Source of the DNA: Candidatus Saccharimonadota bacterium
Lineage (GTDB): Bacteria > Patescibacteriota > Saccharimonadia > Saccharimonadales > Saccharimonadaceae
NCBI GenBank assembly: GCA_017511925.1
Contig: JAFWHS010000018.1
Coordinates: 1-57,504 of the forward strand
Length of the DNA stretch: 57,504 nucleotides
Direction: 5' to 3'
A program made the translations under genes and the position numbers. Within the stretch, counting starts at the first letter, position 1. Each line of letters starts with the position of its first letter. This document shows positions 1 through 57,504 of this stretch, one piece after another. The notes below the pieces were generated by a model that saw only the letters and a program-made list of their open reading frames with translations, was not told the origin of the DNA and ran no database searches.

Positions 1-54
1 AATGGCTCTTGTGCGACGTTTAAATTAATAATAAGAAAGGCATATTATGATTAG
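1..54 (+). CDS. 3' end of a preceding ORF, possibly another pilin-like protein (partial)
   Basis: One frame is open from the left edge to a TAG at 52-54 and reads NGSCATFKLIIRKAYYD. A small Cys-containing C-terminus of this kind resembles the end of the pilin that follows, so this may be the tail of a preceding pseudopilin. It would overlap the next start by 8 nt. The fragment is very short and another frame stops at 26-28, so the call is weak. Confidence 0.3.
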   Translation, partial: NGSCATFKLIIRKAYYD

Positions 55-550
55 AGCAAAAAATATTAAAGGTAAACAAGGTTTTACTATCATTGAGGTG
101 GTGTTGGTGTTGGCCGTAGCGGGTCTGATTTTTATGATGGTATTTGTGGCACTACCAGCACTGCAACGTAGCCAAAGAGACACTCAGAGACGTGAGGATT
201 TGTTAAGGCTAGTGACTGCTACTGAGACATATCGTTCCGTAAATGGCGGGAAAGCCCCTGATCTAACAAGTGAAGCTAAATCCGAAGATTTTATTAGCAA
301 TTATCTGACGGTAAATGATGAAACCTTCACTGATCCGTCTGGCACGGATTATAATCTTAAAAACTTCAAGGTATGCACTAAGGGGTCTTGCACTTTGACA
401 GATACCAACAACACCTTTGCTTCTGGCGATATATATGTTTATCAATATGCTACATGTAACGGTGACGACATCCAGTATAAAAATGGAGCTGGGAGCTATG
501 CGTTCGTAATGAAGTTTGAAGGTGCGGGAAGAATTTGCGCAAACACCTAG
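47..550 (+). CDS. Type IV pilin-like protein (prepilin)
   Basis: The 167-aa protein is a probable type IV pilus subunit or minor pilin, exported and assembled by the Pil machinery encoded just to the right. It has a short basic leader ending KQG, then the prepilin peptidase site G12/F13 with the conserved Glu at mature position +5 (FTIIE), followed by a hydrophobic helix of about 20 residues. The globular C-terminal part carries four cysteines (KVCTKGSC, YATC, GRIC) that could form disulfides. An AAAGG ribosome-binding site lies about 7 nt before the ATG. It is convergent with pilC and ends at a shared terminator. The family is clear; which pilin it is cannot be told from the sequence. Confidence 0.85.
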   Translation: MIRAKNIKGKQGFTIIEVVLVLAVAGLIFMMVFVALPALQRSQRDTQRREDLLRLVTATETYRSVNGGKAPDLTSEAKSEDFISNYLTVNDETFTDPSGTDYNLKNFKVCTKGSCTLTDTNNTFASGDIYVYQYATCNGDDIQYKNGAGSYAFVMKFEGAGRICANT

Positions 551-571
551 ATAGTACTTAATAAAAATACC

Positions 572-601
572 AAAAAATCGCTCCCTATGGTGCGATTTTT
601 T
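572..601. terminator. Bidirectional intrinsic terminator between pilin and pilC
   Basis: AAAAAATCGC (572-581) pairs with GCGATTTTTT (592-601) around a 10-nt loop. The stem has a T-run on both strands, so it can end both converging transcripts. Confidence 0.8.
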
Positions 602-621
602 ATATATGTCTTGTCGTCGTT

Positions 622-1830
622 TTACGCTGAGACGGAGTTTACTAGCGAGTAGATCGGGAGAAGAGTACCGCCGATGACGATGCCGATGACACCTGCCATC
701 ACCACCATAAGCACTGGCTCAATCATAGTAGAGATATTATTGATTTGATTATCTAGTTCGTTTTCGTAGACTTGAGCGGCTTTACCTAGCATTTCATCAA
801 TTTTACCGGATTCTTCGCCGATGCCAGCCATTTGCGGGACAAGTGGGAGCATATATTCTAAGCCTGTTAGAGCTTCTGAAAGACCTTTGCCCGACTTGAT
901 AGCCTCAAGAGATTTACTATATTCCGCCTCCACTACAGTATTATTAACCGCCTCAATGGCAATAGTAATGGAATCTAGCATTGGCACGCCGGTTGCAAGC
1001 ATCATTTCGGCCGTACGAGCAAAGCGTGAAACATAAAGTTTGCGAAATAGACCTCCAAAGATGGGTACTTTAATCTTGAATGTGTCCATGGTGCGGTGCC
1101 CTGCCGGAGTTTTGAGGAAAGAATATATACCACCGCCAGCAGCGCCAATAACGATAAGTATAAGCCACCAAAAATCACCAAAGAAGTGGGTCATATCTAC
1201 TAGAAACTTAGTAAGGCCCGGCAATTCCTTGCCCATATCATTATAAAGATTTTCTACCTGTGGCACAACGGCAACCATCATAAAAATCAATACTGCAATA
1301 ACGACTACCAAGATGATTGCTGGATAAACAAGTGCGCCCTTGATTTTACTCATCATGGCGGCATCTTTTTCTTCTTGGTCCGCGAGTCGTTTCAAGGCTA
1401 AATCAAGAGTACCAGAAGTTTCGCCAGCCTGAATTAAGGCCAGATATACACCATTGAATACCTCCGGGTGAGCGGAAAAGGCTTCATAAAGACTCTTGCC
1501 AGACTCAACTGACGTAATGATTTCTTCTGCAATTCCCTTCATACCTTTGGACTCGGTCTGTTCCGCTACAGTGCGAAGGCTGGCAGACAATGGCAAACCG
1601 GCTCCGATAAGTGTAGCTAGCTGACGCGTGAACATAATGCGATCTTTGGTAGTAACGCGCTTTTGAGATTTGGCGAAAATGCTATTTTCGCCTTCTTCAA
1701 CTACAGAATCTGGGATATAACCTTGTTCAACCAAAAGCTTACCAGCGGTTTGTTCGTTTTCAGCCTGAATGCTGCCTTTGACGACTTTGCCAGTTTCTCG
1801 ATCTTTTGCTTTATAGTTGAAACGCTTCAT
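622..1830 (-). CDS. pilC: Type IV pilus inner-membrane platform protein PilC
   Basis: The 402-aa polytopic membrane protein (T2SSF/GspF family) forms the platform on which the PilB and PilT ATPases act. It starts MKRFNYKAKDRETGKVVKG, typical of the family, and has two T2SSF domains with membrane helices at about residues 165-190, 217-238 and 365-392. The length is normal. It is the last gene of the pil operon, 7 nt after the pilT stop, with an AAAGGG site about 13 nt before the ATG. No prepilin peptidase gene follows in this window. Confidence 0.95.
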   Translation of the reverse strand: MKRFNYKAKDRETGKVVKGSIQAENEQTAGKLLVEQGYIPDSVVEEGENSIFAKSQKRVTTKDRIMFTRQLATLIGAGLPLSASLRTVAEQTESKGMKGIAEEIITSVESGKSLYEAFSAHPEVFNGVYLALIQAGETSGTLDLALKRLADQEEKDAAMMSKIKGALVYPAIILVVVIAVLIFMMVAVVPQVENLYNDMGKELPGLTKFLVDMTHFFGDFWWLILIVIGAAGGGIYSFLKTPAGHRTMDTFKIKVPIFGGLFRKLYVSRFARTAEMMLATGVPMLDSITIAIEAVNNTVVEAEYSKSLEAIKSGKGLSEALTGLEYMLPLVPQMAGIGEESGKIDEMLGKAAQVYENELDNQINNISTMIEPVLMVVMAGVIGIVIGGTLLPIYSLVNSVSA

Positions 1831-1837
1831 GCGAAGA

Positions 1838-2920
1838 CTATCCCTTTACATAACGATTAAGCTCATTAATATCTACGGCATACTCACGGGCGGCATCATA
1901 GGTAATAGTACCTGCCTGTACGAGTTTGGCTAGAGTACGATCCATAGTCTGCATTCCCTGCTCAGCACCAGTCTGAATAGCGGTGTCTAGCTGGAAAGTT
2001 TTTCCGTCGCGAATGAGCGCGCGTATAGCTGGGTTAGCCACCATGATCTCTGCGGCAACAACGCGACCACCTTGTACTGCCGGGACAAGCCGCTGTGAAC
2101 AGATAGCCATCAACATATTGGCAAGCTGAGTACGAACCTGAGGTTGTTGGTGGGCTGGGAAAACATCTACCATACGGTCTATCGACTGGGCGGCAGAGTT
2201 AGTGTGGAGAGTGGCAAATACTAAGTGGCCAGTTTCGGCAATAGTGATAGCCGCTTGGATAGTTTCCAGATCACGCATCTCGCCGATAAGCACAACATCA
2301 GGATCTTCACGAAGAGCCGAACGAAGAGCTGCGGCAAAACTAAAGGTGTCATAATGGACTTCACGCTGCACAATAACAGAGCGCTTGGATTTATGAGTAA
2401 ACTCAATAGGATCCTCGATAGTGATGATATGGACAGCCTTGTCGGTATTAATCTTATCAATGAGTGCGGCCAAAGTGGTAGACTTACCCGAGCCAGTAGG
2501 GCCAGTGACTAGCACTAAGCCACGAGGAAAATCAGCAAAAGTTTCTACAATAGGTGGCATGCCCAGATCACCGATGGTGACAATTTGGTTAGGAATAAGA
2601 CGGAAAGCGGCAGCCATTTTACCACGCTCGTGAAAGGCATTAACGCGAAAACGTGCAACGTCGCCGAATGAAAATGAGTAGTCGAATTCTTTATCTTTTA
2701 GGAAAATCTTCTTCTGGTCTTCATCCATGGTGGCAAAAATAATATTTTGCAACATCGCCTCGTCAAGCGGTGGCATATCACTAACTGGAATCAATGCGCC
2801 ATCGATACGCAAAATTGGCGGGAGACCATATTGAACATGCAAATCTGAAGCCTTGCGGCGGATACATTCTTCGAGTAATGTTTCAATTTTTGGTTGTTTT
2901 AATTGCCCACTATTTTCCAT
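1838..2920 (-). CDS. pilT: Pilus retraction ATPase PilT
   Basis: The 360-aa protein is a hexameric cytoplasmic ATPase that depolymerises the pilus. It has the Walker A motif GPTGSGKST at about 140-148, an Asp box (EDPIEF), a Walker B region (DPDVVLIGEMRD) and the PilT-type AIRxLIR motif (AIRALIRDGK) near the C-terminus, which separates it from PilB. The start is supported by an extended -10 TGGTATAAT ending 6 nt before the ATG and only about 20 nt after the pilB stop. PilT can therefore be transcribed from its own, apparently leaderless, promoter as well as from the operon. Confidence 0.95.
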   Translation of the reverse strand: MENSGQLKQPKIETLLEECIRRKASDLHVQYGLPPILRIDGALIPVSDMPPLDEAMLQNIIFATMDEDQKKIFLKDKEFDYSFSFGDVARFRVNAFHERGKMAAAFRLIPNQIVTIGDLGMPPIVETFADFPRGLVLVTGPTGSGKSTTLAALIDKINTDKAVHIITIEDPIEFTHKSKRSVIVQREVHYDTFSFAAALRSALREDPDVVLIGEMRDLETIQAAITIAETGHLVFATLHTNSAAQSIDRMVDVFPAHQQPQVRTQLANMLMAICSQRLVPAVQGGRVVAAEIMVANPAIRALIRDGKTFQLDTAIQTGAEQGMQTMDRTLAKLVQAGTITYDAAREYAVDINELNRYVKG

Positions 2921-2926
2921 ATTTTC

Positions 2927-2935
2927 ATTATACCA
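2927..2935 (-). promoter_or_regulatory. Extended -10 promoter of pilT, leaderless
   Basis: TATAAT (2927-2932) preceded by TGG stands 6 nt before the pilT ATG, so the predicted +1 is the A of the start codon. Confidence 0.65.
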
Positions 2936-2941
2936 TAAACA

Positions 2942-4708
2942 TTATGATAAATCACTTGCTACACGGTTAACTTCTTCAATCGATGTGATGCCAGAAAGTA
3001 CTTTCAGAATACCGTCTTGGCGCATAGTAATAGTTCCCTTTTTGCGAGCCGTGCGCATAATCTCGGCGGCGGTAGAATGTGATATGATGAGCTTCTGGAT
3101 ATCTTCGTCTACTTCGATAGTTTCATAAAGACCTGCGCGACCTTTATAGCCACCAGGTGTTTCTTTGGAATTCATACCTCTAGCTAACATATAATAGTCG
3201 TCATTTCTTACTGGTAGCCCGGGGTAGCCCAAATCTTCACTAACTGCAGCCACGTCAGCCTCAGTCTCCGGCAACAAATCGCCGACAATGGAATTGATGC
3301 CTTTTGTATCCACTTCGGAAGATTTATACATTTCACGTTTTTCAGTGATGCGACGGACAAGGCGCTGGCCGATTACGACGTTTAAAGTAGAGGCTAGCAG
3401 GAATGGCTCAATGCCCATATCGAGAAGACGAGGTAGAATACCGGCAGCGGAGTTGGTGTGAAGGGTCGAAAATACCAAGTGGCCAGTAAGTGCAGCCTGG
3501 ACTGCCAAGCTTGCTGTTTCGGAATCGCGAATCTCACCCACCATTACTACGTCTGGATCTTGACGGAGAATAGAGCGAAGACCAGAAGCGAAAGTTAGGC
3601 CAGCATCGACATTAACTTGGATTTGATTAATTCCATCCATTTTATATTCAACCGGGTCTTCAAGCGTAACGATATTGATTTCTTCGGACTTAATTTGTTG
3701 GATAAGAGCATAGAGCGTAGTAGACTTACCAGAGCCAGTAGGACCAGACGTAAGGATCATACCATTTGGCTGCTTGATGCCATTTAAGACGGCGCGAAGT
3801 GAACGACCGGCCATGCCCATGTCTTCGATTTTCATGCTAGTATTGGATTTATCGAGAAGACGAATCACCACTTGCTCACCCCAAGTGACTGGAGAAATAG
3901 CAATACGAAGATCGATCTCTTTGTCATCTACTAATACCGTAAATTGGCCGTCTTGTGGGATGCGATGCTCATCGATTTTGAGGTTACTTAGAATTTTAAT
4001 GCGCGAAACTAGGGCTGGGGCCACCGTCTTGGGTAGGTCCATAATTTTACGCAATACACCGTCAATGCGGCAACGAATAATCAGTGAGTCTTCGAGTGGT
4101 TCGATATGGATATCAGAAGCCTTAACCTTTGCGGCATAGCTTAAGATGGTAGTGAGAGCCTTTGAAATCGGTGAATCCTGGACGATGGTTTTAACTTCTT
4201 TTTGTTGGATGTTTTCTACAACTTCAGCATTGGTCTCACTGACGGCTTCTTTGACGCCAGAAAAATCACCATGGTTTTTTTCGATGGTTTCACGAATGCC
4301 GCGTTCGCTAGACATCCAAACCCTAATTGGCCGATTAAGAAGGTTTGAGAGATAGTCGGTGTACTGGACATTAGTGACGTCAGCCATGGCGACATTAAGC
4401 AGACCGTCCTTTTCGCCAAGCGGTACAGCCAAAACTCGCATTTGAGCTTCGCGTGGAATTTTAATAAGAATGTCCTGATCAATGGTAACATTTTTTAGTT
4501 CCACGTAAGGTACGCCGATGATAATAGCGGTAGCATGCGACACCATATCATTGGTGACAATTTTATGTTTAAGCAATTCGTCTATAACCCGCTGCTTGCT
4601 TGGGTCAATTTTATTTTGGATTTCAGAAACAAGCTTGCCGTCGGCGAGGCCTTCGGCAACTAGCAGGCGAACGATTCTGGCCTCGGCTTCTTTAGTCAGA
4701 ATCGCCAT
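2942..4708 (-). CDS. pilB: Pilus extension ATPase PilB (GspE/PilB family)
   Basis: The 588-aa assembly ATPase powers pilus polymerisation through PilC. It has an N-terminal MshEN-like domain (about 1-150), Walker A GPTGSGKST at 322-330, an Asp box EDPVEY and a Walker B region (DPDVVMVGEIRD). I place the start at the ATG at 4708 (MAILTKEAEARIV), which matches the family N-terminus; an upstream in-frame extension would lie inside the preceding gene. The start overlaps that gene by 17 nt. Oddity: the region that normally holds the four zinc-binding cysteines, just before YKGRAGLYE, has none. Confidence 0.93.
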   Translation of the reverse strand: MAILTKEAEARIVRLLVAEGLADGKLVSEIQNKIDPSKQRVIDELLKHKIVTNDMVSHATAIIIGVPYVELKNVTIDQDILIKIPREAQMRVLAVPLGEKDGLLNVAMADVTNVQYTDYLSNLLNRPIRVWMSSERGIRETIEKNHGDFSGVKEAVSETNAEVVENIQQKEVKTIVQDSPISKALTTILSYAAKVKASDIHIEPLEDSLIIRCRIDGVLRKIMDLPKTVAPALVSRIKILSNLKIDEHRIPQDGQFTVLVDDKEIDLRIAISPVTWGEQVVIRLLDKSNTSMKIEDMGMAGRSLRAVLNGIKQPNGMILTSGPTGSGKSTTLYALIQQIKSEEINIVTLEDPVEYKMDGINQIQVNVDAGLTFASGLRSILRQDPDVVMVGEIRDSETASLAVQAALTGHLVFSTLHTNSAAGILPRLLDMGIEPFLLASTLNVVIGQRLVRRITEKREMYKSSEVDTKGINSIVGDLLPETEADVAAVSEDLGYPGLPVRNDDYYMLARGMNSKETPGGYKGRAGLYETIEVDEDIQKLIISHSTAAEIMRTARKKGTITMRQDGILKVLSGITSIEEVNRVASDLS

Positions 4709-5012
4709 TGTTGTCGCCCGAGTTAAAATAATCGTCCATAAAGCCCCCCTCATCATTAGAATCATCTGCGTAACGAATACAAGTAGAATCCGAATCATAT
4801 TCTTCACAATTAATGTAACCCGGCACTGTAGGATTAATGGCACGGAAATTAAATATCTCTGGATTTGGGTCTGAAAGGGTGTATGATTCGGTAGAAGTTA
4901 GAACTTTAATTTTTGTATCTTCTAAAGGTGGCAAGAAAAGATTACACACAAAATAGGCAGCGATGATGCCAATTACGGCTAAAACTCCGTAGGTGAATAA
5001 ATCTTTTTTCAT
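4692..5012 (-). CDS. Small bitopic protein of the pil operon (possible PilP-position protein)
   Basis: This 106-aa protein has one N-terminal membrane helix (about residues 8-28) and then a short, very acidic extracytoplasmic part with a Cys pair and an Asp/Ser-rich tail. It lies between pilO and pilB, overlaps pilB by 17 nt and touches the pilO stop (4 nt overlap), so it is co-translated with the machinery. In Gram-negative operons this place is held by PilP/PilQ, but I see no PilP similarity. A role in the PilMNO alignment complex is inferred from position only. Confidence 0.7.
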   Translation of the reverse strand: MKKDLFTYGVLAVIGIIAAYFVCNLFLPPLEDTKIKVLTSTESYTLSDPNPEIFNFRAINPTVPGYINCEEYDSDSTCIRYADDSNDEGGFMDDYFNSGDNNGDSD

Positions 5013-5956
5013 TCTTCTTCCTCCTCATCATCTATTGTGCTTGAGCTGCTAGAAGTGGATGTTGAAGGCTTGTCGCCTGGTTTTATACTTTTATCGGTCT
5101 CCCCTAGTACAGAAGGCTCCATATAAAAAGCAGTGGCCTGTGCATTAAATGTAAGCACATTTTCGCCGCTCCATTCGATGGTGGCGCGCTCAATATTAAA
5201 CTCACGAATGGAGCGCTCGGCGTTATTTAAAACTCTCATCACTACAGAAGAATCAGCTTCTATAGACAAACGCAAATTAATGGCGTTAAGATTGCCGTTG
5301 ATGGATGATACGCTAGATTCACCGGTGGGAGCGAGACTCTCAGGTTCCCAATCTGAATCCCTAAAAATCTTATCCAAGCTAGCAAGAAGTGCTTCTTCAT
5401 TCTTGATTGACGGGAGAGCATCCGGAATATTGCGAAGGGCCGAGCAATTTTGTATGGATTCGGTAGCTTTTTGACGTTCTTCTTCCGTCTCGGCCGTTTT
5501 ATATATGGCAATGAGTTCATTATACGTATATCTTTTGCCGGTCGTCTTATTCATACATAATTGCTCATCGATATCACTAGCAAATACGGCCTGTACAGAA
5601 TTTAAAGCAGGGTTAGCTGCTAAATCTTCAATAATCTTAGAGCGAAGAGTGCCCGGCACAGACGAAACGTCCACATCGTTTGGATTGCAAGCTTTAATTT
5701 CTGCTTCCGTATAAATACCGTTTTTATCTTTTGGACTAGGGCAGATGCCGATTTTGGATATAGTATTAGAGTAAACCACTATGGATTTTTCCTCTTCGGC
5801 AATAACGTTAGAATTATAAGAAATCTTGCCAGAAAAATACACAACTAGCGAAATGGCGGCGCCAAGGAACATGGCTGCACCAATAATAGCAAGTAGGATA
5901 TATTGCTCCGCCTGAGAGATAGTAGCACGTTTACCGATTGCTGATTCTTTAGCCAT
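5009..5956 (-). CDS. pilO: PilO-like alignment-complex protein
   Basis: The 315-aa protein has a cytoplasmic N-terminus, one membrane helix (about 20-43), a coiled segment and a C-terminal domain from about residue 215 that reads like a PilO/PilN ferredoxin-like fold. It ends in a Ser/Thr- and Glu-rich tail. The call rests on order (pilM-pilN-pilO) and topology rather than clear sequence identity. It is longer than canonical PilO (about 200 aa) because of a Cys-containing insert at about 70-190. Its start abuts the pilN stop (one shared base). Confidence 0.75.
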   Translation of the reverse strand: MAKESAIGKRATISQAEQYILLAIIGAAMFLGAAISLVVYFSGKISYNSNVIAEEEKSIVVYSNTISKIGICPSPKDKNGIYTEAEIKACNPNDVDVSSVPGTLRSKIIEDLAANPALNSVQAVFASDIDEQLCMNKTTGKRYTYNELIAIYKTAETEEERQKATESIQNCSALRNIPDALPSIKNEEALLASLDKIFRDSDWEPESLAPTGESSVSSINGNLNAINLRLSIEADSSVVMRVLNNAERSIREFNIERATIEWSGENVLTFNAQATAFYMEPSVLGETDKSIKPGDKPSTSTSSSSSTIDDEEEEE

Positions 5957-7185
5957 TAGTCATCTCCTTTCGCTGCACTAGAACATTCTGTATCGCCCAC
6001 TTCACAGTCTGATGCCCTTTCGGTAAAGATACCCTGGATTTGGACATAGGAATCCGTCACATTGTAGCGCCCGGATGGTGGCAAGGCAATCATGTGATGA
6101 TTCTTAAAATCAAAGAATTCCTCACTTATGTTAATAGTCGCGGAAAAACGTAGAACTAATTCATCGTCTGAATCGCGACCATTCGATGAATCAGAAATAA
6201 TAATGCCTTCTGTGCCATTCGGGACTAGGAGACAGCTTTCATTGGAATTTTTCCAGGAAACAGAACCGTTGTTTTCGGTACCGGTGTACGTAATGCAGGC
6301 GCTTTCGAAGTGCGCAACATTTTCGATATTGCCGTCTAAGTCCATATAAGGTTCGCCTTCAATTGGGTTTTTCTTATACCAGTCATTAAATCGTGGAGTG
6401 CGCCAAATACGAACCACGGTTTGGCCTTCGTATTCTTCTAGCTCATATCCCTCCGCAACCGAAACTGTAGCATTAATTAATGAACTAAGGCTATTTGATC
6501 CTTCTTCTTCATCAAGCTCTTCTTCCTCTTGAGTTTCTTCCTGAAGTGATGGGTTGCAGCCTTCACCAGTAATTAGCCAGTAAGCATAACGATTTTTGTC
6601 TTGATCGCGGAAGAAAGATCCGTTGGCATCGTTTTCAATCATACAATATGCGGGAATTTCATTACCGTATTTATCTACATAAACGCCGTAATCGTATCTC
6701 ATATATTGCATACTTTTCTTGAAAGAATCCAGAACATTATAGTCAATAAATGGTTCGCTACCAGCATTGGCTTGAGCATCAAAAGTGAGTGCCGGGTCAC
6801 CAGATTCTGGAGTTAAGTCTATAGTGAGCTCGGAGATCTTGACCGTATCGGCACCAGTTGGGATGAGAGCGCTCAAGGCATTAAATGTGCGCGAGATGAC
6901 TTTTTTGTTATCTGCAATAGAAGACAAATTGCCGAGCTGGTCTCTGATGGTGAGAAACTTGCCAAGATCACTATACTCGTTTATTTTATCAGACAAGGAC
7001 TTGAGTGTAGCCTGTTTACCTTCTACTGCTGCCTGTTGGCCGCCAGCAATTGATGCAAATATGAGAACAACACCGACACTGGCCGAAGCTATAACAATAC
7101 AGAGAAATAAAATGAAATTACGGATCTTGAGCGCCTTAATCATTTCCCCTTTAATATCTGGTACGAGATTAATTTCAAGAGCCAT
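5956..7185 (-). CDS. pilN: PilN-like alignment-complex protein
   Basis: The 409-aa inner-membrane protein has the PilN signature INLVP at residues 5-9, which binds the cleft of PilM, then a membrane helix (about 24-47), a coiled segment and a PilN-like fold. It is about twice the usual length. The extra part, about 195-400, includes an acidic Glu-rich stretch (EETQEEEELDEEEG) and several Cys, and is predicted to lie outside the membrane. It shares one base with the pilM stop and one with the pilO start. The name is firm; the role of the extension is unknown. Confidence 0.85.
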   Translation of the reverse strand: MALEINLVPDIKGEMIKALKIRNFILFLCIVIASASVGVVLIFASIAGGQQAAVEGKQATLKSLSDKINEYSDLGKFLTIRDQLGNLSSIADNKKVISRTFNALSALIPTGADTVKISELTIDLTPESGDPALTFDAQANAGSEPFIDYNVLDSFKKSMQYMRYDYGVYVDKYGNEIPAYCMIENDANGSFFRDQDKNRYAYWLITGEGCNPSLQEETQEEEELDEEEGSNSLSSLINATVSVAEGYELEEYEGQTVVRIWRTPRFNDWYKKNPIEGEPYMDLDGNIENVAHFESACITYTGTENNGSVSWKNSNESCLLVPNGTEGIIISDSSNGRDSDDELVLRFSATINISEEFFDFKNHHMIALPPSGRYNVTDSYVQIQGIFTERASDCEVGDTECSSAAKGDD

Positions 7186-8231
7186 TAATCATTGCTCCTT
7201 TCTGATAGACCAATCACGACGGCAAACTCGCTAGCCACTGGCGCAAGAGCCTGTTGCTGCTCTGGCGTAGTACGTACGGATTGCCATGGATTACCATTCA
7301 TAGTGGGTACATTAGTGCGAGCCTCAATATATTCTGGGAAAAGTGGTATCATACTGGCATAACCCGAGAGAACGATACCGCCGACTTTGCCATTGAGATA
7401 TTTAGTCTGGAAGAAACGGACAGATTTAGTGAGTTCGGAAGCATAGGTATTGAGTGATGGGCTGAGGACTTTCAGCACTTGCCCCTCGATCTTATCTTCA
7501 GCAAGACCGAATTTTAGAATAAACTGGCGAGCTTGATCTTCGCGGACATTTAGGCCGCTAGCTAGAGTATTAACAAAATTCCCAAAGCCACCTGGCACGG
7601 AGCGTACTAGTCTTGGCTGATTGCGATAAACTACAACGATATCCGTGGATTTTTCACCAAAATCTACAACCATGGTAGCGTCCATAGCCCCAGGAAGATT
7701 AAGGCTGCGAGCCATAGCAAGAGGTTCTGGCTCCATAGCAATAATATTGAAGCCAGTTTTTTCAATAGTTTCCATGGTGGTCTCAGCGAATTCTTTGGAA
7801 ATGGATGAAACTAAGACTTCGGTTTTGGCGGGATCATTTGGGCTAGGGCCGAGAATAATATAATCGGCTTTAGCTTCGCTCATTGGCATAGGAACATATT
7901 TGTCAATTTCGTATTTGAAAGATTTGGCGAGCTCTTTTTCGGGAAGGGTGTCTACTTCTACAATAGAAGTAAAAGTCTTACTGGCTGGTAAACCTAAAGC
8001 CATGTTTTTAGTTTTGATGCCCGCTTGATTTACTGCACCCATAATAGCCTCGCCGAAACGCTTGCGGCCGAGTTCTGAATTGTCAGAAGTAAGACTTTGA
8101 CTGATAGGAACGTAGGCATACTTAGAAAGAGTCCAGCCATGTTGGCTGTTACCAAAAAGCTGAACGATGCGCATTGAGTTCGTTCCGATATCCAAAGAGA
8201 AGAAATCGCCCACGCCGTGTAATAAACTCAT
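7185..8231 (-). CDS. pilM: PilM, actin-like pilus assembly ATPase
   Basis: The 348-aa protein is a cytoplasmic actin/FtsA-fold protein that links PilN to the assembly ATPases. It shows the early phosphate loop (LDIGTNSMRIVQL), the second loop (VVDFGEKSTDIVVV) and the late glycine-rich motif (GGIVLSGYASMIPLF). It is the first gene of the pil operon. TATAAT sits exactly 6 nt before the ATG and there is no ribosome-binding site, so the message is probably leaderless. Confidence 0.92.
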   Translation of the reverse strand: MSLLHGVGDFFSLDIGTNSMRIVQLFGNSQHGWTLSKYAYVPISQSLTSDNSELGRKRFGEAIMGAVNQAGIKTKNMALGLPASKTFTSIVEVDTLPEKELAKSFKYEIDKYVPMPMSEAKADYIILGPSPNDPAKTEVLVSSISKEFAETTMETIEKTGFNIIAMEPEPLAMARSLNLPGAMDATMVVDFGEKSTDIVVVYRNQPRLVRSVPGGFGNFVNTLASGLNVREDQARQFILKFGLAEDKIEGQVLKVLSPSLNTYASELTKSVRFFQTKYLNGKVGGIVLSGYASMIPLFPEYIEARTNVPTMNGNPWQSVRTTPEQQQALAPVASEFAVVIGLSERSND

Positions 8232-8237
8232 GGTTAT

Positions 8238-8243
8238 ATTATA
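8238..8243 (-). promoter_or_regulatory. -10 hexamer of the pil operon, leaderless
   Basis: TATAAT stands 6 nt before the pilM ATG at 8231, in the 24-nt gap after the tlyA stop. No Shine-Dalgarno lies in the gap. Confidence 0.6.
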
Positions 8244-8255
8244 AGCGTAGTTGGT

Positions 8256-8819
8256 TTATTTTGCAAGTTTTAAAAGATAAAATCTCTCAATATTACCAGT
8301 TTTGCCATGAAGAGCGTTGTCACGCTTGTTCATAATAATAAAGCCATTATCTTTGAGCCATTGTTCGAAACTTTTAATAATATCACGACGAATCTTTTCG
8401 TTTTTTACTACACCTTTATTGAGCTGATTTGGCCTAGCTTCAAACTGAGGCTTCAACATAACAAGAAATTCCGTATTGCTACGCGATAGGTGTATTTTAG
8501 CATACTTTAGGATTTTTGTCAAGCTTAAGAATGAGACGTCGGCCACAATAATGTCGGGTTCTTTGGTCTTTACATCAAAAATATCCGTCTTTTCATGGAG
8601 GTCGATGCGGGGGTCGTGGCGGAGGGGAGACTTCATTTGATTAGTTCCCTTTTCGATTGCTATGACTTTTTTGGCGCCTTTCTCCAGAGCATATTCAGTG
8701 AAGCCACCAGTGGAAGAACCAATATCTAAAACAATTTTATCGCGAAAATCAAAATTAAAGGCGCTGGCGGCGCCTTTAATTTTAAAATAACCTCTATTTT
8801 TTTCGCTCTCGGTATTCAT
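8256..8819 (-). CDS. TlyA/FtsJ-type rRNA 2'-O-methyltransferase, without S4 domain
   Basis: The 187-aa protein has a Rossmann methyltransferase fold with the SAM loop VLDIGSSTGGFTEYAL and the acidic VIAIEKG and DIIVADVSF motifs of the TlyA branch. TlyA methylates 16S and 23S rRNA cytidines and normally has an N-terminal S4 RNA-binding domain, which is missing here; the protein starts directly at a short linker. It overlaps the end of efp by 26 nt, so it is translationally coupled as the last gene of the rpsF operon. The target is inferred. Confidence 0.8.
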   Translation of the reverse strand: MNTESEKNRGYFKIKGAASAFNFDFRDKIVLDIGSSTGGFTEYALEKGAKKVIAIEKGTNQMKSPLRHDPRIDLHEKTDIFDVKTKEPDIIVADVSFLSLTKILKYAKIHLSRSNTEFLVMLKPQFEARPNQLNKGVVKNEKIRRDIIKSFEQWLKDNGFIIMNKRDNALHGKTGNIERFYLLKLAK

Positions 8820-9354
8820 ATGTATCCGTATCCACCGAAACGGTATCGCCTTCTTTAATAAAAGCAGGGACTTTAATAACTACGCCAGTTTCCAAAGTGG
8901 CATCTTTCATGACTGAGCTTGTGGTGTCACCCTTTACGACAGATTCTGTGTAGGTGACGGCGAGCCAAATATTTTTTGGCAAAACGAGGTTGATTGGAGT
9001 GCCATTGTAAAATTGGATCTCCATTTCATCGCCATCGCGCATGAAATCTTTCATATCGCCAACCATGTCAGCAGGGAGTTCGTATTGCTCAAAAGATTCC
9101 GGGTCCATAAAATAGAACTTTTCATCGTCTTTGTAGAGGTACTGAACTTTACGAGTGGTGACCTCGGCTGGCTCAATTTTTTCTTGGCCCTTGAAAGTTT
9201 TAGGGAGAAGAGCGCCAGTGATGAGATTTTTTACCTTGACGTTGACGATTGAGCCACCACGGCCCATAACTTTTTGTGAGTATTCTACCACCTTATACGG
9301 CTGTCCGTCTAAAGTGATAAGAGTGTTTTTCTTTAGATCTGTAGGTCCGTACAT
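8794..9354 (-). CDS. efp: Translation elongation factor P
   Basis: The 186-aa protein is the ribosome E-site factor that relieves stalling at polyproline. All three beta-barrel domains are present (KOW-like N-domain, EF-P/YeiP domain, OB C-domain). The tip of the domain I loop reads KVMGRGGS, with Arg32 where many bacteria have a modified Lys. In Arg-type EF-Ps this residue can be rhamnosylated by EarP; no earP is in the window. AGGAG lies 5 nt before the ATG. The gene sits between rpsR and tlyA. Confidence 0.96.
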   Translation of the reverse strand: MYGPTDLKKNTLITLDGQPYKVVEYSQKVMGRGGSIVNVKVKNLITGALLPKTFKGQEKIEPAEVTTRKVQYLYKDDEKFYFMDPESFEQYELPADMVGDMKDFMRDGDEMEIQFYNGTPINLVLPKNIWLAVTYTESVVKGDTTSSVMKDATLETGVVIKVPAFIKEGDTVSVDTDTYEYRERKK

Positions 9355-9362
9355 GTTACTCC

Positions 9363-9560
9363 TTAGTTATTTGATACGAATGGTAGAAGTGCCAAATGAC
9401 GAGCACGCTTAACTGCGACAGCGAGTTGGCGTTGTTGTTTGGCAGAGAGACCGGTCTTAGAGATAGGCTCGATACGACCGTAAACATCGATATAGCGTTG
9501 CAAAGTTTTAGCGTCGCGATAATCGAAATAGAGATTTGGATCATTTTTCAATCTTTTCAT
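9363..9560 (-). CDS. rpsR: 30S ribosomal protein S18
   Basis: The 65-aa protein carries the S18 core ([44 protein letters not shown]). It binds the platform of the small subunit with S6. The N-terminal extension of E. coli S18 is absent, so the protein is short. It is the third gene of rpsF-ssb-rpsR-efp-tlyA. Confidence 0.96.
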
Positions 9561-9590
9561 ATTTTCTTTCCTTCCTTAGAATTTGGATTT

Positions 9591-10046
9591 TTAGAATGGG
9601 ACTTCGCTGAGATCAATTTCCCCTTCTGGGATGTCATCCGGAATGTCGGACGATGCGTCTGCGGAACTATTGGCGGCGCTAGGGCTATAACTAGAACCGT
9701 TGTCGTCACGCGAGGCATTACCGATAAAGTTGAAATCTTCGACGACGATTTCAACGCGGGAGCGTTTGCCGCCACCGTTTTTATCTTCCCAGCTGCGTTG
9801 GCTGAGGCGGCCAGATACTAGTACGCCACTGCCTTTTTTGGCATATTGAGCAATCATTTCGCCGAGTTTGTTCCAAGCGGAACAATCGATGAAAGAAACT
9901 TCTTCTTTGTTTTCGCCGCTAGTATCGCGATAGGTACGGTTGACTGCGACCGAGAAACTACAGACGGAAGCACCGTTTGGCGTGCTGCGAAGCTCTGGAT
10001 CACGGGTAAGATTACCGGTGATAATGGCTTTTGAAAAACCGCGCAT
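9591..10046 (-). CDS. ssb: Single-stranded DNA-binding protein
   Basis: The 151-aa protein has an OB fold at about 1-108 (ITGNLTRDPELR, SFIDCSAWNKLGEMIAQY, KKGSGVLVSGRL), a Ser/Asp-rich linker, and a C-terminal tip DLSEVPF that resembles the acidic partner-binding peptide of SSBs. Its place between rpsF and rpsR is the classical arrangement. The start lies 3 nt after the rpsF stop. Confidence 0.96.
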   Translation of the reverse strand: MRGFSKAIITGNLTRDPELRSTPNGASVCSFSVAVNRTYRDTSGENKEEVSFIDCSAWNKLGEMIAQYAKKGSGVLVSGRLSQRSWEDKNGGGKRSRVEIVVEDFNFIGNASRDDNGSSYSPSAANSSADASSDIPDDIPEGEIDLSEVPF

Positions 10047-10049
10047 AAT

Positions 10050-10412
10050 TTATGCCTCCTCTTCTTTATCAGCCTCAGTATCTGCTTCGGCTTTTTCTTC
10101 GCTGGCTTTTTCGTCAATCTTGACTCTGCGTTCGTCGGCCTTGACGAGAAGGTTGCGGAGAATTTCGTCATTGATGTTCATAGCGCTGGCAAGTTTGCCT
10201 GGAGCTTCAGCTGGAAGCTGAACATCATAGAAATAGTAGATAGCAAAATCTTGACCTTTGATAGGATAGGCGAGGCGCTTTTTGCCGTCATTTTCCTCTT
10301 TGGTGATTTTGCCACCATTGGTCTCGATAAGTTTTTTGACTTTGTCGAGAGCTGGATCCAGATTCATCTCGAGATCTGGATGAAATAGGATTGAAAGTTC
10401 GTAATCTTTCAT
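10050..10412 (-). CDS. rpsF: 30S ribosomal protein S6
   Basis: The 120-aa protein has the S6 ferredoxin-like fold (MKDYELSILFHPDL, GGKITKEENDGKKRLAYPI, IYYFYDVQLPAEAPGKL). The tail from about 100 is rich in Glu, Ala and Asp. GGAG lies 4 nt before the ATG. It heads the operon and is preceded by a structured leader consistent with feedback control by S6:S18. Confidence 0.97.
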   Translation of the reverse strand: MKDYELSILFHPDLEMNLDPALDKVKKLIETNGGKITKEENDGKKRLAYPIKGQDFAIYYFYDVQLPAEAPGKLASAMNINDEILRNLLVKADERRVKIDEKASEEKAEADTEADKEEEA

Positions 10413-10429
10413 GATACTCCTTTGGTTAA

Positions 10430-10479
10430 AGCAAACGCTGCTCTCTCTGGCGGCATAGCTAGAGGTTGGCTCGTTTGCT
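10430..10479 (-). promoter_or_regulatory. S6:S18-binding leader motif of the rpsF operon
   Basis: On the minus strand AGCAAACG (10479-10472) pairs with CGTTTGCT (10437-10430) as a perfect 8-bp stem enclosing about 34 nt. The enclosed part contains GCCGCC; an unpaired CCG is the hallmark of the known rpsF leader that mimics the S18 site in 16S rRNA and binds S6:S18. It lies between a consensus promoter and the rpsF ribosome-binding site. The identification uses position and the CCG; the fold was done by eye. Confidence 0.65.
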
Positions 10480-10498
10480 GAGTTAATATTGTAGGCTA

Positions 10499-10527
10499 AT
10501 TATATCATGGATTGGGGTGGATGGCAA
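10499..10527 (-). promoter_or_regulatory. Sigma70-type promoter of the rpsF operon
   Basis: TTGCCA (10527-10522), a 17-nt spacer and TATAAT (10504-10499). The predicted +1 lies about 12 nt upstream of the leader stem. The -35 box is only 9 nt past the stop of the preceding gene. Confidence 0.85.
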
Positions 10528-10536
10528 GAGGTAGAA

Positions 10537-11244
10537 CTATCGATCGGCATCCTGCATATAAACATATTCGTAGTCATTTAGAGAAAAACCCCTCTGCTCT
10601 AATTCGGCACCTACTTCCGCTAAAGTCTCCTGATTTATCTCCTTTCTTCTACCCGTAATAATTAAGCAAGGTTTATTGCCGCATTGTTTATTATGGCCAT
10701 AATCTACAGAAATAGAGTCGCAATTCATTCTAGAGGCTGGCTCTCCGCAAATAGAGAAATAGATAGGTGTATATAATTGAATGGACATCGTATGTATAAA
10801 ATTTGAGCCCGAATCGTCATGGTCTGTCGGTTCCAGGACTGGTTTTCCGTATCCATTAATTTTTAATAATGCATCTAAAGATTGTTCGTTGTATCTTTCC
10901 TGATAATACTCCCATCCGCCATCATTTTGTTCTAAATATATATATAGACTGGTTGTTTTATTTTTTTCGAGTTCTATTTCTATAGTTTTACTTTCAAAGC
11001 CATCTTTCGAGATGTTGGCAAAATATATTCCTGGCTCAAATTCATAGACTCCATTGCTATATATCTCTCCATTTATTTGGACAACTGAGTCCAACGGCGT
11101 CACCAAGACATCTAAAAATGCTGGACGACCAATATATTCAATTGAAGGTATTATTAAAATGAATATAATCAACGTTATAAAAATAAGAGAACAGAAAGCC
11201 ACAATTAGCCTTTTAGCAAACTGTCTGGTCTCGTTATCTAACAT
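10537..11244 (-). CDS. Membrane-anchored PEGA-domain protein
   Basis: The 235-aa bitopic protein has a membrane helix at about residues 13-38 and then a PEGA-type repeat (DVLVTPLDSVVQINGE through PGIYFANISKDGFESKTIEIEL), a small beta domain common in surface proteins. The rest, with paired cysteines, is unassigned. I prefer the ATG at 11244, which follows AGGAGG at the stop of the upstream gene; a GTG at 11271 would add nine residues. It is third in an operon behind the peptidoglycan hydrolase, so a cell-envelope role is likely but not specified. Confidence 0.75.
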   Translation of the reverse strand: MLDNETRQFAKRLIVAFCSLIFITLIIFILIIPSIEYIGRPAFLDVLVTPLDSVVQINGEIYSNGVYEFEPGIYFANISKDGFESKTIEIELEKNKTTSLYIYLEQNDGGWEYYQERYNEQSLDALLKINGYGKPVLEPTDHDDSGSNFIHTMSIQLYTPIYFSICGEPASRMNCDSISVDYGHNKQCGNKPCLIITGRRKEINQETLAEVGAELEQRGFSLNDYEYVYMQDADR

Positions 11245-11251
11245 TTTCCTC

Positions 11252-11950
11252 CTAATGTCCTTCCCCGTCACAAAGCTCCGGGATTTCTATTTTATAATTT
11301 GTCGGATTATACCCAATGGATTCGATCCATTCAGAAATGGCAAACTTAGTTTTTTCAATTATTGCTTGGTCACCGCAAGAGCTGACTTCTACTTCAATAT
11401 ATTCTTCTTTCTGTGATGAGTATCCCGAAAATAACGTGACAAACTCTCCAGTATCTAGATCAAAAGAATATGGTAAATAATCACCAATTGTAACAGTAAA
11501 TGAAGATGTGCCATTGGCATTACAACTAGTGTCTTGAAATTTCATAAGCTCCGGTTCCGGGCATCCTATGCTGGGGCTTTCATAAAAACCTTTTCCGTTT
11601 ATTATATAAAATCCTACCTCGTAAGTAACGTGATAGTCATCTACATCTACTAAAAAGTTATACTTCTTACCATCGTCAGTTTTCTCTTCCACATAGGAGC
11701 TATTTCTTATTAATGCCTCGATACCGTCTGTATTTGGTTGTAAATTTTCATTAGAAACTAAAGTGTCATACAAAAAGCCCTCTAAATCATTCAGGTCTTC
11801 TGGCGATAGGCTACTGTTTAGTTGATTAAAATTATAGATCACTAGATGTTTTTTGGCCATTATTGTGCGAATTGCCGAATAAGAAATAATGCAGAGAGCC
11901 AAAAGAAATATGATTACTAAGATTGTTTTTCTTTTTCTAAAATTATTCAT
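11252..11950 (-). CDS. Hypothetical exported/anchored protein
   Basis: The 232-aa protein has a basic N-terminus and one membrane helix (about 8-30), followed by an extracytoplasmic domain with four spaced cysteines (IGCPEPE, TSCNANG, SSCGDQ, PELCDGEGH) that could form two disulfides. I do not recognise the fold. The gene lies 3 nt after the hydrolase stop and 7 nt before the next start, so the three are one operon. A wall-associated accessory role is possible from context alone. Confidence 0.7.
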   Translation of the reverse strand: MNNFRKRKTILVIIFLLALCIISYSAIRTIMAKKHLVIYNFNQLNSSLSPEDLNDLEGFLYDTLVSNENLQPNTDGIEALIRNSSYVEEKTDDGKKYNFLVDVDDYHVTYEVGFYIINGKGFYESPSIGCPEPELMKFQDTSCNANGTSSFTVTIGDYLPYSFDLDTGEFVTLFSGYSSQKEEYIEVEVSSCGDQAIIEKTKFAISEWIESIGYNPTNYKIEIPELCDGEGH

Positions 11951-11953
11951 ATA

Positions 11954-13891
11954 TTACCTCTTAAGTCTATATGCCTTAAAATTACCATCATAGCTATCGC
12001 TGTATTTTCTTATATCCCCGGTTCTTTGCCCGTGCGATGCAGACGCTATCTTGGGCTGGCCATTAACTTCTACATACAACTCAATGTGGTCCGATGATAG
12101 GAGTATGTCGCCAGGTTGCAAACTACCCAATTTGTTCGGGACCTCTTCATATTTGCCAGAATTTTTAACATATGACGCGGTAGCACCATTTTTACTTACT
12201 CCACAGCACACAAAATCTGGGTCAGCTCCAGAATATCGCATGACGGTCGCAACGAAAGCATCGCAGCTGGCACCAACCTTAGCAAAATTATCACCTGCGG
12301 TAGAAGCAATACCAGTCTCTTCAAGCGCTTTTTTATACTCTGGACTAGGGTCATTCCACGAATGGTTTTTTCTTTCAGACTCCGGCCACGCTAGAGATAT
12401 GGCCGTAGCATTAATATCGCCACTACCACCAGACGTGCACGCCCCGTCATATCCTCCCGCTCTTTCTATGGCTGCTGCTACTTTATCCCATATATTTCCT
12501 GGGTCACCGTGATCATTGCCCGGCGCGTGCATATGTCCAAGAACACCTTCATAAGAAGAAAAATCACTACCGCTAGACATTCTGTTATTACCGCTTCCCC
12601 AGTTTACTGTAGACGTGAGCGGTATACCTGTTTCATTAGAAATTGCGGCCAAAACCTGCGCAAGATAATCCCAGTCTTCATCCGTAAACTTTTGTAAATC
12701 ATATTCTGCCTTATAACCTGGGCTACGAGACGAACTGAAGCCCACTATTTCTATTTGTATTGGGCCAGCCCTATCATAAGAAGCTATAGCTAGTGATGGT
12801 TGCCAGATTGAAAAATGCTGGTATCCTTCTTTTTTCTTTAAATCAATAGTAAAATGCGCTGGGTATTTATTACCTGAAGGATAAGCGGCATATCCATTTT
12901 GAGTCCCCTCGGTATTATGGAGTAAAATTTTATTTGGCTTGCCGCCGGAGGTAGTATAGCTCCCCACGGCTTTGACGCTTTCACTTAAATCACTTTTTCC
13001 ATTAACGTCTTCTTTATGAATGCCGGGTATTGATCCGTCGGTGATCCACCCATCTTCCCATTTAGCTGATGACGCAAATCCAGAAGCAGAACATCTACAA
13101 TAATCACCACCACTACCATGATAATTACCAAATTGACTAACTATAGCTTGGCCTTCCTCCGAATCTATGAAGGATTGGAGAGCATCTACTGATTTTTTCA
13201 TAGCTCCTATAGAACCATATCCTGGACCATTAATGTTTCCTTGTACCCAAGTAGGGCCAATTTTTTCTAAATAAGTCTTAGGATCAGATATTCCCAAAGC
13301 CTGATCGTGGTAGCCATTAGTTAAAGTTTCTGCGTACATTACAAAACCTTCCCCTAAATTCCTACCCTGTTTACTGGCTCCACCAACACCGGTTCCGGGA
13401 GGACAACCGTTACCCCAAAAATTGTTTGCTCCACATGCTGATTTTGGGTCTTCATATCTCATTTGCACTAATATAGCTACATATGGTGCTCCTACGGCCG
13501 CTCCTAACTGATACGCTAAATCTCCATAAGTCTCTAATAATTGTTTCATGGACGACTTATCGGTATCTGACCAATTCGCAGTCGGTACGTCACCTTTGCC
13601 ATTGAATATGCTTTTGTCTGCGTTCTTCGCCGATAATACAGCATTATAATTTCCTGATCCGGCTAAAGTACCTTGCGTAAGACCAAGTAGAGTATCGGCA
13701 CAATTCCCTCCGTTAGGATCATAAAATAAAATATTATTTCTCGAATAAATGTTTAGCAGATCTTCGGATAGTTTTAGGGCTGATACGCCTTGTGCAGTAA
13801 ATAATGGAAATAAAACAAAAACAAAAGGTATTAATAGAAAGCAAATTCTCCAAGAGTAAAATATCCTTGATGCTGCCAAGTTGTTATGCAT
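11954..13891 (-). CDS. Three-domain secreted peptidoglycan hydrolase
   Basis: The 645-aa exported protein has a hydrophobic signal segment (about 14-35). First is a glucosaminidase/GH73-like domain at about 125-250 (MRYEDPKSACGANNFWG, Glu147 a candidate catalytic residue). Second is an N-acetylmuramoyl-L-alanine amidase_2 domain at about 318-470 (LLHNTEG with His325; GHMHAPGNDHGDPG with further zinc ligands). Third is a CHAP/NlpC-P60-like peptidase at about 535-645 (GASCDAF with Cys543, SSDHIELY with His602). Together they could cut glycan, amide and peptide bonds. TATAAT lies 6 nt before the ATG. The target could be its own wall or, in an epibiont, a host wall. Confidence 0.85.
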   Translation of the reverse strand: MHNNLAASRIFYSWRICFLLIPFVFVLFPLFTAQGVSALKLSEDLLNIYSRNNILFYDPNGGNCADTLLGLTQGTLAGSGNYNAVLSAKNADKSIFNGKGDVPTANWSDTDKSSMKQLLETYGDLAYQLGAAVGAPYVAILVQMRYEDPKSACGANNFWGNGCPPGTGVGGASKQGRNLGEGFVMYAETLTNGYHDQALGISDPKTYLEKIGPTWVQGNINGPGYGSIGAMKKSVDALQSFIDSEEGQAIVSQFGNYHGSGGDYCRCSASGFASSAKWEDGWITDGSIPGIHKEDVNGKSDLSESVKAVGSYTTSGGKPNKILLHNTEGTQNGYAAYPSGNKYPAHFTIDLKKKEGYQHFSIWQPSLAIASYDRAGPIQIEIVGFSSSRSPGYKAEYDLQKFTDEDWDYLAQVLAAISNETGIPLTSTVNWGSGNNRMSSGSDFSSYEGVLGHMHAPGNDHGDPGNIWDKVAAAIERAGGYDGACTSGGSGDINATAISLAWPESERKNHSWNDPSPEYKKALEETGIASTAGDNFAKVGASCDAFVATVMRYSGADPDFVCCGVSKNGATASYVKNSGKYEEVPNKLGSLQPGDILLSSDHIELYVEVNGQPKIASASHGQRTGDIRKYSDSYDGNFKAYRLKR

Positions 13892-13897
13892 GAGCTT

Positions 13898-13903
13898 ATT
13901 ATA
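13898..13903 (-). promoter_or_regulatory. -10 hexamer of the hydrolase operon, leaderless
   Basis: TATAAT, then AAGCTC, then ATG at 13891: 6-nt spacing and no ribosome-binding site. Confidence 0.6.
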
Positions 13904-13956
13904 ACACGCATTATATACCTTATGCTAAATTTTATGCGCCCGTGCGCCATAAGTTA

Positions 13957-14925
13957 TCAAATCTTATCCCACTCAAAGGCGTGGCCGTAGTGGCCGTAGC
14001 GGGCGGTCTCTTCGTAGATTGGGCGCTTCAAATCTAGGTATTTAATAATACCATTTGGCGTGAGGTCGTAGCCTTCAATTTCTTCTGGTTTGCCGTCGAT
14101 GATGACAGTTTTTTCGAGTGGCTCAGCATAGCCGATAGCATAGGCGAGACGGACAAGCACTTCGTGAGCGTTACGCTTTTTTAGATAATCCACGGCAATA
14201 CGACGAGCCATATAGGCAGCCGAACGATCTACTTTGGACGGATCTTTGCCAGAATAACAGCCGCCACCAATAGCAACAGCTGGGCCATAATTGTCTACGA
14301 TAAGTTTGCGGCCAGTAAGGCCAGTATCAGCATCAAAACCACCTTGGTTCCAGTCGCCAGCAGGATTAATATGAAGTTCTAGTTTGCCTTCTAGATTGTT
14401 TGCCGCAATAAACTCTTTGACCATAGCTTCAAGCTCAGCTTTTGGCACATTTTGGAAGCTGGCCACGATTGAGTCAATAGTGCCATCTGGAGCAATAGTA
14501 ACCTGAGTCTTACCATCGTAAGGATACTTATCATAAATAAATTCGTTAAGATTGCGTGAGATGACTACTTCTTTTGGCAACATTTCAGGCGTTTCGTCTG
14601 TAGCGTAGCCGATCATGATACCTTGGTCTCCAGCTCCACCAGTGTCTACGCCCTGAGCGATTTCGGGAGATTGCTTGACGATCTTGGTATGGACTTCGAC
14701 GTCGTTGCCAGCGATACGTTTAACGATTTCTTCAATATTGATGTCGTCGGCAGTGGATGTGATTTCGCCAGTGACGAAAACTACGCCATGACCACCACAA
14801 GCTTCTGCGGCGACGCGTGCATTAGGATCTTTTGCTAAATATGCGTCCAAAATCGCATCGCTAATTTGGTCGCAAAGTTTGTCTGGGTGTTTTGGAGAAA
14901 CGCTCTCCGCTGTTCTGTAGAACAT
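13957..14925 (-). CDS. metK: S-adenosylmethionine synthetase, compact form
   Basis: The 322-aa enzyme makes SAM from methionine and ATP. It shows the N-terminal ESVSPKHPDKLCDQISDAILD, the GAGDQGIMIGYA loop, DGKTQVTI, and GGGCYSGKDPSKVDRSAAY near the end. It is about 60-80 residues shorter than standard MetK (380-400), mainly in the segment before GAGDQG and between domains. The catalytic motifs are kept, so it should be active. The start is set by AGGA 5 nt before the ATG. A SAM-I riboswitch immediately upstream makes the regulation clear. Confidence 0.96.
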   Translation of the reverse strand: MFYRTAESVSPKHPDKLCDQISDAILDAYLAKDPNARVAAEACGGHGVVFVTGEITSTADDINIEEIVKRIAGNDVEVHTKIVKQSPEIAQGVDTGGAGDQGIMIGYATDETPEMLPKEVVISRNLNEFIYDKYPYDGKTQVTIAPDGTIDSIVASFQNVPKAELEAMVKEFIAANNLEGKLELHINPAGDWNQGGFDADTGLTGRKLIVDNYGPAVAIGGGCYSGKDPSKVDRSAAYMARRIAVDYLKKRNAHEVLVRLAYAIGYAEPLEKTVIIDGKPEEIEGYDLTPNGIIKYLDLKRPIYEETARYGHYGHAFEWDKI

Positions 14926-15011
14926 ATCTTTCCTTTCTGGTCGGAATTACCACCTTGCATTGGCAGGTTGGCAGGAGGTCAATGGGCCGTTCCCTCACTC
15001 CTTCTTGATAT
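14924..15011 (-). promoter_or_regulatory. SAM-I (S-box) riboswitch, compact, overlapping the metK start
   Basis: The minus strand has the S-box core: ATCAAGA, GGGAACGGCCC with TGA, GCCAACC, and AAGGTGGTAATTCC. P2 is AGGAG (15002-14998) with CTCCT (14977-14973). P4 is TTCC (14946-14943) with GGAA (14933-14930), which contains the metK Shine-Dalgarno. P1 is ATATC (15011-15007) with GATAT (14928-14924), which contains the AT of the start codon. SAM binding would therefore hide both, giving translational control. The loop-to-J3/4 pseudoknot of standard S-boxes is not obvious. Confidence 0.88.
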
Positions 15012-15028
15012 TATATTAATGTAGCTTA

Positions 15029-15037
15029 ATTTTAGCA
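15029..15037 (-). promoter_or_regulatory. Extended -10 promoter of metK
   Basis: TGCTAAAAT lies about 18 nt upstream of the riboswitch P1. A closer TATAAT at about 15011-15016 would start inside the aptamer and is less likely. Confidence 0.5.
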
Positions 15038-15068
15038 TAAAAAATGTCCCGGTACTAGGCCGGGGCAT
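15038..15068 (-). terminator. Intrinsic terminator of the MFS gene
   Basis: ATGCCCCGG pairs with CCGGGACAT (one mismatch) around CCTAGTA, followed by TTTTTT on the minus strand, 5 nt after the MFS stop. Confidence 0.85.
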
Positions 15069-15073
15069 AAAAA

Positions 15074-16282
15074 TCACACATTTTGTTTTAATTTTTTGAT
15101 AATGATGAGCCCGAGTGGTAAGAAGATGATGAATGTCGCAAAGAGCCCATACTCCAGTTTAATATCTGACACAAAACCAATAATCCAAACTACTGGGATA
15201 TAAAGTAGTTGAGATAAGGTTTTTGTGATAGAGAGGACTGAAGTTTGCTCAGACGGCTTAGCATATCTTTGAACCATCGGAGTAAGTGTAGCAGCGGTCC
15301 AACCCTGAGTAATACCCATAGCACTATAAAGCCATACCGTAAATATGTTTAGGTGCAGCCCCATGGTAAGCATGCTGATAGACATCAGCAAAATAGGTAC
15401 CACCATGACCTGGACATCTGAGAGGTTTTTGCTAAATCTTACGGCAAGTCTGGCACCCAAAATACACATGAAAGCATTAAAAGCCCAAGCAAAAGACACT
15501 ATCTCGATTGGAATGCCGGCTTTTAGGAAAAGTGGCGTAACGATCCAGATGATGCCATGAGTTATTTCGCGACCAATCGCATAGGCAAAGATTCTAGTCC
15601 TAAGCGGTCGGTTCCTCATAGCGCCTTTAGCTATATGGAATATGTCTTTGAAGGGATTTTTATGCTTAGGCAGAAATTTTTCACTGTCATCCTCGATAAA
15701 AATACTAACGATGCCACCGACGATGTGGTTTACTGCTGACAAGCCGATTGCAAGACGCAAGCTAACGGCGCCAATAGGCCCGCCAAGGGCTAGAAGTATT
15801 AGGTTGCAAGATTGCTTATAGACTTCTAGCTTGGCGGTTTTGGATTTTAGGAGTTTAGTTTTTGATTCTCCTGTTTCCTGGCTAATTTTATCTACAAAAT
15901 GCTTAATGAGGCTTTGGTCTACCCCGTCCGATAAGGCGGAGAAAATTCCACACATACATTCATAGATAACAGCTCCAGCAAAGCCCGCAACTTGAGAATA
16001 GATTATCAAAGTAATCGCATGACCAAAATCGCCAATGATATTCGCCCATTTACGACTAACACGATCTGCAATATATCCCATAGGGATGTTGAGCAAAACT
16101 ACGACGATCGTAAAATAGATCTGCACTTCAGAAATTTGTTGGTTGTTTAAACCTATAGAATTAAAAAATGGAGTAAAAACAGACATGGCAAGCAAGCCAG
16201 CCGTAACAGCAGACTCCGCCATTGTGAGGCGGAGATTTCTATAAGTAGATTTGATAGATCTTTGAAGATAATTTTTCTTCAT
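15074..16282 (-). CDS. Major facilitator superfamily transporter
   Basis: The 402-aa protein has about 12 hydrophobic helices and the MFS loop 2-3 motif in the form GYIADRVSRKWANIIG. I choose the ATG at 16282 (MKKNYLQRSIKS), which has AGGAG about 10 nt upstream; a TTG at 16303 would add seven residues without support. The substrate cannot be read from the sequence. The gene is preceded by a long structured leader and has its own terminator, so it is a single regulated unit. A leader of this kind suggests that a ligand or condition controls it. Confidence 0.85.
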   Translation of the reverse strand: MKKNYLQRSIKSTYRNLRLTMAESAVTAGLLAMSVFTPFFNSIGLNNQQISEVQIYFTIVVVLLNIPMGYIADRVSRKWANIIGDFGHAITLIIYSQVAGFAGAVIYECMCGIFSALSDGVDQSLIKHFVDKISQETGESKTKLLKSKTAKLEVYKQSCNLILLALGGPIGAVSLRLAIGLSAVNHIVGGIVSIFIEDDSEKFLPKHKNPFKDIFHIAKGAMRNRPLRTRIFAYAIGREITHGIIWIVTPLFLKAGIPIEIVSFAWAFNAFMCILGARLAVRFSKNLSDVQVMVVPILLMSISMLTMGLHLNIFTVWLYSAMGITQGWTAATLTPMVQRYAKPSEQTSVLSITKTLSQLLYIPVVWIIGFVSDIKLEYGLFATFIIFLPLGLIIIKKLKQNV

Positions 16283-16510
16283 AATATCTGCTCCTTTCCT
16301 CAAATGTGTGATTTTTTAATTTACTAGCCGCTTTCCTGTTGATGTGTGCGGCTAGATAAATCCCGAAACGCTTGGCTTCGGGACTTATCTAGTGATGAAT
16401 TGTAAGTAAAGTTTTAGACATTTCCCGCGCACGCAGTAAGATATGCAGAAATAAAACCCATATTGGTTTTACCTTGCCACAACTGGTACACTGGATAATA
16501 TCTTCCCATA
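16283..16510 (-). promoter_or_regulatory. Structured 5' leader of the MFS gene, candidate riboswitch
   Basis: About 228 nt between the promoter and the MFS start. AAGATAT (16504-16498) pairs with ATATCTT (16444-16438). Inside are ACCAGTTGTGGCAA (from 16487), a 7-bp hairpin TAAAACC/GGTTTTA, and ATTTCTG (16452-16446). Downstream is a 16-bp hairpin closed by CTAGATAA/TTATCTAG (16392-16348, one G-U), whose 3' end overlaps a competing stem TAGCCGC/GCGGCTA (about 16325-16355). The core is shared with the RNA at 27.4 kb. No known riboswitch class was recognised. Confidence 0.55.
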
Positions 16511-16516
16511 CTTATT

Positions 16517-16525
16517 ATTATAGCA
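16517..16525 (-). promoter_or_regulatory. Extended -10 promoter of the MFS leader
   Basis: TGCTATAAT, 27 nt downstream of the ftsK stop. The predicted +1 is at about 16510. Confidence 0.75.
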
Positions 16526-16551
16526 TGGTTTTAAAAATAAGCAATAGTTTA

Positions 16552-18738
16552 TTATGTGTTCGCTAGGCTATCAAATTCTTCCATGGAGGTAATCAGCAGA
16601 TCACGGGGTTTGTTGCCGTTTTGAGGGCCGATAACACCAATTTCTTCAAACCAAATGGCGAGACCAGAAACAAAGCCATGGCCTTTGCCTAGATAAGTCT
16701 GGAGCATTGCGGTAGAAAATTTGCCTTTGCTAAGAGAAATTTCAACAGCTTTCCTAACGATGGGATCGTTTGGATCAAAACGTCGACCAAGGTCACCGAG
16801 AGAACCGCCACCGTCCATGCCCATACCTTTAATTGCGACTGTTTGAGCAATAACTTCATCATTGTACTCTGGTGGACGTTGCGCACGAAGGAAATCTGTA
16901 ACTTTGTTAATGTCTTCATCTGAAGCCCAAGCGCCCTGGATACGACGTGGCTTACCCATCATTTCAGTAGTAAGAAGTAACATGTCGCCCTTGCCAAGAA
17001 GTTTTTCGGCGCCACCCTGATCAAGCATAATACGGGAATCCATTTGTGAACCAACAGCGAAAGCGATACGGCCTGGAATATTTGCTTTAATAAGGCCAGT
17101 AATAACTTTAACTTCCGGACGCTGGGTAGCGAGCACTAGATGAATGCCAGCGGCGCGGCCTTTTTGAGCGACGCGGACGATAAGCATCTCAAGATCTTTG
17201 CCGGCCATCATCATAAGATCTGCCATTTCATCTATAACTATCACGATATATGGCATTTTACTTTCTTTTTCTGGATCAGTGGATTTGGACATTTTGGCAT
17301 TGTAGTCGGCAATATTCTTGACTTTTTCTTCGGCCATGAGAGAGTAGCGCTTCTCCATTTCGCCTACAGCCCATTTCATAGCAGAGAGAGCCTTGTCAGT
17401 CTGCGTGATAATCGGGGTAAGAAGATGAGGGATGTCTTGATATTGCGCCATTTCTACTTGTTTTGGATCCACGATGATAAGCTTCATATCAGATGGAGCA
17501 TTATGATAAAGCAGTGAGGTAATTAATGCGTTGGTCATAACTGATTTACCAGAACCAGTAGTACCGGCGATAAGAAGGTGTGGCATTTTGGCAAGATTAG
17601 CGACAACTGCACGACCGGAAATATCTTTACCAACAGCAAAAGTGAGTGGATCGGTAGACCTTTTCCATTCATTTGATTCGAGGACGCCACGGAGACGAAC
17701 ATCTGCAGAGCGTGAGTTTGGAATCTCAACACCTACTGACCTGGTGCCAGGAATTGGGGCTTCGATACGAATCTTATCAACGGCAAGATTGAGGGCTAGC
17801 TCTTTATCGCGAGCGAGAATTTTTGACAAATTCACACCGGCAGGCGGGCGCATAGTGTATTGGGTAACACGCGGGCCAACATTGGCGCCTTCCATTTCTA
17901 CTTCTATACCAAACTCAGCGAGGGTAGATTTGATAACAAAGGCGTTTTGTTGGATATTGCCAGCATCGGCAGGAGACTGTTTTTTCTCTAGCAAATCTGT
18001 AGTAGGCATTTTCCAGTCTAAATCGGTGACAGCAACAAGGGCTTTGTCTTCGGCAGGCTTTTCTGGTGTGGGCTTGGCAATGTTTTCTGGTTTAATAGGA
18101 GCTTTGTGGCCAAATAAACTTTTGGTGTTTTTGGCTGTAGGCTCAGCTGGAGTAATATTCGAGTTGACTTTGATTTCGAGCTGACCAAGTTTTTTGCCAT
18201 CTTCTGTCTTTTGAACAGTTTTTTTGCTAGGTTTGACTAAATTTTTAGTGTCTTTGAAGAGGGTAATTGGAGAGATCTGGAGAATGAAAGCCGTAGTGAT
18301 AAAGACTAACACAATGTAGATAAAGATAACAACGCCCTGATCAAGGACATTAGTCATAATTTTGTTTAGCCAATCGCCAATGATACCACCATTACCCCAG
18401 ATTGCCGTGATGCCAGAAATCCAAAATAGCATAAGAATACTAGCAATATAAACCGGAGCGGCTACACGGTTGTTTTCGGAACGAAAAATCTTAACAGCGA
18501 GGTAAATTAGAAGCGCCGGAATGAAATAAGCTCCAAAGCCGAGACCATTGTATATAAATTGATGAACACTATTTAGCACCGTACCACCGTGGCCAAACCA
18601 GGTGATAACGAAAAATAGCGCTAAAGCAATCATTAGTACGGCGATAGTCTGACGCCAAAAGCCACCGGGCAATTCGTGCTCTGGCTTTACCTCCTTAGTA
18701 TTTTTACGACGCTTGGTCGTTTTACGCTTTTTAGCCAT
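16552..18738 (-). CDS. ftsK: DNA translocase FtsK/SpoIIIE
   Basis: The 728-aa protein is a septal DNA pump that clears chromosomes at division. It has four membrane helices (about 30-48, 64-84, 93-112, 133-155), a Lys/Pro-rich linker (about 160-260), the motor with Walker A GTTGSGKSV at 392-400 and Walker B (YIVIVIDEMADLMM), and a C-terminal gamma winged helix (about 660-728) that would read polarity motifs. The linker is short. The start follows TGCTATAAT by 6 nt with no ribosome-binding site, so the mRNA is likely leaderless. Confidence 0.95.
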   Translation of the reverse strand: MAKKRKTTKRRKNTKEVKPEHELPGGFWRQTIAVLMIALALFFVITWFGHGGTVLNSVHQFIYNGLGFGAYFIPALLIYLAVKIFRSENNRVAAPVYIASILMLFWISGITAIWGNGGIIGDWLNKIMTNVLDQGVVIFIYIVLVFITTAFILQISPITLFKDTKNLVKPSKKTVQKTEDGKKLGQLEIKVNSNITPAEPTAKNTKSLFGHKAPIKPENIAKPTPEKPAEDKALVAVTDLDWKMPTTDLLEKKQSPADAGNIQQNAFVIKSTLAEFGIEVEMEGANVGPRVTQYTMRPPAGVNLSKILARDKELALNLAVDKIRIEAPIPGTRSVGVEIPNSRSADVRLRGVLESNEWKRSTDPLTFAVGKDISGRAVVANLAKMPHLLIAGTTGSGKSVMTNALITSLLYHNAPSDMKLIIVDPKQVEMAQYQDIPHLLTPIITQTDKALSAMKWAVGEMEKRYSLMAEEKVKNIADYNAKMSKSTDPEKESKMPYIVIVIDEMADLMMMAGKDLEMLIVRVAQKGRAAGIHLVLATQRPEVKVITGLIKANIPGRIAFAVGSQMDSRIMLDQGGAEKLLGKGDMLLLTTEMMGKPRRIQGAWASDEDINKVTDFLRAQRPPEYNDEVIAQTVAIKGMGMDGGGSLGDLGRRFDPNDPIVRKAVEISLSKGKFSTAMLQTYLGKGHGFVSGLAIWFEEIGVIGPQNGNKPRDLLITSMEEFDSLANT

Positions 18739-18744
18739 AATCTG

Positions 18745-18753
18745 ATTATAGCA
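18745..18753 (-). promoter_or_regulatory. Extended -10 promoter of ftsK, leaderless
   Basis: TGCTATAAT, then 6 nt, then ATG at 18738. Confidence 0.65.
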
Positions 18754-18793
18754 TATTTATTTTTTGGTGAAAATATGGTAAGATAAAGTTTAT

Positions 18794-18865
18794 TGGACCG
18801 TCGCCAAGCGGTAAGGCACTGGGTTTTGGTCCCAGCATTCGCAGGTTCGAATCCTGCCGGTCCAG
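18794..18865 (+). tRNA. tRNA-Gln (anticodon TTG)
   Basis: Acceptor TGGACCG (18794-18800) pairs with CGGTCCA (18858-18864), discriminator G. The anticodon loop reads TTTTGGT within CTGGG/CCCAG, giving TTG. The T-arm has GGTTCGAATCC. CCA is encoded at 18866-18868. A TGGTAAGAT extended -10 lies just upstream. Confidence 0.96.
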
Positions 18866-18910
18866 CCAGAATCAGAAGAAGACTCCGTAGGAGTCTTATT
18901 TTGATTCTGA
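18866..18910. terminator. tRNA-Gln terminator; copy 1 of a repeated tRNA-downstream element
   Basis: AGAATCA/TGATTCT (7 bp) and AAGACTCC/GGAGTCTT (8 bp) form a two-part stem with a T-run on the tRNA strand. The 45-nt unit, beginning at the encoded CCA, matches the one after tRNA-Arg (35728-35772, opposite strand) at 43 of 45 positions; both changes are in the apical loop. Confidence 0.8.
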
Positions 18911-18915
18911 TGGTG

Positions 18916-19173
18916 TTAAGCTTTTTTCCAGCGCTTGAGTGTGGGGAATATTTTCGTGCAATATTCTTTCATCTGTTCGTTGGTCATGCCAGCTTGCTCG
19001 CCGAACTGAGAACATTTTTCGATATATTCTTCCATTGAACATTTATCGAGAAACTCACCGTCCTTATAACACCATTTGCAATAATCTTCATTAATGCTAC
19101 CATCTTTCTCTGTGGCATACAAATCCTCTGAAGTTAGTGGCATTGCACAGCTTTGGCAAATTTTTTGCTCCAT
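18916..19173 (-). CDS. Small zinc-ribbon protein
   Basis: The 85-aa protein has CQSC near the N-terminus and DYCKWCYKDG about 25 residues on, a likely four-Cys zinc site of the putative zinc ribbon family (PF12674 type), then a helical part with EYIEKCSQ. It is probably cytoplasmic and of unknown function. TGATATAAT and AAGGAC lie upstream of the ATG. It stands alone, convergent with tRNA-Gln. Confidence 0.8.
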   Translation of the reverse strand: MEQKICQSCAMPLTSEDLYATEKDGSINEDYCKWCYKDGEFLDKCSMEEYIEKCSQFGEQAGMTNEQMKEYCTKIFPTLKRWKKA

Positions 19174-19260
19174 AAAAAGTCCTTTATTAATCTACCGTTA
19201 TTATATCACAAGAAGCAATCGATATTTTTGGTTGAGCTTCCTGAAACCCATTTAAACTTT

Positions 19261-19289
19261 AAAAAGGCACCTTACTAGAGTGCCTTTTT
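19261..19289. terminator. Intrinsic terminator of hpt
   Basis: AAAAAGGCAC pairs with GTGCCTTTTT around CTTACTAGA. T-runs on both strands; hpt ends at 19303. Confidence 0.85.
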
Positions 19290-19302
19290 GCTTTTGAAGT
19301 GA

Positions 19303-19842
19303 TCATTTGTTGTAGATTTCGGGTTTTAAAACACCGATGAATTTAAGATTACGGTACTTGTCGTCGTAATCTAGACCGTAGCCAACTACAAATTCGTCGG
19401 GAATTTCAAATCCGGTGTAATTTGCCGTAATGGGCTTTGCTCTTCTGGATGGTTTATCCAACAAAACTGCAATGCTAATGGATGCTGGGCCGCGTGCTTC
19501 TAGCACTTGGCAAAGATAATAGAGGGTATTCCCGCTATCTAAAATATCATCAACGAGTATAATATCCCTGTCTTTGACTGAGATGGAAAGATCTTTGATG
19601 ATTTTGACGCGCCCAGAAGACTCTGTGCCGCTGCCGTAAGAAGAAACCGCCATGAAATCGACCTGACAGCGACCCTCTATTTGCCGAACCAAATCAGCAA
19701 CAAATACAAAGGAGCCGTTTAGAATGCCGATAATCAATGGGTTTTTGTCTTGAAAATCTGCGCTAATATCACACCCGATTTCGCGAACCCTTGAGTTAAT
19801 TTCTGCCACAGTAAAGAGTACTTTTTTTACATCTTCATGCAT
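19303..19842 (-). CDS. hpt: Hypoxanthine phosphoribosyltransferase
   Basis: The 179-aa purine-salvage enzyme adds phosphoribose from PRPP to hypoxanthine/guanine. It has the PRPP loop DIILVDDILDSGNTL and the early GILNGSFVFVADLVR motif. I place the start at the ATG at 19842 (MHEDVKKVLF), which has AGGAAG about 8 nt upstream; an upstream start at 19884 lies too close to the -10. Salvage of host bases fits a reduced genome. The promoter is a perfect consensus with a palindrome in its spacer, so the gene is probably repressed by something. Confidence 0.93.
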   Translation of the reverse strand: MHEDVKKVLFTVAEINSRVREIGCDISADFQDKNPLIIGILNGSFVFVADLVRQIEGRCQVDFMAVSSYGSGTESSGRVKIIKDLSISVKDRDIILVDDILDSGNTLYYLCQVLEARGPASISIAVLLDKPSRRAKPITANYTGFEIPDEFVVGYGLDYDDKYRNLKFIGVLKPEIYNK

Positions 19843-19891
19843 TTTTTCACTTCCTTTCAAAATTAATGTACCTGGTTTTACCATATATCAT

Positions 19892-19920
19892 ATTATAACA
19901 TTAGGGGTTACCCCTGTCAA
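19892..19920 (-). promoter_or_regulatory. Consensus hpt promoter with palindromic spacer
   Basis: TTGACA (19920-19915), 17-nt spacer, TATAAT (19897-19892): a perfect match to consensus. AGGGGTTACCCCT (19903-19915), a palindrome with 6-bp arms, lies almost wholly within the spacer and is a candidate operator. Confidence 0.85.
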
Positions 19921-19923
19921 TTT

Positions 19924-19952
19924 TTGCATTTATCATTGTTTTGTTGTATAAT
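19924..19952 (+). promoter_or_regulatory. Promoter of rlmH, leaderless
   Basis: TTGCAT (19924-19929), 17 nt, TATAAT (19947-19952), then 6 nt and ATG at 19959. It diverges from the hpt promoter with 3 nt between the -35 boxes. Confidence 0.75.
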
Positions 19953-19958
19953 AAAATT

Positions 19959-20390
19959 ATGATTAAAATTATCGCTGGTGGCAAGAAAAATAGTGACTGG
20001 TGGGCGGAAGCCTGCGCTGAATACGAGAAGCGACTAAGAAAGCCGTATGATATTTCTTGGCATTTCATGGACGAAGATAAGCTGGCGCGGTATCTTGAGA
20101 AATGGCCGTTTTCTGGCTCTGATTTTGTGATTTGTTGTGATGAGCGTGGCAAAAATATATCATCACGTGAATATTCTGATTTAATTTCAAAGGCTTTTAT
20201 GGATGGAAAAGAGGTCGTAATTTTGATAGGTGGCGCGTATGGATTTTCCGATGAGGTGCGTGAAAAAGCGAATTTCGTATGGAGTTTTTCGAAGTTGGTA
20301 TTCCCTCATGCTCTAGCTAGAGTGATGGTGATGGAGCAAACCTACCGGGCGGAAGAAATAGCGAAAGGGAGTAAATATCACCACGAATAA
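19959..20390 (+). CDS. rlmH: 23S rRNA pseudouridine1915 N3-methyltransferase RlmH
   Basis: The 143-aa SPOUT methyltransferase modifies pseudouridine 1915 in helix 69. Family motifs are clear: MIKIIAGGKK at the start, VILIGGAYGF and FPHALARVMVMEQTYRAEEI, and the terminal KYHHE. The ATG at 19959 matches the family N-terminus and sits exactly 6 nt after TATAAT; an upstream ATG at 19941 would fall inside the -10 spacer. The mRNA is predicted to be leaderless. Confidence 0.95.
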   Translation: MIKIIAGGKKNSDWWAEACAEYEKRLRKPYDISWHFMDEDKLARYLEKWPFSGSDFVICCDERGKNISSREYSDLISKAFMDGKEVVILIGGAYGFSDEVREKANFVWSFSKLVFPHALARVMVMEQTYRAEEIAKGSKYHHE

Positions 20391-20402
20391 TTATGCGTGG
20401 AG

Positions 20403-20411
20403 TGATATAAT
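20403..20411 (+). promoter_or_regulatory. Extended -10 promoter of tsaD, leaderless
   Basis: TGATATAAT, then AAAGAG, then ATG at 20418. No -35 match is seen. Confidence 0.6.
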
Positions 20412-20417
20412 AAAGAG

Positions 20418-21590
20418 ATGAAAATTCTAGGGATTGAAACGAGTTGTGATGAGACGGCGGCCGCCGTGGTAGAGGATGGCCGTAAGATTTTATCCAATGT
20501 GGTGGTGAGTCAGATTGATATTTTTGCAGAATACGGAGGGGTAATTCCAGAGGTGGCAGCGAGAAGTCATCTTGAAGCAATGATGCCCGTGGTGGATAAG
20601 GCTCTATCTGATGCTTCTTGTGACTGGGATGACATAGACGCGATTGCGGTTACGCATGCACCGGGACTTCTTGGGTCGCTTCTAATTGGGACTTTGACGG
20701 CTAGAACGTTAGCGATTTTGCATGATAAACCTCTGTATGCAGTGCATCATTTAAAGTCGCATGTATATGCAAATTGGGTGAGCGGTAATAGCCCTGAATT
20801 TCCCTTATTGGCTTTGGTGGTGTCGGGTGGGCATACACAGATTTTGTATATGCCGGGGCATAATCAATTTGAGATTATTGGGATGACACATGATGATGCG
20901 GTGGGGGAGTGTTTTGATAAAGTTGCGAAAATCCTAGGGTTGCCATATCCGGGTGGGCCAAGTATCGCAAAGGCAGCAGAAGGTCAGAGTACTCTTTTCG
21001 GACACACTCGAGGCCGTTCGGCCGAGCTTATGGTCCTCAAAGAGCACCCTGACCTTTCCCCAGGCGATCCTAGTCGTTATAATTTACCACACCCGAAAGT
21101 GGCGGGGCTGGATTTCTCGTTTTCGGGACTTAAAACTGCAGTACTAAGGGCAGTACAAAAAGAGGTCGGCGTACCAATTTCATATCCGTCGCACAAATTA
21201 AAGGAACTCTTAACGCCTCAGCAGGTATGTGATTTTGCGGCGTCATTTCAAAAAACCGCAGTAGAGATTTTGTGTGAGAAATTAGAAATGGCTTTGGAAC
21301 AATATCCTGACGTAAAATCGGTCGTTATCGCCGGAGGAGTAAGCGCGAATGAAAAGCTCAGAGAAGAAATTGAAAAGATTTTTTGTCGGGAGCGCTCCGG
21401 GGCGCTAGCCCAAGTCTTACTCCCTCCAAAAAACTCTTCAATTTCTTCGTTTTTCTTCCCTGCGCCTAAGCTCTCTGGCGACAATGGCGCGATGGTGGCT
21501 GCTGCGGCATATTATGAGATTAAATCCGGCATAAAACCAACTGATCCATATACTCTTAATATTTACCCGAGGATATCGATTGAAAAATAG
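20418..21590 (+). CDS. tsaD: tRNA threonylcarbamoyladenosine transferase TsaD
   Basis: The 390-aa ASKHA-fold enzyme transfers threonylcarbamoyl to A37 of ANN-decoding tRNAs. It begins MKILGIETSCDETAAAVVEDG; the metal-binding histidines are in HHLKSHVYAN, followed by LVVSGGHTQI, DDAVGECFDKVAKILGLPYPGG and late VVIAGGVSANEKLREE motifs. A short insertion near 310-345 makes it somewhat longer than usual. It is transcribed from its own extended -10 and ends at a strong terminator. Confidence 0.96.
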   Translation: MKILGIETSCDETAAAVVEDGRKILSNVVVSQIDIFAEYGGVIPEVAARSHLEAMMPVVDKALSDASCDWDDIDAIAVTHAPGLLGSLLIGTLTARTLAILHDKPLYAVHHLKSHVYANWVSGNSPEFPLLALVVSGGHTQILYMPGHNQFEIIGMTHDDAVGECFDKVAKILGLPYPGGPSIAKAAEGQSTLFGHTRGRSAELMVLKEHPDLSPGDPSRYNLPHPKVAGLDFSFSGLKTAVLRAVQKEVGVPISYPSHKLKELLTPQQVCDFAASFQKTAVEILCEKLEMALEQYPDVKSVVIAGGVSANEKLREEIEKIFCRERSGALAQVLLPPKNSSISSFFFPAPKLSGDNGAMVAAAAYYEIKSGIKPTDPYTLNIYPRISIEK

Positions 21591-21609
21591 GCCCGGAGGC
21601 CTATTTTTC
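21583..21609. terminator. Bidirectional terminator between tsaD and the TM2 gene
   Basis: AAAATAGGCC/GGCCTATTTT stem with loop CGGA, overlapping the tsaD stop, with T-runs on both strands. Confidence 0.85.
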
Positions 21610-21621
21610 TGAATGATAGCT

Positions 21622-21876
21622 TTATTTGATGTAATCGCCGTGATCGTCAAATGTTACGTACTCCACGTTGCCATAGGAATTTCCGTAGGCCTTAGATACG
21701 CCGATGATGAAATCGACGAGAGGCCAAATACCCAAAGTGAGCCATCCAAATAGTAACTTGCAGATACCGAGACCTACCTGCCCCCTGAGGAAACGATCTA
21801 CTCCGAGCTCGCCGAATAGGAAGGTGCCTACCCATACAAAGATATGTTTGTTGACTTTTCTAGCTACTTTTGCCAT
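21622..21876 (-). CDS. TM2-domain membrane protein
   Basis: The 84-aa protein has two membrane helices joined by a short turn (about 12-30 and 36-58) and the TM2 signature FGELGVDRFLRGQVGLGICKL...WPLVDFI. TM2 proteins are common in bacteria and mostly of unknown function. AGGAG lies about 6 nt before the ATG and TTATAAT about 25 nt upstream, so this is a leadered single gene. Confidence 0.88.
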   Translation of the reverse strand: MAKVARKVNKHIFVWVGTFLFGELGVDRFLRGQVGLGICKLLFGWLTLGIWPLVDFIIGVSKAYGNSYGNVEYVTFDDHGDYIK

Positions 21877-21919
21877 TATGCTCCTTTTTTGGTTATGGTT
21901 TTATTATAACACATAAATG

Positions 21920-24136
21920 TTAGCGTTCGAGTTTGGCGAGGATTTTAGGGGTGAAGTGGGAAAGGAGGCGGCGCATAATCTCAAATATGATAATGCCGGA
22001 AGCAATGATTATAAGTGAAGTAACGAGGCCGTTTTCGGTGAGGAAGGTAAATTCGAAAAAATCGCGGGCAAATGGCCAGAGGAAGATGATCGCCATGATG
22101 GCCATGATTGTGATAAGTAAGGCGGAACGAAGTTTGTTGAGTGGGCGTGAAATCCAATAGATTAAGATAAAATCAATGACAAAGGTAATAAAGACGGCGG
22201 TAGTGGAGAGCTCGTGACGAGAAAAATTCTGCAGGCCGGCCGTAATGGCAAGAGCGACCATACAGAGCGAAACGGTAAGGCCGATAGGCACAGAATAGGT
22301 GAGAATATTGGAAACAAAACGATCTTTGATGCGATCAGTATTTTTTTCCAGGGAGAGGATGAGACCGGGAAAACCAATACAAGCGAAATTGAGAAGACTC
22401 ATTTCAATAGGTTTGAACGGATAACTAAAGGGGAGAAAAACGAAAACCACGGCTAGGATGCCGGCATACACGGTTTTGGCGAGAAAGAGAGAGGTGGAGC
22501 GTTCGAGATTATTGATGGATTGACGACCTTCATCAATAATCTTGGGGACGGCAGAAAAATCGGAATTTAAAAGGACGATCTTGGCGGAACGCCGAGCGGC
22601 GTCCGAACCTTCACCGATAGCAATAGAACAATCGGCCTCTTTCATGGCGAGTATGTCGTTAACGCCATCGCCGGTCATGGCAACAGTTCTGCCCTGTTTT
22701 TTGAGGGCAGCGATGAGATGCTTTTTTTCAGCGGGGCGAACGCGCGTGAAAATGGAATATTCTTGGACGAGATGTCGATAATTAGGATGTTTGACAGCTG
22801 AGAGGTCGACAGCGTTTAGGTCTTTTATACCAACGGTTTTGGCAATATTTACGACAGTTTGAAGCTCGTCGCCAGAGATGATTTTGACGTCAACATTGTT
22901 GTCGTAAAAATAATTAATGATTTTCTTGGCGTCGTGACGAATTTCATCCTCGAGATGGATGTAACCGAGAAGCTTAGTTTTTTTGCCGCGCTCTACAATC
23001 GCAATCGTGCGGTAATTTCCGGAGGCGGATTTTACTTCTTTAATCATATCTTTATCATCGGTCAAGAATTCGATGGCGCCCATGAGGTACTCAGTGTTCC
23101 CCTTTTTGAAGCCGGAGTATTTACGATCGGAAGAAAATGGAATAATCTCGATACTATCGTCTATTTCGCGATTTTTGGCACTTTTTAGGAACTTTTTCTT
23201 CAAAGCGGTTGTGGTTGCGTTTTCGGACATTTGGTGGCTTAAAATCGCTTCTAGAGTGCTTAGAAACGATTTTTCAAGCTGGGTATAATCCTTTACGGCC
23301 ATATTGCCGGTGGTAATAGTGCCAGTCTTGTCAAGACAGATAGTATCTACGCGAGCAAGAGTTTCGATAGAATAGAGATCCTGGACGAGGACTTTTTTGC
23401 GGCTTAGGCGAATGGTGGCGAGAGCAAGAACAGAGCTGGTAAGAAGAATGAGCCCCTCTGGGATCATGTTGATGAGAGCTGCAACGGTACTAGTGACAGC
23501 CTCGGTGGCGTCTGGTTCGGTGCGAAACCTAGACCACAAAAGAAGCGCGCCAATCGGAATGAGTGTATAGCTGATATATTTGACGATATCGTTCATGAGT
23601 TTAAATAGCTTGCTGTCGGCAGTTTTGATAGAGGTGGCTTCGGTTTGGAGCTTAGTGACAAAATTATCGGCGCCGACGTGTTCGACAGTAGCCTTGGCGG
23701 TGCCGGCCACCACGAAACTGCCAGAGGTGAGACGATCGCCAGGTTTCTTGACGATATTGTCTTGTTCGCCAGAGATAAAAGCCTCGTTTACCTCAAGTTG
23801 GCCTTCGGTAAGGATGCTATCGTATAAAACTTGATCGCCGAGAGATAGGACGGCAACGTCACCTTTTTGTACCTGATCGGGGGCGACTTGGATAGATTTA
23901 TTATTTCTGATAACAGTGGGATTTTGCTCGGCAAGGAGCTTTAATTTGTTGACGATTTTTTGAGCGCGGACTTCATTAATGATACTGATAAGAGTATTAG
24001 CGATAGCGATAATGATAAAAAGCATATTTTTATAGCTACCGACTAGGCCAACCATGACTGCCAAAATGAGATTCACGAGATTAAAGAGGGTGAAGGTGTT
24101 TTTGGCGATGATTTTCCAGGTAGAACGACGATTCAT
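21920..24136 (-). CDS. P-type cation-transporting ATPase, CtpE-like
   Basis: The 738-aa pump has the phosphorylation site DKTGTIT, the hinge TGDGVND and helix M4 with PEGL (INMIPEGLILLTSSVLAL). PEGL in place of PEGLP/PEAL, and the order of later motifs, resemble actinobacterial CtpE, a Ca2+ importer. The substrate is thus inferred as Ca2+ and is not certain. It has about 10 helices. I place the start at the ATG at 24136 (MNRRSTWKI), exactly 6 nt after TATAAT; a longer frame to 24238 would run through the neighbour's terminator. Confidence 0.88.
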   Translation of the reverse strand: MNRRSTWKIIAKNTFTLFNLVNLILAVMVGLVGSYKNMLFIIIAIANTLISIINEVRAQKIVNKLKLLAEQNPTVIRNNKSIQVAPDQVQKGDVAVLSLGDQVLYDSILTEGQLEVNEAFISGEQDNIVKKPGDRLTSGSFVVAGTAKATVEHVGADNFVTKLQTEATSIKTADSKLFKLMNDIVKYISYTLIPIGALLLWSRFRTEPDATEAVTSTVAALINMIPEGLILLTSSVLALATIRLSRKKVLVQDLYSIETLARVDTICLDKTGTITTGNMAVKDYTQLEKSFLSTLEAILSHQMSENATTTALKKKFLKSAKNREIDDSIEIIPFSSDRKYSGFKKGNTEYLMGAIEFLTDDKDMIKEVKSASGNYRTIAIVERGKKTKLLGYIHLEDEIRHDAKKIINYFYDNNVDVKIISGDELQTVVNIAKTVGIKDLNAVDLSAVKHPNYRHLVQEYSIFTRVRPAEKKHLIAALKKQGRTVAMTGDGVNDILAMKEADCSIAIGEGSDAARRSAKIVLLNSDFSAVPKIIDEGRQSINNLERSTSLFLAKTVYAGILAVVFVFLPFSYPFKPIEMSLLNFACIGFPGLILSLEKNTDRIKDRFVSNILTYSVPIGLTVSLCMVALAITAGLQNFSRHELSTTAVFITFVIDFILIYWISRPLNKLRSALLITIMAIMAIIFLWPFARDFFEFTFLTENGLVTSLIIIASGIIIFEIMRRLLSHFTPKILAKLER

Positions 24137-24142
24137 GAGGTC

Positions 24143-24148
24143 ATTATA
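24143..24148 (-). promoter_or_regulatory. -10 hexamer of the P-type ATPase gene, leaderless
   Basis: TATAAT, then GACCTC, then ATG at 24136. It begins 5 nt after the T-run of the preceding terminator. Confidence 0.6.
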
Positions 24149-24152
24149 ACAT

Positions 24153-24180
24153 GAAAAAACTCCGGGGGTTAAGCCGGAGT
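24153..24180 (-). terminator. Terminator overlapping the stop of the transglutaminase-like gene
   Basis: ACTCCGG pairs with CCGGAGT, followed by TTTTTT on the minus strand. The TAA of the gene (24169-24171) lies in the loop. Confidence 0.85.
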
Positions 24181-25110
24181 TTTGGTGGGAGGTGAAGAAT
24201 TTTTGGCGTAATTTCTCTTTAGATAATGCCAAGCCCATCTAGCGATGCGCTGGCTACGAGCTTTAGGCTGTTTGCGCTTGGGATTTTTGACAAAATCCCG
24301 CAAGGTTAGAGCCCAACAAATCTTAAGCTCATCATCATTGGGGACAGGTATCATATAGCGCCAACCAGTGCAGTCTCTGACCCTAAAATCAGCAATACCG
24401 TCTGCAAATCCTTTGTTGTAATTATCGTTCCAGTAAAGGCCTACCAGTAGATCGAAAACGTATGATGTTTTTTGGCCGTGCATGCTTTCGTATAGGCGGT
24501 TTGAAGCCTGGATGCTCCAAAATTCATCATAAGTACAGGTCCACTTGACGTCTGGCTTTAGATCTTTATAGTAAGTTTTGCGGTCGCAAAAGCCTCCAAT
24601 CCAGCATAAATCCAAAACATAGTGACGATTTTCGGCATCGAACTCAACCCAGTAGTGAATACTGGACCCCCCCCCATTTCGATTATGGCGCTGACAAATA
24701 CCTTTGCAAAGCTTTGCCGTATCATTGTGCCGGAGCAGGAACATACCTAAAGCGGCTGTCACCCAACAATGCCCATTATTCAGCCAGCCACCCAGTCTAA
24801 TAAAAGCATCAGTTACTATGTATTTGTCGAGGCTAAAACCGCATAAATACAGCTTCTGTGCACTTTCACCGATGGATTCCGCAACGGCGATCCCTGTTTT
24901 CATTTTGATATTCTTCAAAACTAAGATGATATCTAATGGATAAAAAATATCGCATATAGTTAGCACGACGATATCGAATATCTTGATATCTCCCATAAAA
25001 AATGATGGCAGGTAAACGACGTTGACGAGTATTAGTATGCCAATGAGACTCTTTAAGACTTTTTTATCGTCTTCTATAAAACCCTTCATCTTTTTGAATA
25101 TGTCTTTCAC
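24169..25110 (-). CDS. Membrane protein with a transglutaminase-like Cys-His-Asp triad
   Basis: The protein is about 313 aa. Hydrophobic segments at about 20-40 and 45-68 precede a soluble part with NNGHCWVTAALG, IHYWVEFDAENRHYVLDL, which places a Cys, His and Asp in the order and spacing of transglutaminase/cysteine-protease folds. The function is unknown. I place the start at a GTG (25110) 6 nt after GAGGTG; a GTG at 25119 adds three residues. Oddity: nine consecutive G in the coding strand (24667-24675) encode Gly-Gly-Gly just before the catalytic His, a slippage-prone tract that could switch the gene on and off. Confidence 0.65.
   Translation of the reverse strand: MKDIFKKMKGFIEDDKKVLKSLIGILILVNVVYLPSFFMGDIKIFDIVVLTICDIFYPLDIILVLKNIKMKTGIAVAESIGESAQKLYLCGFSLDKYIVTDAFIRLGGWLNNGHCWVTAALGMFLLRHNDTAKLCKGICQRHNRNGGGSSIHYWVEFDAENRHYVLDLCWIGGFCDRKTYYKDLKPDVKWTCTYDEFWSIQASNRLYESMHGQKTSYVFDLLVGLYWNDNYNKGFADGIADFRVRDCTGWRYMIPVPNDDELKICWALTLRDFVKNPKRKQPKARSQRIARWAWHYLKRNYAKNSSPPTKTPA
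24667..24675 (-). repeat. G9 homopolymer inside a coding sequence
   Basis: Nine C on the plus strand (nine G in the gene) encode three glycines upstream of the putative catalytic His. Loss or gain of one base would truncate the protein. Confidence 0.9.
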
Positions 25111-25127
25111 ATATTTCACCTCTTTCT

Positions 25128-25153
25128 AAAAAACTATGCAGCCAAAAAGCCGC
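25128..25153 (-). terminator. Possible attenuator in the transglutaminase-like gene leader
   Basis: GCGGC pairs with GCTGC (one G-U) around TTTTTG, then ATAG and TTTTTT, all between the promoter and the start. The stem is short and the T-run is 4 nt away, so the call is weak. Confidence 0.35.
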
Positions 25154-25163
25154 TATCTTTTTT

Positions 25164-25192
25164 ATTTTAGCATAAATTGTTTGAAAAGTCAA
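25164..25192 (-). promoter_or_regulatory. Promoter of the transglutaminase-like gene
   Basis: TTGACT (25192-25187), 17 nt, TAAAAT (25169-25164) with TGC before the -10. Confidence 0.75.
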
Positions 25193-25195
25193 TAG

Positions 25196-26254
25196 CTAGT
25201 GCTTAAGCGCTGCTTTGGTTTTTTGAAGTAAATCGTGTAAATAATAGAGTGGTGAGAGGACCAAATCAAAGGTGCCGATAAGCTCAATGACCTGACCACC
25301 AAAACCTTTTTTGAAGCTATAAATACCGTAGTCTGGGCTGGCGGGATCGGGGAGACCATTAATGCCGTAGAAGTTATAACGTTCAAAATTGTGCTCAGCG
25401 GCATATTTAATCATGTACCACTGAATAAGGTATTGTGCATTGTATTCTTTCATGTATTTTTCGTCGCTACCAGAGAAAAGATAAATAACTTCGTCACCGT
25501 AGGTCATAAACATAGCGGCAGAGAGCGGAGTATCATTGGCTTCCGCAACGATAAACTTAACTTCGTCTTTGCTGGAAAAGAGATCATACATTTGTTCGTA
25601 GTAAGAAAGTGGGCGATCAGTAAAACCACGACGGAAGCTGGTAGATTCGGTAATTTTTTTAAGAATTGGAAGCTCATCTTTGGTAAGCTCGCGAATTTCG
25701 ACACCCATTTTTTCGGCTTTCCTGATATGGTTTCTGGTGTTACGCTTAAAACTGGCGAGAAGTTCATCTGGGGTGCGTTTTTCGATATCCAACGCAAAGA
25801 GGTATTTTGGCTGATCTGAATGTGAGACTGTTTTGAAGCCGAGATTGATAAGGTTTGTGATGGCTTTTTTATGACTGAACCCGCCGGGGACTTCTTGGCC
25901 ATCGCGATCGCGCTGAACCAACTCGTAATATGGGTCGATGCGTAAAGTGTAGCCATTATGAGATTTGATATAACGCTTGAGATGATTAAAGAAAAAGTTC
26001 ACTAGCTTAGTATCTTCAAGATCGATGAGGGGGCCACCTGGGGTATAATAGAGCGACTTGCCGAGAAAAGTGGGTTTAGCTACAGCCATAGTGGCGGCAA
26101 GAATTTTTTCATCCTGTTTAACGGCAAAGTAATATGGCGTCCAGCCGTTTTGTTCCCTTAAGTTGGCGATTTCAGGGGTCTGCATAAAGGACTTATAGGG
26201 GCTAGTTTTGGCAAAGGCCCGGAAATCACTTTCTGTTATTACCTCAAATTTCAT
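25196..26254 (-). CDS. FemX/FemAB-type aminoacyltransferase (first copy)
   Basis: The 352-aa protein belongs to the FemABX family, which uses aminoacyl-tRNA to add bridge amino acids to peptidoglycan precursors. It has two GNAT-like halves; recognisable parts are PYKSFMQTPEIANLREQNGW, LASFKRNTRNHIRKAEKMGVEIRE and NFYGINGLPDPASPDYGIYSFKKGFGG. The start has TACAAT 6 nt upstream and no ribosome-binding site. A second FemX gene follows upstream, so a two-residue or two-step bridge is likely. The amino acids added cannot be told. Confidence 0.9.
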   Translation of the reverse strand: MKFEVITESDFRAFAKTSPYKSFMQTPEIANLREQNGWTPYYFAVKQDEKILAATMAVAKPTFLGKSLYYTPGGPLIDLEDTKLVNFFFNHLKRYIKSHNGYTLRIDPYYELVQRDRDGQEVPGGFSHKKAITNLINLGFKTVSHSDQPKYLFALDIEKRTPDELLASFKRNTRNHIRKAEKMGVEIRELTKDELPILKKITESTSFRRGFTDRPLSYYEQMYDLFSSKDEVKFIVAEANDTPLSAAMFMTYGDEVIYLFSGSDEKYMKEYNAQYLIQWYMIKYAAEHNFERYNFYGINGLPDPASPDYGIYSFKKGFGGQVIELIGTFDLVLSPLYYLHDLLQKTKAALKH

Positions 26255-26260
26255 ATTTTA

Positions 26261-26266
26261 ATTGTA
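26261..26266 (-). promoter_or_regulatory. -10 hexamer of the first femX-like gene, leaderless
   Basis: TACAAT, then 6 nt, then ATG at 26254, in the 32-nt gap between the two femX-like genes. Confidence 0.5.
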
Positions 26267-26286
26267 ACACATTGTAGTGTTGTGGG

Positions 26287-27237
26287 CTATTTTATGCGAA
26301 AGCGATGGAGTTTTCTTAAAACTTGATAGAGGCGGTATTTTGCCGGTTGCAAAATGATGTCGTAGTCGCCGGCATAGGTTTTTTCATAACCGTCAAAAGT
26401 CTTTTTAAAATTAGTAAACCCTTGCCATGGATGGCTGCTCGGGGCACCATCCGGAGCAATACCCCAAAAATCAAAATATTTAAGATTTTTCTTGGCGGCG
26501 TCTTTGATGAGCTCAATAGTAAGAATGCCGGTGGCGTGAAGCTTTTTCCCCTGTTCGTTTTGGGCGCCTTGAAGGTTGTATCTGGTAGTCTTGTCATCAA
26601 AAACTAGCCCAGCGGCGATAACTTCGGATTTTTTAGTTTCTGGATTGGTGTATTTTACAAGATAGAGAGTTGCAAAGGGCTGAGATAATTCAGTCGCAAG
26701 ATAATTCTCAGAGAAGGTACTGATTCCCTTTTTGTCGGCAAGAGCTTTTTGAAGAGATAAGAGATGGGCAATATCTTTAGGGTCATGAGATGTTTCAATA
26801 GTTAGACCGTTTTTCTGTTGATTTTTGTAATAACGAAGGAGACGGGAGGGGAGTTTTGCTTTTAGAATAGGATTATCGAGAGGATCGTCTTCGGTAGCTT
26901 TGGGCAGATCTAAGACCCAAGTCTCTTTAGGGTTTAAATCTTGAGATTTGAAAGTTTTAGCCGGAAAAGATTTGATGACTTCTAAATTTTGTGGTTCGAT
27001 GCGAATAAAAATAGCATGGTGGGAAGTGGCGAGATCTTGAAGGGATTTTAGGGCTTTTTTGAAGCTAGATTTATCTTTTATGACTGGGCCATAAGGTAAG
27101 TAAAGATAATTCCCTACTGGGGTAGATTTTAAAATCGCGAGATATTGGTAATCATCTGTTTTTTCAAAAAAATTAGTTTCGCCAAGATCGTCTTGGAGCT
27201 TTTGCCATTCCCTACTTTGGGTGATCGGAATATTCAT
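26287..27237 (-). CDS. FemX/FemAB-type aminoacyltransferase (second copy)
   Basis: The 316-aa FemABX paralogue is related in plan to the next gene but clearly divergent. It has TQSREWQKLQDDLG at the start, LPSRLLRYYKNQQKNGLTIE and YFDFWGIAPDGAPSSHPWQGFTNFKKTFDG. I choose the ATG at 27237 (MNIPITQSREW), which fits the family N-terminus and stands 7 nt after TGCTATAAT; a longer frame to 27339 would read through an intrinsic terminator. It is probably a partner of the adjacent copy in cross-bridge synthesis. Confidence 0.88.
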   Translation of the reverse strand: MNIPITQSREWQKLQDDLGETNFFEKTDDYQYLAILKSTPVGNYLYLPYGPVIKDKSSFKKALKSLQDLATSHHAIFIRIEPQNLEVIKSFPAKTFKSQDLNPKETWVLDLPKATEDDPLDNPILKAKLPSRLLRYYKNQQKNGLTIETSHDPKDIAHLLSLQKALADKKGISTFSENYLATELSQPFATLYLVKYTNPETKKSEVIAAGLVFDDKTTRYNLQGAQNEQGKKLHATGILTIELIKDAAKKNLKYFDFWGIAPDGAPSSHPWQGFTNFKKTFDGYEKTYAGDYDIILQPAKYRLYQVLRKLHRFRIK

Positions 27238-27244
27238 ATTTTTA

Positions 27245-27253
27245 ATTATAGCA
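27245..27253 (-). promoter_or_regulatory. Extended -10 promoter of the second femX-like gene, near-leaderless
   Basis: TGCTATAAT, 7 nt before ATG 27237 and immediately after the terminator of the upstream RNA. Confidence 0.65.
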
Positions 27254-27260
27254 TACTCAT

Positions 27261-27283
27261 AAAAAATGGCGCCCGTGGCGCAT
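27261..27283 (-). terminator. Terminator of the predicted 27.4-kb RNA
   Basis: ATG-CGCC pairs with GGCG-CAT (one bulged C) around ACG, followed by TTTTT on the minus strand. Confidence 0.75.
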
Positions 27284-27431
27284 TTTGCCGTTTCTTCCCT
27301 GTTCACACGTGTATTTTTTTGACTGCTTATGTTTTTCATTGCATAAGCACAATACCAACAACTCCGGCTCAGAAATTTGGTCGGTTGCTAAAAATGATTT
27401 GTCCCAACTGGTGTGAGGTTCAGTTGTTGGT
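27261..27431 (-). ncRNA. Predicted structured non-coding RNA or long leader (about 170 nt)
   Basis: A consensus promoter and an intrinsic terminator bracket this region, which fills most of the 326-nt gap between the second femX-like gene and the transposase remnant. It begins with ACCAACAACT (27431-27422), which pairs perfectly with AGTTGTTGGT (27363-27354). Inside are CTCA/TGAG, ACCAGTTGGGACAA (from 27412) and ATTTCTG (27376-27370). Then follow a 7-bp hairpin GCTTATG/CATAAGC and the terminator. An open frame through it has no protein-like character. It could be a free RNA or a riboswitch whose read-through would reach femX. No known RNA class was recognised. Confidence 0.6.
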
Positions 27432-27434
27432 TTG

Positions 27435-27463
27435 ATTTTAGCGCAAGCGATTTGGTTTGTCAA
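27435..27463 (-). promoter_or_regulatory. Promoter of the 27.4-kb RNA
   Basis: TTGACA (27463-27458), 17 nt, TAAAAT (27440-27435). Confidence 0.85.
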
Positions 27464-27563
27464 GCGCGGTTGCTAGCCGGCATGGTTGCTAGACATAAGG
27501 GGAATAGAATTAAAGTCTTTATGGTTTTTGTGGAAAAATAGCGAATTTGATATAATTATAGAT

Positions 27564-27770
27564 ATGGCTTATATTAGAAAATTCAAAACTACCTCTGGCG
27601 CAACTGGGGTGCAGGTATGCTACAAGGAAGGGAACAGAGTGGTAAAGACAGTGCATGTGGGGTCAGCAGAGTCAGAAGCAGGTGTGGAAAAGCTTGTGAA
27701 AAAAGCGCGGGGAATTATAGACGCAGGGAAGAATCCGCTGTTTAATCTGGATCGGTTCAATAAAAAATAG
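27564..27770 (+). CDS. Free-standing N-terminal segment of an IS1634/IS4-type transposase
   Basis: The 68-aa protein (MAYIRKFKTTSGATGVQVCYKEGNR...) resembles the first 60-70 residues of IS1634-type transposases, including the VKTVHVGSAESEAG strand-turn and the following helix, and then stops; the catalytic domain is absent and no terminal inverted repeats are seen. It has its own -10 (TGATATAAT, 7 nt before the ATG) and a strong terminator, so it may be a domesticated DNA-binding fragment rather than decay. The similarity is from memory of the family. Confidence 0.6.
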   Translation: MAYIRKFKTTSGATGVQVCYKEGNRVVKTVHVGSAESEAGVEKLVKKARGIIDAGKNPLFNLDRFNKK

Positions 27771-27789
27771 CTCTAAGTGAGCTATTTTT
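27763..27789. terminator. Bidirectional terminator
   Basis: AAAAATAGCTC pairs with GAGCTATTTTT around TAAGT, overlapping the stop of the transposase remnant and facing the PIN gene. Confidence 0.85.
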
Positions 27790-27804
27790 GTATCTTCTAT
27801 AGGC

Positions 27805-28224
27805 TTAAAGTTCGCGAGCGACAGGGCATTGCATGGCGAGTTTGTGGTCAAAAGTCCAGAGTGGGGTTTCTTGTGTGGTATCCGCCATGACTGCTAGATA
27901 ACAATCAACAAAGGAAAGTTTTGGATGCCCCGCGTAGATATCGAGTGCGCCTTCGATAATAGATTTATTACAAACTAGATTAGGAATCTGCATGACAATT
28001 TTAATTTTTTCTGCTACTTTTTTCCTGGGATAACAGTATTCAGCGCCAGATAAAACAAAAACTAGCTCCATCATAGCGGCATCTTCAAAAACATATAATT
28101 TTTCTTCGTGAGAAAAAAGTTTGCGAGCTTTTTTGAGAAGCCTCTCGTCATCACGAGTGATGAGGCGGACCATAATATTAGTGTCGATACGTTCTATGCC
28201 GTCTTTTTTGCTTATTAAACCCAT
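27805..28224 (-). CDS. PIN-domain toxin (VapC-like ribonuclease)
   Basis: The 139-aa PIN nuclease has the expected acidic residues: Asp in RIDTNIMVR, Glu in AAMMELVF, Asp in LSFVDCYLAV and Asp in WTFDHKL. VapC toxins cleave tRNA or rRNA and are held by a partner antitoxin. The start overlaps the AbrB-type antitoxin gene by 10 nt, the standard order. The RNA target is unknown. Confidence 0.88.
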   Translation of the reverse strand: MGLISKKDGIERIDTNIMVRLITRDDERLLKKARKLFSHEEKLYVFEDAAMMELVFVLSGAEYCYPRKKVAEKIKIVMQIPNLVCNKSIIEGALDIYAGHPKLSFVDCYLAVMADTTQETPLWTFDHKLAMQCPVAREL

Positions 28225-28505
28225 GTATCCCCCTTAATGTTTTTGGCAAGCTCGAGAGACATCTCGCCAACCGACATATGCTTAGTGCGAGGATCTGGCG
28301 ATGGGGTCGGATATTTTTTGTCTACAGCTTCAAGCTCCGCCATGATTTCATCGAAAGTTTTCTGCTTTTTAAGGGTAATAGTGTTATTTTCCTCATCTAC
28401 TGCAACGTCAAGTTTGGCGCCAGATTCGAGCCCTAGGAGCTTGCGAATGTTGCGGGGAATGGTAATCTGGCCGACAGAGCTAAGAGTGAGAGTTTGTGGT
28501 TGCAT
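28215..28505 (-). CDS. AbrB/SpoVT-type antitoxin
   Basis: The 96-aa protein has an N-terminal swapped-hairpin AbrB domain (LSSVGQITIPRNIRKLLGLESGAKLDVAVDE) and a C-terminal tail that would wrap the PIN toxin. It should bind its own promoter as a dimer and autoregulate. AAGGA lies upstream of the ATG. Confidence 0.88.
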   Translation of the reverse strand: MQPQTLTLSSVGQITIPRNIRKLLGLESGAKLDVAVDEENNTITLKKQKTFDEIMAELEAVDKKYPTPSPDPRTKHMSVGEMSLELAKNIKGDTWV

Positions 28506-28622
28506 TTTAAAATCCTTTTTTGCTTTAAATTTTATAATTATTTTTAAAAAATTATATTTGCTTTAATTTTATCAGAGATTAAAAAAATGTCAAGTGGGCG
28601 ATATCCTATTTGAAAGCCTAAA

Positions 28623-29552
28623 CTATGCTTTGAAGATCTTACGATCTAGAGATAGCTCGTCGACAAAATCCGTGATGACTTTGATGTCAGAGCGGATTTT
28701 TTCCATTTCGGCTTGCTCATTGATAGGTTTGCTGGCCTTGGGTGGCTCAAAGGAATCTTTGCCGTCGCTGAGACCAATTAAAAGTTGGTTATTAATGAAA
28801 CCAAATAGGACTTTGTCGTTGTATCTCTTGGCAATGTTTTCAATTTTGGTCATAAAAGCTGGGTCTAAGATATAGTAAGCTTCGAAGCCGTCCTCGGCGT
28901 AAATTTTGAAAAGTTTGTTAAACTCTGTAGATTCGGTAGAGATTTTTTGCATTTTGCGACCAGTTATTTGACTTTTGCCTGGCACCCTAGCCGCACCAAA
29001 GCGACCGATAAGCTCGAGTTTGAAATTAAACTTCTTGGGAAATTCAAAAATCATAAATCTGCCTCTGAAAATGGTGATATAGGTGGTATCGCCGTCTGAA
29101 TCAGTATGCTCTGTCTCTATATGGGCGTCTGCTTGGGTAAACTGCACGTCTTTGTACTTAGCAATGGTAAGATCATTGGAAGAATAGCGATCGCCGGTAT
29201 TAATCATGCCGGTGCTGTCTAAAATTTGGTGGTTTAAGCCAGCTTCGTGAGAATATTGTAGATTCGTGAAAGTGTTTCGTAGATTTTGTTCGACAAAATA
29301 AGCCTTGTAAGCTCTACGATAAGCCGCCGCTTCTTTGCGGGTGATAAAAGAGGTAATAATGACGCCAAAAACGAAAAGAACAAAAGCAAAACAGATAGAG
29401 GGCATGACAGAATCTGGACCGAAGCCATTAATGAATTGCGGCACTAGAGAAAAGACGAGAACGCCTAAAACGATAATCGCTACGATACCCCAAGCTTTTT
29501 TGGTTTTTTGGTGATACGCCTCGCGGGCAACTTCAACATTTTGGAAAGTCAT
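28623..29552 (-). CDS. DUF3137 membrane protein
   Basis: The 309-aa protein has two membrane helices near the N-terminus (about 22-42 and 50-70), a soluble middle with IFRGRFMIFEFPKKF and the DUF3137 motif STESTEFNKLFKIYAEDGFEAYYILDPAFM. The function is unknown. TATAAT is 6 nt before the ATG with no ribosome-binding site. Confidence 0.82.
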   Translation of the reverse strand: MTFQNVEVAREAYHQKTKKAWGIVAIIVLGVLVFSLVPQFINGFGPDSVMPSICFAFVLFVFGVIITSFITRKEAAAYRRAYKAYFVEQNLRNTFTNLQYSHEAGLNHQILDSTGMINTGDRYSSNDLTIAKYKDVQFTQADAHIETEHTDSDGDTTYITIFRGRFMIFEFPKKFNFKLELIGRFGAARVPGKSQITGRKMQKISTESTEFNKLFKIYAEDGFEAYYILDPAFMTKIENIAKRYNDKVLFGFINNQLLIGLSDGKDSFEPPKASKPINEQAEMEKIRSDIKVITDFVDELSLDRKIFKA

Positions 29553-29558
29553 AACCTA

Positions 29559-29564
29559 ATTATA
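29559..29564 (-). promoter_or_regulatory. -10 hexamer of the DUF3137 gene, leaderless
   Basis: TATAAT, then TAGGTT, then ATG at 29552. Confidence 0.55.
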
Positions 29565-29582
29565 TCTTGTTCTAATAAAATG

Positions 29583-29591
29583 TGATATACT
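29583..29591 (+). promoter_or_regulatory. Extended -10 promoter of the 29.6-kb leader
   Basis: TGATATACT; the predicted +1 (about 29598) is the first base of the leader's P1 helix. Confidence 0.65.
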
Positions 29592-29597
29592 GAAAGT

Positions 29598-29743
29598 GCG
29601 AAATTACAATTTGTCATTTTTTATAAGTTTATTCGAGCGATAAGTGCGGCTATTTACGTAATTTGCTTGAATAAAGACAAATTGTAGTTTCGCGACTAAG
29701 TAAATAGTCGCATTTTTGTTAGGTGCGGCGGAATGGAGGAAAA
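29598..29743 (+). promoter_or_regulatory. Structured attenuator-like leader, copy 1 (loop-terminator pseudoknot)
   Basis: P1 is 18 bp (29598-29615 with 29676-29693); a 12-nt bulge on the 5' side; P2 is 11 bp (29628-29638 with 29665-29675). The apical loop 29642-29657 is complementary over 16 bp to 29700-29715. That stretch is the 3' half of an intrinsic terminator, GCGACT/AGTCGC (29692-29697, 29706-29711) plus T5. A repeat of the loop core, GTGCGGC (29723-29729), follows next to the ribosome-binding site. Each helix has one or two G-U pairs, all in the sense strand. Confidence 0.75.
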
Positions 29744-31171
29744 ATGAGCGGCGAGGACTACAATGCCGAAAAAACGCAAAATGAAAGCCCAATGGCAGAA
29801 TTGGCAAATGAAGCAGATAATTTTGATCCAGAAAAAGCAGAAAAAGCCAGAGCGGAACGAGAAGCCATTATAGATGCGCAGGGCATGAGGACTAGTGGGT
29901 ACACTGAGTCTGATTTCGGAAAAAAGGAGCTTGACGTAGAATCTGATTACGATCGCATTGCGGGAAAATTAGAGCGTGCCGTCCAAGAAGGCAGGATGAC
30001 GAAAGAGCATGCTGATAAGCTTTTAGAAAGACAGTTAAATTCATCAATTGATAAAATTGACAGTATTCGTCAAGATTTTGAGGATAGTAAAACTGCAGGA
30101 TCAGAAGAGGACCAAAGGGCGTATGAACAATGGCTAGAAAGCAGTAGTGATTTAGAAGTAGAACCAATAGTGGAGGAAGTGGCTGCCACGGAAACAATAT
30201 CAGAGCAAGCTGAATCCGATGAATTAGGCGCAGAAGATAATGGTGGGGATTTATATAGCGGAGAATACAGGGAGCAAAAGAATGCCCCGACCATTGACTT
30301 ATTTACAAAGAGACGCAAATTGATAGAAGAACAATTTTCGGCGCTAAAGCCGCTTTCTCCTGAGGAAATACGACGATACCTAAACGATCCAGCTTTTCAA
30401 GAAGAAATAGACCAGGCCCGTGCTCAAGTGCCAAAAGGGGTAGCTGAGGAACATGATTTGCTAGGGAGAATGGTCGGTAGATTGGAGGCTGGGATTGGAG
30501 CCAACCTAACGCCGGATCACCCATGGGCCAACAGCGAGCCAAACTATGTCCCAACCGAGCTCGCCGAAGAAGGTTACGAAGGCATGGTAGTAACAAGATG
30601 GAAAGCTGAAGAATCGAAAAAAGATTTGGAAAGAATGCGAGAATTACATGAAAAGAACTCTGAAATAATTGATTTTAGCAGGGAAAACGAGGTAGATATT
30701 GATACGGTCCCAGAGGAATTACAAGCAAAAATTGAAAGTATATCCAGCGAGCTAGAGGCGCTGGAGTCGGCCGAACTGAGCGATTTTGAATCTCATGGGG
30801 ATAATCGCCCGAAAGCGTCCGCGACTTGGGATAAAATTTTCCAAATGGTCCCAGCAGGTTTAAGTTATGCGGCAAGAAAAGAACTCAGGAAGAAAAGTCA
30901 CGAATTTCAAAAGCAATATATGGAAGCTAAAGACGCCGCCGAATTGCGCAATATAGACAGCCAAATGGCAAGGTTGCAACAGGAAAAAGCCGAAATAGAG
31001 GAGCGGCAAAAACAGTACGAAGATGCCAATGTAGTAACCAAGCTATTTAATCGAATGTTTAATTCGAAGCGAAGAGAGGAAGAAGAAACTCGTGCAGGAA
31101 ATATATATCACCGAATGCAAGAATTGCAAGAACGAGCAGGAAGGATCAGAGGAAAAAATAACGTAGAATAG
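29744..31171 (+). CDS. Highly charged coiled-coil protein of unknown function
   Basis: The 475-aa protein is rich in Glu, Lys, Ala and Arg and has no signal or membrane helix. Long helical, heptad-like segments lie at about 30-125, 290-345 and 375-470, with a central part containing APTIDLFTKRRKLIEEQFSAL and TPDHPWANSEPNY. I do not recognise a domain. The ATG at 29744 follows GGAGGA by 3 nt; a GTG at 29723 would add seven residues. It is a single-gene unit with a structured leader and a strong terminator, so its expression appears tightly controlled. Confidence 0.7.
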   Translation: MSGEDYNAEKTQNESPMAELANEADNFDPEKAEKARAEREAIIDAQGMRTSGYTESDFGKKELDVESDYDRIAGKLERAVQEGRMTKEHADKLLERQLNSSIDKIDSIRQDFEDSKTAGSEEDQRAYEQWLESSSDLEVEPIVEEVAATETISEQAESDELGAEDNGGDLYSGEYREQKNAPTIDLFTKRRKLIEEQFSALKPLSPEEIRRYLNDPAFQEEIDQARAQVPKGVAEEHDLLGRMVGRLEAGIGANLTPDHPWANSEPNYVPTELAEEGYEGMVVTRWKAEESKKDLERMRELHEKNSEIIDFSRENEVDIDTVPEELQAKIESISSELEALESAELSDFESHGDNRPKASATWDKIFQMVPAGLSYAARKELRKKSHEFQKQYMEAKDAAELRNIDSQMARLQQEKAEIEERQKQYEDANVVTKLFNRMFNSKRREEEETRAGNIYHRMQELQERAGRIRGKNNVE

Positions 31172-31181
31172 ACTTCTCCAT

Positions 31182-31211
31182 AAAAATAGCCCCGGATGGG
31201 GCTATTTTTTT
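31182..31211. terminator. Bidirectional terminator between the coiled-coil gene and valS
   Basis: AAAAATAGCCCC pairs with GGGGCTATTTTT around GGAT. Confidence 0.9.
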
Positions 31212-31218
31212 GTATGTT

Positions 31219-33816
31219 TTAGATAAGGGTCAGCTGGGTTTTGAGGCGGGAGATGAGAGATTCTTTCTCTTTGATGGCATCTATCGTCTCTTTGACGAGG
31301 TGCTCTGGAGCACGTTCGACATAATTTGGATTCATCATGCGGGCGTTCAATGCGTCTAGTTCGCGGCCAACAGAGAGGATTTTTTCGGTTAGAGCATCTT
31401 TATACTCTTTGACGACCTTTTCGGGAACGTCAAGATAGAGCTCATGATTGGCAAGAGCAACACGGAGGCCTCTGGGAGCGCCATTTAGAGGATCTACGGC
31501 CGGAACCTTAGTGAGAGCCTTGACTAAAAGCAGATTATCCTCCACGAGGCTATCATTGTCGTATAATAGTGTATATTTTTTCGCGTTATTGGTGCCTGAC
31601 AGGGCCTGCAAGGTGCCTCTAACTTCAGACACGATAGTTCTTATGTTTTCAAACTGTTCGGCTGAGATCGGGTCATATTCAAGCCTGGTGGGCCATTTAG
31701 CTGTAATAATCATGCCCTCAGTCCAAGAAAGATTTTGCCAAATTGCTTCGGTAACGAATGGGGCAAATGGGTGAAGGGCGACGAGAATAGTTTCGAGGGT
31801 TTTCTTGAGAAGCGGAACATTGCGATAAATCTTTTGAGATTCAAGGAACCAATCGGCGTATTTATCCCAAATAGTGCTATAGAGAGTCTCGACAGCTTCG
31901 GCAAAGCGATAAGCTTCAAAGTCTGCCTCAATCTGATCGAGACAATCATTTAGTTCGCGGCAAATCCAATCCTCGCCCTGATTAAGGGTAGTATAAGAGT
32001 CTAGTGAATCACCTTCGTCTACAATCCCCTGGATGAAGCGAGAGATGTTCCAGAGTTTATTGCAGAGATTACGGCCGGAAATGACGCTATTTTCAGAGAA
32101 AGCTTGGTTCATGCCAGCGGAGCGACCGCGAAGAATACCAAGGCGGAAAGCATCGGAACCATATTTTGCAACAAGATCCATTGGGTTAATGACGTTACCC
32201 TTACTTTTGCTCATCTTCTTGCCATGGGCGTCAAGCACAAGACCGTGGAGATAAACTTCTTTAAACGGCACTTCGCCAGTGACATAGAGACCCATCATAA
32301 TCATGCGAGCAACCCAAGCGAAGAGGATATCGGCACCAGTCTCCATGACATTTAACGGATAGTATGGGCTGGGGTTTTCTTCGGTCCAGTCAGTACAAAC
32401 GATTGGCCAATGAGAGCTAGAGAACCAAGTGTCAAATGTATCTTCGTCGCGGACATATTTGACGCCAGCTTTTTCGATCTCTTTGAGGTCGGTACGGCGA
32501 TCAAAGATCCAGTCGGGTTCATCGGTAGCTTCGCTGTTGGCTTTTCTAAACATTGGGATCGCAATACCCCAAGGAATCTGGCGGGAAATATTCCAATCTT
32601 TAAGATTTTTGAGGTAATTAATAAGAACTTTTTGCTTGTTTTCTGGGTAGAACTTAATCTCGCCTTTTTCAAGATGCTCAATAGCGGTGGCGGCGAGTTT
32701 TTTGACATCAACAAACCATTGCTCTTTTAATGTGGGCTCAAGGACAGTGCCACATTTATAACAGTGCGCTACAGAGTGCACAATCTGCTTTTCACCTCTT
32801 AAGAGACCTTGGTCTTTGAGATCTTTTAAGACCTGTTTGCGACATTCGGCAGCAGTGAGACCTAAATATTTCTCTGGAACGTTGATCATGGTGCCGTCTT
32901 CGGCAATAACCTGGATGCGCTCAAGATTATGACGTTCGCCAACCTCGAAATCATCAAAATCGTGAGCAGGGGTGATTTTTACGGCACCAGTGCCATACTC
33001 CGGGTCAGCATGCTCGTCAGCAATGATGGGAATCGTGCGGTCGGTGAGAGGTAAATGGACTTCTTTGCCAATGATATCTTTATAGCGTGCATCATTCGGA
33101 TTTACGGCTATGGCAGTGTCGCCAAAGAGAGTTTCAGGGCGAGTAGTCGAAACAATTATATCGTCATAGGCAATTTCCCAGAGAGTGCCTTTTTCGTCTT
33201 TGTGCTCAACTTCGATATCAGCGAAAGCGGTTTGATGTTTGGGGCAAAAGTTGACTAATTTTTTACCTCTGTAGATCATGCCATCGTTCCACATTTTTTC
33301 GAAAGTGGTGTAAACACGGTCAATAACGTTTTCGTCTAGGGTGAAGGTGAGGTCATCCCAAGCGCAGGAAGCGCCCAGAGCTCGGAGCTGAAGTTCCATA
33401 TTGCCACGTTGCATGGCGACAAAATCCCAAACCCTAGCGTAGAGTTCGTTGCGGTCGTATTCAAAGCGAGTGTGGCCCTGAGCTTCAAGAGCTTTTTCGT
33501 AAACTACCCAGGTTTCAAAGCCGGCGTGGTCGGCGCCTGGAATATACCAGGTAGACTGACCTTTTAAGCGGTGGTAGCGGGTGAGAGAATCTTCAAGAGC
33601 GATAGTAAGGCCATGACCAATGTGAAGGTTACCGTTGGCGTTTGGTGGTGGCATAACGATAGAATATGTATTGGCATTGAGTCGATCATCGTGGCCATTG
33701 CCGTCGTCATCTACCGGTACTGTGGGAATTACAGGATCAAAGGCGCCGCTGGTCTCCCAAGCAGCATAAATATCGGCTTCATATTGGTTTGGTTCGTAAC
33801 TACTCGCAAATTTCAT
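31219..33816 (-). CDS. valS: Valyl-tRNA synthetase
   Basis: The 865-aa class I synthetase charges tRNA-Val. It has HIGH as HIGH within NGNLHIGHGL, KMSKSKGNVINP, an inserted editing domain (about 170-340, TTRPETLFGDTAIAV), the anticodon-binding helical domain and a C-terminal coiled coil. The length is normal. TATAAT lies 6 nt before the ATG and no ribosome-binding site is seen. Confidence 0.96.
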   Translation of the reverse strand: MKFASSYEPNQYEADIYAAWETSGAFDPVIPTVPVDDDGNGHDDRLNANTYSIVMPPPNANGNLHIGHGLTIALEDSLTRYHRLKGQSTWYIPGADHAGFETWVVYEKALEAQGHTRFEYDRNELYARVWDFVAMQRGNMELQLRALGASCAWDDLTFTLDENVIDRVYTTFEKMWNDGMIYRGKKLVNFCPKHQTAFADIEVEHKDEKGTLWEIAYDDIIVSTTRPETLFGDTAIAVNPNDARYKDIIGKEVHLPLTDRTIPIIADEHADPEYGTGAVKITPAHDFDDFEVGERHNLERIQVIAEDGTMINVPEKYLGLTAAECRKQVLKDLKDQGLLRGEKQIVHSVAHCYKCGTVLEPTLKEQWFVDVKKLAATAIEHLEKGEIKFYPENKQKVLINYLKNLKDWNISRQIPWGIAIPMFRKANSEATDEPDWIFDRRTDLKEIEKAGVKYVRDEDTFDTWFSSSHWPIVCTDWTEENPSPYYPLNVMETGADILFAWVARMIMMGLYVTGEVPFKEVYLHGLVLDAHGKKMSKSKGNVINPMDLVAKYGSDAFRLGILRGRSAGMNQAFSENSVISGRNLCNKLWNISRFIQGIVDEGDSLDSYTTLNQGEDWICRELNDCLDQIEADFEAYRFAEAVETLYSTIWDKYADWFLESQKIYRNVPLLKKTLETILVALHPFAPFVTEAIWQNLSWTEGMIITAKWPTRLEYDPISAEQFENIRTIVSEVRGTLQALSGTNNAKKYTLLYDNDSLVEDNLLLVKALTKVPAVDPLNGAPRGLRVALANHELYLDVPEKVVKEYKDALTEKILSVGRELDALNARMMNPNYVERAPEHLVKETIDAIKEKESLISRLKTQLTLI

Positions 33817-33822
33817 GAGATA

Positions 33823-33828
33823 ATTATA
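33823..33828 (-). promoter_or_regulatory. -10 hexamer of valS, leaderless
   Basis: TATAAT, then TATCTC, then ATG at 33816. Confidence 0.6.
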
Positions 33829-33933
33829 CTACTTTTCTAGAAACTTGGCAAAAATGGAAAAAAGTGATATAATAATATGATAGTTGCACGTTAAAAATCT
33901 GCTGCGAAATTCAAATTAAAAGGAGTGATTTAT

Positions 33934-34695
33934 GTGGGTGAATGGATGAAATGGATGTGTTATGTGGATATCGCGATAGTATTAATACTCTCTGCTTATG
34001 CCGGCATCATAAAAAAGAATGCGACAAGGCGCGAAAAGGTGTTTTGTTCTCTGTGGGTGATCTGGGGAATTTTGGGATTCTTTGCGCTTGAATTTACATT
34101 TAATGATAAATTTTATGCAGTCCAGAAGACATTCCTGCTAGTATCCCTTACTTGGACTCTTTACATTGTATTTTCGGGAAGATGTAAGCGAAAGCATGAG
34201 TATATTTCATTTGCTCTTTATGCCGCTACGGTGTTTGGCTATATAGTAGTCGCATCTGTGGGTGGACCGGGAATTGAAGTCTATACCAAAGATGAGGTAA
34301 CACGCACTATAAAGCTGGCCAAGGCTCATGACACGGTTCCAGTAGATGCAGATATTCCGTTTGGGGTGCGTGGTGATGAGTATATCTTCCAGATAGACAA
34401 CATAATGTATTATTATAGCAATCTTAGTGGAAAAGGAGTAACAAAACATGGCATTGATGTTAAAAATATTAAGATGGTTATAACAACAGAAAAAGAGGAC
34501 CCAAATATAAAATGGTATGCCAAGAAGAGCTATTATAAAACACTCAGGTGGGGCAAGGAAATTGAAAAGAAAGCGCCCGTACTTTTGGCAAAGCCGCCTG
34601 AACCTTTTATTAAAGAACATTATGTTAAAATATTTGTACCGCCAACGGAGGATCATTGGGTGGTAGCGTCCTCTGTTAGTACCGCAGGAGATTAG
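33934..34695 (+). CDS. Hypothetical polytopic membrane protein
   Basis: The protein is about 253 aa. Four hydrophobic segments lie in the first 115 residues (starting at about 8, 38, 63 and 92), followed by a soluble C-terminal domain of about 135 residues with no recognised fold. I take a GTG at 33934, 8 nt after AAGGAG; a GTG at 33925 overlaps the ribosome-binding site and an ATG at 33932 is out of frame. TGATATAAT at about 33866-33875 is the likely promoter. A Rho-independent terminator follows. Function unknown. Confidence 0.65.
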   Translation: MGEWMKWMCYVDIAIVLILSAYAGIIKKNATRREKVFCSLWVIWGILGFFALEFTFNDKFYAVQKTFLLVSLTWTLYIVFSGRCKRKHEYISFALYAATVFGYIVVASVGGPGIEVYTKDEVTRTIKLAKAHDTVPVDADIPFGVRGDEYIFQIDNIMYYYSNLSGKGVTKHGIDVKNIKMVITTEKEDPNIKWYAKKSYYKTLRWGKEIEKKAPVLLAKPPEPFIKEHYVKIFVPPTEDHWVVASSVSTAGD

Positions 34696-34704
34696 AGCAA
34701 CTAA

Positions 34705-34734
34705 CCCCTCAAGTTAAGCTTGGGGGGATTTTTT
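34705..34734 (+). terminator. Intrinsic terminator
   Basis: CCCCTCAAG pairs with CTTGGGGGG (one U-G) around TTAAG, followed by A and TTTTTT. Confidence 0.85.
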
Positions 34735-35110
34735 ATTTATATTCTAATTTGGCGCGGATTTCTTCGAATTCTTCCGGTGTCATTTCAACCTCGCGACCAT
34801 AGAACCAAGTTTCATCAAAAGGTTCGAGATGGACATGAGCGTGCGGGACGTCAGTACCGACAACTTTCCAAAGAGTACGGACGCCAAGAACCTTTTCCAT
34901 GTGCTGGCTAAGTTTTTTTACTGTAGCCATGAGTGCTTGATAATCTTCATCTTCTAGCTCGTAAATTTTGTCAATTTCTTTTTTTGGCACAACTAAAATG
35001 TGACCTTTAGTCTCTGGGTGGATATCGAGAAACGCGAAGGTTTTGTCGTCTTCGTAAATTTTATAGCAAGGAATTTCGCCGTTAATAATTTTGGTGAAAA
35101 CACTACTCAT
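34733..35110 (-). CDS. HIT-family nucleotide hydrolase (HinT-like)
   Basis: The 125-aa protein has the histidine triad PHAHVHLEPF, the N-terminal VFTKIINGEIPCYKIYEDD and TKGHILVVPKKEID motifs. HinT proteins hydrolyse adenosine phosphoramidates. It overlaps the PAP2 gene by 4 nt (ATGA) and is co-translated with it. Confidence 0.93.
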   Translation of the reverse strand: MSSVFTKIINGEIPCYKIYEDDKTFAFLDIHPETKGHILVVPKKEIDKIYELEDEDYQALMATVKKLSQHMEKVLGVRTLWKVVGTDVPHAHVHLEPFDETWFYGREVEMTPEEFEEIRAKLEYK

Positions 35111-35595
35111 TTAGTCTCCTTTTTGTGATGTTTTTTGATGATAAGATAATAAATCGTGGCAAAAAATACGGCAAAAACAAGGCCGCCAATTACATCCGAT
35201 AGCCAGTGCATATTGCTGAGAACGCGGCCAGCCGAGACGAGGCCGATGAGGGCGAGCATGAGGATATCTAAAATGATGCGAAGCGGTTTATTTTTGACAT
35301 ATTTTGGTAAGGCAAATATTGTGCAAAGAAAAATTGTCGCCACAACCATGGTGTGCGTAGAGGGGAATGAAGGTTCGCCAGAGCCGTTTGGGCGAGTATT
35401 TAAGACAAGGAATTTGTCAAAAATTACATATGTGGCGGCCATGAACAGAGACGGTAAAATAAAGCCAGTAATTTCGTGATCTACTTTTTTGAGAGATTTG
35501 CGGGAAATCCATTCAAAGAGCCCCAGCAAAGCAAAAACACCTAGCACCGCGATGGCGGAGATAAGAATAATGTCAGTAATTTTTTCCCATGGCAT
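35107..35595 (-). CDS. PAP2-family membrane phosphatase
   Basis: The 162-aa protein has several membrane helices and all three phosphatase motifs: K(X6)RP as KFLVLNTRP, PSFPSTHT, and SAGRVLSNMHWLSDVIGG. It could be an undecaprenyl-diphosphate or other lipid phosphatase; the substrate is inferred. TACAAT lies 6 nt before the ATG, so the mRNA may be leaderless. Confidence 0.9.
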   Translation of the reverse strand: MPWEKITDIILISAIAVLGVFALLGLFEWISRKSLKKVDHEITGFILPSLFMAATYVIFDKFLVLNTRPNGSGEPSFPSTHTMVVATIFLCTIFALPKYVKNKPLRIILDILMLALIGLVSAGRVLSNMHWLSDVIGGLVFAVFFATIYYLIIKKHHKKETK

Positions 35596-35601
35596 AAGTT
35601 A

Positions 35602-35607
35602 ATTGTA
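35602..35607 (-). promoter_or_regulatory. -10 hexamer of the PAP2-HIT operon, leaderless
   Basis: TACAAT, then TAACTT, then ATG at 35595. Confidence 0.5.
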
Positions 35608-35616
35608 ACACAATAA

Positions 35617-35650
35617 TAAAAAACAAGGCTTTGCAGCCTTCTTTTTTATT
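35617..35650 (-). terminator. Intrinsic terminator downstream of the tRNA-Arg relic
   Basis: AAGGCT pairs with AGCCTT around GCAA on the minus strand, then G and TTTTTT. It follows the duplicated tRNA-Arg 3' end. Confidence 0.75.
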
Positions 35651-35669
35651 CTGGTACACCCGACAGGAT
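35648..35669 (-). repeat. Duplicated 3' end of tRNA-Arg (tRNA relic)
   Basis: 22 nt identical to 35766-35787, which on the minus strand are the last 15 nt of the T-arm/acceptor strand of tRNA-Arg, its CCA and four following bases. The 118-nt offset region is not tRNA-like apart from GGTTCGAGCCC (about 35706-35716), so this is a remnant of a second tRNA or an attachment-site-like repeat. Confidence 0.8.
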
Positions 35670-35727
35670 GGGGGAATTTCGCGCTGCGCGCTCGATGCGA
35701 ACCTTGGGCTCGAACCCTGACGATATT

Positions 35728-35772
35728 TCAGAATCAAAATAAGACTCCTTTGGAGTCTTCTTCTGATTCTGG
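35728..35772. terminator. tRNA-Arg terminator; copy 2 of the repeated tRNA-downstream element
   Basis: Same 45-nt double hairpin as 18866-18910, inverted, again beginning at the encoded CCA. The loop is AAA instead of GTA on the tRNA strand. Confidence 0.8.
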
Positions 35773-35846
35773 TACACCCGACAGGATTCGAACCTACGAC
35801 CTTTTGCTCCGCAAGCAAACGCTCTATCCAGCTGAGCTACGGGTGC
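35773..35846 (-). tRNA. tRNA-Arg (anticodon GCG)
   Basis: Acceptor GCACCCG/CGGGTGT, D-stem GCTC/GAGC, anticodon stem TTTGC/GCAAA with loop TTGCGGA (anticodon GCG), T-arm GTAGGTTCGAATCCTGT, discriminator A, CCA encoded (35770-35772). GCG is unusual; most bacteria read CGN with ACG edited to ICG. Confidence 0.93.
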
Positions 35847-35971
35847 ATATGTGGATGCTTAAACATCCACCTAGAAATTAAATGAGCATCACTTTTGACG
35901 GTGACATTATTATTATAACATATTTTTGCGAAACGTGGTAAAAAATAATTTTTTATGATAGAATAAGAAGT

Positions 35972-36058
35972 GGAAGCGTGGCCGAGTGGTTGAAGGCGCA
36001 CGACTCGAAATCGTGTGGGCGGGTGACCGTCTCGGAGGTTCGAATCCTCTCGCTTCCG
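35972..36058 (+). tRNA. tRNA-Ser (anticodon CGA)
   Basis: Acceptor GGAAGCG/CGCTTCC, anticodon loop CTCGAAA in CACGA/TCGTG, long variable arm (GTGGGCGGGTGACCGTC region), T-arm GGAGGTTCGAATCCTCT, discriminator G, CCA at 36059-36061. Confidence 0.96.
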
Positions 36059-36062
36059 CCAT

Positions 36063-36082
36063 GGCTCTAATGAGCCTTTTTT
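36063..36082 (+). terminator. tRNA-Ser(CGA) terminator
   Basis: GGCTC/GAGCC with loop TAAT, then TTTTTT, starting 2 nt after the CCA. Confidence 0.85.
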
Positions 36083-36086
36083 GTAC

Positions 36087-36123
36087 GGATTCGGACCTTC
36101 GGTGCGAATCCTCCCTTTCGCCA
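36087..36123 (+). repeat. Degenerate tRNA-Ser 3'-end-like hairpin ending in CCA
   Basis: GGATTCG (36087-36093) pairs with CGAATCC (36105-36111), followed by TCCCTTTCGCCA. From CGAATCC onward it resembles the 3' end of the preceding tRNA-Ser with a 2-nt loss. Confidence 0.5.
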
Positions 36124-36133
36124 AGCCTTAGGG

Positions 36134-36703
36134 CTATTTTTTGTGGGATTTTTTCCTGAGAGACTTGAAAAAGTCGCGGTGGGCGCGGAAACCATATTTG
36201 CCGGTGATGGGATCTTTGAAAATAGTAGTCTTCACGGGCTCTAGGGTGAGCGTCATGTAAGCGCCAAAGAAGACAAAGCACCCGATCACGCCAAGATATG
36301 ACACCCAGTAATGCAGAGCCGGTAAGTTAATAATGGCATAGAAAGTAATTTGACTTAAAATAATAGCCGCTAAAAAGGTAAGAATATCTATAGCCAATAT
36401 AGGTTTCTTGCTGATTCTGGTATACGTATAAAATACAAAGGGGATAAAGAAAGTTAAGACGATGAGGCTGATAAATTTGGCAGGGAAATAATTTGGATTT
36501 GAGCCATAAAGGTAGCCGTCGTAAAGACTCCAGAGAAGAGTAGGCGTAATAGCGATTTTGATATGCTCCCAGGTGGACTCGTTTACGGCAGTAAAGAGAC
36601 CGAGAATGCGTGGCTGATGCGCAATATCATAAAGAAAATGCGCGAGCGTGCCAAACGCAAAAATTACAATAATACTTAGCCAGAGATTAAAAGTGGTATC
36701 CAT
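36134..36703 (-). CDS. Integral membrane protein, DUF6512-like
   Basis: The 189-aa protein has about five or six membrane helices and the motif LGLFTAVNESTWEHIKI, which I associate with the DUF6512 family. Function unknown. I place the start at the ATG at 36703 (MDTTFNLWLS), exactly 6 nt after TATAAT; a longer frame would overlap the divergent gene's promoter. The C-terminus is basic. Confidence 0.75.
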   Translation of the reverse strand: MDTTFNLWLSIIVIFAFGTLAHFLYDIAHQPRILGLFTAVNESTWEHIKIAITPTLLWSLYDGYLYGSNPNYFPAKFISLIVLTFFIPFVFYTYTRISKKPILAIDILTFLAAIILSQITFYAIINLPALHYWVSYLGVIGCFVFFGAYMTLTLEPVKTTIFKDPITGKYGFRAHRDFFKSLRKKSHKK

Positions 36704-36709
36704 AAGCTT

Positions 36710-36715
36710 ATTATA
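36710..36715 (-). promoter_or_regulatory. -10 hexamer of the DUF6512-like gene, leaderless
   Basis: TATAAT, then AAGCTT, then ATG at 36703. Confidence 0.6.
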
Positions 36716-36743
36716 ACATTTGGTGTATTTTTTAGATATAGTG

Positions 36744-36749
36744 TATAAT
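36744..36749 (+). promoter_or_regulatory. -10 hexamer of the RhuM-Fic gene
   Basis: TATAAT, 9 nt before ATG 36759, leaving a leader of about 3 nt. It diverges from the DUF6512-like gene. Confidence 0.5.
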
Positions 36750-36758
36750 GAGCTCAAG

Positions 36759-37802
36759 ATGACAGAGGAGAAGCGGGTAGAGATTTACAAGGGCCTGGAA
36801 GGGGAAGTGGTTTTTGACGTAGATACGGAGGGGGAGACAGTCTGGGCAACATATGAGCAGATGGCTAGTATTTTTGGCGTAGATAGGACAGTGATAGTGC
36901 GACACGTAAATAATATTTACAGAGATGGTGAATTGGTGGCCGAGCCAACTTGTGCAAAAAATGCACAAGTTGGAGGACAAAAGCCGACTAAGAAGAAAGT
37001 GTCCACAGTCCGAACTGAGGGCGGAAGAACCGTAAGACGCGAAGTTGATATGTATAATCTTGATATGATTATCTCGGTGGGGTACCGGGTAAATTCAAAG
37101 AAAGCGACACAGTTTAGAATTTGGGCAACTAATGTGCTAAAACAATACGTAGTAGGTGGCGTAGCGGTAAACGAGCGGCGGCTAAAAGAAATTGCCGAGA
37201 AACGCGAGATAAAAAAATTGCACGATGTAGAAGATATGATGAGTATTGTGCGACGCTTGACTACGCGAAGCGAGCTAGACGCCGGAGAAGCAAATGGCGT
37301 ACTCGAAGTAATCTCTAAATATGCCGGGAGTTTTAAAACCCTAGAAGAATATGACGATGGAAAGATAGACCTAAGATTTCTAAACAAAACCAAAAGCCAA
37401 CAGACGCTAACAATAGAAATGTGCAACAATGCGGTGGAACAATTAAAGAAAAGCGTAAAGGGTGGGGAATTATTTGGAAAAGAGCGAAACAAGATGTTTA
37501 ATGGCAGCTTGGCGGCAATCTTTCAGAGTTTTGAAGACAAGGAGCTTTACCCAAGCGTACCAGAAAAGGCAGCAAATTTACTTTATTTCGTGATAAAAGA
37601 TCATCCGTTTTACGATGGCAACAAGCGGATCGGGGCATTGCTTTTTGTGCTATTTTTGACTATCAATAATTGTCATTTATCTAAAAATGGGGAAACTAAA
37701 ATTAGCGACCGAGCATTGACGGCGATAGCGTTACTAATCGCCGAGAGTGAACCAAAGGAAAAAGAATTGATCGTAAGTTTGGTTTGTAAATTGCTTGAAT
37801 AG
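36759..37802 (+). CDS. RhuM-Fic/Doc fusion protein
   Basis: The 347-aa protein joins an N-terminal RhuM-like DNA-binding region (about 1-135: WATYEQMASIFGVDRTVIVRHVNNIY, YNLDMIISVGYRVNSKKATQFRIWATNVL) to a C-terminal Fic/Doc domain with HPFYDGNKRIGALLF. The His and the GNKR turn are the Fic catalytic and phosphate-binding residues; the K in place of G (GNGR to GNKR) is as in Doc kinases. It may modify a protein by AMP or phosphate transfer. No separate antitoxin gene is next to it. The start at 36759 follows TATAAT by 9 nt; longer frames begin inside the promoter. Confidence 0.88.
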   Translation: MTEEKRVEIYKGLEGEVVFDVDTEGETVWATYEQMASIFGVDRTVIVRHVNNIYRDGELVAEPTCAKNAQVGGQKPTKKKVSTVRTEGGRTVRREVDMYNLDMIISVGYRVNSKKATQFRIWATNVLKQYVVGGVAVNERRLKEIAEKREIKKLHDVEDMMSIVRRLTTRSELDAGEANGVLEVISKYAGSFKTLEEYDDGKIDLRFLNKTKSQQTLTIEMCNNAVEQLKKSVKGGELFGKERNKMFNGSLAAIFQSFEDKELYPSVPEKAANLLYFVIKDHPFYDGNKRIGALLFVLFLTINNCHLSKNGETKISDRALTAIALLIAESEPKEKELIVSLVCKLLE

Positions 37803-37831
37803 GTTAAGGTTTTAATTTTAAGGAAAGGTGC

Positions 37832-37837
37832 TAAAAT
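37832..37837 (+). promoter_or_regulatory. -10 hexamer of the Mur-like gene, leaderless
   Basis: TGCTAAAAT (extended), then AAAGGT, then ATG at 37844. Confidence 0.55.
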
Positions 37838-37843
37838 AAAGGT

Positions 37844-38590
37844 ATGGAAAAGCGCGAGAGATCCAAGAGGAAAAATAAAAATGGTGGGCTTAAAAGCAAA
37901 TCGCAAAAATTAAAGGCAGGGATTTTGAAGTCTTACTACGGAAACCCCGTCAAAGATATGAAGGTAATTGCGATTACCGGTACTACCGGTAAGGTAACCG
38001 TGGCTCACTATGTGCATGAGATTTTGCGCGCAAGCGGGGAACAAGTTGCGGTGCTAGCTTCGGACCAACCTTTTAAAATGGGGATGCTCCACAAATTCTT
38101 AAGCGATGCGTGGAAGGCAGGCGCAAATTACGTAATCGTAACAGTACCGGCTGGGTCACTCAAAGAAAATGTGTTTTATGGGTTGCCGATTCATGTAGCA
38201 GCGATGACGAATTTTGTTACTTCTTCTCTTAAAGATATGACAGCAGAGGAATATATAGAGTCTGAAAAAACTTTGTTTGATATGAAGCCAGAGATCGTGG
38301 TGCTAAATCATGACGATGCCAATTACGAAAAGTTTGAAGAATTTACTGGTAAGAAAGAAACTCTAAATTACGGGCAGACCGGATCAGATGTAAAAATATT
38401 AAATTCAAAGTTGTACCCGAAGGGAACTGAAGCAACTTTGTCTATGAGGACAGAGATAATATCAGTAGCAACTTTCGTGCCGGGTGAGACGGCCGTGTCT
38501 TATATGGCATGCGCGGCGGCGGTTGCTGAAGCGATGGGGGTGAAGACCGATGCAATTATTGATGGGATTGCAGAATATCAGCCAGAATAA
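37844..38590 (+). CDS. Truncated Mur-ligase-like protein
   Basis: The 248-aa protein has a Lys-rich N-terminus, then a Mur central domain with the nucleotide loop changed to ITGTTGKVTVAHYVHEIL (GTNGKTT in active enzymes). Further on it has FVTSSLKDMTAEEYIESEKTLFD where MurE has TNLTHDHLDYH, so the catalytic histidine region is altered. The C-terminal ligase domain is missing. It may be a non-catalytic paralogue of MurE (40630-41880). TAAAAT lies 6 nt before the ATG. Confidence 0.7.
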   Translation: MEKRERSKRKNKNGGLKSKSQKLKAGILKSYYGNPVKDMKVIAITGTTGKVTVAHYVHEILRASGEQVAVLASDQPFKMGMLHKFLSDAWKAGANYVIVTVPAGSLKENVFYGLPIHVAAMTNFVTSSLKDMTAEEYIESEKTLFDMKPEIVVLNHDDANYEKFEEFTGKKETLNYGQTGSDVKILNSKLYPKGTEATLSMRTEIISVATFVPGETAVSYMACAAAVAEAMGVKTDAIIDGIAEYQPE

Positions 38591-38604
38591 AATATTTGTT
38601 TATA

Positions 38605-38635
38605 AAAAACTACAGGCCTCAAGCCTGTAGTTTTT
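38605..38635. terminator. Bidirectional terminator
   Basis: AAAAACTACAGGC pairs with GCCTGTAGTTTTT around CTCAA, between converging genes. Confidence 0.9.
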
Positions 38636-38646
38636 GTTGGAGGATT

Positions 38647-40347
38647 TTAATAGTCTGAGACGCAGCGGATAGACCAGCCATTGGCTCTGGAAGTACTTTC
38701 AGCAGTACCGAAATCAGGTCTGCTTAAAAATATGTAGGAGACCATATCTATTGAACGAACCGTACTAGATAGATACCCCCCATAAAATCCTGCATTATGA
38801 ACCGTGCCACCTTCTGCATTACCAGATCGTACAAAATAGATAGGATTTTGGAGTAAGTTGTCGCCCGCACCGTTAAAGCCGCTAGTCTTATGATTGTTAT
38901 ATACGTAAACCAACTCGGTGAACTCATCTCTAGTTCGTACACTAGATATAGTTGGCAACCTCCAGCCTTTAGGACAGACTGAATTTTGCGGGTTGTTATC
39001 TACATTGTCATATGTGGATGCGGTGAGGCTGCTAGAATTATTGGAGGCTATAGCCGTGGTCCAGTTGTAATAATTGCCTACTTTGCCATGTGAACCATTG
39101 CTAGAAAAAGCGGTTTGGCTAAAATATATGGTAGCGGTGGTGTTGTTTCTATTAAGATAGTTACAAGCTTGAGTATCTGCGTCCCAGTGACATGCGTCAT
39201 TTGAGGCATAGATAGCGTCGGTACTATACCATGATTTTGTCGTATCTACTGAATCAGGGTCAAACGAGTAGGGCAATGTGGATTTATTTAACCAACCACT
39301 AAAACTGCCGTTTTCCGTATTAATATTATTTATAGTAGACCTAACTGGATTGTAATAAATAACACCAGTATCATAATCGAAACTATAGCCGTCTACATAT
39401 GCTCCACTTCCTACAGTATTTAAATCAGTATTGATAGAATTAAGAGTAACGGAAGAATCTAAATCTAGATCTAGATTTTGCGTCATCCAAAGCATAGATT
39501 TACTACAATCAAGTTCTTTCTCTTGCCAGGTATTTCCAGTGCCTTCCATACACATACGCCTTACGGTATAAGATTTATTATCACGATTATCATAGACTGT
39601 GATTTCTTGCCCTATTGCTACTTGGCTGCCCCACTCATCTACGTCTTGCATGTAGTAAGTGCCTGGTTCTAGACTTGAGGCTGGATGTAATAATACATAT
39701 TTCACTTGCCCTTCATAAGTTCCAGCTGGTTGAGTAGGTTTAACATAGACTGCGTAAGTAGTTGTGAGTGATGAACCTATAGTAGCATCAGTACTAGTAT
39801 TAAACTTAGCTACTTTAGTATAGCTTTGCGGTACTGTATGATAGTTTGAGAATGATCCTTCTGTGTCAGATTCTATAGTAGGAGCATAGGTACCTGATAC
39901 ACTAGATACTTTCATAGCCCAGTTAGATATGTCTCCTGAAGTAGCAATGCCTGTTACTATATCATAGGTAGATCCTAGAGCATTACTATGTAGTACTGTA
40001 TTAGTTCCTGCAGCTACTCCAGTGTCTCCACCAGTATAGCCTATAGCATAGATTGCATAGCCATTAGGATCATTACAGAAGGTTTGTATAGTGGTTAATC
40101 CTATACTGTCTTTATAATGACCACCTATCAACGATGCACTGTGTTGCTCTCCTGGTTGTATAGTGGCCGTCATGGAACAGAAGTTGCCAACTCTAACTGT
40201 GGTATTAGCGGTAGTAACTTTGGTTTGAGTTGCAGCCAACGCCGAGTTGGCGTAACCGTTAATACATATACCAATAGATGATAAGATACCGATTGTGCCA
40301 ATACCAAGCAGCCCAAAAAATTTCTCTTTTTTCTTCATTGTGTGCAT
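38647..40347 (-). CDS. Secreted surface protein with FISUMP-type C-terminal domain
   Basis: The 566-aa exported protein has a signal peptide (basic KKKEK, hydrophobic core, cleavage near ANSALA). The middle (about 40-220) is Ser/Thr/Gly-rich and beta-like; the C-terminal part carries the Fibrobacter-paralogous (FISUMP) signature, with YDNRDNKSYTVRRM, MTQNLDLDL, SVCPKGWRLP and the final NGWSIRCVSDY. It is likely surface-displayed and may bind host glycans, which is inference. Two ATGs are possible: 40347 (MHTMKKK) and 40338; GAGGG precedes the first closely. A long structured leader controls it. Confidence 0.8.
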   Translation of the reverse strand: MHTMKKKEKFFGLLGIGTIGILSSIGICINGYANSALAATQTKVTTANTTVRVGNFCSMTATIQPGEQHSASLIGGHYKDSIGLTTIQTFCNDPNGYAIYAIGYTGGDTGVAAGTNTVLHSNALGSTYDIVTGIATSGDISNWAMKVSSVSGTYAPTIESDTEGSFSNYHTVPQSYTKVAKFNTSTDATIGSSLTTTYAVYVKPTQPAGTYEGQVKYVLLHPASSLEPGTYYMQDVDEWGSQVAIGQEITVYDNRDNKSYTVRRMCMEGTGNTWQEKELDCSKSMLWMTQNLDLDLDSSVTLNSINTDLNTVGSGAYVDGYSFDYDTGVIYYNPVRSTINNINTENGSFSGWLNKSTLPYSFDPDSVDTTKSWYSTDAIYASNDACHWDADTQACNYLNRNNTTATIYFSQTAFSSNGSHGKVGNYYNWTTAIASNNSSSLTASTYDNVDNNPQNSVCPKGWRLPTISSVRTRDEFTELVYVYNNHKTSGFNGAGDNLLQNPIYFVRSGNAEGGTVHNAGFYGGYLSSTVRSIDMVSYIFLSRPDFGTAESTSRANGWSIRCVSDY

Positions 40348-40390
40348 GATCCCTCTTTGCCTCACTTTAATTGTTGTTTTACTATTACGC

Positions 40391-40573
40391 CCCCTTGCGG
40401 TGCCACTTATTTTATTTATAGATCATGCGCAAAAAATGGCACCGCAAGGGGTGCAAACAATTAGTAGTAAGATCGAATGAATACGATTTACAGCTAAAAG
40501 ACCTTACGATGCCATTCTGACCTGCAAATCGAATTCACTACGAAAAAATTCGATCCATTACTAATTGTTTGCA
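40391..40573 (-). promoter_or_regulatory. Structured attenuator-like leader, copy 2 (loop-terminator pseudoknot)
   Basis: P1 is 15 bp (40573-40559 with 40466-40452); P2 is 8 bp (40555-40548 with 40478-40471); an 11-nt bulge on the 5' side; P3 is 15 bp (40536-40522 with 40493-40479, one mismatch, one G-U). The apical loop 40518-40502 pairs over 17 bp, three of them G-U, with 40449-40433. That segment contains the 3' half of a local terminator GCACC/GGTGC (40454-40450, 40443-40439) plus T6. It can also pair perfectly over 15 bp with 40405-40391 downstream. Confidence 0.78.
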
Positions 40574-40578
40574 TTTTT

Positions 40579-40587
40579 ATTATAACA
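40579..40587 (-). promoter_or_regulatory. Extended -10 promoter of the 40.5-kb leader
   Basis: TGTTATAAT; the predicted +1 (about 40572) coincides with the start of P1. Confidence 0.7.
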
Positions 40588-40617
40588 AAAAACTCTTGCT
40601 AAAAACAAGAGTTTTTT
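40587..40617. terminator. Intrinsic terminator of the murE operon
   Basis: AAAAAACTCTTG pairs with CAAGAGTTTTTT around CTAAAAA, 12 nt after the murE stop and directly upstream of the next promoter. Confidence 0.88.
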
Positions 40618-40629
40618 AAGTATGCTTAA

Positions 40630-41880
40630 TTATTTTTTGCTAATACCTTGTAAAAGTTTTTTTGTAACTTTGATATCTTCAAAATCATGTGGGCCATCGG
40701 CACGAAGAATGGTTTTTTCGTGACCTTTGCCGAGAATTAAGACAAGATCACCTTTTTTGGCAGTTTCCAGAGCTAGCTTGATAGCTTTTTTGCGATCTAA
40801 TTCTTTAAACAAATTTTTGCCTAGAATCTTGCCAGCCTTGGTGGCACCTTCAATAAAACCAGCAGCGATTAGCTCTGGATCTTCATCGCGCGAATCATCT
40901 TCGGTGATAATGACGATATCGGAATTCTTGGCAAGAATTGCGCCGCGAATTGGGCGAGTAGATGGGTCGCGTCGTCCAGCGCCACCATGAACAGAAATGA
41001 TTTTTCCTTTGTGGCCTTTTACAGAATCAAAAACTTTTTCAAGAGCATCTGGGGCATGGGCATAGTCGACGATGATAGTAAATGGTTGGCCAGCGTCTAT
41101 AATATTCATACGACCTTCGACAGAGTCTAGGGAACTAATACCTTCCTCGATTTGCTGATTGGTAAGACCAAGTTCTTTGCCGACAAGTGCGGCAGCCATA
41201 GAATTATATACATTGAATTCGCCTGGAATTTTGGTCTCTATATTTATATCATTAAGTGAATATTTTACGCCAGAAACTGTAAGTTTTATGTCTTTTGCGC
41301 GATTTTCGCCATTTTTTATACCATATGTGATATATTTATGAGACAAAGTTTTATAATATTTGGTGGCCGGATCGTCAGCATTAAGGATACTGAGTTTGGC
41401 TTTTTTAAAAAGCTTACCTTTGGCATCACGATAGCGAGTGAGGGTTTTGTGGTAGTCTAGGTGATCATGGGTAAGATTAGTAAACACGGCCAAATCAAAC
41501 GAGAGACCAAGGGTACGAAATTCTGCAAGGGCATGAGAAGTGACTTCAAGCACAAGATACTTGGCGCCGCTTTCGGCAATTTTAGCAATGCGGCTATTTA
41601 GAGTATTTGCGTCTACTGTGGTCATGTGGCCAAGCTCTGGAGTCAACTTATCCACCCCCCAAGCAACGGTAGTCATGAGACCAGTTTTGAGGCCGGCGTG
41701 ATTTAGCATATTCCAAATCATGAAGCAAGTAGTGGTTTTGCCATTAGTGCCAGTAACACCGATGATGTGGAGTTTTTTGCCCGGAAACTTATATTTCACT
41801 ATAGCTGCTACCGATTGTGCGAAATGATAGGGAAGTACAGCTTCATTATAAAATGGGAGTTTTTCGAGAAATTTTTTCAT
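40630..41880 (-). CDS. murE: MurE-like UDP-MurNAc peptide ligase, short N-terminus
   Basis: The 416-aa Mur ligase adds the third residue of the stem peptide. Central domain: GVTGTNGKTTTCFMIW, EVTSHALAEFR, FTNLTHDHLDYH; C-terminal domain: VDYAHAPDALEKV, GGAGRRDPSTRPIRG, LILGKGHEKT. The first domain, which binds UDP, is only about 35 residues instead of about 90. The residue-selecting loop reads DDSRDEDP (DNPR in meso-DAP enzymes), so the third amino acid is uncertain. It is the last gene of a unit with the ABC pair, 3 nt after the FtsX-type gene. Confidence 0.88.
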   Translation of the reverse strand: MKKFLEKLPFYNEAVLPYHFAQSVAAIVKYKFPGKKLHIIGVTGTNGKTTTCFMIWNMLNHAGLKTGLMTTVAWGVDKLTPELGHMTTVDANTLNSRIAKIAESGAKYLVLEVTSHALAEFRTLGLSFDLAVFTNLTHDHLDYHKTLTRYRDAKGKLFKKAKLSILNADDPATKYYKTLSHKYITYGIKNGENRAKDIKLTVSGVKYSLNDINIETKIPGEFNVYNSMAAALVGKELGLTNQQIEEGISSLDSVEGRMNIIDAGQPFTIIVDYAHAPDALEKVFDSVKGHKGKIISVHGGAGRRDPSTRPIRGAILAKNSDIVIITEDDSRDEDPELIAAGFIEGATKAGKILGKNLFKELDRKKAIKLALETAKKGDLVLILGKGHEKTILRADGPHDFEDIKVTKKLLQGISKK

Positions 41881-41883
41881 AGA

Positions 41884-43113
41884 TTACCTGTAGTGCCTTA
41901 GCGATTCGATCGGATCTTTGCTGGCAGCCTTGAGCGCTGGATAAGTGCCAAAGATAATACCAATAGCAAGAGAAGTAAGGAAGGTGATAGCGACAATTTC
42001 CCAGCTAATAAATGGAGTAAACGGGGTAATGACAGAAACTAGAAAAGCCAGCACATACCCTAAGATAATTCCCATAAAACCGCCAAAGATTGAGAGGATG
42101 AGAGATTCGAAAATAAACTGCATTAAGATATTTCTGGATGAAGCGCCAACGGCCTTTCTGATACCTATTTCATGATTGCGCTCAGCCACTGATACTAGCA
42201 TAATATTCATAACACCAATACCACCAACCACCAGTGAAATACCGGCGACTAGGGCGAGCATTTTGGAAATAATATCTAAAAGAGTACTGGCCGGGTGAGT
42301 AATGGCGTCACCATAGTTAACGGTGAAATTAGTGTCGCCAGAATTGTTTTTTACAAGTGTATTATTAATATCTTCGGCGGTACTTGCTAGGGCGTTTGTA
42401 GTGGTGACCTTAACATTAATCTGCTGAATCTGGATAGAGTCCACTAGCTCCGCCATGGTTTCGGCATCCATAATGAGGGCATTATCAAAATCTACATTGT
42501 CAAAATTGATAGGCTGGTCGATTTTCTCAAGGATACCAACAATAATAAATTTCCGATCACGGAATGTAATAGTCTTACCAACTGTATTAGTACTATTAAA
42601 TAATAGCAAAGATAGAGTGTGACCGATAACGACAGAGTTTGTCTTATTTTTATCCGTAATAAAAGTACCGGCTTTTAGGGTTAGTGGTTCAATAGAATTA
42701 AACTCTGGTGAAGTGCCTAAAATAGTAGTAGAAGGAACAGTGTTGTCTTCTACAGTGATCGTGTTGGCGGACACAGCAATAGGTGTGACCGCGGCAACAT
42801 TGTCTAGCTCAGAAATTGCTTGCACGTCTGAAAGGGAAAGATTGCTCTTTTGAAACGAGCTGGAAGCGGTGAGCTCTTCTACGATACTAGTAACAGAATC
42901 TTTAGTGGTGCTGGGGCGAACAACGATGAGATTAGCGCCAATATCTTTGATTTCGCCGGAAATAAGATCCGCAATGCTGCCAGTGAGGGATAAAATTAAA
43001 ATAATACTAGCAATGCCAATAGCTATACCAAGGCAGGTCAAAAACGAACGAGTGCGGTTTTCTTTGATAGAGGTACGGGCAAGCCTTAGATGTGTCCGAA
43101 AGAGCATAGCCAT
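41884..43113 (-). CDS. MacB/FtsX-type ABC transporter permease
   Basis: The 409-aa protein has one N-terminal membrane helix (about 23-50), a large extracytoplasmic MacB-like domain (about 50-280) and three C-terminal helices, with the motif VAERNHEIGIRKAVGASSRNIL before the last two. It pairs with the ATPase that overlaps its start by one base. Such systems drive peptide or lipoprotein export by mechanotransmission; there is no partner adaptor here. Substrate unknown. Confidence 0.9.
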   Translation of the reverse strand: MAMLFRTHLRLARTSIKENRTRSFLTCLGIAIGIASIILILSLTGSIADLISGEIKDIGANLIVVRPSTTKDSVTSIVEELTASSSFQKSNLSLSDVQAISELDNVAAVTPIAVSANTITVEDNTVPSTTILGTSPEFNSIEPLTLKAGTFITDKNKTNSVVIGHTLSLLLFNSTNTVGKTITFRDRKFIIVGILEKIDQPINFDNVDFDNALIMDAETMAELVDSIQIQQINVKVTTTNALASTAEDINNTLVKNNSGDTNFTVNYGDAITHPASTLLDIISKMLALVAGISLVVGGIGVMNIMLVSVAERNHEIGIRKAVGASSRNILMQFIFESLILSIFGGFMGIILGYVLAFLVSVITPFTPFISWEIVAITFLTSLAIGIIFGTYPALKAASKDPIESLRHYR

Positions 43114-43877
43114 TATTTTTTCCTCCTTTTGTTTTGTTTCTTTTTCTTAATCTTGACACTGATAGGCTGAGGGAGATTTTGGTCGGAAACAGTTTTGATA
43201 TCGGTGTCGATTTGTCCGTCTAGCATATTAATCACACGAGTGGCATAAGCAGTGAGCGCTGGATTATGAGTAACCATTATGATGGTGTTGCCTTCTTCAT
43301 GGATAGCTTTTAGCTCCTCCATGACAATATTAGAAGAGCGGGAATCAAGGTTACCAGTAGGTTCGTCTGCAAGAATAATTTCTGGGTGACCGACTATAGC
43401 TCTGGCAATCGCAACACGTTGCTGCTGACCGCCGGAAAGCTGTGACGGTAAATAATATTCGCGTTCGCCGAGATGAAAACGATGAAGAGCGTCGGAAGCA
43501 TTTTTTAGGCGTACTGTGCGTGGCTGTCCTACATAGACGAGTGGGAGAGCAACATTTTCGATAATCGGTAAATCTTCAATAAGATTAAAGTTTTGGAAAA
43601 TAAAGCCGATTTTTTTGGCACGAAGTTTGGCGCGACGCGCAGCAGAGATACTGGCAACATCTTCACCGTTTAAAATATATTCTCCATCAGTAGCGCGGTC
43701 TAAAAGACCAATAATATTCAGGAGTGTGGTTTTACCGCAACCAGATGGCCCCATAATCATAATAAACTCACCACGTTTAATGGTGAGATCAAAATCTTTT
43801 AACGCGAAAGACTCGGTGTCGCCATAACCGTAGCGTTTTGTGAGTCCCTTTAATTTTATAACTATATTTTCGTCCAT
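43113..43877 (-). CDS. MacB/LolD-type ABC transporter ATP-binding protein
   Basis: The 254-aa protein has Walker A GPSGCGKTT, signature LSGGQQQRVAIARAI, Walker B ILADEPTGNLD and the switch His in TIIMVTHNP, as in MacB/LolD. The C-terminus is a Lys-rich tail (KIKKKKQNKRRKK). It heads the ABC-murE unit. No clear ribosome-binding site other than AAAGGG close to the ATG. Confidence 0.92.
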   Translation of the reverse strand: MDENIVIKLKGLTKRYGYGDTESFALKDFDLTIKRGEFIMIMGPSGCGKTTLLNIIGLLDRATDGEYILNGEDVASISAARRAKLRAKKIGFIFQNFNLIEDLPIIENVALPLVYVGQPRTVRLKNASDALHRFHLGEREYYLPSQLSGGQQQRVAIARAIVGHPEIILADEPTGNLDSRSSNIVMEELKAIHEEGNTIIMVTHNPALTAYATRVINMLDGQIDTDIKTVSDQNLPQPISVKIKKKKQNKRRKK

Positions 43878-43895
43878 ACCCTTTATCTATATAAT

Positions 43896-43934
43896 TTTGG
43901 CGGAAAGGACAGGATAGTCATCCTGCATCTTTCC
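43896..43934 (-). repeat. Duplicated tRNA-Ser 3' end folded as an acceptor/T-arm mini-helix
   Basis: 20 nt (43896-43915) repeat 43975-43994, the 3' end of the tRNA-Ser gene with its CCA. Here they pair with an upstream segment: GGAAAG (43934-43929) with CTTTCC (43907-43902), and CAGGAT (43925-43920) with ATCCTG (43915-43910), loop GACT, followed by GCCA. The result imitates the acceptor/T half of the tRNA without a T-run. Confidence 0.75.
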
Positions 43935-43979
43935 TTAAAATTATCCCCAGAAGAGCAAGCTCTTCTGTGTATAATTTGG

Positions 43980-44066
43980 CGGAAAGGACAGGATTCGAAC
44001 CTGCGGTACGGTTGCCCGCACACACGCTTTCCAAGCGTGCGCCTTCAACCACTCGGCCACCTTTCC
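43980..44066 (-). tRNA. tRNA-Ser (anticodon GGA)
   Basis: Acceptor GGAAAGG/CCTTTCC, anticodon loop TTGGAAA in CACGC/GCGTG, long variable arm, T-arm GCAGGTTCGAATCCTGT, discriminator G, CCA encoded at 43977-43979. TTATAAT lies about 10 nt upstream. Confidence 0.96.
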
Positions 44067-44124
44067 GTCTTAGAATATTATAACACGCTTTAATGGGTTA
44101 TACTACGAATTGTCTCTCAAATTT

Positions 44125-45282
44125 TTAATTATTGAGTTCTAAAATAACTAAGTTTTCAATGTGTGGCGTATGCGGGAAAAAGTTAAAGGTTTTTACTATA
44201 TTAATACGGTAAGCCTCTAAAAGCATGGCAACGTCACGAGCCTGCGTAGCAGGGTTGCAAGAAAGGTAAATTATTTTTGCAGGCTTTACTTCGAGGAGCT
44301 TTGCAATTAACTTCGCGTCACAACCGGCGCGAGGAGGGTCAAGAATGACGGTTTGGTTGGGCGCAATATTATTTATAATATTTTCTGATTTATCTAAAAT
44401 TGAATTTATATTTTTTAAATTATTTATATTAACCAAAGATTCCTTGTAGGCAGATTTATCACACTCCACCAAAGTGAGTTTACGGTCGCGGGCGACAGAG
44501 AGGCCAATAGTGCCAACACCAGCGTATAGATCAAGGACGTTTTCGGTGGATATATGATTTTTGATTTCTTGAAGAGCGAGTTCGTAAACTGGTAAATTAA
44601 TTTGAAAGAAGCCATTGGGTGAATATGAATATTCGTGGCTCAAGATTGTATCTGTAAGATTATGGAAAGTTGGGTGAGGTTTGCCATTTTCAAAAAGCCC
44701 ACCAGAAACTTCACCTTTTTGGTTGCAGCGCAAAAGTAGAGATTGATATTTGCGTGCTTCGTCATGATTAATGTTTAGTTGATCTATTATTTTAGTGGCA
44801 GCTGTGAAAATTTCGGGGCGCTCTATAGATGAGCTAGTAATAGGAATTTTACGATGAGAGCCGCGCGCATGAAAGGCGGGATAGATTTTTCCAGTTTCAT
44901 TATCCCAATAGAGGGCATATTCCATTTTGTTACGATAATAATAATCTTTATGATCTGTAACAATTTCCGGAGTTGGGATAGAGATTTTGTGCTCGCGGAA
45001 AATTTCCGCCACCAAATCTTGCTTTAATTTTAATTCATAATTAAAATCTATTATTTGCCAAGGGGAAGTAGAGAGAAAGCAGTCATCTTTAGGTGTAACG
45101 CGATATTTAGAAAGGCTATCAAGCTTAGTGGCGACGGCTTCAGAGTAATGTGATTTATTTTTTGTTATTTCATAATCTGTAACGATTTCATTAGGAAGGG
45201 CATTCCAGAAAAAAATTTTCTTGCCGTCTTTGTCGGTTCCAAGAGCCTGTCCACCAGGGATAATTTTCTCTATTTTAATCAT
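44125..45282 (-). CDS. TrmA/RlmD-family RNA uracil-C5-methyltransferase, without Fe-S motif
   Basis: The 385-aa protein has an N-terminal TRAM-like domain (about 1-55), a central domain and a Rossmann methyltransferase with VLDLYAGVGTIGLSVA, TVILDPPRAGCD and the catalytic cysteine motif IIYLSCNPATQARD. The four-Cys Fe-S site normally found after the TRAM domain is reduced to one Cys (DDCFLSTSPWQ). It methylates a uridine in 23S rRNA or tRNA; which one is not clear. TATAAT is 6 nt before the ATG. Confidence 0.88.
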   Translation of the reverse strand: MIKIEKIIPGGQALGTDKDGKKIFFWNALPNEIVTDYEITKNKSHYSEAVATKLDSLSKYRVTPKDDCFLSTSPWQIIDFNYELKLKQDLVAEIFREHKISIPTPEIVTDHKDYYYRNKMEYALYWDNETGKIYPAFHARGSHRKIPITSSSIERPEIFTAATKIIDQLNINHDEARKYQSLLLRCNQKGEVSGGLFENGKPHPTFHNLTDTILSHEYSYSPNGFFQINLPVYELALQEIKNHISTENVLDLYAGVGTIGLSVARDRKLTLVECDKSAYKESLVNINNLKNINSILDKSENIINNIAPNQTVILDPPRAGCDAKLIAKLLEVKPAKIIYLSCNPATQARDVAMLLEAYRINIVKTFNFFPHTPHIENLVILELNN

Positions 45283-45288
45283 TTTTTT

Positions 45289-45294
45289 ATTATA
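45289..45294 (-). promoter_or_regulatory. -10 hexamer of the TrmA-family gene, leaderless
   Basis: TATAAT, then six A, then ATG at 45282. Confidence 0.55.
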
Positions 45295-45339
45295 ACATAT
45301 CTTTACTTTTATGTTTTTGTACGATAATATGGTATTATA

Positions 45340-47664
45340 ATGTCCGCAGAAGAGGTCTTAAGGTCAAACGAAAGTAAAGCTTTATCTGGTAGCCAGTTTG
45401 TCTCTAGTGTGGCTGGCAAAGGTAAAGGGAAGATGAAGGGTGGTAAAAAAGCCAAGGCCATTGGTGCTGGAGTATTTATTGTAGGGATGCTCGCAATACC
45501 GATGTTTATTTTTGGGTTTGGTAATTTTGCACCGGTGGCACTTTCGGAGAGATTAGTTGAAGAGACCGATGTACAATATGCGGATGGGGTACAAAGTAAA
45601 CAGCTAGTATTTCAGGAAGCCTTAAAAGAAGGAAAAGTCCCGGAAAACACTGCGGCTAGACTTAAAGAAAACGGAGTGATTGTTGGCAATGTAGATGCTT
45701 CAGGAAATTTCGTAGAGAGTGCCGATGGTAAGTCTGTGAAAGTAGGCGATAAAATTGTTAGTGCAGATAATTTTTATGCCGAAGTGAATAATAATGTGAC
45801 ATTATACAGTGCTTTTAATAACGCCACATATGATAGAGCGGCGTATTATTATGATGAATATGCTCAAGATACGTTTAATGATTTAGGCGTAACTCGTAAT
45901 AGTTATAATTCAGATTCAGATTTTGAAGAAGTGATGAGTAATATGGTAGGGGAGGGAAGTAATATTACAATAAATGATGTGGGAGAAAAATCAAAAGAAA
46001 AGAAAGATGATAAAGGCAATACCGTAAAAGACAAAGATGGGAAAACGGTTTATGAAACCTATGAGGATTACCTTCATAGTACCGGTGCGGAATCTAAAGA
46101 TGCCGCTGGCGAATTTGTGGAACAAGTAGGAGAAAGAAGCAAATCATCTTCCAAAGACCAAGCCACTATAGATGCGGCTAGCTCCCTGGAGACAGCTGAT
46201 ACCATTTCCAGACAACAACGTTCAAGTAAATTTTATATAGGGATTATGGAAAATATCAGCAAAATGAAAGCTGGAGAAGGTAGTGAGACTAAGCTAAATG
46301 AAGCGATGAATTACCTTTATCGCGACGAAGAATCTGAAGTTGTAGACACAACTACCGGGAAAGTTATCAAAGTAAAAGGCAGCGCCATGGAGTCACCGAG
46401 TTTGTTTGCAGTACTTTCTGGAGAAAATATTAATGCTGATGATATAAAAAATTATAATACCGAAAGAGTTACAAATACAATACAAAATCAATTACAGGGT
46501 GATTACAATATTGATCAATCATATACTGGCACAGTAACATCGTCGTCCACCTCAAGCCTAGATGCTTCTATTGGTAGATATGTAGCCAACAACACAGCCG
46601 CCGATACCGAAGCCTTGGGTAAAGTTACACCAATTATAGATAGTTCTTTAGTTAATAACTCTTTTGATACGATAAAAGGTGTAGCGGCTGGTGAACTATT
46701 AGTAGAGGGTGCAGTAAATACAAGTGCTGCTTTAGCATTAGCTAGTGGTGCAACAGTTGGTAATAATGATGCTGTAAACAAGTATGCTAAATTAACAAAT
46801 ACAGTACTCGCAATGGATGCTGAAGCAGATAGATTAAACAGAAGCCCACTAGATATTACTTCTAAAAATACTTTTCTCGGTGCATTAGTGCGCAAGTTTG
46901 CTGTTGAAACTATAAGATCTGGTAGCTTCCTAAACCAAGTGGCATCTTTTGCAAAAGTAACCGCCAATGCTGCTACATCATTAATATCCGCCGTAAGGGC
47001 AGACGAAGAAAATACTTCGTATATGAAGCCATATAGTGGGTGTGAAAGATTTAATAATATTGGTGCCGTAGCTACCATTGGTTGCTCCAGAAATGAAACT
47101 TTTGACACATCTACACTAAAGAGTAATATTTTTGACGATGCAGGATATCAGGCTTTTCTTTCTAAAAATATCGATGAAAATAATAAGGTTGTAGAGGACT
47201 CCGTTTTGGCTAAATTTATTCTATATAATAATAAGCGTCAGACACCAGTAGGGGTGACAGATGGCGGCATTTTGGATACATTAGAAAATAAAAATACCGG
47301 TGATGGGTCTGGTAAAATACCATATATAAGAACTTTTACTGAAAAGATTTTTGCTTGGATGAAAAGCTTGTTTGGGTTAGACAAACCTAAGGAAGAAAAT
47401 GTAAATATCGCATCCGGACAAGCTTTCGTGAATGATCCAGCTAATAATCCATACTGGAATGGTAAAGAGGGTGATGGTTCAGATTCTTATAAATATGCCC
47501 AAAGATATATTTCTTTAGCACGTGCTAAATCGTCATTAAGGCAATATGATGGCGGTGAGAATGCTTATGTGGATATACCAGGTCTAGGTGGAAAAGAAGA
47601 TCCCGTGATGGCGTTTATAAAAGAACATAAAGAGTCGCAAGATTCTATAGCATCTAACGATTGA
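45340..47664 (+). CDS. Large membrane-anchored protein of unknown function
   Basis: The 774-aa protein has a Lys/Gly-rich N-terminus (KGKGKMKGGKKAKAIG), one membrane helix (about 45-65) and a long extracytoplasmic part of Asn, Ser, Thr, Asp-rich sequence. A moderately hydrophobic stretch lies at about 445-490. Two Cys occur close together (SGCERFNN, IGCSRNE). NRSPLDITSKNTFLGALV looks like a conserved block; I have an uncertain memory of similar blocks near type IV secretion genes of this group. A GATAAT -10 lies 11 nt before the ATG. No domain is recognised. Confidence 0.7.
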   Translation: MSAEEVLRSNESKALSGSQFVSSVAGKGKGKMKGGKKAKAIGAGVFIVGMLAIPMFIFGFGNFAPVALSERLVEETDVQYADGVQSKQLVFQEALKEGKVPENTAARLKENGVIVGNVDASGNFVESADGKSVKVGDKIVSADNFYAEVNNNVTLYSAFNNATYDRAAYYYDEYAQDTFNDLGVTRNSYNSDSDFEEVMSNMVGEGSNITINDVGEKSKEKKDDKGNTVKDKDGKTVYETYEDYLHSTGAESKDAAGEFVEQVGERSKSSSKDQATIDAASSLETADTISRQQRSSKFYIGIMENISKMKAGEGSETKLNEAMNYLYRDEESEVVDTTTGKVIKVKGSAMESPSLFAVLSGENINADDIKNYNTERVTNTIQNQLQGDYNIDQSYTGTVTSSSTSSLDASIGRYVANNTAADTEALGKVTPIIDSSLVNNSFDTIKGVAAGELLVEGAVNTSAALALASGATVGNNDAVNKYAKLTNTVLAMDAEADRLNRSPLDITSKNTFLGALVRKFAVETIRSGSFLNQVASFAKVTANAATSLISAVRADEENTSYMKPYSGCERFNNIGAVATIGCSRNETFDTSTLKSNIFDDAGYQAFLSKNIDENNKVVEDSVLAKFILYNNKRQTPVGVTDGGILDTLENKNTGDGSGKIPYIRTFTEKIFAWMKSLFGLDKPKEENVNIASGQAFVNDPANNPYWNGKEGDGSDSYKYAQRYISLARAKSSLRQYDGGENAYVDIPGLGGKEDPVMAFIKEHKESQDSIASND

Positions 47665-48655
47665 TGTCTTCTACACTAGTAATAATTACTTGGTGGTCTT
47701 TGAAGTTTTTGATTAAACATTTACGACGAGATTCATCAAGTTCCGAAAATACATCATCTAGTAAAACGATTGGTTTTTGGTGAAGAATTTCATTCATAAG
47801 ATTAGCCTCAACGAATTTGAGAGCCAATATCATGGAGCGAGTCTCACCACGTGAAGCTGATCCGTTAGCTAGTTTATTATTAAAAACAAAATCAAAGTTA
47901 TCGCGATGAATACCAAAACTAGTGTGCCCAAGATAAATATCTTTTTGTAAATTAATTTCAAGTTTTTTTAGATATTCGCTTTCGTTTAGGGAGCTTGCTT
48001 CACTTTCATACTTTAAACTAACTTCATCATTATTTTCGGCTATGGAATAATAAATTTGATTAAGGTTTTCATTGATAAGGTTAGTAAATTTTTGACGATA
48101 ATTATGAATATTGGTGCCATACTTTGATAACAAAAGATTCCATGAAAAAACATCACTCGGAGAAACCTGGTCAGATTTCAACAATTCATTGCGTTGGCGA
48201 AGTGATTTTTCATACTTCGAAAGACTATTATTATATTCGTCACTTAATTGACTAAAGGTGCGATCAAAATATTCACGACGGCGCGACGGGGAACCACTAA
48301 TGAGGTTTAGATCTGATGGCAAGAATAATATGATTGGGTGTTTATGTTTTTTGGGTAAACGGCGAGATTTTTTATCTAGGATAAGGAAAGTCTTATTTTT
48401 ACCATCATAGGCGGCTGAAGATTTTTCACCATTATTATATTCTAATTCTATACGATAAAAATCTGTGCCGCGTTTAATAATATCTGGGTCGGTAGCACGA
48501 AAACTCTTGCCTCTAGTTAGAATATAAATAGCCTCCAAAACCGATGTTTTACCACACCCATTTTCACCCAAGATTAAAGTAGTATCCGGGTTACATTCTA
48601 AATGATAGGTGATGTGATTTCTAAAATTAGTAAGTGAAATAGATTTTATAATCAT
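47654..48655 (-). CDS. recF: DNA repair and recombination ATPase RecF
   Basis: The 333-aa SMC-like ATPase loads RecA at gaps. Walker A GENGCGKTS at about 33-41, signature-like SRGETRSMILALKFVEA, Walker B PIVLLDDVFSELDESRR. It overlaps dnaN by 4 nt (ATGA) in the classical origin order, and its 3' end overlaps the convergent gene by 11 nt. Confidence 0.94.
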   Translation of the reverse strand: MIIKSISLTNFRNHITYHLECNPDTTLILGENGCGKTSVLEAIYILTRGKSFRATDPDIIKRGTDFYRIELEYNNGEKSSAAYDGKNKTFLILDKKSRRLPKKHKHPIILFLPSDLNLISGSPSRRREYFDRTFSQLSDEYNNSLSKYEKSLRQRNELLKSDQVSPSDVFSWNLLLSKYGTNIHNYRQKFTNLINENLNQIYYSIAENNDEVSLKYESEASSLNESEYLKKLEINLQKDIYLGHTSFGIHRDNFDFVFNNKLANGSASRGETRSMILALKFVEANLMNEILHQKPIVLLDDVFSELDESRRKCLIKNFKDHQVIITSVEDINR

Positions 48656-49752
48656 GATTGAAGTGGCATTATGATATGTGTGTAATCGGTATTTTTTTGA
48701 TTACGAAGAACGACTGGGGAAATACGGTTAGAAAATTCAAATATAATATTTTTACTATCTAGAGAATTTAAGGCGTCTATTAAGAAGCGAGAACTCAAAT
48801 TAACTTTACCTTCTTCTGATACTTCTGTTTCTATCACAGAATCATTTTCACCAAGTTCATTAGCAAAAGATTTAATAGAGAAGATATTTGGTTTTTTTGC
48901 CTCACAAACTATAGAACCATTAACACTACGAGCGAAGAGGGCAGCAAGTTTAGTAATACGAATTAACTCATCACGACCCAACTCTAGTTTGATATTATTA
49001 TCTTTTGGGATAAGGCGCTGATAATCCGGAAAGCTAGCATCAATTAGTTTAGAAATAATCTCTATTTCACCAAGGCGGAACCGCACAAGATCGTTATTGA
49101 ATGAAATTTCTATTTCTTCCATACCATCATTGATTGAACGAAGAACTTCCTGCATAGATGAGGTCGGCACAATAACACTAATCTCGCTCTGAACATTCTT
49201 GATGAGCCTTTTTTCAGCAAGACGATAACCGTCAGTGGCAGCAATAGCGAGAGTTTTGTCGTAAGTATTAAAGTATATACCCGTAAGTGCGGGGCGAGAT
49301 AAATCATTGGAGCTAGCAATAGCTACTTCGGAGACACCGGTTTTAAATTCATCTACTCCCATCTTAAATACAACAGCTTCTTTTTCATTGATTTCTGGTA
49401 ATTCTGGGAAATCGTCCGCTGGAGAACCATTAATAACTGACGTATATTTACCGGCTGAAATGGTAATTTTAGTATCTTCTGATTTGATTTTAATTTTTTC
49501 GCCCTTCGGTAGATTACTTACAAATTCGGCGAGTAGCTTGGCTGGTACAGTGGTGACTCCATTTTTGGATTCTGAGACTGGAAGAAAATCTATGATAGCC
49601 ATATCTAAGTTTGTGGTAATCAAAGATACTTTACCATCATCCACTCTTATGAGTACATTATTTAATACTGGTAGCGTAACTTTTCCAACAGCTATACGAC
49701 TGACATTATTTAGAGCTTTGCTTAATTTTTCTTGTGAGACTTCAATTTCCAT
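48652..49752 (-). CDS. dnaN: DNA polymerase III beta clamp
   Basis: The 366-aa sliding clamp shows the three-domain pattern (LNNVLIRVDDGKVSLITTNLDMAI, TGIYFNTYDKTLAIAATDGYRLA, and the C-terminal HIIMPLQS). AAAGGA lies before the ATG. It follows dnaA after a 252-nt spacer with DnaA boxes. Confidence 0.96.
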   Translation of the reverse strand: MEIEVSQEKLSKALNNVSRIAVGKVTLPVLNNVLIRVDDGKVSLITTNLDMAIIDFLPVSESKNGVTTVPAKLLAEFVSNLPKGEKIKIKSEDTKITISAGKYTSVINGSPADDFPELPEINEKEAVVFKMGVDEFKTGVSEVAIASSNDLSRPALTGIYFNTYDKTLAIAATDGYRLAEKRLIKNVQSEISVIVPTSSMQEVLRSINDGMEEIEISFNNDLVRFRLGEIEIISKLIDASFPDYQRLIPKDNNIKLELGRDELIRITKLAALFARSVNGSIVCEAKKPNIFSIKSFANELGENDSVIETEVSEEGKVNLSSRFLIDALNSLDSKNIIFEFSNRISPVVLRNQKNTDYTHIIMPLQS

Positions 49753-49798
49753 TTTTAAATCCTTTCTATATATTTATTAATAGTTGTAGTTATAGGCT

Positions 49799-49989
49799 GT
49801 GTGGAAAAGTGGAAAAGATTGGTTAATAACAGGGGTGAGATATTTGTGGAAAAAGTTGCGAAAAAGTATGGAAAAGGTAGTGGAAAAGTAGAGATTTGCA
49901 CATACTGAATAAAAGATTTATTTTTTGCACAAAGTTTTGCGCGAAATGTACACAGAGATTTAAACGTGTTTTTACACAGGTTTTCCACA
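49799..49989. other. DnaA-box cluster between dnaA and dnaN
   Basis: TTTTCCACA or its complement occurs at 49800-49808, 49845-49853 and 49981-49989, with several near matches (TATGGAAAA, AGTGGAAAA, TTTACACAG). No other gene lies in the gap. This is probably part of the bipartite origin or a dnaA/dnaN regulatory region. Confidence 0.65.
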
Positions 49990-50004
49990 AAATGAGTAAA
50001 ATAT

Positions 50005-51351
50005 TTAACCATAAATCTTCTCCTTGATAGCTTCAACTTGGTCGCGAAGAGTGAAGTTTAATTTAAGGTCTTTTTCGATTTTACTGATGCCATGCATAAC
50101 TGTGGAATGATCTTTGACACCAACTTCGGTGGCGATTTTGGTGGTACTCATAGAGAGTTCTTTGGATAAGATAAACATTGCTACTTGACGGGCGGTTTTG
50201 ATATTTGAGACACGAGATTTGCTTTTGAGTTCTGCTACTGATAATTGGTAATATTTGGCGACTTTTTCAACAACCTGTTTACTGGAGATGGGATGAAGTT
50301 TAGTGGTTTTATTGATGTTTGCTGAACCATTATTGATAAGTTCTAGTGGGGTGAGGCCGCGTACTTCTGACATAAGTAAGATTGTAGAAAACTCACCCTC
50401 AAGATCACGGATATTAGTGTTGACGTTTTCGGCTATATATTCGATAGCTTCGGGTTCAATTTCGGCACCCATGAGCTCGGCTTTAGCGCGAAGGATGGCG
50501 CATTTGTCTTCGAATTTTGGGAGTTGCAAATCAAATGCACCAGCCCAGGTGAGGCGAGAGGCGAGGCGTTCGTCTACGGATTTGATTTGACTAGGGAGAC
50601 GATCTGAGGTAACGATGATTTGTTTATTTAATTGGTAAAGGTCATTAAAGATATTAAAGAATTCTTCTTGGGATTTTTCTTTACCAACGATAAATTGGAA
50701 ATCATCAATAATAAGACAGTCTAGTTTTTCAAATTTACGATTAAATTCTTTACCTTTGCCATTTTGAATGGCGTCAATAAAATCTGAATAAAAATGAGAA
50801 ATAGGTGTGTAGAGAATCTTATATTCTGGGTTACGCTTAAGTAATTCATTACCTATAGCTTGTACAAGGTGGGTTTTACCTAAGCCTGGGCCACCATAGA
50901 GGAAAAATGGGTTGTAGCGAGTGCCTGGGGCATCAATAATACTTTTAGCTGCAGAGACGGCGAGGTCGTTATTTGATCCAACCACAAAAGTGTCTAGAGT
51001 GTATTTACTATTGAGTCCATTATTGTCGGTTTGAGATTTTTTGAAAGAAACTTTAGTTTTAATAAGATCGCTGGCGGCAGTAACTTCACGTGGACGAACT
51101 TTGGATTTTGTGGTTTGTTGTACTTCAAAATCTATATCATTAATAGTGACACCGTTTTTAGTGAGTGAGTTAGTGATGAGGTCTATAAAACGCGTGCGGA
51201 GCTGTTTGATATAGAAAGAGTTTTTAACACCAATGATTATATGACCGCCGTCTGTAGATATAAGGTTAGTATCCTTGAACCAGGTGGAAAAATTAGCGGG
51301 CGAGATTTGTTGCTCAATCTCTGCTAAAACATTTTCCCAAACGTTATACAT
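50005..51351 (-). CDS. dnaA: Chromosomal replication initiator DnaA
   Basis: The 448-aa AAA+ protein binds DnaA boxes and opens the origin. Domain I at 1-80, Walker A GGPGLGKTH, Walker B CLIIDDFQF, and the C-terminal DNA-binding domain with the signature region DHSTVMHGISKIEKD. AAGGAGG lies before the ATG and an extended -10 TGCTATACT at about 51370-51378 gives a short leader. Confidence 0.97.
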   Translation of the reverse strand: MYNVWENVLAEIEQQISPANFSTWFKDTNLISTDGGHIIIGVKNSFYIKQLRTRFIDLITNSLTKNGVTINDIDFEVQQTTKSKVRPREVTAASDLIKTKVSFKKSQTDNNGLNSKYTLDTFVVGSNNDLAVSAAKSIIDAPGTRYNPFFLYGGPGLGKTHLVQAIGNELLKRNPEYKILYTPISHFYSDFIDAIQNGKGKEFNRKFEKLDCLIIDDFQFIVGKEKSQEEFFNIFNDLYQLNKQIIVTSDRLPSQIKSVDERLASRLTWAGAFDLQLPKFEDKCAILRAKAELMGAEIEPEAIEYIAENVNTNIRDLEGEFSTILLMSEVRGLTPLELINNGSANINKTTKLHPISSKQVVEKVAKYYQLSVAELKSKSRVSNIKTARQVAMFILSKELSMSTTKIATEVGVKDHSTVMHGISKIEKDLKLNFTLRDQVEAIKEKIYG

Positions 51352-51369
51352 CTAACCTCCTTTTAGAAG

Positions 51370-51378
51370 AGTATAGCA
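51370..51378 (-). promoter_or_regulatory. Extended -10 promoter of dnaA
   Basis: TGCTATACT, just upstream of a strong AAGGAGG and 14 nt from a DnaA box, so autoregulation is likely. Confidence 0.6.
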
Positions 51379-51391
51379 CGAAAGGTGGGAG

Positions 51392-51520
51392 TTTTCCACA
51401 GGTTTTGAGAGGATAAATAATATTTTATAATATATAGACTAATTAACAGAGGAGGATTTTTCCACAACCGGAGTTTTATTGGTATAAAGTTGTGGAAAAC
51501 TTCTTGAAAAATGTGGAAAA
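51392..51520. other. Probable oriC
   Basis: Four boxes of the form TTTTCCACA: 51392-51400 and 51458-51466 (plus orientation), 51491-51499 and 51512-51520 (minus orientation). Between the first and second is an AT-rich stretch (51413-51446), a candidate unwinding element. It sits between dnaA and rpmH, the usual origin location. The variant TTTTCCACA rather than TTATCCACA is used throughout. Confidence 0.75.
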
Positions 51521-51532
51521 GTGCGGTATACT
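51504..51532 (+). promoter_or_regulatory. Promoter of rpmH overlapping a DnaA box
   Basis: TTGAAA (51504-51509), 17 nt, TATACT (51527-51532). The DnaA box 51512-51520 lies in the spacer, so DnaA could block or tune transcription. Confidence 0.75.
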
Positions 51533-51572
51533 ATAACAAGAATTTGAGAAAAGTTAAATATTAAGGAATAAT

Positions 51573-51710
51573 ATGCCAAAGCGTACATATCAACCGCATA
51601 AGCGTCAGCGTAAGGCTGAGCATGGCTTCATGAAGCGCAATGCTACAAAGAATGGACAGAAGGTGCTCAAGCGCCGCCGTCTAAAAGGTCGCGCACGTTT
51701 AGCTGTTTAA
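51573..51710 (+). CDS. rpmH: 50S ribosomal protein L34
   Basis: The 45-aa basic protein starts [19 protein letters not shown] and ends GRARLAV, typical for L34. It is the first gene to the right of the origin. AAGGAAT lies upstream of the ATG. Confidence 0.96.
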
Positions 51711-51714
51711 GGAT

Positions 51715-51745
51715 AAATAATCCCCTTAAAGGGGATTATTTGTTA
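51715..51745 (+). terminator. Intrinsic terminator after rpmH
   Basis: AAATAATCCCC pairs with GGGGATTATTT around TTAAA, followed by a U-rich tract that also holds the next -10. Confidence 0.8.
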
Positions 51746-51749
51746 TAAT
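51741..51749 (+). promoter_or_regulatory. Extended -10 promoter of rnpA, near-leaderless
   Basis: TGTTATAAT, 7 nt before ATG 51757. Confidence 0.6.
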
Positions 51750-51756
51750 ATATATT

Positions 51757-52116
51757 ATGCTAAGTAAGAAATTTAGGTTTCATTCACGAGGTGGAGTGAG
51801 GTATGTATATCAGAAAGGGAAGACTATTCGTTCACCGAAAATGTCTTTGATTTTTGTTGAGAATACGCGAAAGTTTACAAGAATAGCGGTAGTGGTATCT
51901 AAAAAGGTATTAAAGAGTGCGGTGGGACGTAATAGAATCCGAAGAAGGGTGTATGAGGTAATAAGGTTGAGATTAGATAGTATACCAAAAGGAGTTGATT
52001 ATATTTTTGTGATATATGATAAAAAAATAATTGATATACCTTTTGGTGAGATTGGAGATATGGTGGATAAATTAGTGGATGAATCAAAGATATGTTATAA
52101 TAAGGAGAATAAATGA
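51757..52116 (+). CDS. rnpA: Ribonuclease P protein component
   Basis: The 119-aa protein binds the RNase P RNA and helps position pre-tRNA. Key motif: SKKVLKSAVGRNRIRRRVYEVIR; FRFHSRGGVRYVYQKGKTIRSPKMSL at the start. It overlaps yidC by 4 nt. Confidence 0.95.
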   Translation: MLSKKFRFHSRGGVRYVYQKGKTIRSPKMSLIFVENTRKFTRIAVVVSKKVLKSAVGRNRIRRRVYEVIRLRLDSIPKGVDYIFVIYDKKIIDIPFGEIGDMVDKLVDESKICYNKENK

Positions 52117-53225
52117 AAAATTTGAGTGTGAAGAAGGTAATAATTTGGTCTATAGTTGCCGTATTAGTGGCGGGGACTATCTTTGCGGGCGGTTTGTTTA
52201 ACTTTATTGATATCATTGTGGTGCGTCCAATTGTAAATATTTTGTTTGTAATATTTAATTTGGTGCGCGATTTTGGTATTGCGATTATTATATTTACGAT
52301 TTTGGTAAAGTTAGCAATGCTCCCGCTTACAATTAAGCAGTTGAAACAAACTAGGTTGATGCGAAAGATTCAGCCGGAGTTGACGCAAATTCGTAAGAAT
52401 TGCAATGGAAACAAACAGTTGGAATCTTTACAGACGATGGATCTTTATAAACGGTATAATATTAAACCGTTTGCGTCGATTTTAACTTTGATGATACAGT
52501 TACCGATCTTTATCGCGATTTTTTCGGCTATTAGGGTGATTGCAACTCCGTTACCTACGGATAATTTAATGAACCGTGCGTATGATATTGTGGCTTATGA
52601 AGGATCGGAAATCCGTGATTTAGAAGAGAAGCAACAGGCATATTTAGATGATTTAAAGAATGATGAGATTCCGGCGGATGAAAAAGCAGAATATGATTTT
52701 CACCCACAATTATTTGGTGTAATTAATTTGACCGCTAAAGCAAGTGATGTAATAAATCCGAGTAGATTTTCTTGGAGCGCTGTATTTATGTTGGTAATAG
52801 CGGTGGCAGCAAGTTTAGCGCAATATTTTGCAACGAAGCAACAAATGCCATCGGATAAAACTAAAAAGAGTAAAAAATTCCGTGAGATTTTGAAAGAAGC
52901 AAAAAGTGGAAAGGAAATTGATGATAGTGAAATTTCTGGACTTGCCACTGGCCAGATGGGTAAAATGATGCCGATCATGATGTTTATCATTATGATTAAT
53001 TTGCACGGGGCGCTTGCGTTTTACTATTTCTTAAGCAATATAATTACGATTATTCAACAGAAAATCATTTATGCGAAGGCGCGTGACGATATGGATAATG
53101 CGACGGACAAGGCTATGACGCGCGAGCTTAAAAAAATTCAAGAAGCTGAGGTGGTGGAAAATAAAAAAACAGGAACAAAAATTACTCGAATCTCCGCGAG
53201 GGATACTAAAAAGAAAAGGAGATAA
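52113..53225 (+). CDS. yidC: Membrane protein insertase YidC/OxaI
   Basis: The 370-aa insertase has an N-terminal helix, then the conserved hydrophobic core with IKQLKQTRLMRKIQPELTQI, a large insertion (about 165-205), three more helices and a basic tail. It lacks the periplasmic domain of proteobacterial YidC, as in Gram-positive forms. It is followed after 2 nt by jag. Confidence 0.95.
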   Translation: MKNLSVKKVIIWSIVAVLVAGTIFAGGLFNFIDIIVVRPIVNILFVIFNLVRDFGIAIIIFTILVKLAMLPLTIKQLKQTRLMRKIQPELTQIRKNCNGNKQLESLQTMDLYKRYNIKPFASILTLMIQLPIFIAIFSAIRVIATPLPTDNLMNRAYDIVAYEGSEIRDLEEKQQAYLDDLKNDEIPADEKAEYDFHPQLFGVINLTAKASDVINPSRFSWSAVFMLVIAVAASLAQYFATKQQMPSDKTKKSKKFREILKEAKSGKEIDDSEISGLATGQMGKMMPIMMFIIMINLHGALAFYYFLSNIITIIQQKIIYAKARDDMDNATDKAMTRELKKIQEAEVVENKKTGTKITRISARDTKKKRR

Positions 53226-53227
53226 AT

Positions 53228-53689
53228 ATGAATCAAGACGAATCTATAAGATTTGCAGCAAAGTACTTAGAGGATTTACTAAGTTTCTTTGGAATTAATG
53301 TGGCGGTGAGTTCAACATTGGATGATGAGGTGATACAGTTGTCGGTGCCGTCTACCTCATTAAACTCTTTACTGATTGGGCGTAATGCAGATAATTTGAG
53401 AGCTTTGCAACATGTGGTGTCTATGGCGCTAGTGGCAAAAGGTGGCGAATTAACCAGGGTGAATGTGGATGTAGCAAATTATAAGCGTCAACGTGCAGAT
53501 AGGATTGAGGAAAAAGCGGAAGGTTGGATCGCAAAAGTACGCGAGACTGGTAAGCCTATGGAAATTAATTTAAATGCCGCAGATAGAAGAGTGGTACATA
53601 AGTTGGCGCAAGATTATTCTGATATTGAAACACATTCTGAGGGGGAAGGACGTGAAAGAAAACTTATAATTAGTAAGGTTGAAGATTAA
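53228..53689 (+). CDS. KhpB/Jag-like RNA-binding protein
   Basis: The 153-aa protein has a KH domain (about 20-85; LLIGRNADNLRALQHVVSM) and an R3H domain (about 110-150; LNAADRRVVHKLAQDYSDIETHSEGEG). The Jag-N domain seen in longer members is missing. It is placed directly after yidC as usual. It binds RNA with unknown targets. Confidence 0.92.
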   Translation: MNQDESIRFAAKYLEDLLSFFGINVAVSSTLDDEVIQLSVPSTSLNSLLIGRNADNLRALQHVVSMALVAKGGELTRVNVDVANYKRQRADRIEEKAEGWIAKVRETGKPMEINLNAADRRVVHKLAQDYSDIETHSEGEGRERKLIISKVED

Positions 53690-54018
53690 TTTTCTTCTAC
53701 ATCTAAATCCAAGATATGCGCAGCTTTGAGTAGGGCTGCGCGTTCTTCTTCAGTGCAAGAAGTTAGTTTAGTTTTAAATAATTCTACAGTTTCTTCATGT
53801 TTGTAATTTAGGATTTCTAAGCTTCTGGCTGCGCCGGGAACTTTTTTTACGACACCTTTTGATATAAGATTTTCTATGTGTTCGGCGACGGCTGACACAC
53901 TTGATAAACCGAGCCCTGACATGATTTCTCGATAGGAGGGGGAATAACCTTTTTCCTCGGTAAAATCTTGTAAAAAGTCTAATAATGCTAATTGTTTTTT
54001 TGTTAACTTAACCGCCAT
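53686..54018 (-). CDS. LexA-type DNA-binding protein without the peptidase domain
   Basis: The 110-aa protein has the LexA winged helix (LTKKQLALLDFLQDFTEEKGYSPSYREIMSGLGLSSVSAVAEHIENLISKGVV) and then a short helical tail; the S24 peptidase domain needed for RecA-triggered self-cleavage is absent. It is therefore not a standard SOS repressor. It is divergent from the LCP gene across an 18-nt gap that is an imperfect palindrome, and overlaps jag by 4 nt at its 3' end. Confidence 0.85.
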   Translation of the reverse strand: MAVKLTKKQLALLDFLQDFTEEKGYSPSYREIMSGLGLSSVSAVAEHIENLISKGVVKKVPGAARSLEILNYKHEETVELFKTKLTSCTEEERAALLKAAHILDLDVEEN

Positions 54019-54038
54019 ATGTTATAATTGTAGAACAT
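54019..54038. promoter_or_regulatory. Palindromic operator/promoter between the LexA-HTH and LCP genes
   Basis: A 20-bp imperfect palindrome, half-site ATGTTnTA, spans almost the whole gap. It contains TATAAT (54023-54028) for the LCP gene (8 nt before its ATG) and TACAAT for the LexA-type gene (8 nt before its ATG). A dimer bound here would cover both promoters. Confidence 0.65.
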
Positions 54039-55722
54039 GAGGCAAGAAAAATCAATTGATGGGCTAGTGACGCGTGATGCCAAAAATAGGGCTAAAATGC
54101 CGGCAGGAAAGCCAGTATTACGACCGTCTACTAATAAGAAAGTTAGAAAGTTGACTGTGGAGAATGTTGAGAGTCAGATTGATGAGGATAGCCTAAATAT
54201 TGAGATTATTGATGGACCAGTAGTGCCCGTAAAAAAAGTAGAGAAGAAAGTTAAGTCTGAAAAAACAGTTAGTCAGCCGAGTCAGTCGGTGGAAGATTTT
54301 TTGAAGCCAGTGGAAGCGTTTAATCTGGATATTAAGGAGAGTGAGTTGTCTAAACCTAATCCAAAAGTAGAAAAAGAGCAAAAGAAAGAAAAGAAGCCGA
54401 AAAAAGAAAAAAAGAAGATGGGCCGAAAGAAAAAGATCGTAATTGGCATTTTGGCTGGTATTTTGTCTATTTTGATTATTGTGGCAGTTTGCTTGTTTGT
54501 GTGGGGGAGCGATATTTTGGGTAAAATTACTGATGGTCAAGGGAGCTTGTTTGATCTTTTTACTGAGACGTATGAGCCTTTAAAGACTGATGCGAATGGT
54601 AGGACGAATATTTTAGCCTTTGGTACAAGTGGGTATAATATGGAAGGCGAAGAGGGAAATGGTGTACATGATGGGGCGCAGTTGACTGATTCTATTATGA
54701 TGATTAGTTTGAATCAGGAAACTGGTGATGTGGCGATGCTTAGTTTGCCACGTGACCTTAAGGCTTCGCCGACATGTACTGCTACAGGGAAGATAAATGA
54801 AGTGTACTGGTGTAATAATATGGATGGCAATAATGAAGAAGCTGGAGCTACGGCTTTGATGTCTGAAGTGGGGGCGATACTCGGGGTGGATTTTCAATAT
54901 TATGCACATTTGAACTGGGGGTCGCTGGTATCAATTGTAGATACTTTAGGTGGGATTAAGGTGACGCTAGATGAGGATATTTCGGATTATTATTATACTA
55001 AGGCAGTATTTGAAGCTGGAGTGGAATATACGATTAATGGCGAGCAGGCTTTGGGGTTAGCCAGAGCAAGGCATGGTACAGCGGGGGGTGATTTCTCGCG
55101 TGGTACGAGCCAACAAAAGATTTTAATTGGGATAAAAGATAAGGTATTAGAAAAAGATTTATCTATACCGGATATAATGAGTTTAGCGTCTACTCTAGGT
55201 GATAATTTGAGGACAAATTTATCGGTGACGGAACTAAAGACAGCGGCACATCTTGCCACATCGCTTGACTTTAATAGTATGAGACAAATTTCGTTATACC
55301 CAGACTATATGACTACTGGCATGATTAATGGGATTTCTTATGTGTTGCCTAGGGGTGGAGCTGGTAATTATGGTGCAATTCAACAATATGTAGCGACAAA
55401 AATTAGTAATGATCCGCGCGATTATGAGGAACCGACGATTATAGTTTTGAATGCTACAGAAACGCCTGGTCTAGCAGCAGCGGAAAGTGAAAAATTAGCC
55501 GAAGACGGATATAGTGGCGTAGTTGTGGGGGATGCGCCAGAGGGCGAATATGGTGATGGCTATACGGTTTATGCTGTGACGAATGACAAGCCTGGAACGA
55601 AAAAGATGCTCGAAGAACATTACGGGGTAAATGTTAAAGGTATTGAAGAATTACCTGAAGGTATGACGCAAGATTATGATTTTGTGGTAATTATTAATTT
55701 AGGAACTGAAGTTTCTGAATAA
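54037..55722 (+). CDS. LytR-CpsA-Psr family cell-wall transferase
   Basis: The 561-aa protein has a long Lys/Glu-rich cytoplasmic part (about 1-128), one membrane helix (about 131-155), the LCP domain (about 195-385; TDSIMMISLNQETGDVAMLSLPRDLK, and ARARHGTAGGDFSRGTSQQ with lipid-phosphate-binding Arg) and a C-terminal LytR_C domain (about 465-558). LCP enzymes move undecaprenyl-linked glycopolymers to peptidoglycan. The start at 54037 lies within the shared palindrome. Confidence 0.93.
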   Translation: MRQEKSIDGLVTRDAKNRAKMPAGKPVLRPSTNKKVRKLTVENVESQIDEDSLNIEIIDGPVVPVKKVEKKVKSEKTVSQPSQSVEDFLKPVEAFNLDIKESELSKPNPKVEKEQKKEKKPKKEKKKMGRKKKIVIGILAGILSILIIVAVCLFVWGSDILGKITDGQGSLFDLFTETYEPLKTDANGRTNILAFGTSGYNMEGEEGNGVHDGAQLTDSIMMISLNQETGDVAMLSLPRDLKASPTCTATGKINEVYWCNNMDGNNEEAGATALMSEVGAILGVDFQYYAHLNWGSLVSIVDTLGGIKVTLDEDISDYYYTKAVFEAGVEYTINGEQALGLARARHGTAGGDFSRGTSQQKILIGIKDKVLEKDLSIPDIMSLASTLGDNLRTNLSVTELKTAAHLATSLDFNSMRQISLYPDYMTTGMINGISYVLPRGGAGNYGAIQQYVATKISNDPRDYEEPTIIVLNATETPGLAAAESEKLAEDGYSGVVVGDAPEGEYGDGYTVYAVTNDKPGTKKMLEEHYGVNVKGIEELPEGMTQDYDFVVIINLGTEVSE

Positions 55723-55738
55723 ATTAGGGGTGTGGGGG

Positions 55739-55767
55739 TTGAAAAGTGGAAGAAAAGTGCTTATAAT
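55739..55767 (+). promoter_or_regulatory. Promoter of the 55.8-kb operon
   Basis: TTGAAA (55739-55744), 17 nt, TATAAT (55762-55767). AGGAG follows upstream of ATG 55790. Confidence 0.8.
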
Positions 55768-55789
55768 TATATCAGGAGAATTGTAATTT

Positions 55790-56356
55790 ATGGCACGAAG
55801 ACGACGAAAGAATAGGAAAATACTCAAAATAGTGTTGTTTTTGGTGCTTTTGGTTGCAGCGGGGGTGATATGTTTCTTGGTATGGCAGAGCTATTTTAGT
55901 GGGGAAAATAATAATGTGGAAGAATCGGTTGAGATTGAGCAGGAGGAAGAGGTCAAAAGGGATAATGGGGTGGAAGACGAAAAGAAGGCAATTGAAGAGA
56001 GTCAGGATGAAGAAGTGGTAGAAAAGGAAAAAGTTGTACAGTATGAGGGTGAAAATCCAAATAAACAAGAAGAATTGACCGGTGTGGTGACTTATGCTGG
56101 CGTGAATGATGGTGTATTGATGGTAAGGGTAAACATCGACCAATATATAAGTGGGGGGAGGTGTAATTTGGTGCTTAGACAAAACGGAGTGGATGTTTAT
56201 GGTGCTAGTGCAGAGATTATTGCTTCGGTGGCGACGTCTACGTGCGATGGTTTTGAAGTACCAGTATCCAATATTGGCGTGGGGGATTTTGAAATAGTGA
56301 TTAATTTAAACGCGAACGGCAAGACTGGCGTAATTCGCGGGGGAGTGAATATATGA
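55790..56356 (+). CDS. Hypothetical membrane-anchored protein
   Basis: The 188-aa protein has a basic Arg/Lys N-terminus, one membrane helix (about 11-32), an acidic Glu-rich linker (about 40-90), and a C-terminal beta domain (about 100-188) with two cysteines (GGRCNLVLR, TSTCDGFEV). I do not recognise the domain. Its stop overlaps the next start (ATGA), so it is co-translated with the LGFP-repeat protein. Confidence 0.7.
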   Translation: MARRRRKNRKILKIVLFLVLLVAAGVICFLVWQSYFSGENNNVEESVEIEQEEEVKRDNGVEDEKKAIEESQDEEVVEKEKVVQYEGENPNKQEELTGVVTYAGVNDGVLMVRVNIDQYISGGRCNLVLRQNGVDVYGASAEIIASVATSTCDGFEVPVSNIGVGDFEIVINLNANGKTGVIRGGVNI

Positions 56357-57504
56357 ATTTTGTAATAACTACGACTGGAAAGGTGCGCCGAAGGGATAAG
56401 AGAGTTTGGTTTATGGGACTAGCTGTATTTGTGGCGGTGTTTTTGTTTGTTTTCTTGGTGCAGAGGTTTAAAGGTGTAGATGGTGTAGAGGCGGCGAATT
56501 TGGCAGAGTTTGATGCGGGCTATATAATTTCTGACTACCAAATGGGAAATTATAACTCAATGAGCGAGGCGGAGATACAGGCGTTTTTGACGGCGAAAAA
56601 TCCGTGTGACAATACTGACTACGGTTATTATCAGCGGTTATCTGGGAATTATAATTATAAGTGGCATTTTGAGAACGGGCATTTTATATGTTTATCCGAA
56701 GAGAGGTTTGGTGATGGAGATAATGAGATTGGTTTTCAATATGGAGAGAGTGCTGCGCATATTATATGGCGGGCGGCACAAGATTATAAGATAAATCCGC
56801 AGGTTTTGTTGGTGTTATTACAAAAAGAAACGGGTTTGATTACGGATAGGATTCCAAATAATGGTGATTATCGCAAAGCTACTGGATATGGGTGTCCGGA
56901 TACGGCGGCGTGTTCATCTAAATATTATGGATTTAAGAATCAAGTAAGGAATGCTGCTGCGCTATATAGATACGTACTAGATAATGGATCTAGATATTAT
57001 CCAACCGGGAATAATTATGTGCAATATAATCCAAATTCTGGATGTGGTGGCTCTGTGGTGAATATAAAGAATCGGGCAACTTCGGCATTATATCAATATA
57101 CACCGTATCAGCCAAATAGCTCTGCTTTGGCTGCAGGATATGGTGCTGGCGATGGTTGCGCGGCTTATGGGAATAGGAATTTTTATTTGTATTTTGAGGA
57201 TTGGTTTGGGGGGGTAGCTGGCAGTAAAGAAATTGATGAAGCTGAGAAGAAAGTGAAGCAACTTATTGCCGATAAAAAGCTTGACGTTGGTAATAAAATA
57301 GTATCAGGTTTTAGCGCTGGAACAAATAATGTGTATGTTTTGTATGATGAGGGGGTTTTTTATGTAAGAAATGGTAACGACGTTACATTGGTAAAAAGTG
57401 GTTCAATACGTGATTTGTATCGTAGTTATGGTTTGGAAAGTGGTAAAATGGGCTATCCTATTTCTGATATTAAGAGTGGATTAAGGGATGGCGCATCATA
57501 TCAA
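56353..57504 (+). CDS. Secreted lysozyme-like protein with LGFP repeats (partial)
   Basis: The frame is open from 56353 to the window edge (384 codons). The protein has one N-terminal membrane helix (about 19-39), then a lytic-transglycosylase-like region with INPQVLLVLLQKETGLITD (candidate catalytic Glu), GYGCPDTAACSSKYYGF and YRYVLDNGSRYY. After a helical linker comes an LGFP-type repeat (MGYPISDIKSGLRDGASYQ), a wall-binding motif. It is likely a wall hydrolase or adhesin; the 3' end is missing. Confidence 0.8.
   Translation, partial: MNFVITTTGKVRRRDKRVWFMGLAVFVAVFLFVFLVQRFKGVDGVEAANLAEFDAGYIISDYQMGNYNSMSEAEIQAFLTAKNPCDNTDYGYYQRLSGNYNYKWHFENGHFICLSEERFGDGDNEIGFQYGESAAHIIWRAAQDYKINPQVLLVLLQKETGLITDRIPNNGDYRKATGYGCPDTAACSSKYYGFKNQVRNAAALYRYVLDNGSRYYPTGNNYVQYNPNSGCGGSVVNIKNRATSALYQYTPYQPNSSALAAGYGAGDGCAAYGNRNFYLYFEDWFGGVAGSKEIDEAEKKVKQLIADKKLDVGNKIVSGFSAGTNNVYVLYDEGVFYVRNGNDVTLVKSGSIRDLYRSYGLESGKMGYPISDIKSGLRDGASYQ

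Follow-up and report, generated by a model that had tools for sequence, protein, structure and literature searches.

On comparative grounds, the plus strand at 29596-29717 of the window (the whole 57,504-nt stretch of DNA analysed, from an 832-kb genome in 24 contigs) carries a leader RNA that is a member of a family-restricted, previously undescribed cis-regulatory RNA family, well supported as a structure. With a probability of roughly 70 %, we take it to be a 5'-terminal, cis-acting leader through which the downstream gene is regulated by attenuation of transcription. Central to this reading is the tip of a long hairpin: covariation among homologues shows selection for a 12-bp pairing of the apical loop with the loop and the 3' arm of the intrinsic terminator.

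Architecture of the leader RNA

The following elements can be recognised in the window.

29583-29591 (+): extended -10 element TGATATACT, with no clear -35; in 90 of 100 family copies, a TGNTATAAT-like box precedes P1 by 6-7 nt
29598-29615 (+): P1 5' arm, 18 bp, pairing with 29676-29693; the predicted start is at, or a few nt from, its first base
29616-29627 (+): J1/2, a one-sided 12-nt joining segment and possible hinge; extra hairpin in some relatives
29628-29640 (+): P2 5' arm, 13 bp, pairing with 29663-29675
29645-29648 (+): P3 5' arm, 4 bp, pairing with 29657-29660; overlaps the loop-tail segment
29646-29657 (+): loop segment GCGGCTATTTAC, forming 12 bp with the tail; 84 of 102 copies are perfect, and several positions show compensatory changes
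29657-29660 (+): P3 3' arm, from folding of the window RNA
29663-29675 (+): P2 3' arm, from folding and family covariation
29676-29693 (+): P1 3' arm, from folding and family covariation
29692-29698 (+): terminator 5' arm GCGACTA, its first two bases common to P1; this arm and the loop segment are of one sequence class
29700-29711 (+): tail GTAAATAGTCGC, comprising the terminator loop and 3' arm; partner of the loop segment
29712-29717 (+): A and T-run (ATTTTT) of the intrinsic terminator, directly after the terminator at 29692-29711
29723-29729 (+): third copy of the GCGRC core (GTGCGGC), 3' of the T-run; once read-through has occurred, it can pair with GTCGC in the tail
29735-29739 (+): ribosome-binding site GGAGG, from the sequence
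29744-31171 (+): controlled gene, encoding a 475-aa charged protein without a Pfam match, in a hypervariable slot adjoining valS

The window RNA folds with -56.4 kcal/mol, against -31.5 +/- 3.4 kcal/mol for shuffled versions (z = -7.3), and none of 200 shuffles did as well. The hairpin, the terminator and the loop complementarity of the original prediction all lie where it had placed them. P1 has the 18 bp announced; P2 turned out to be 13 bp long rather than 11 bp, and an additional helix of 4 bp, P3, was found. The whole 16-nt loop (29642-29657) is indeed complementary to 29700-29715, the family-conserved part being the 12 bp between 29646-29657 and 29700-29711, and the copy of the loop core beside the ribosome-binding site is present as GTGCGGC. 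Since P3 shares bases with the loop-tail segment, it competes with the full loop-tail helix.

The -10 element of the window reads TATACT (29586-29591) and stands 6 nt before P1. Among the 100 family copies examined, 67 have a perfect TATAAT, while matches to a -35 are barely better than random. As the -10 is fixed 6-7 nt upstream of P1, the transcript start is put at the foot of this helix, and the regularity of the spacing (90 of 100 copies) supports a leader RNA that begins at the predicted +1, as had been proposed. Across the family, G.U pairs outnumber A.C mismatches by 37 to 5 in outer P1 read on the sense strand. This excess identifies the plus strand as the functional RNA strand.

Elsewhere in the window, both on the minus strand, are a SAM riboswitch (14921-15014; RF00162, 61.4 bits, above the gathering score) and two adjacent small genes (27805-28505) which, judged by eye, resemble a PIN-domain/AbrB-type toxin-antitoxin pair.

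Novelty and distribution of the family

A search of Rfam 15 gave nothing at or above the gathering score, the only matches being weak, mostly to microRNA-type hairpins, and far below the cut-offs; the RNA is thus without an Rfam family, as the original prediction of novelty implied. By blastn over 100 related genomes, about 15 from the same genus proved to carry similar elements, several of them with at least two copies at unrelated loci. A covariance model built from twelve elements (R1) was refined on 72 (R2). In the genus Candidatus Nanosyncoccus (Saccharibacteria), 45 of 174 genomes together hold about 75 copies by covariance modelling, and at the level of the bacterial family copies occur in 14 of 61 sampled genera, with a patchy distribution. 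The total comes to about 100 members, all in this one family. Outside it, no match was obtained with R1 in 295 order-level genomes or with R2 in 393 class-level genomes. Exact-pattern matches fell mostly in Candidatus Saccharibacteria genomes from the ruminant gut and other samples. A phage origin was rejected, the lone pattern match on a viral contig being a chance match in apparent coding DNA, and five matches on genome contigs outside Saccharibacteria were dismissed on the same grounds.

Covariation of the stems and of the loop-tail pairing

Taking all stems together, 94 % of the cells of the alignment hold standard pairs and 572 cells show double changes, compared to 171 after shuffling; the alignment behind these counts was fitted to the structure, and an unfitted alignment shows the same picture. 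In P1, 95 % of cells are paired and two-sided changes affect 15 of the 18 pairs. The sequences of P1 and P2 vary almost freely while pairing is retained. The 5' side of J1/2 ranges from 4 to 31 nt (median 11), with an additional hairpin in some copies, and about 70 % of copies have 0 nt on its 3' side. The local stem of the terminator is paired in 95.6 % of cells and has no two-sided changes. A lack of covariation in homologues had been named with the original prediction as a refutation; relatives showed strong covariation, of the loop-tail pairing as well, and the hypothesis came through this test.

The tip of the hairpin has the consensus GCGRCYAUNUNC, complementary to the terminator loop and 3' arm. 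All 12 loop-tail pairs form in 84 of 102 copies and 11 of 12 in 14 more; the loop position was picked for its maximal pairing, and the runner-up position within an RNA typically offers 8 pairs. Among 29 distinct loop/tail sets, 97.7 % of cells are paired and 48 cells carry two-sided changes as against 16.3 in shuffled controls, so that the proposed pairing is real by the measure of its homologues. Sliding the register by 1-3 columns lowers pairing to 25-51 %, and the 31 matches left out of the building of R2 mostly keep 11-12 of the 12 pairs. Compensatory changes are found both inside and outside the terminator stem; positions 8-12 sit in the terminator loop, and their covariation can therefore not be attributed to that stem. 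Two copies (G185C14 and G375C1) combine a damaged terminator stem with an intact loop-tail pairing.

Geometry and direction of the proposed switch

Because the terminator stem and the loop-tail helix have the 3' arm in common, complete formation of both is impossible. The linker measures 4-9 nt (median 6). With a straight hairpin it would reach the tip in 0 of 69 copies, whereas with a bend at J1/2 a crude distance estimate lets it do so in 64 of the 69. The earlier view that full P1 and the loop-tail pairing exclude each other thus holds for a straight hairpin and gives way, by this crude estimate, for one that bends at the one-sided P1/P2 loop. On average, P1 (16 bp) and P2+P3 (17 bp) are of matching length, which had been considered as proof of a fold-back; the match fails a copy-by-copy permutation test and so leaves the fold-back model without independent support.

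Comparison of the sequences shows a transcript set to start at the foot of P1, a long hairpin of P1-P2-P3 and an intrinsic terminator directly after P1. The sequence of events that we propose is as follows. During passage of the polymerase, the tip of the hairpin would swing back at the one-sided J1/2 hinge and first touch the terminator loop through a 5-bp kissing contact. It would then take the 3' arm, so that the terminator would be prevented or undone and transcription would proceed into the gene; if the loop made no contact, the RNA would stop as a product of about 120 nt. Following read-through, the 3' arm could be captured by the third core copy, which lies near the ribosome-binding site, and in methyltransferase-linked copies the start-codon region could pair with the freed P1 3' end and terminator 5' arm as an added translational brake. 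A protein, a metabolite, temperature or polymerase speed are candidates for the controlling signal.

Given cis-acting attenuation, we lean, with the original prediction and at somewhat better than even odds, towards loop capture as the antiterminating state, since contact with the terminator loop can begin before the 3' arm is made. A strand pairing immediately 5' of a U-run can take the place of a terminator hairpin, and in the same family, likewise in cis, the loop-tail duplex by the U-run might itself release the polymerase, so that loop capture would turn the gene off. Since the loop copies the terminator 5' arm, its capture could equally be a second terminator, the loop then being the stronger of two terminator arms, and since the loop-tail helix and the terminator stem have their end base beside the U-run in common, this helix may promote rather than prevent termination. 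Such a role is favoured by the mean duplex energies (-17.4 kcal/mol for the isolated loop-tail helix versus -7.7 kcal/mol for the local hairpin, the cost of the pseudoknot not included) and by the loop-tail pairing being retained where the local stem is damaged. However, such a mechanism requires entry of the loop strand into the exit channel of the polymerase while it is tethered to a long hairpin, and the local stem is itself conserved, which would be needless for a second terminator. We consider this arrangement possible rather than probable. Against the antiterminating reading, the 3' arm is still within the polymerase when the decision to stop is taken, so that full 12-bp pairing by that time is doubtful.

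Alternative readings

The terminated transcript of about 120 nt might instead be a stable, trans-acting small RNA, with the downstream genes only partly co-transcribed. Its own promoter, 5'-terminal helix and terminator would suit such an RNA, as would its presence in several copies with a common loop sequence that are partially compatible within a genome: between copies of the same genome, a foreign loop and tail form 10.7 of 12 pairs compared to 11.9 for a copy's own, and cross-talk is possible. However, the position just upstream of ribosome-binding sites is conserved, a core copy lies 3' of the T-run, and the start-codon complementarity is in cis. A trans-acting partner RNA was also sought by scanning eight genomes with the loop and tail 12-mers. 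Only one perfect copy outside the leaders turned up (G007, C1:72981), and one-mismatch copies were at control level. The lack of further perfect copies in seven of the eight genomes argues for cis action, and we regard a small RNA acting in trans as unlikely.

A ligand-binding riboswitch, its aptamer formed by the bent P1-P2-J1/2 structure, is improbable to the same degree. The attenuator architecture and the hinge with its additional hairpin in some copies are compatible with it, but no conserved unpaired nucleotides suited to a pocket were seen, both J1/2 and the junction of P2 with P3 are variable, and the controlled genes lack a common metabolic theme. Conserved bases appear, in alignments judged by eye, to be confined to segments that pair with the loop, the tail or P1. 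That the element acts as DNA, as a recombination site or operator, can be considered largely refuted: a long inverted repeat, patchily distributed and placed in a hypervariable slot adjoining valS, could be read in this way, yet the one-strand G.U bias, the fixed -10 spacing and the T-run speak against it, and the loop-tail covariation makes sense only for a single strand.

Comparison with known systems

Cis-acting attenuation remains the preferred reading, and at the level of sequence the element has the make-up of an intrinsic-terminator attenuator: a leader starting at a promoter, with an intrinsic terminator before the gene, and a conserved alternative pairing (12 bp, using the terminator 3' arm) incompatible with the terminator stem. 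Riboswitches, T-boxes and ribosomal-protein leaders of this kind have the same order of promoter, exclusive pairings at the terminator, ribosome-binding site and gene. In contrast to them, the competitor is here the apical loop of a 5'-terminal hairpin, which forms a pseudoknot with the 3' arm and resembles the terminator's own 5' arm in sequence, and neither a ligand pocket nor tRNA-binding elements can be recognised. No T-box match was obtained, and the downstream genes are not in an aminoacyl-tRNA or amino-acid context.

In antisense-RNA attenuation of plasmid leaders (pT181/pIP501 type), loop-mediated pairing also decides on terminator formation, but in the present RNA loop and partner belong to one molecule, and most genomes scanned lack a perfect partner in trans. 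The leaders of type III toxin-antitoxin systems (ToxIN type) are laid out in the order promoter, structured RNA, terminator and gene. The order is alike; however, no tandem RNA repeats and no endoribonuclease toxin gene were seen, and what follows the RNA is not a ToxN-like nuclease but many unrelated protein families, including methyltransferases and pilins.

Downstream genes

The order RNA, gene, valS of the window site is also that of about a dozen relatives. In these, valS (31219-33816 in the window) is 75-84 % identical and the gene in between (slot 29744-31168 in the window) often cannot be aligned to that of the window. A protein-based search found no relatives of the 475-aa protein. 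The proteins 3' of the RNA at loci L126, L121, L041, L120, L127, L125, L134, L035, L123 and L124 have a common N-terminal segment, ENNGAE-LSEMPSFEEHM followed in many by LPEGVRD-DYEEY, and then diverge; relatives of the window's downstream protein align over the N-terminal region only.

Genes of methyltransferase type lie downstream of 13 copies. By Pfam they are EcoRI-type, N6_N4 (Mod-type) and MmeI-type, with a generic methyltransferase domain in G436; those of G307, G335 and G546 are without a Pfam match and were assigned by eye. Other copies precede genes for a type IV secretion pilin, GIY-YIG nucleases, Fib_succ_major surface proteins, TM2 and NUDIX proteins, and many downstream proteins have no Pfam match. 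A further GCGRC core lies no more than 40 nt beyond the T-run at 47 of 103 loci, where shuffled sequences would give 3.2. At 10 of the 13 methyltransferase-linked loci, 8-17 bp can form between the start-codon region and the P1 3' end and terminator 5' arm, compared with a mean of 3 at other loci; since the methyltransferase-linked copies are partly related, the associated p = 1e-6 overstates their independence. The complementarity occurs with several different methyltransferase types.

At L168 (about 4439-4378, minus strand), a 20-codon ORF starts in the leader-complementary stretch and overlaps the start of an MmeI-type gene, which suggests translational coupling of the two. At L153 (downstream of 3022, genome G042), the EcoRI-type methylase gene 3' of the RNA appears to be broken after 56 codons. 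At L137, a DUF3800-XI RNA (RF02975; 6261-6308) lies a few kb from a locus where the RNA stands with an EcoRI-type methylase.

Implications

In the literature searched, no regulatory RNA family specific to Saccharibacteria was found, and for Patescibacteria a 2024 perspective treats riboswitches as no more than a tool for the future (PMC11665869). With about 100 covarying members, the RNA family provides a testable control element in Saccharibacteria, tied to restriction-modification and surface genes, and raises the mechanistic question whether a pseudoknot that copies a terminator arm can start or stop termination. Genes for DNA methyltransferases, surface proteins and pilins are often phase-varied in other bacteria. 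Tentatively, a family-specific hairpin tip that captures a terminator may offer these host-dependent, ultrasmall bacteria a protein-free and possibly bistable form of control, common to DNA methyltransferases, surface proteins and pilins, to which the methyltransferase copies would add a second, translational arm.
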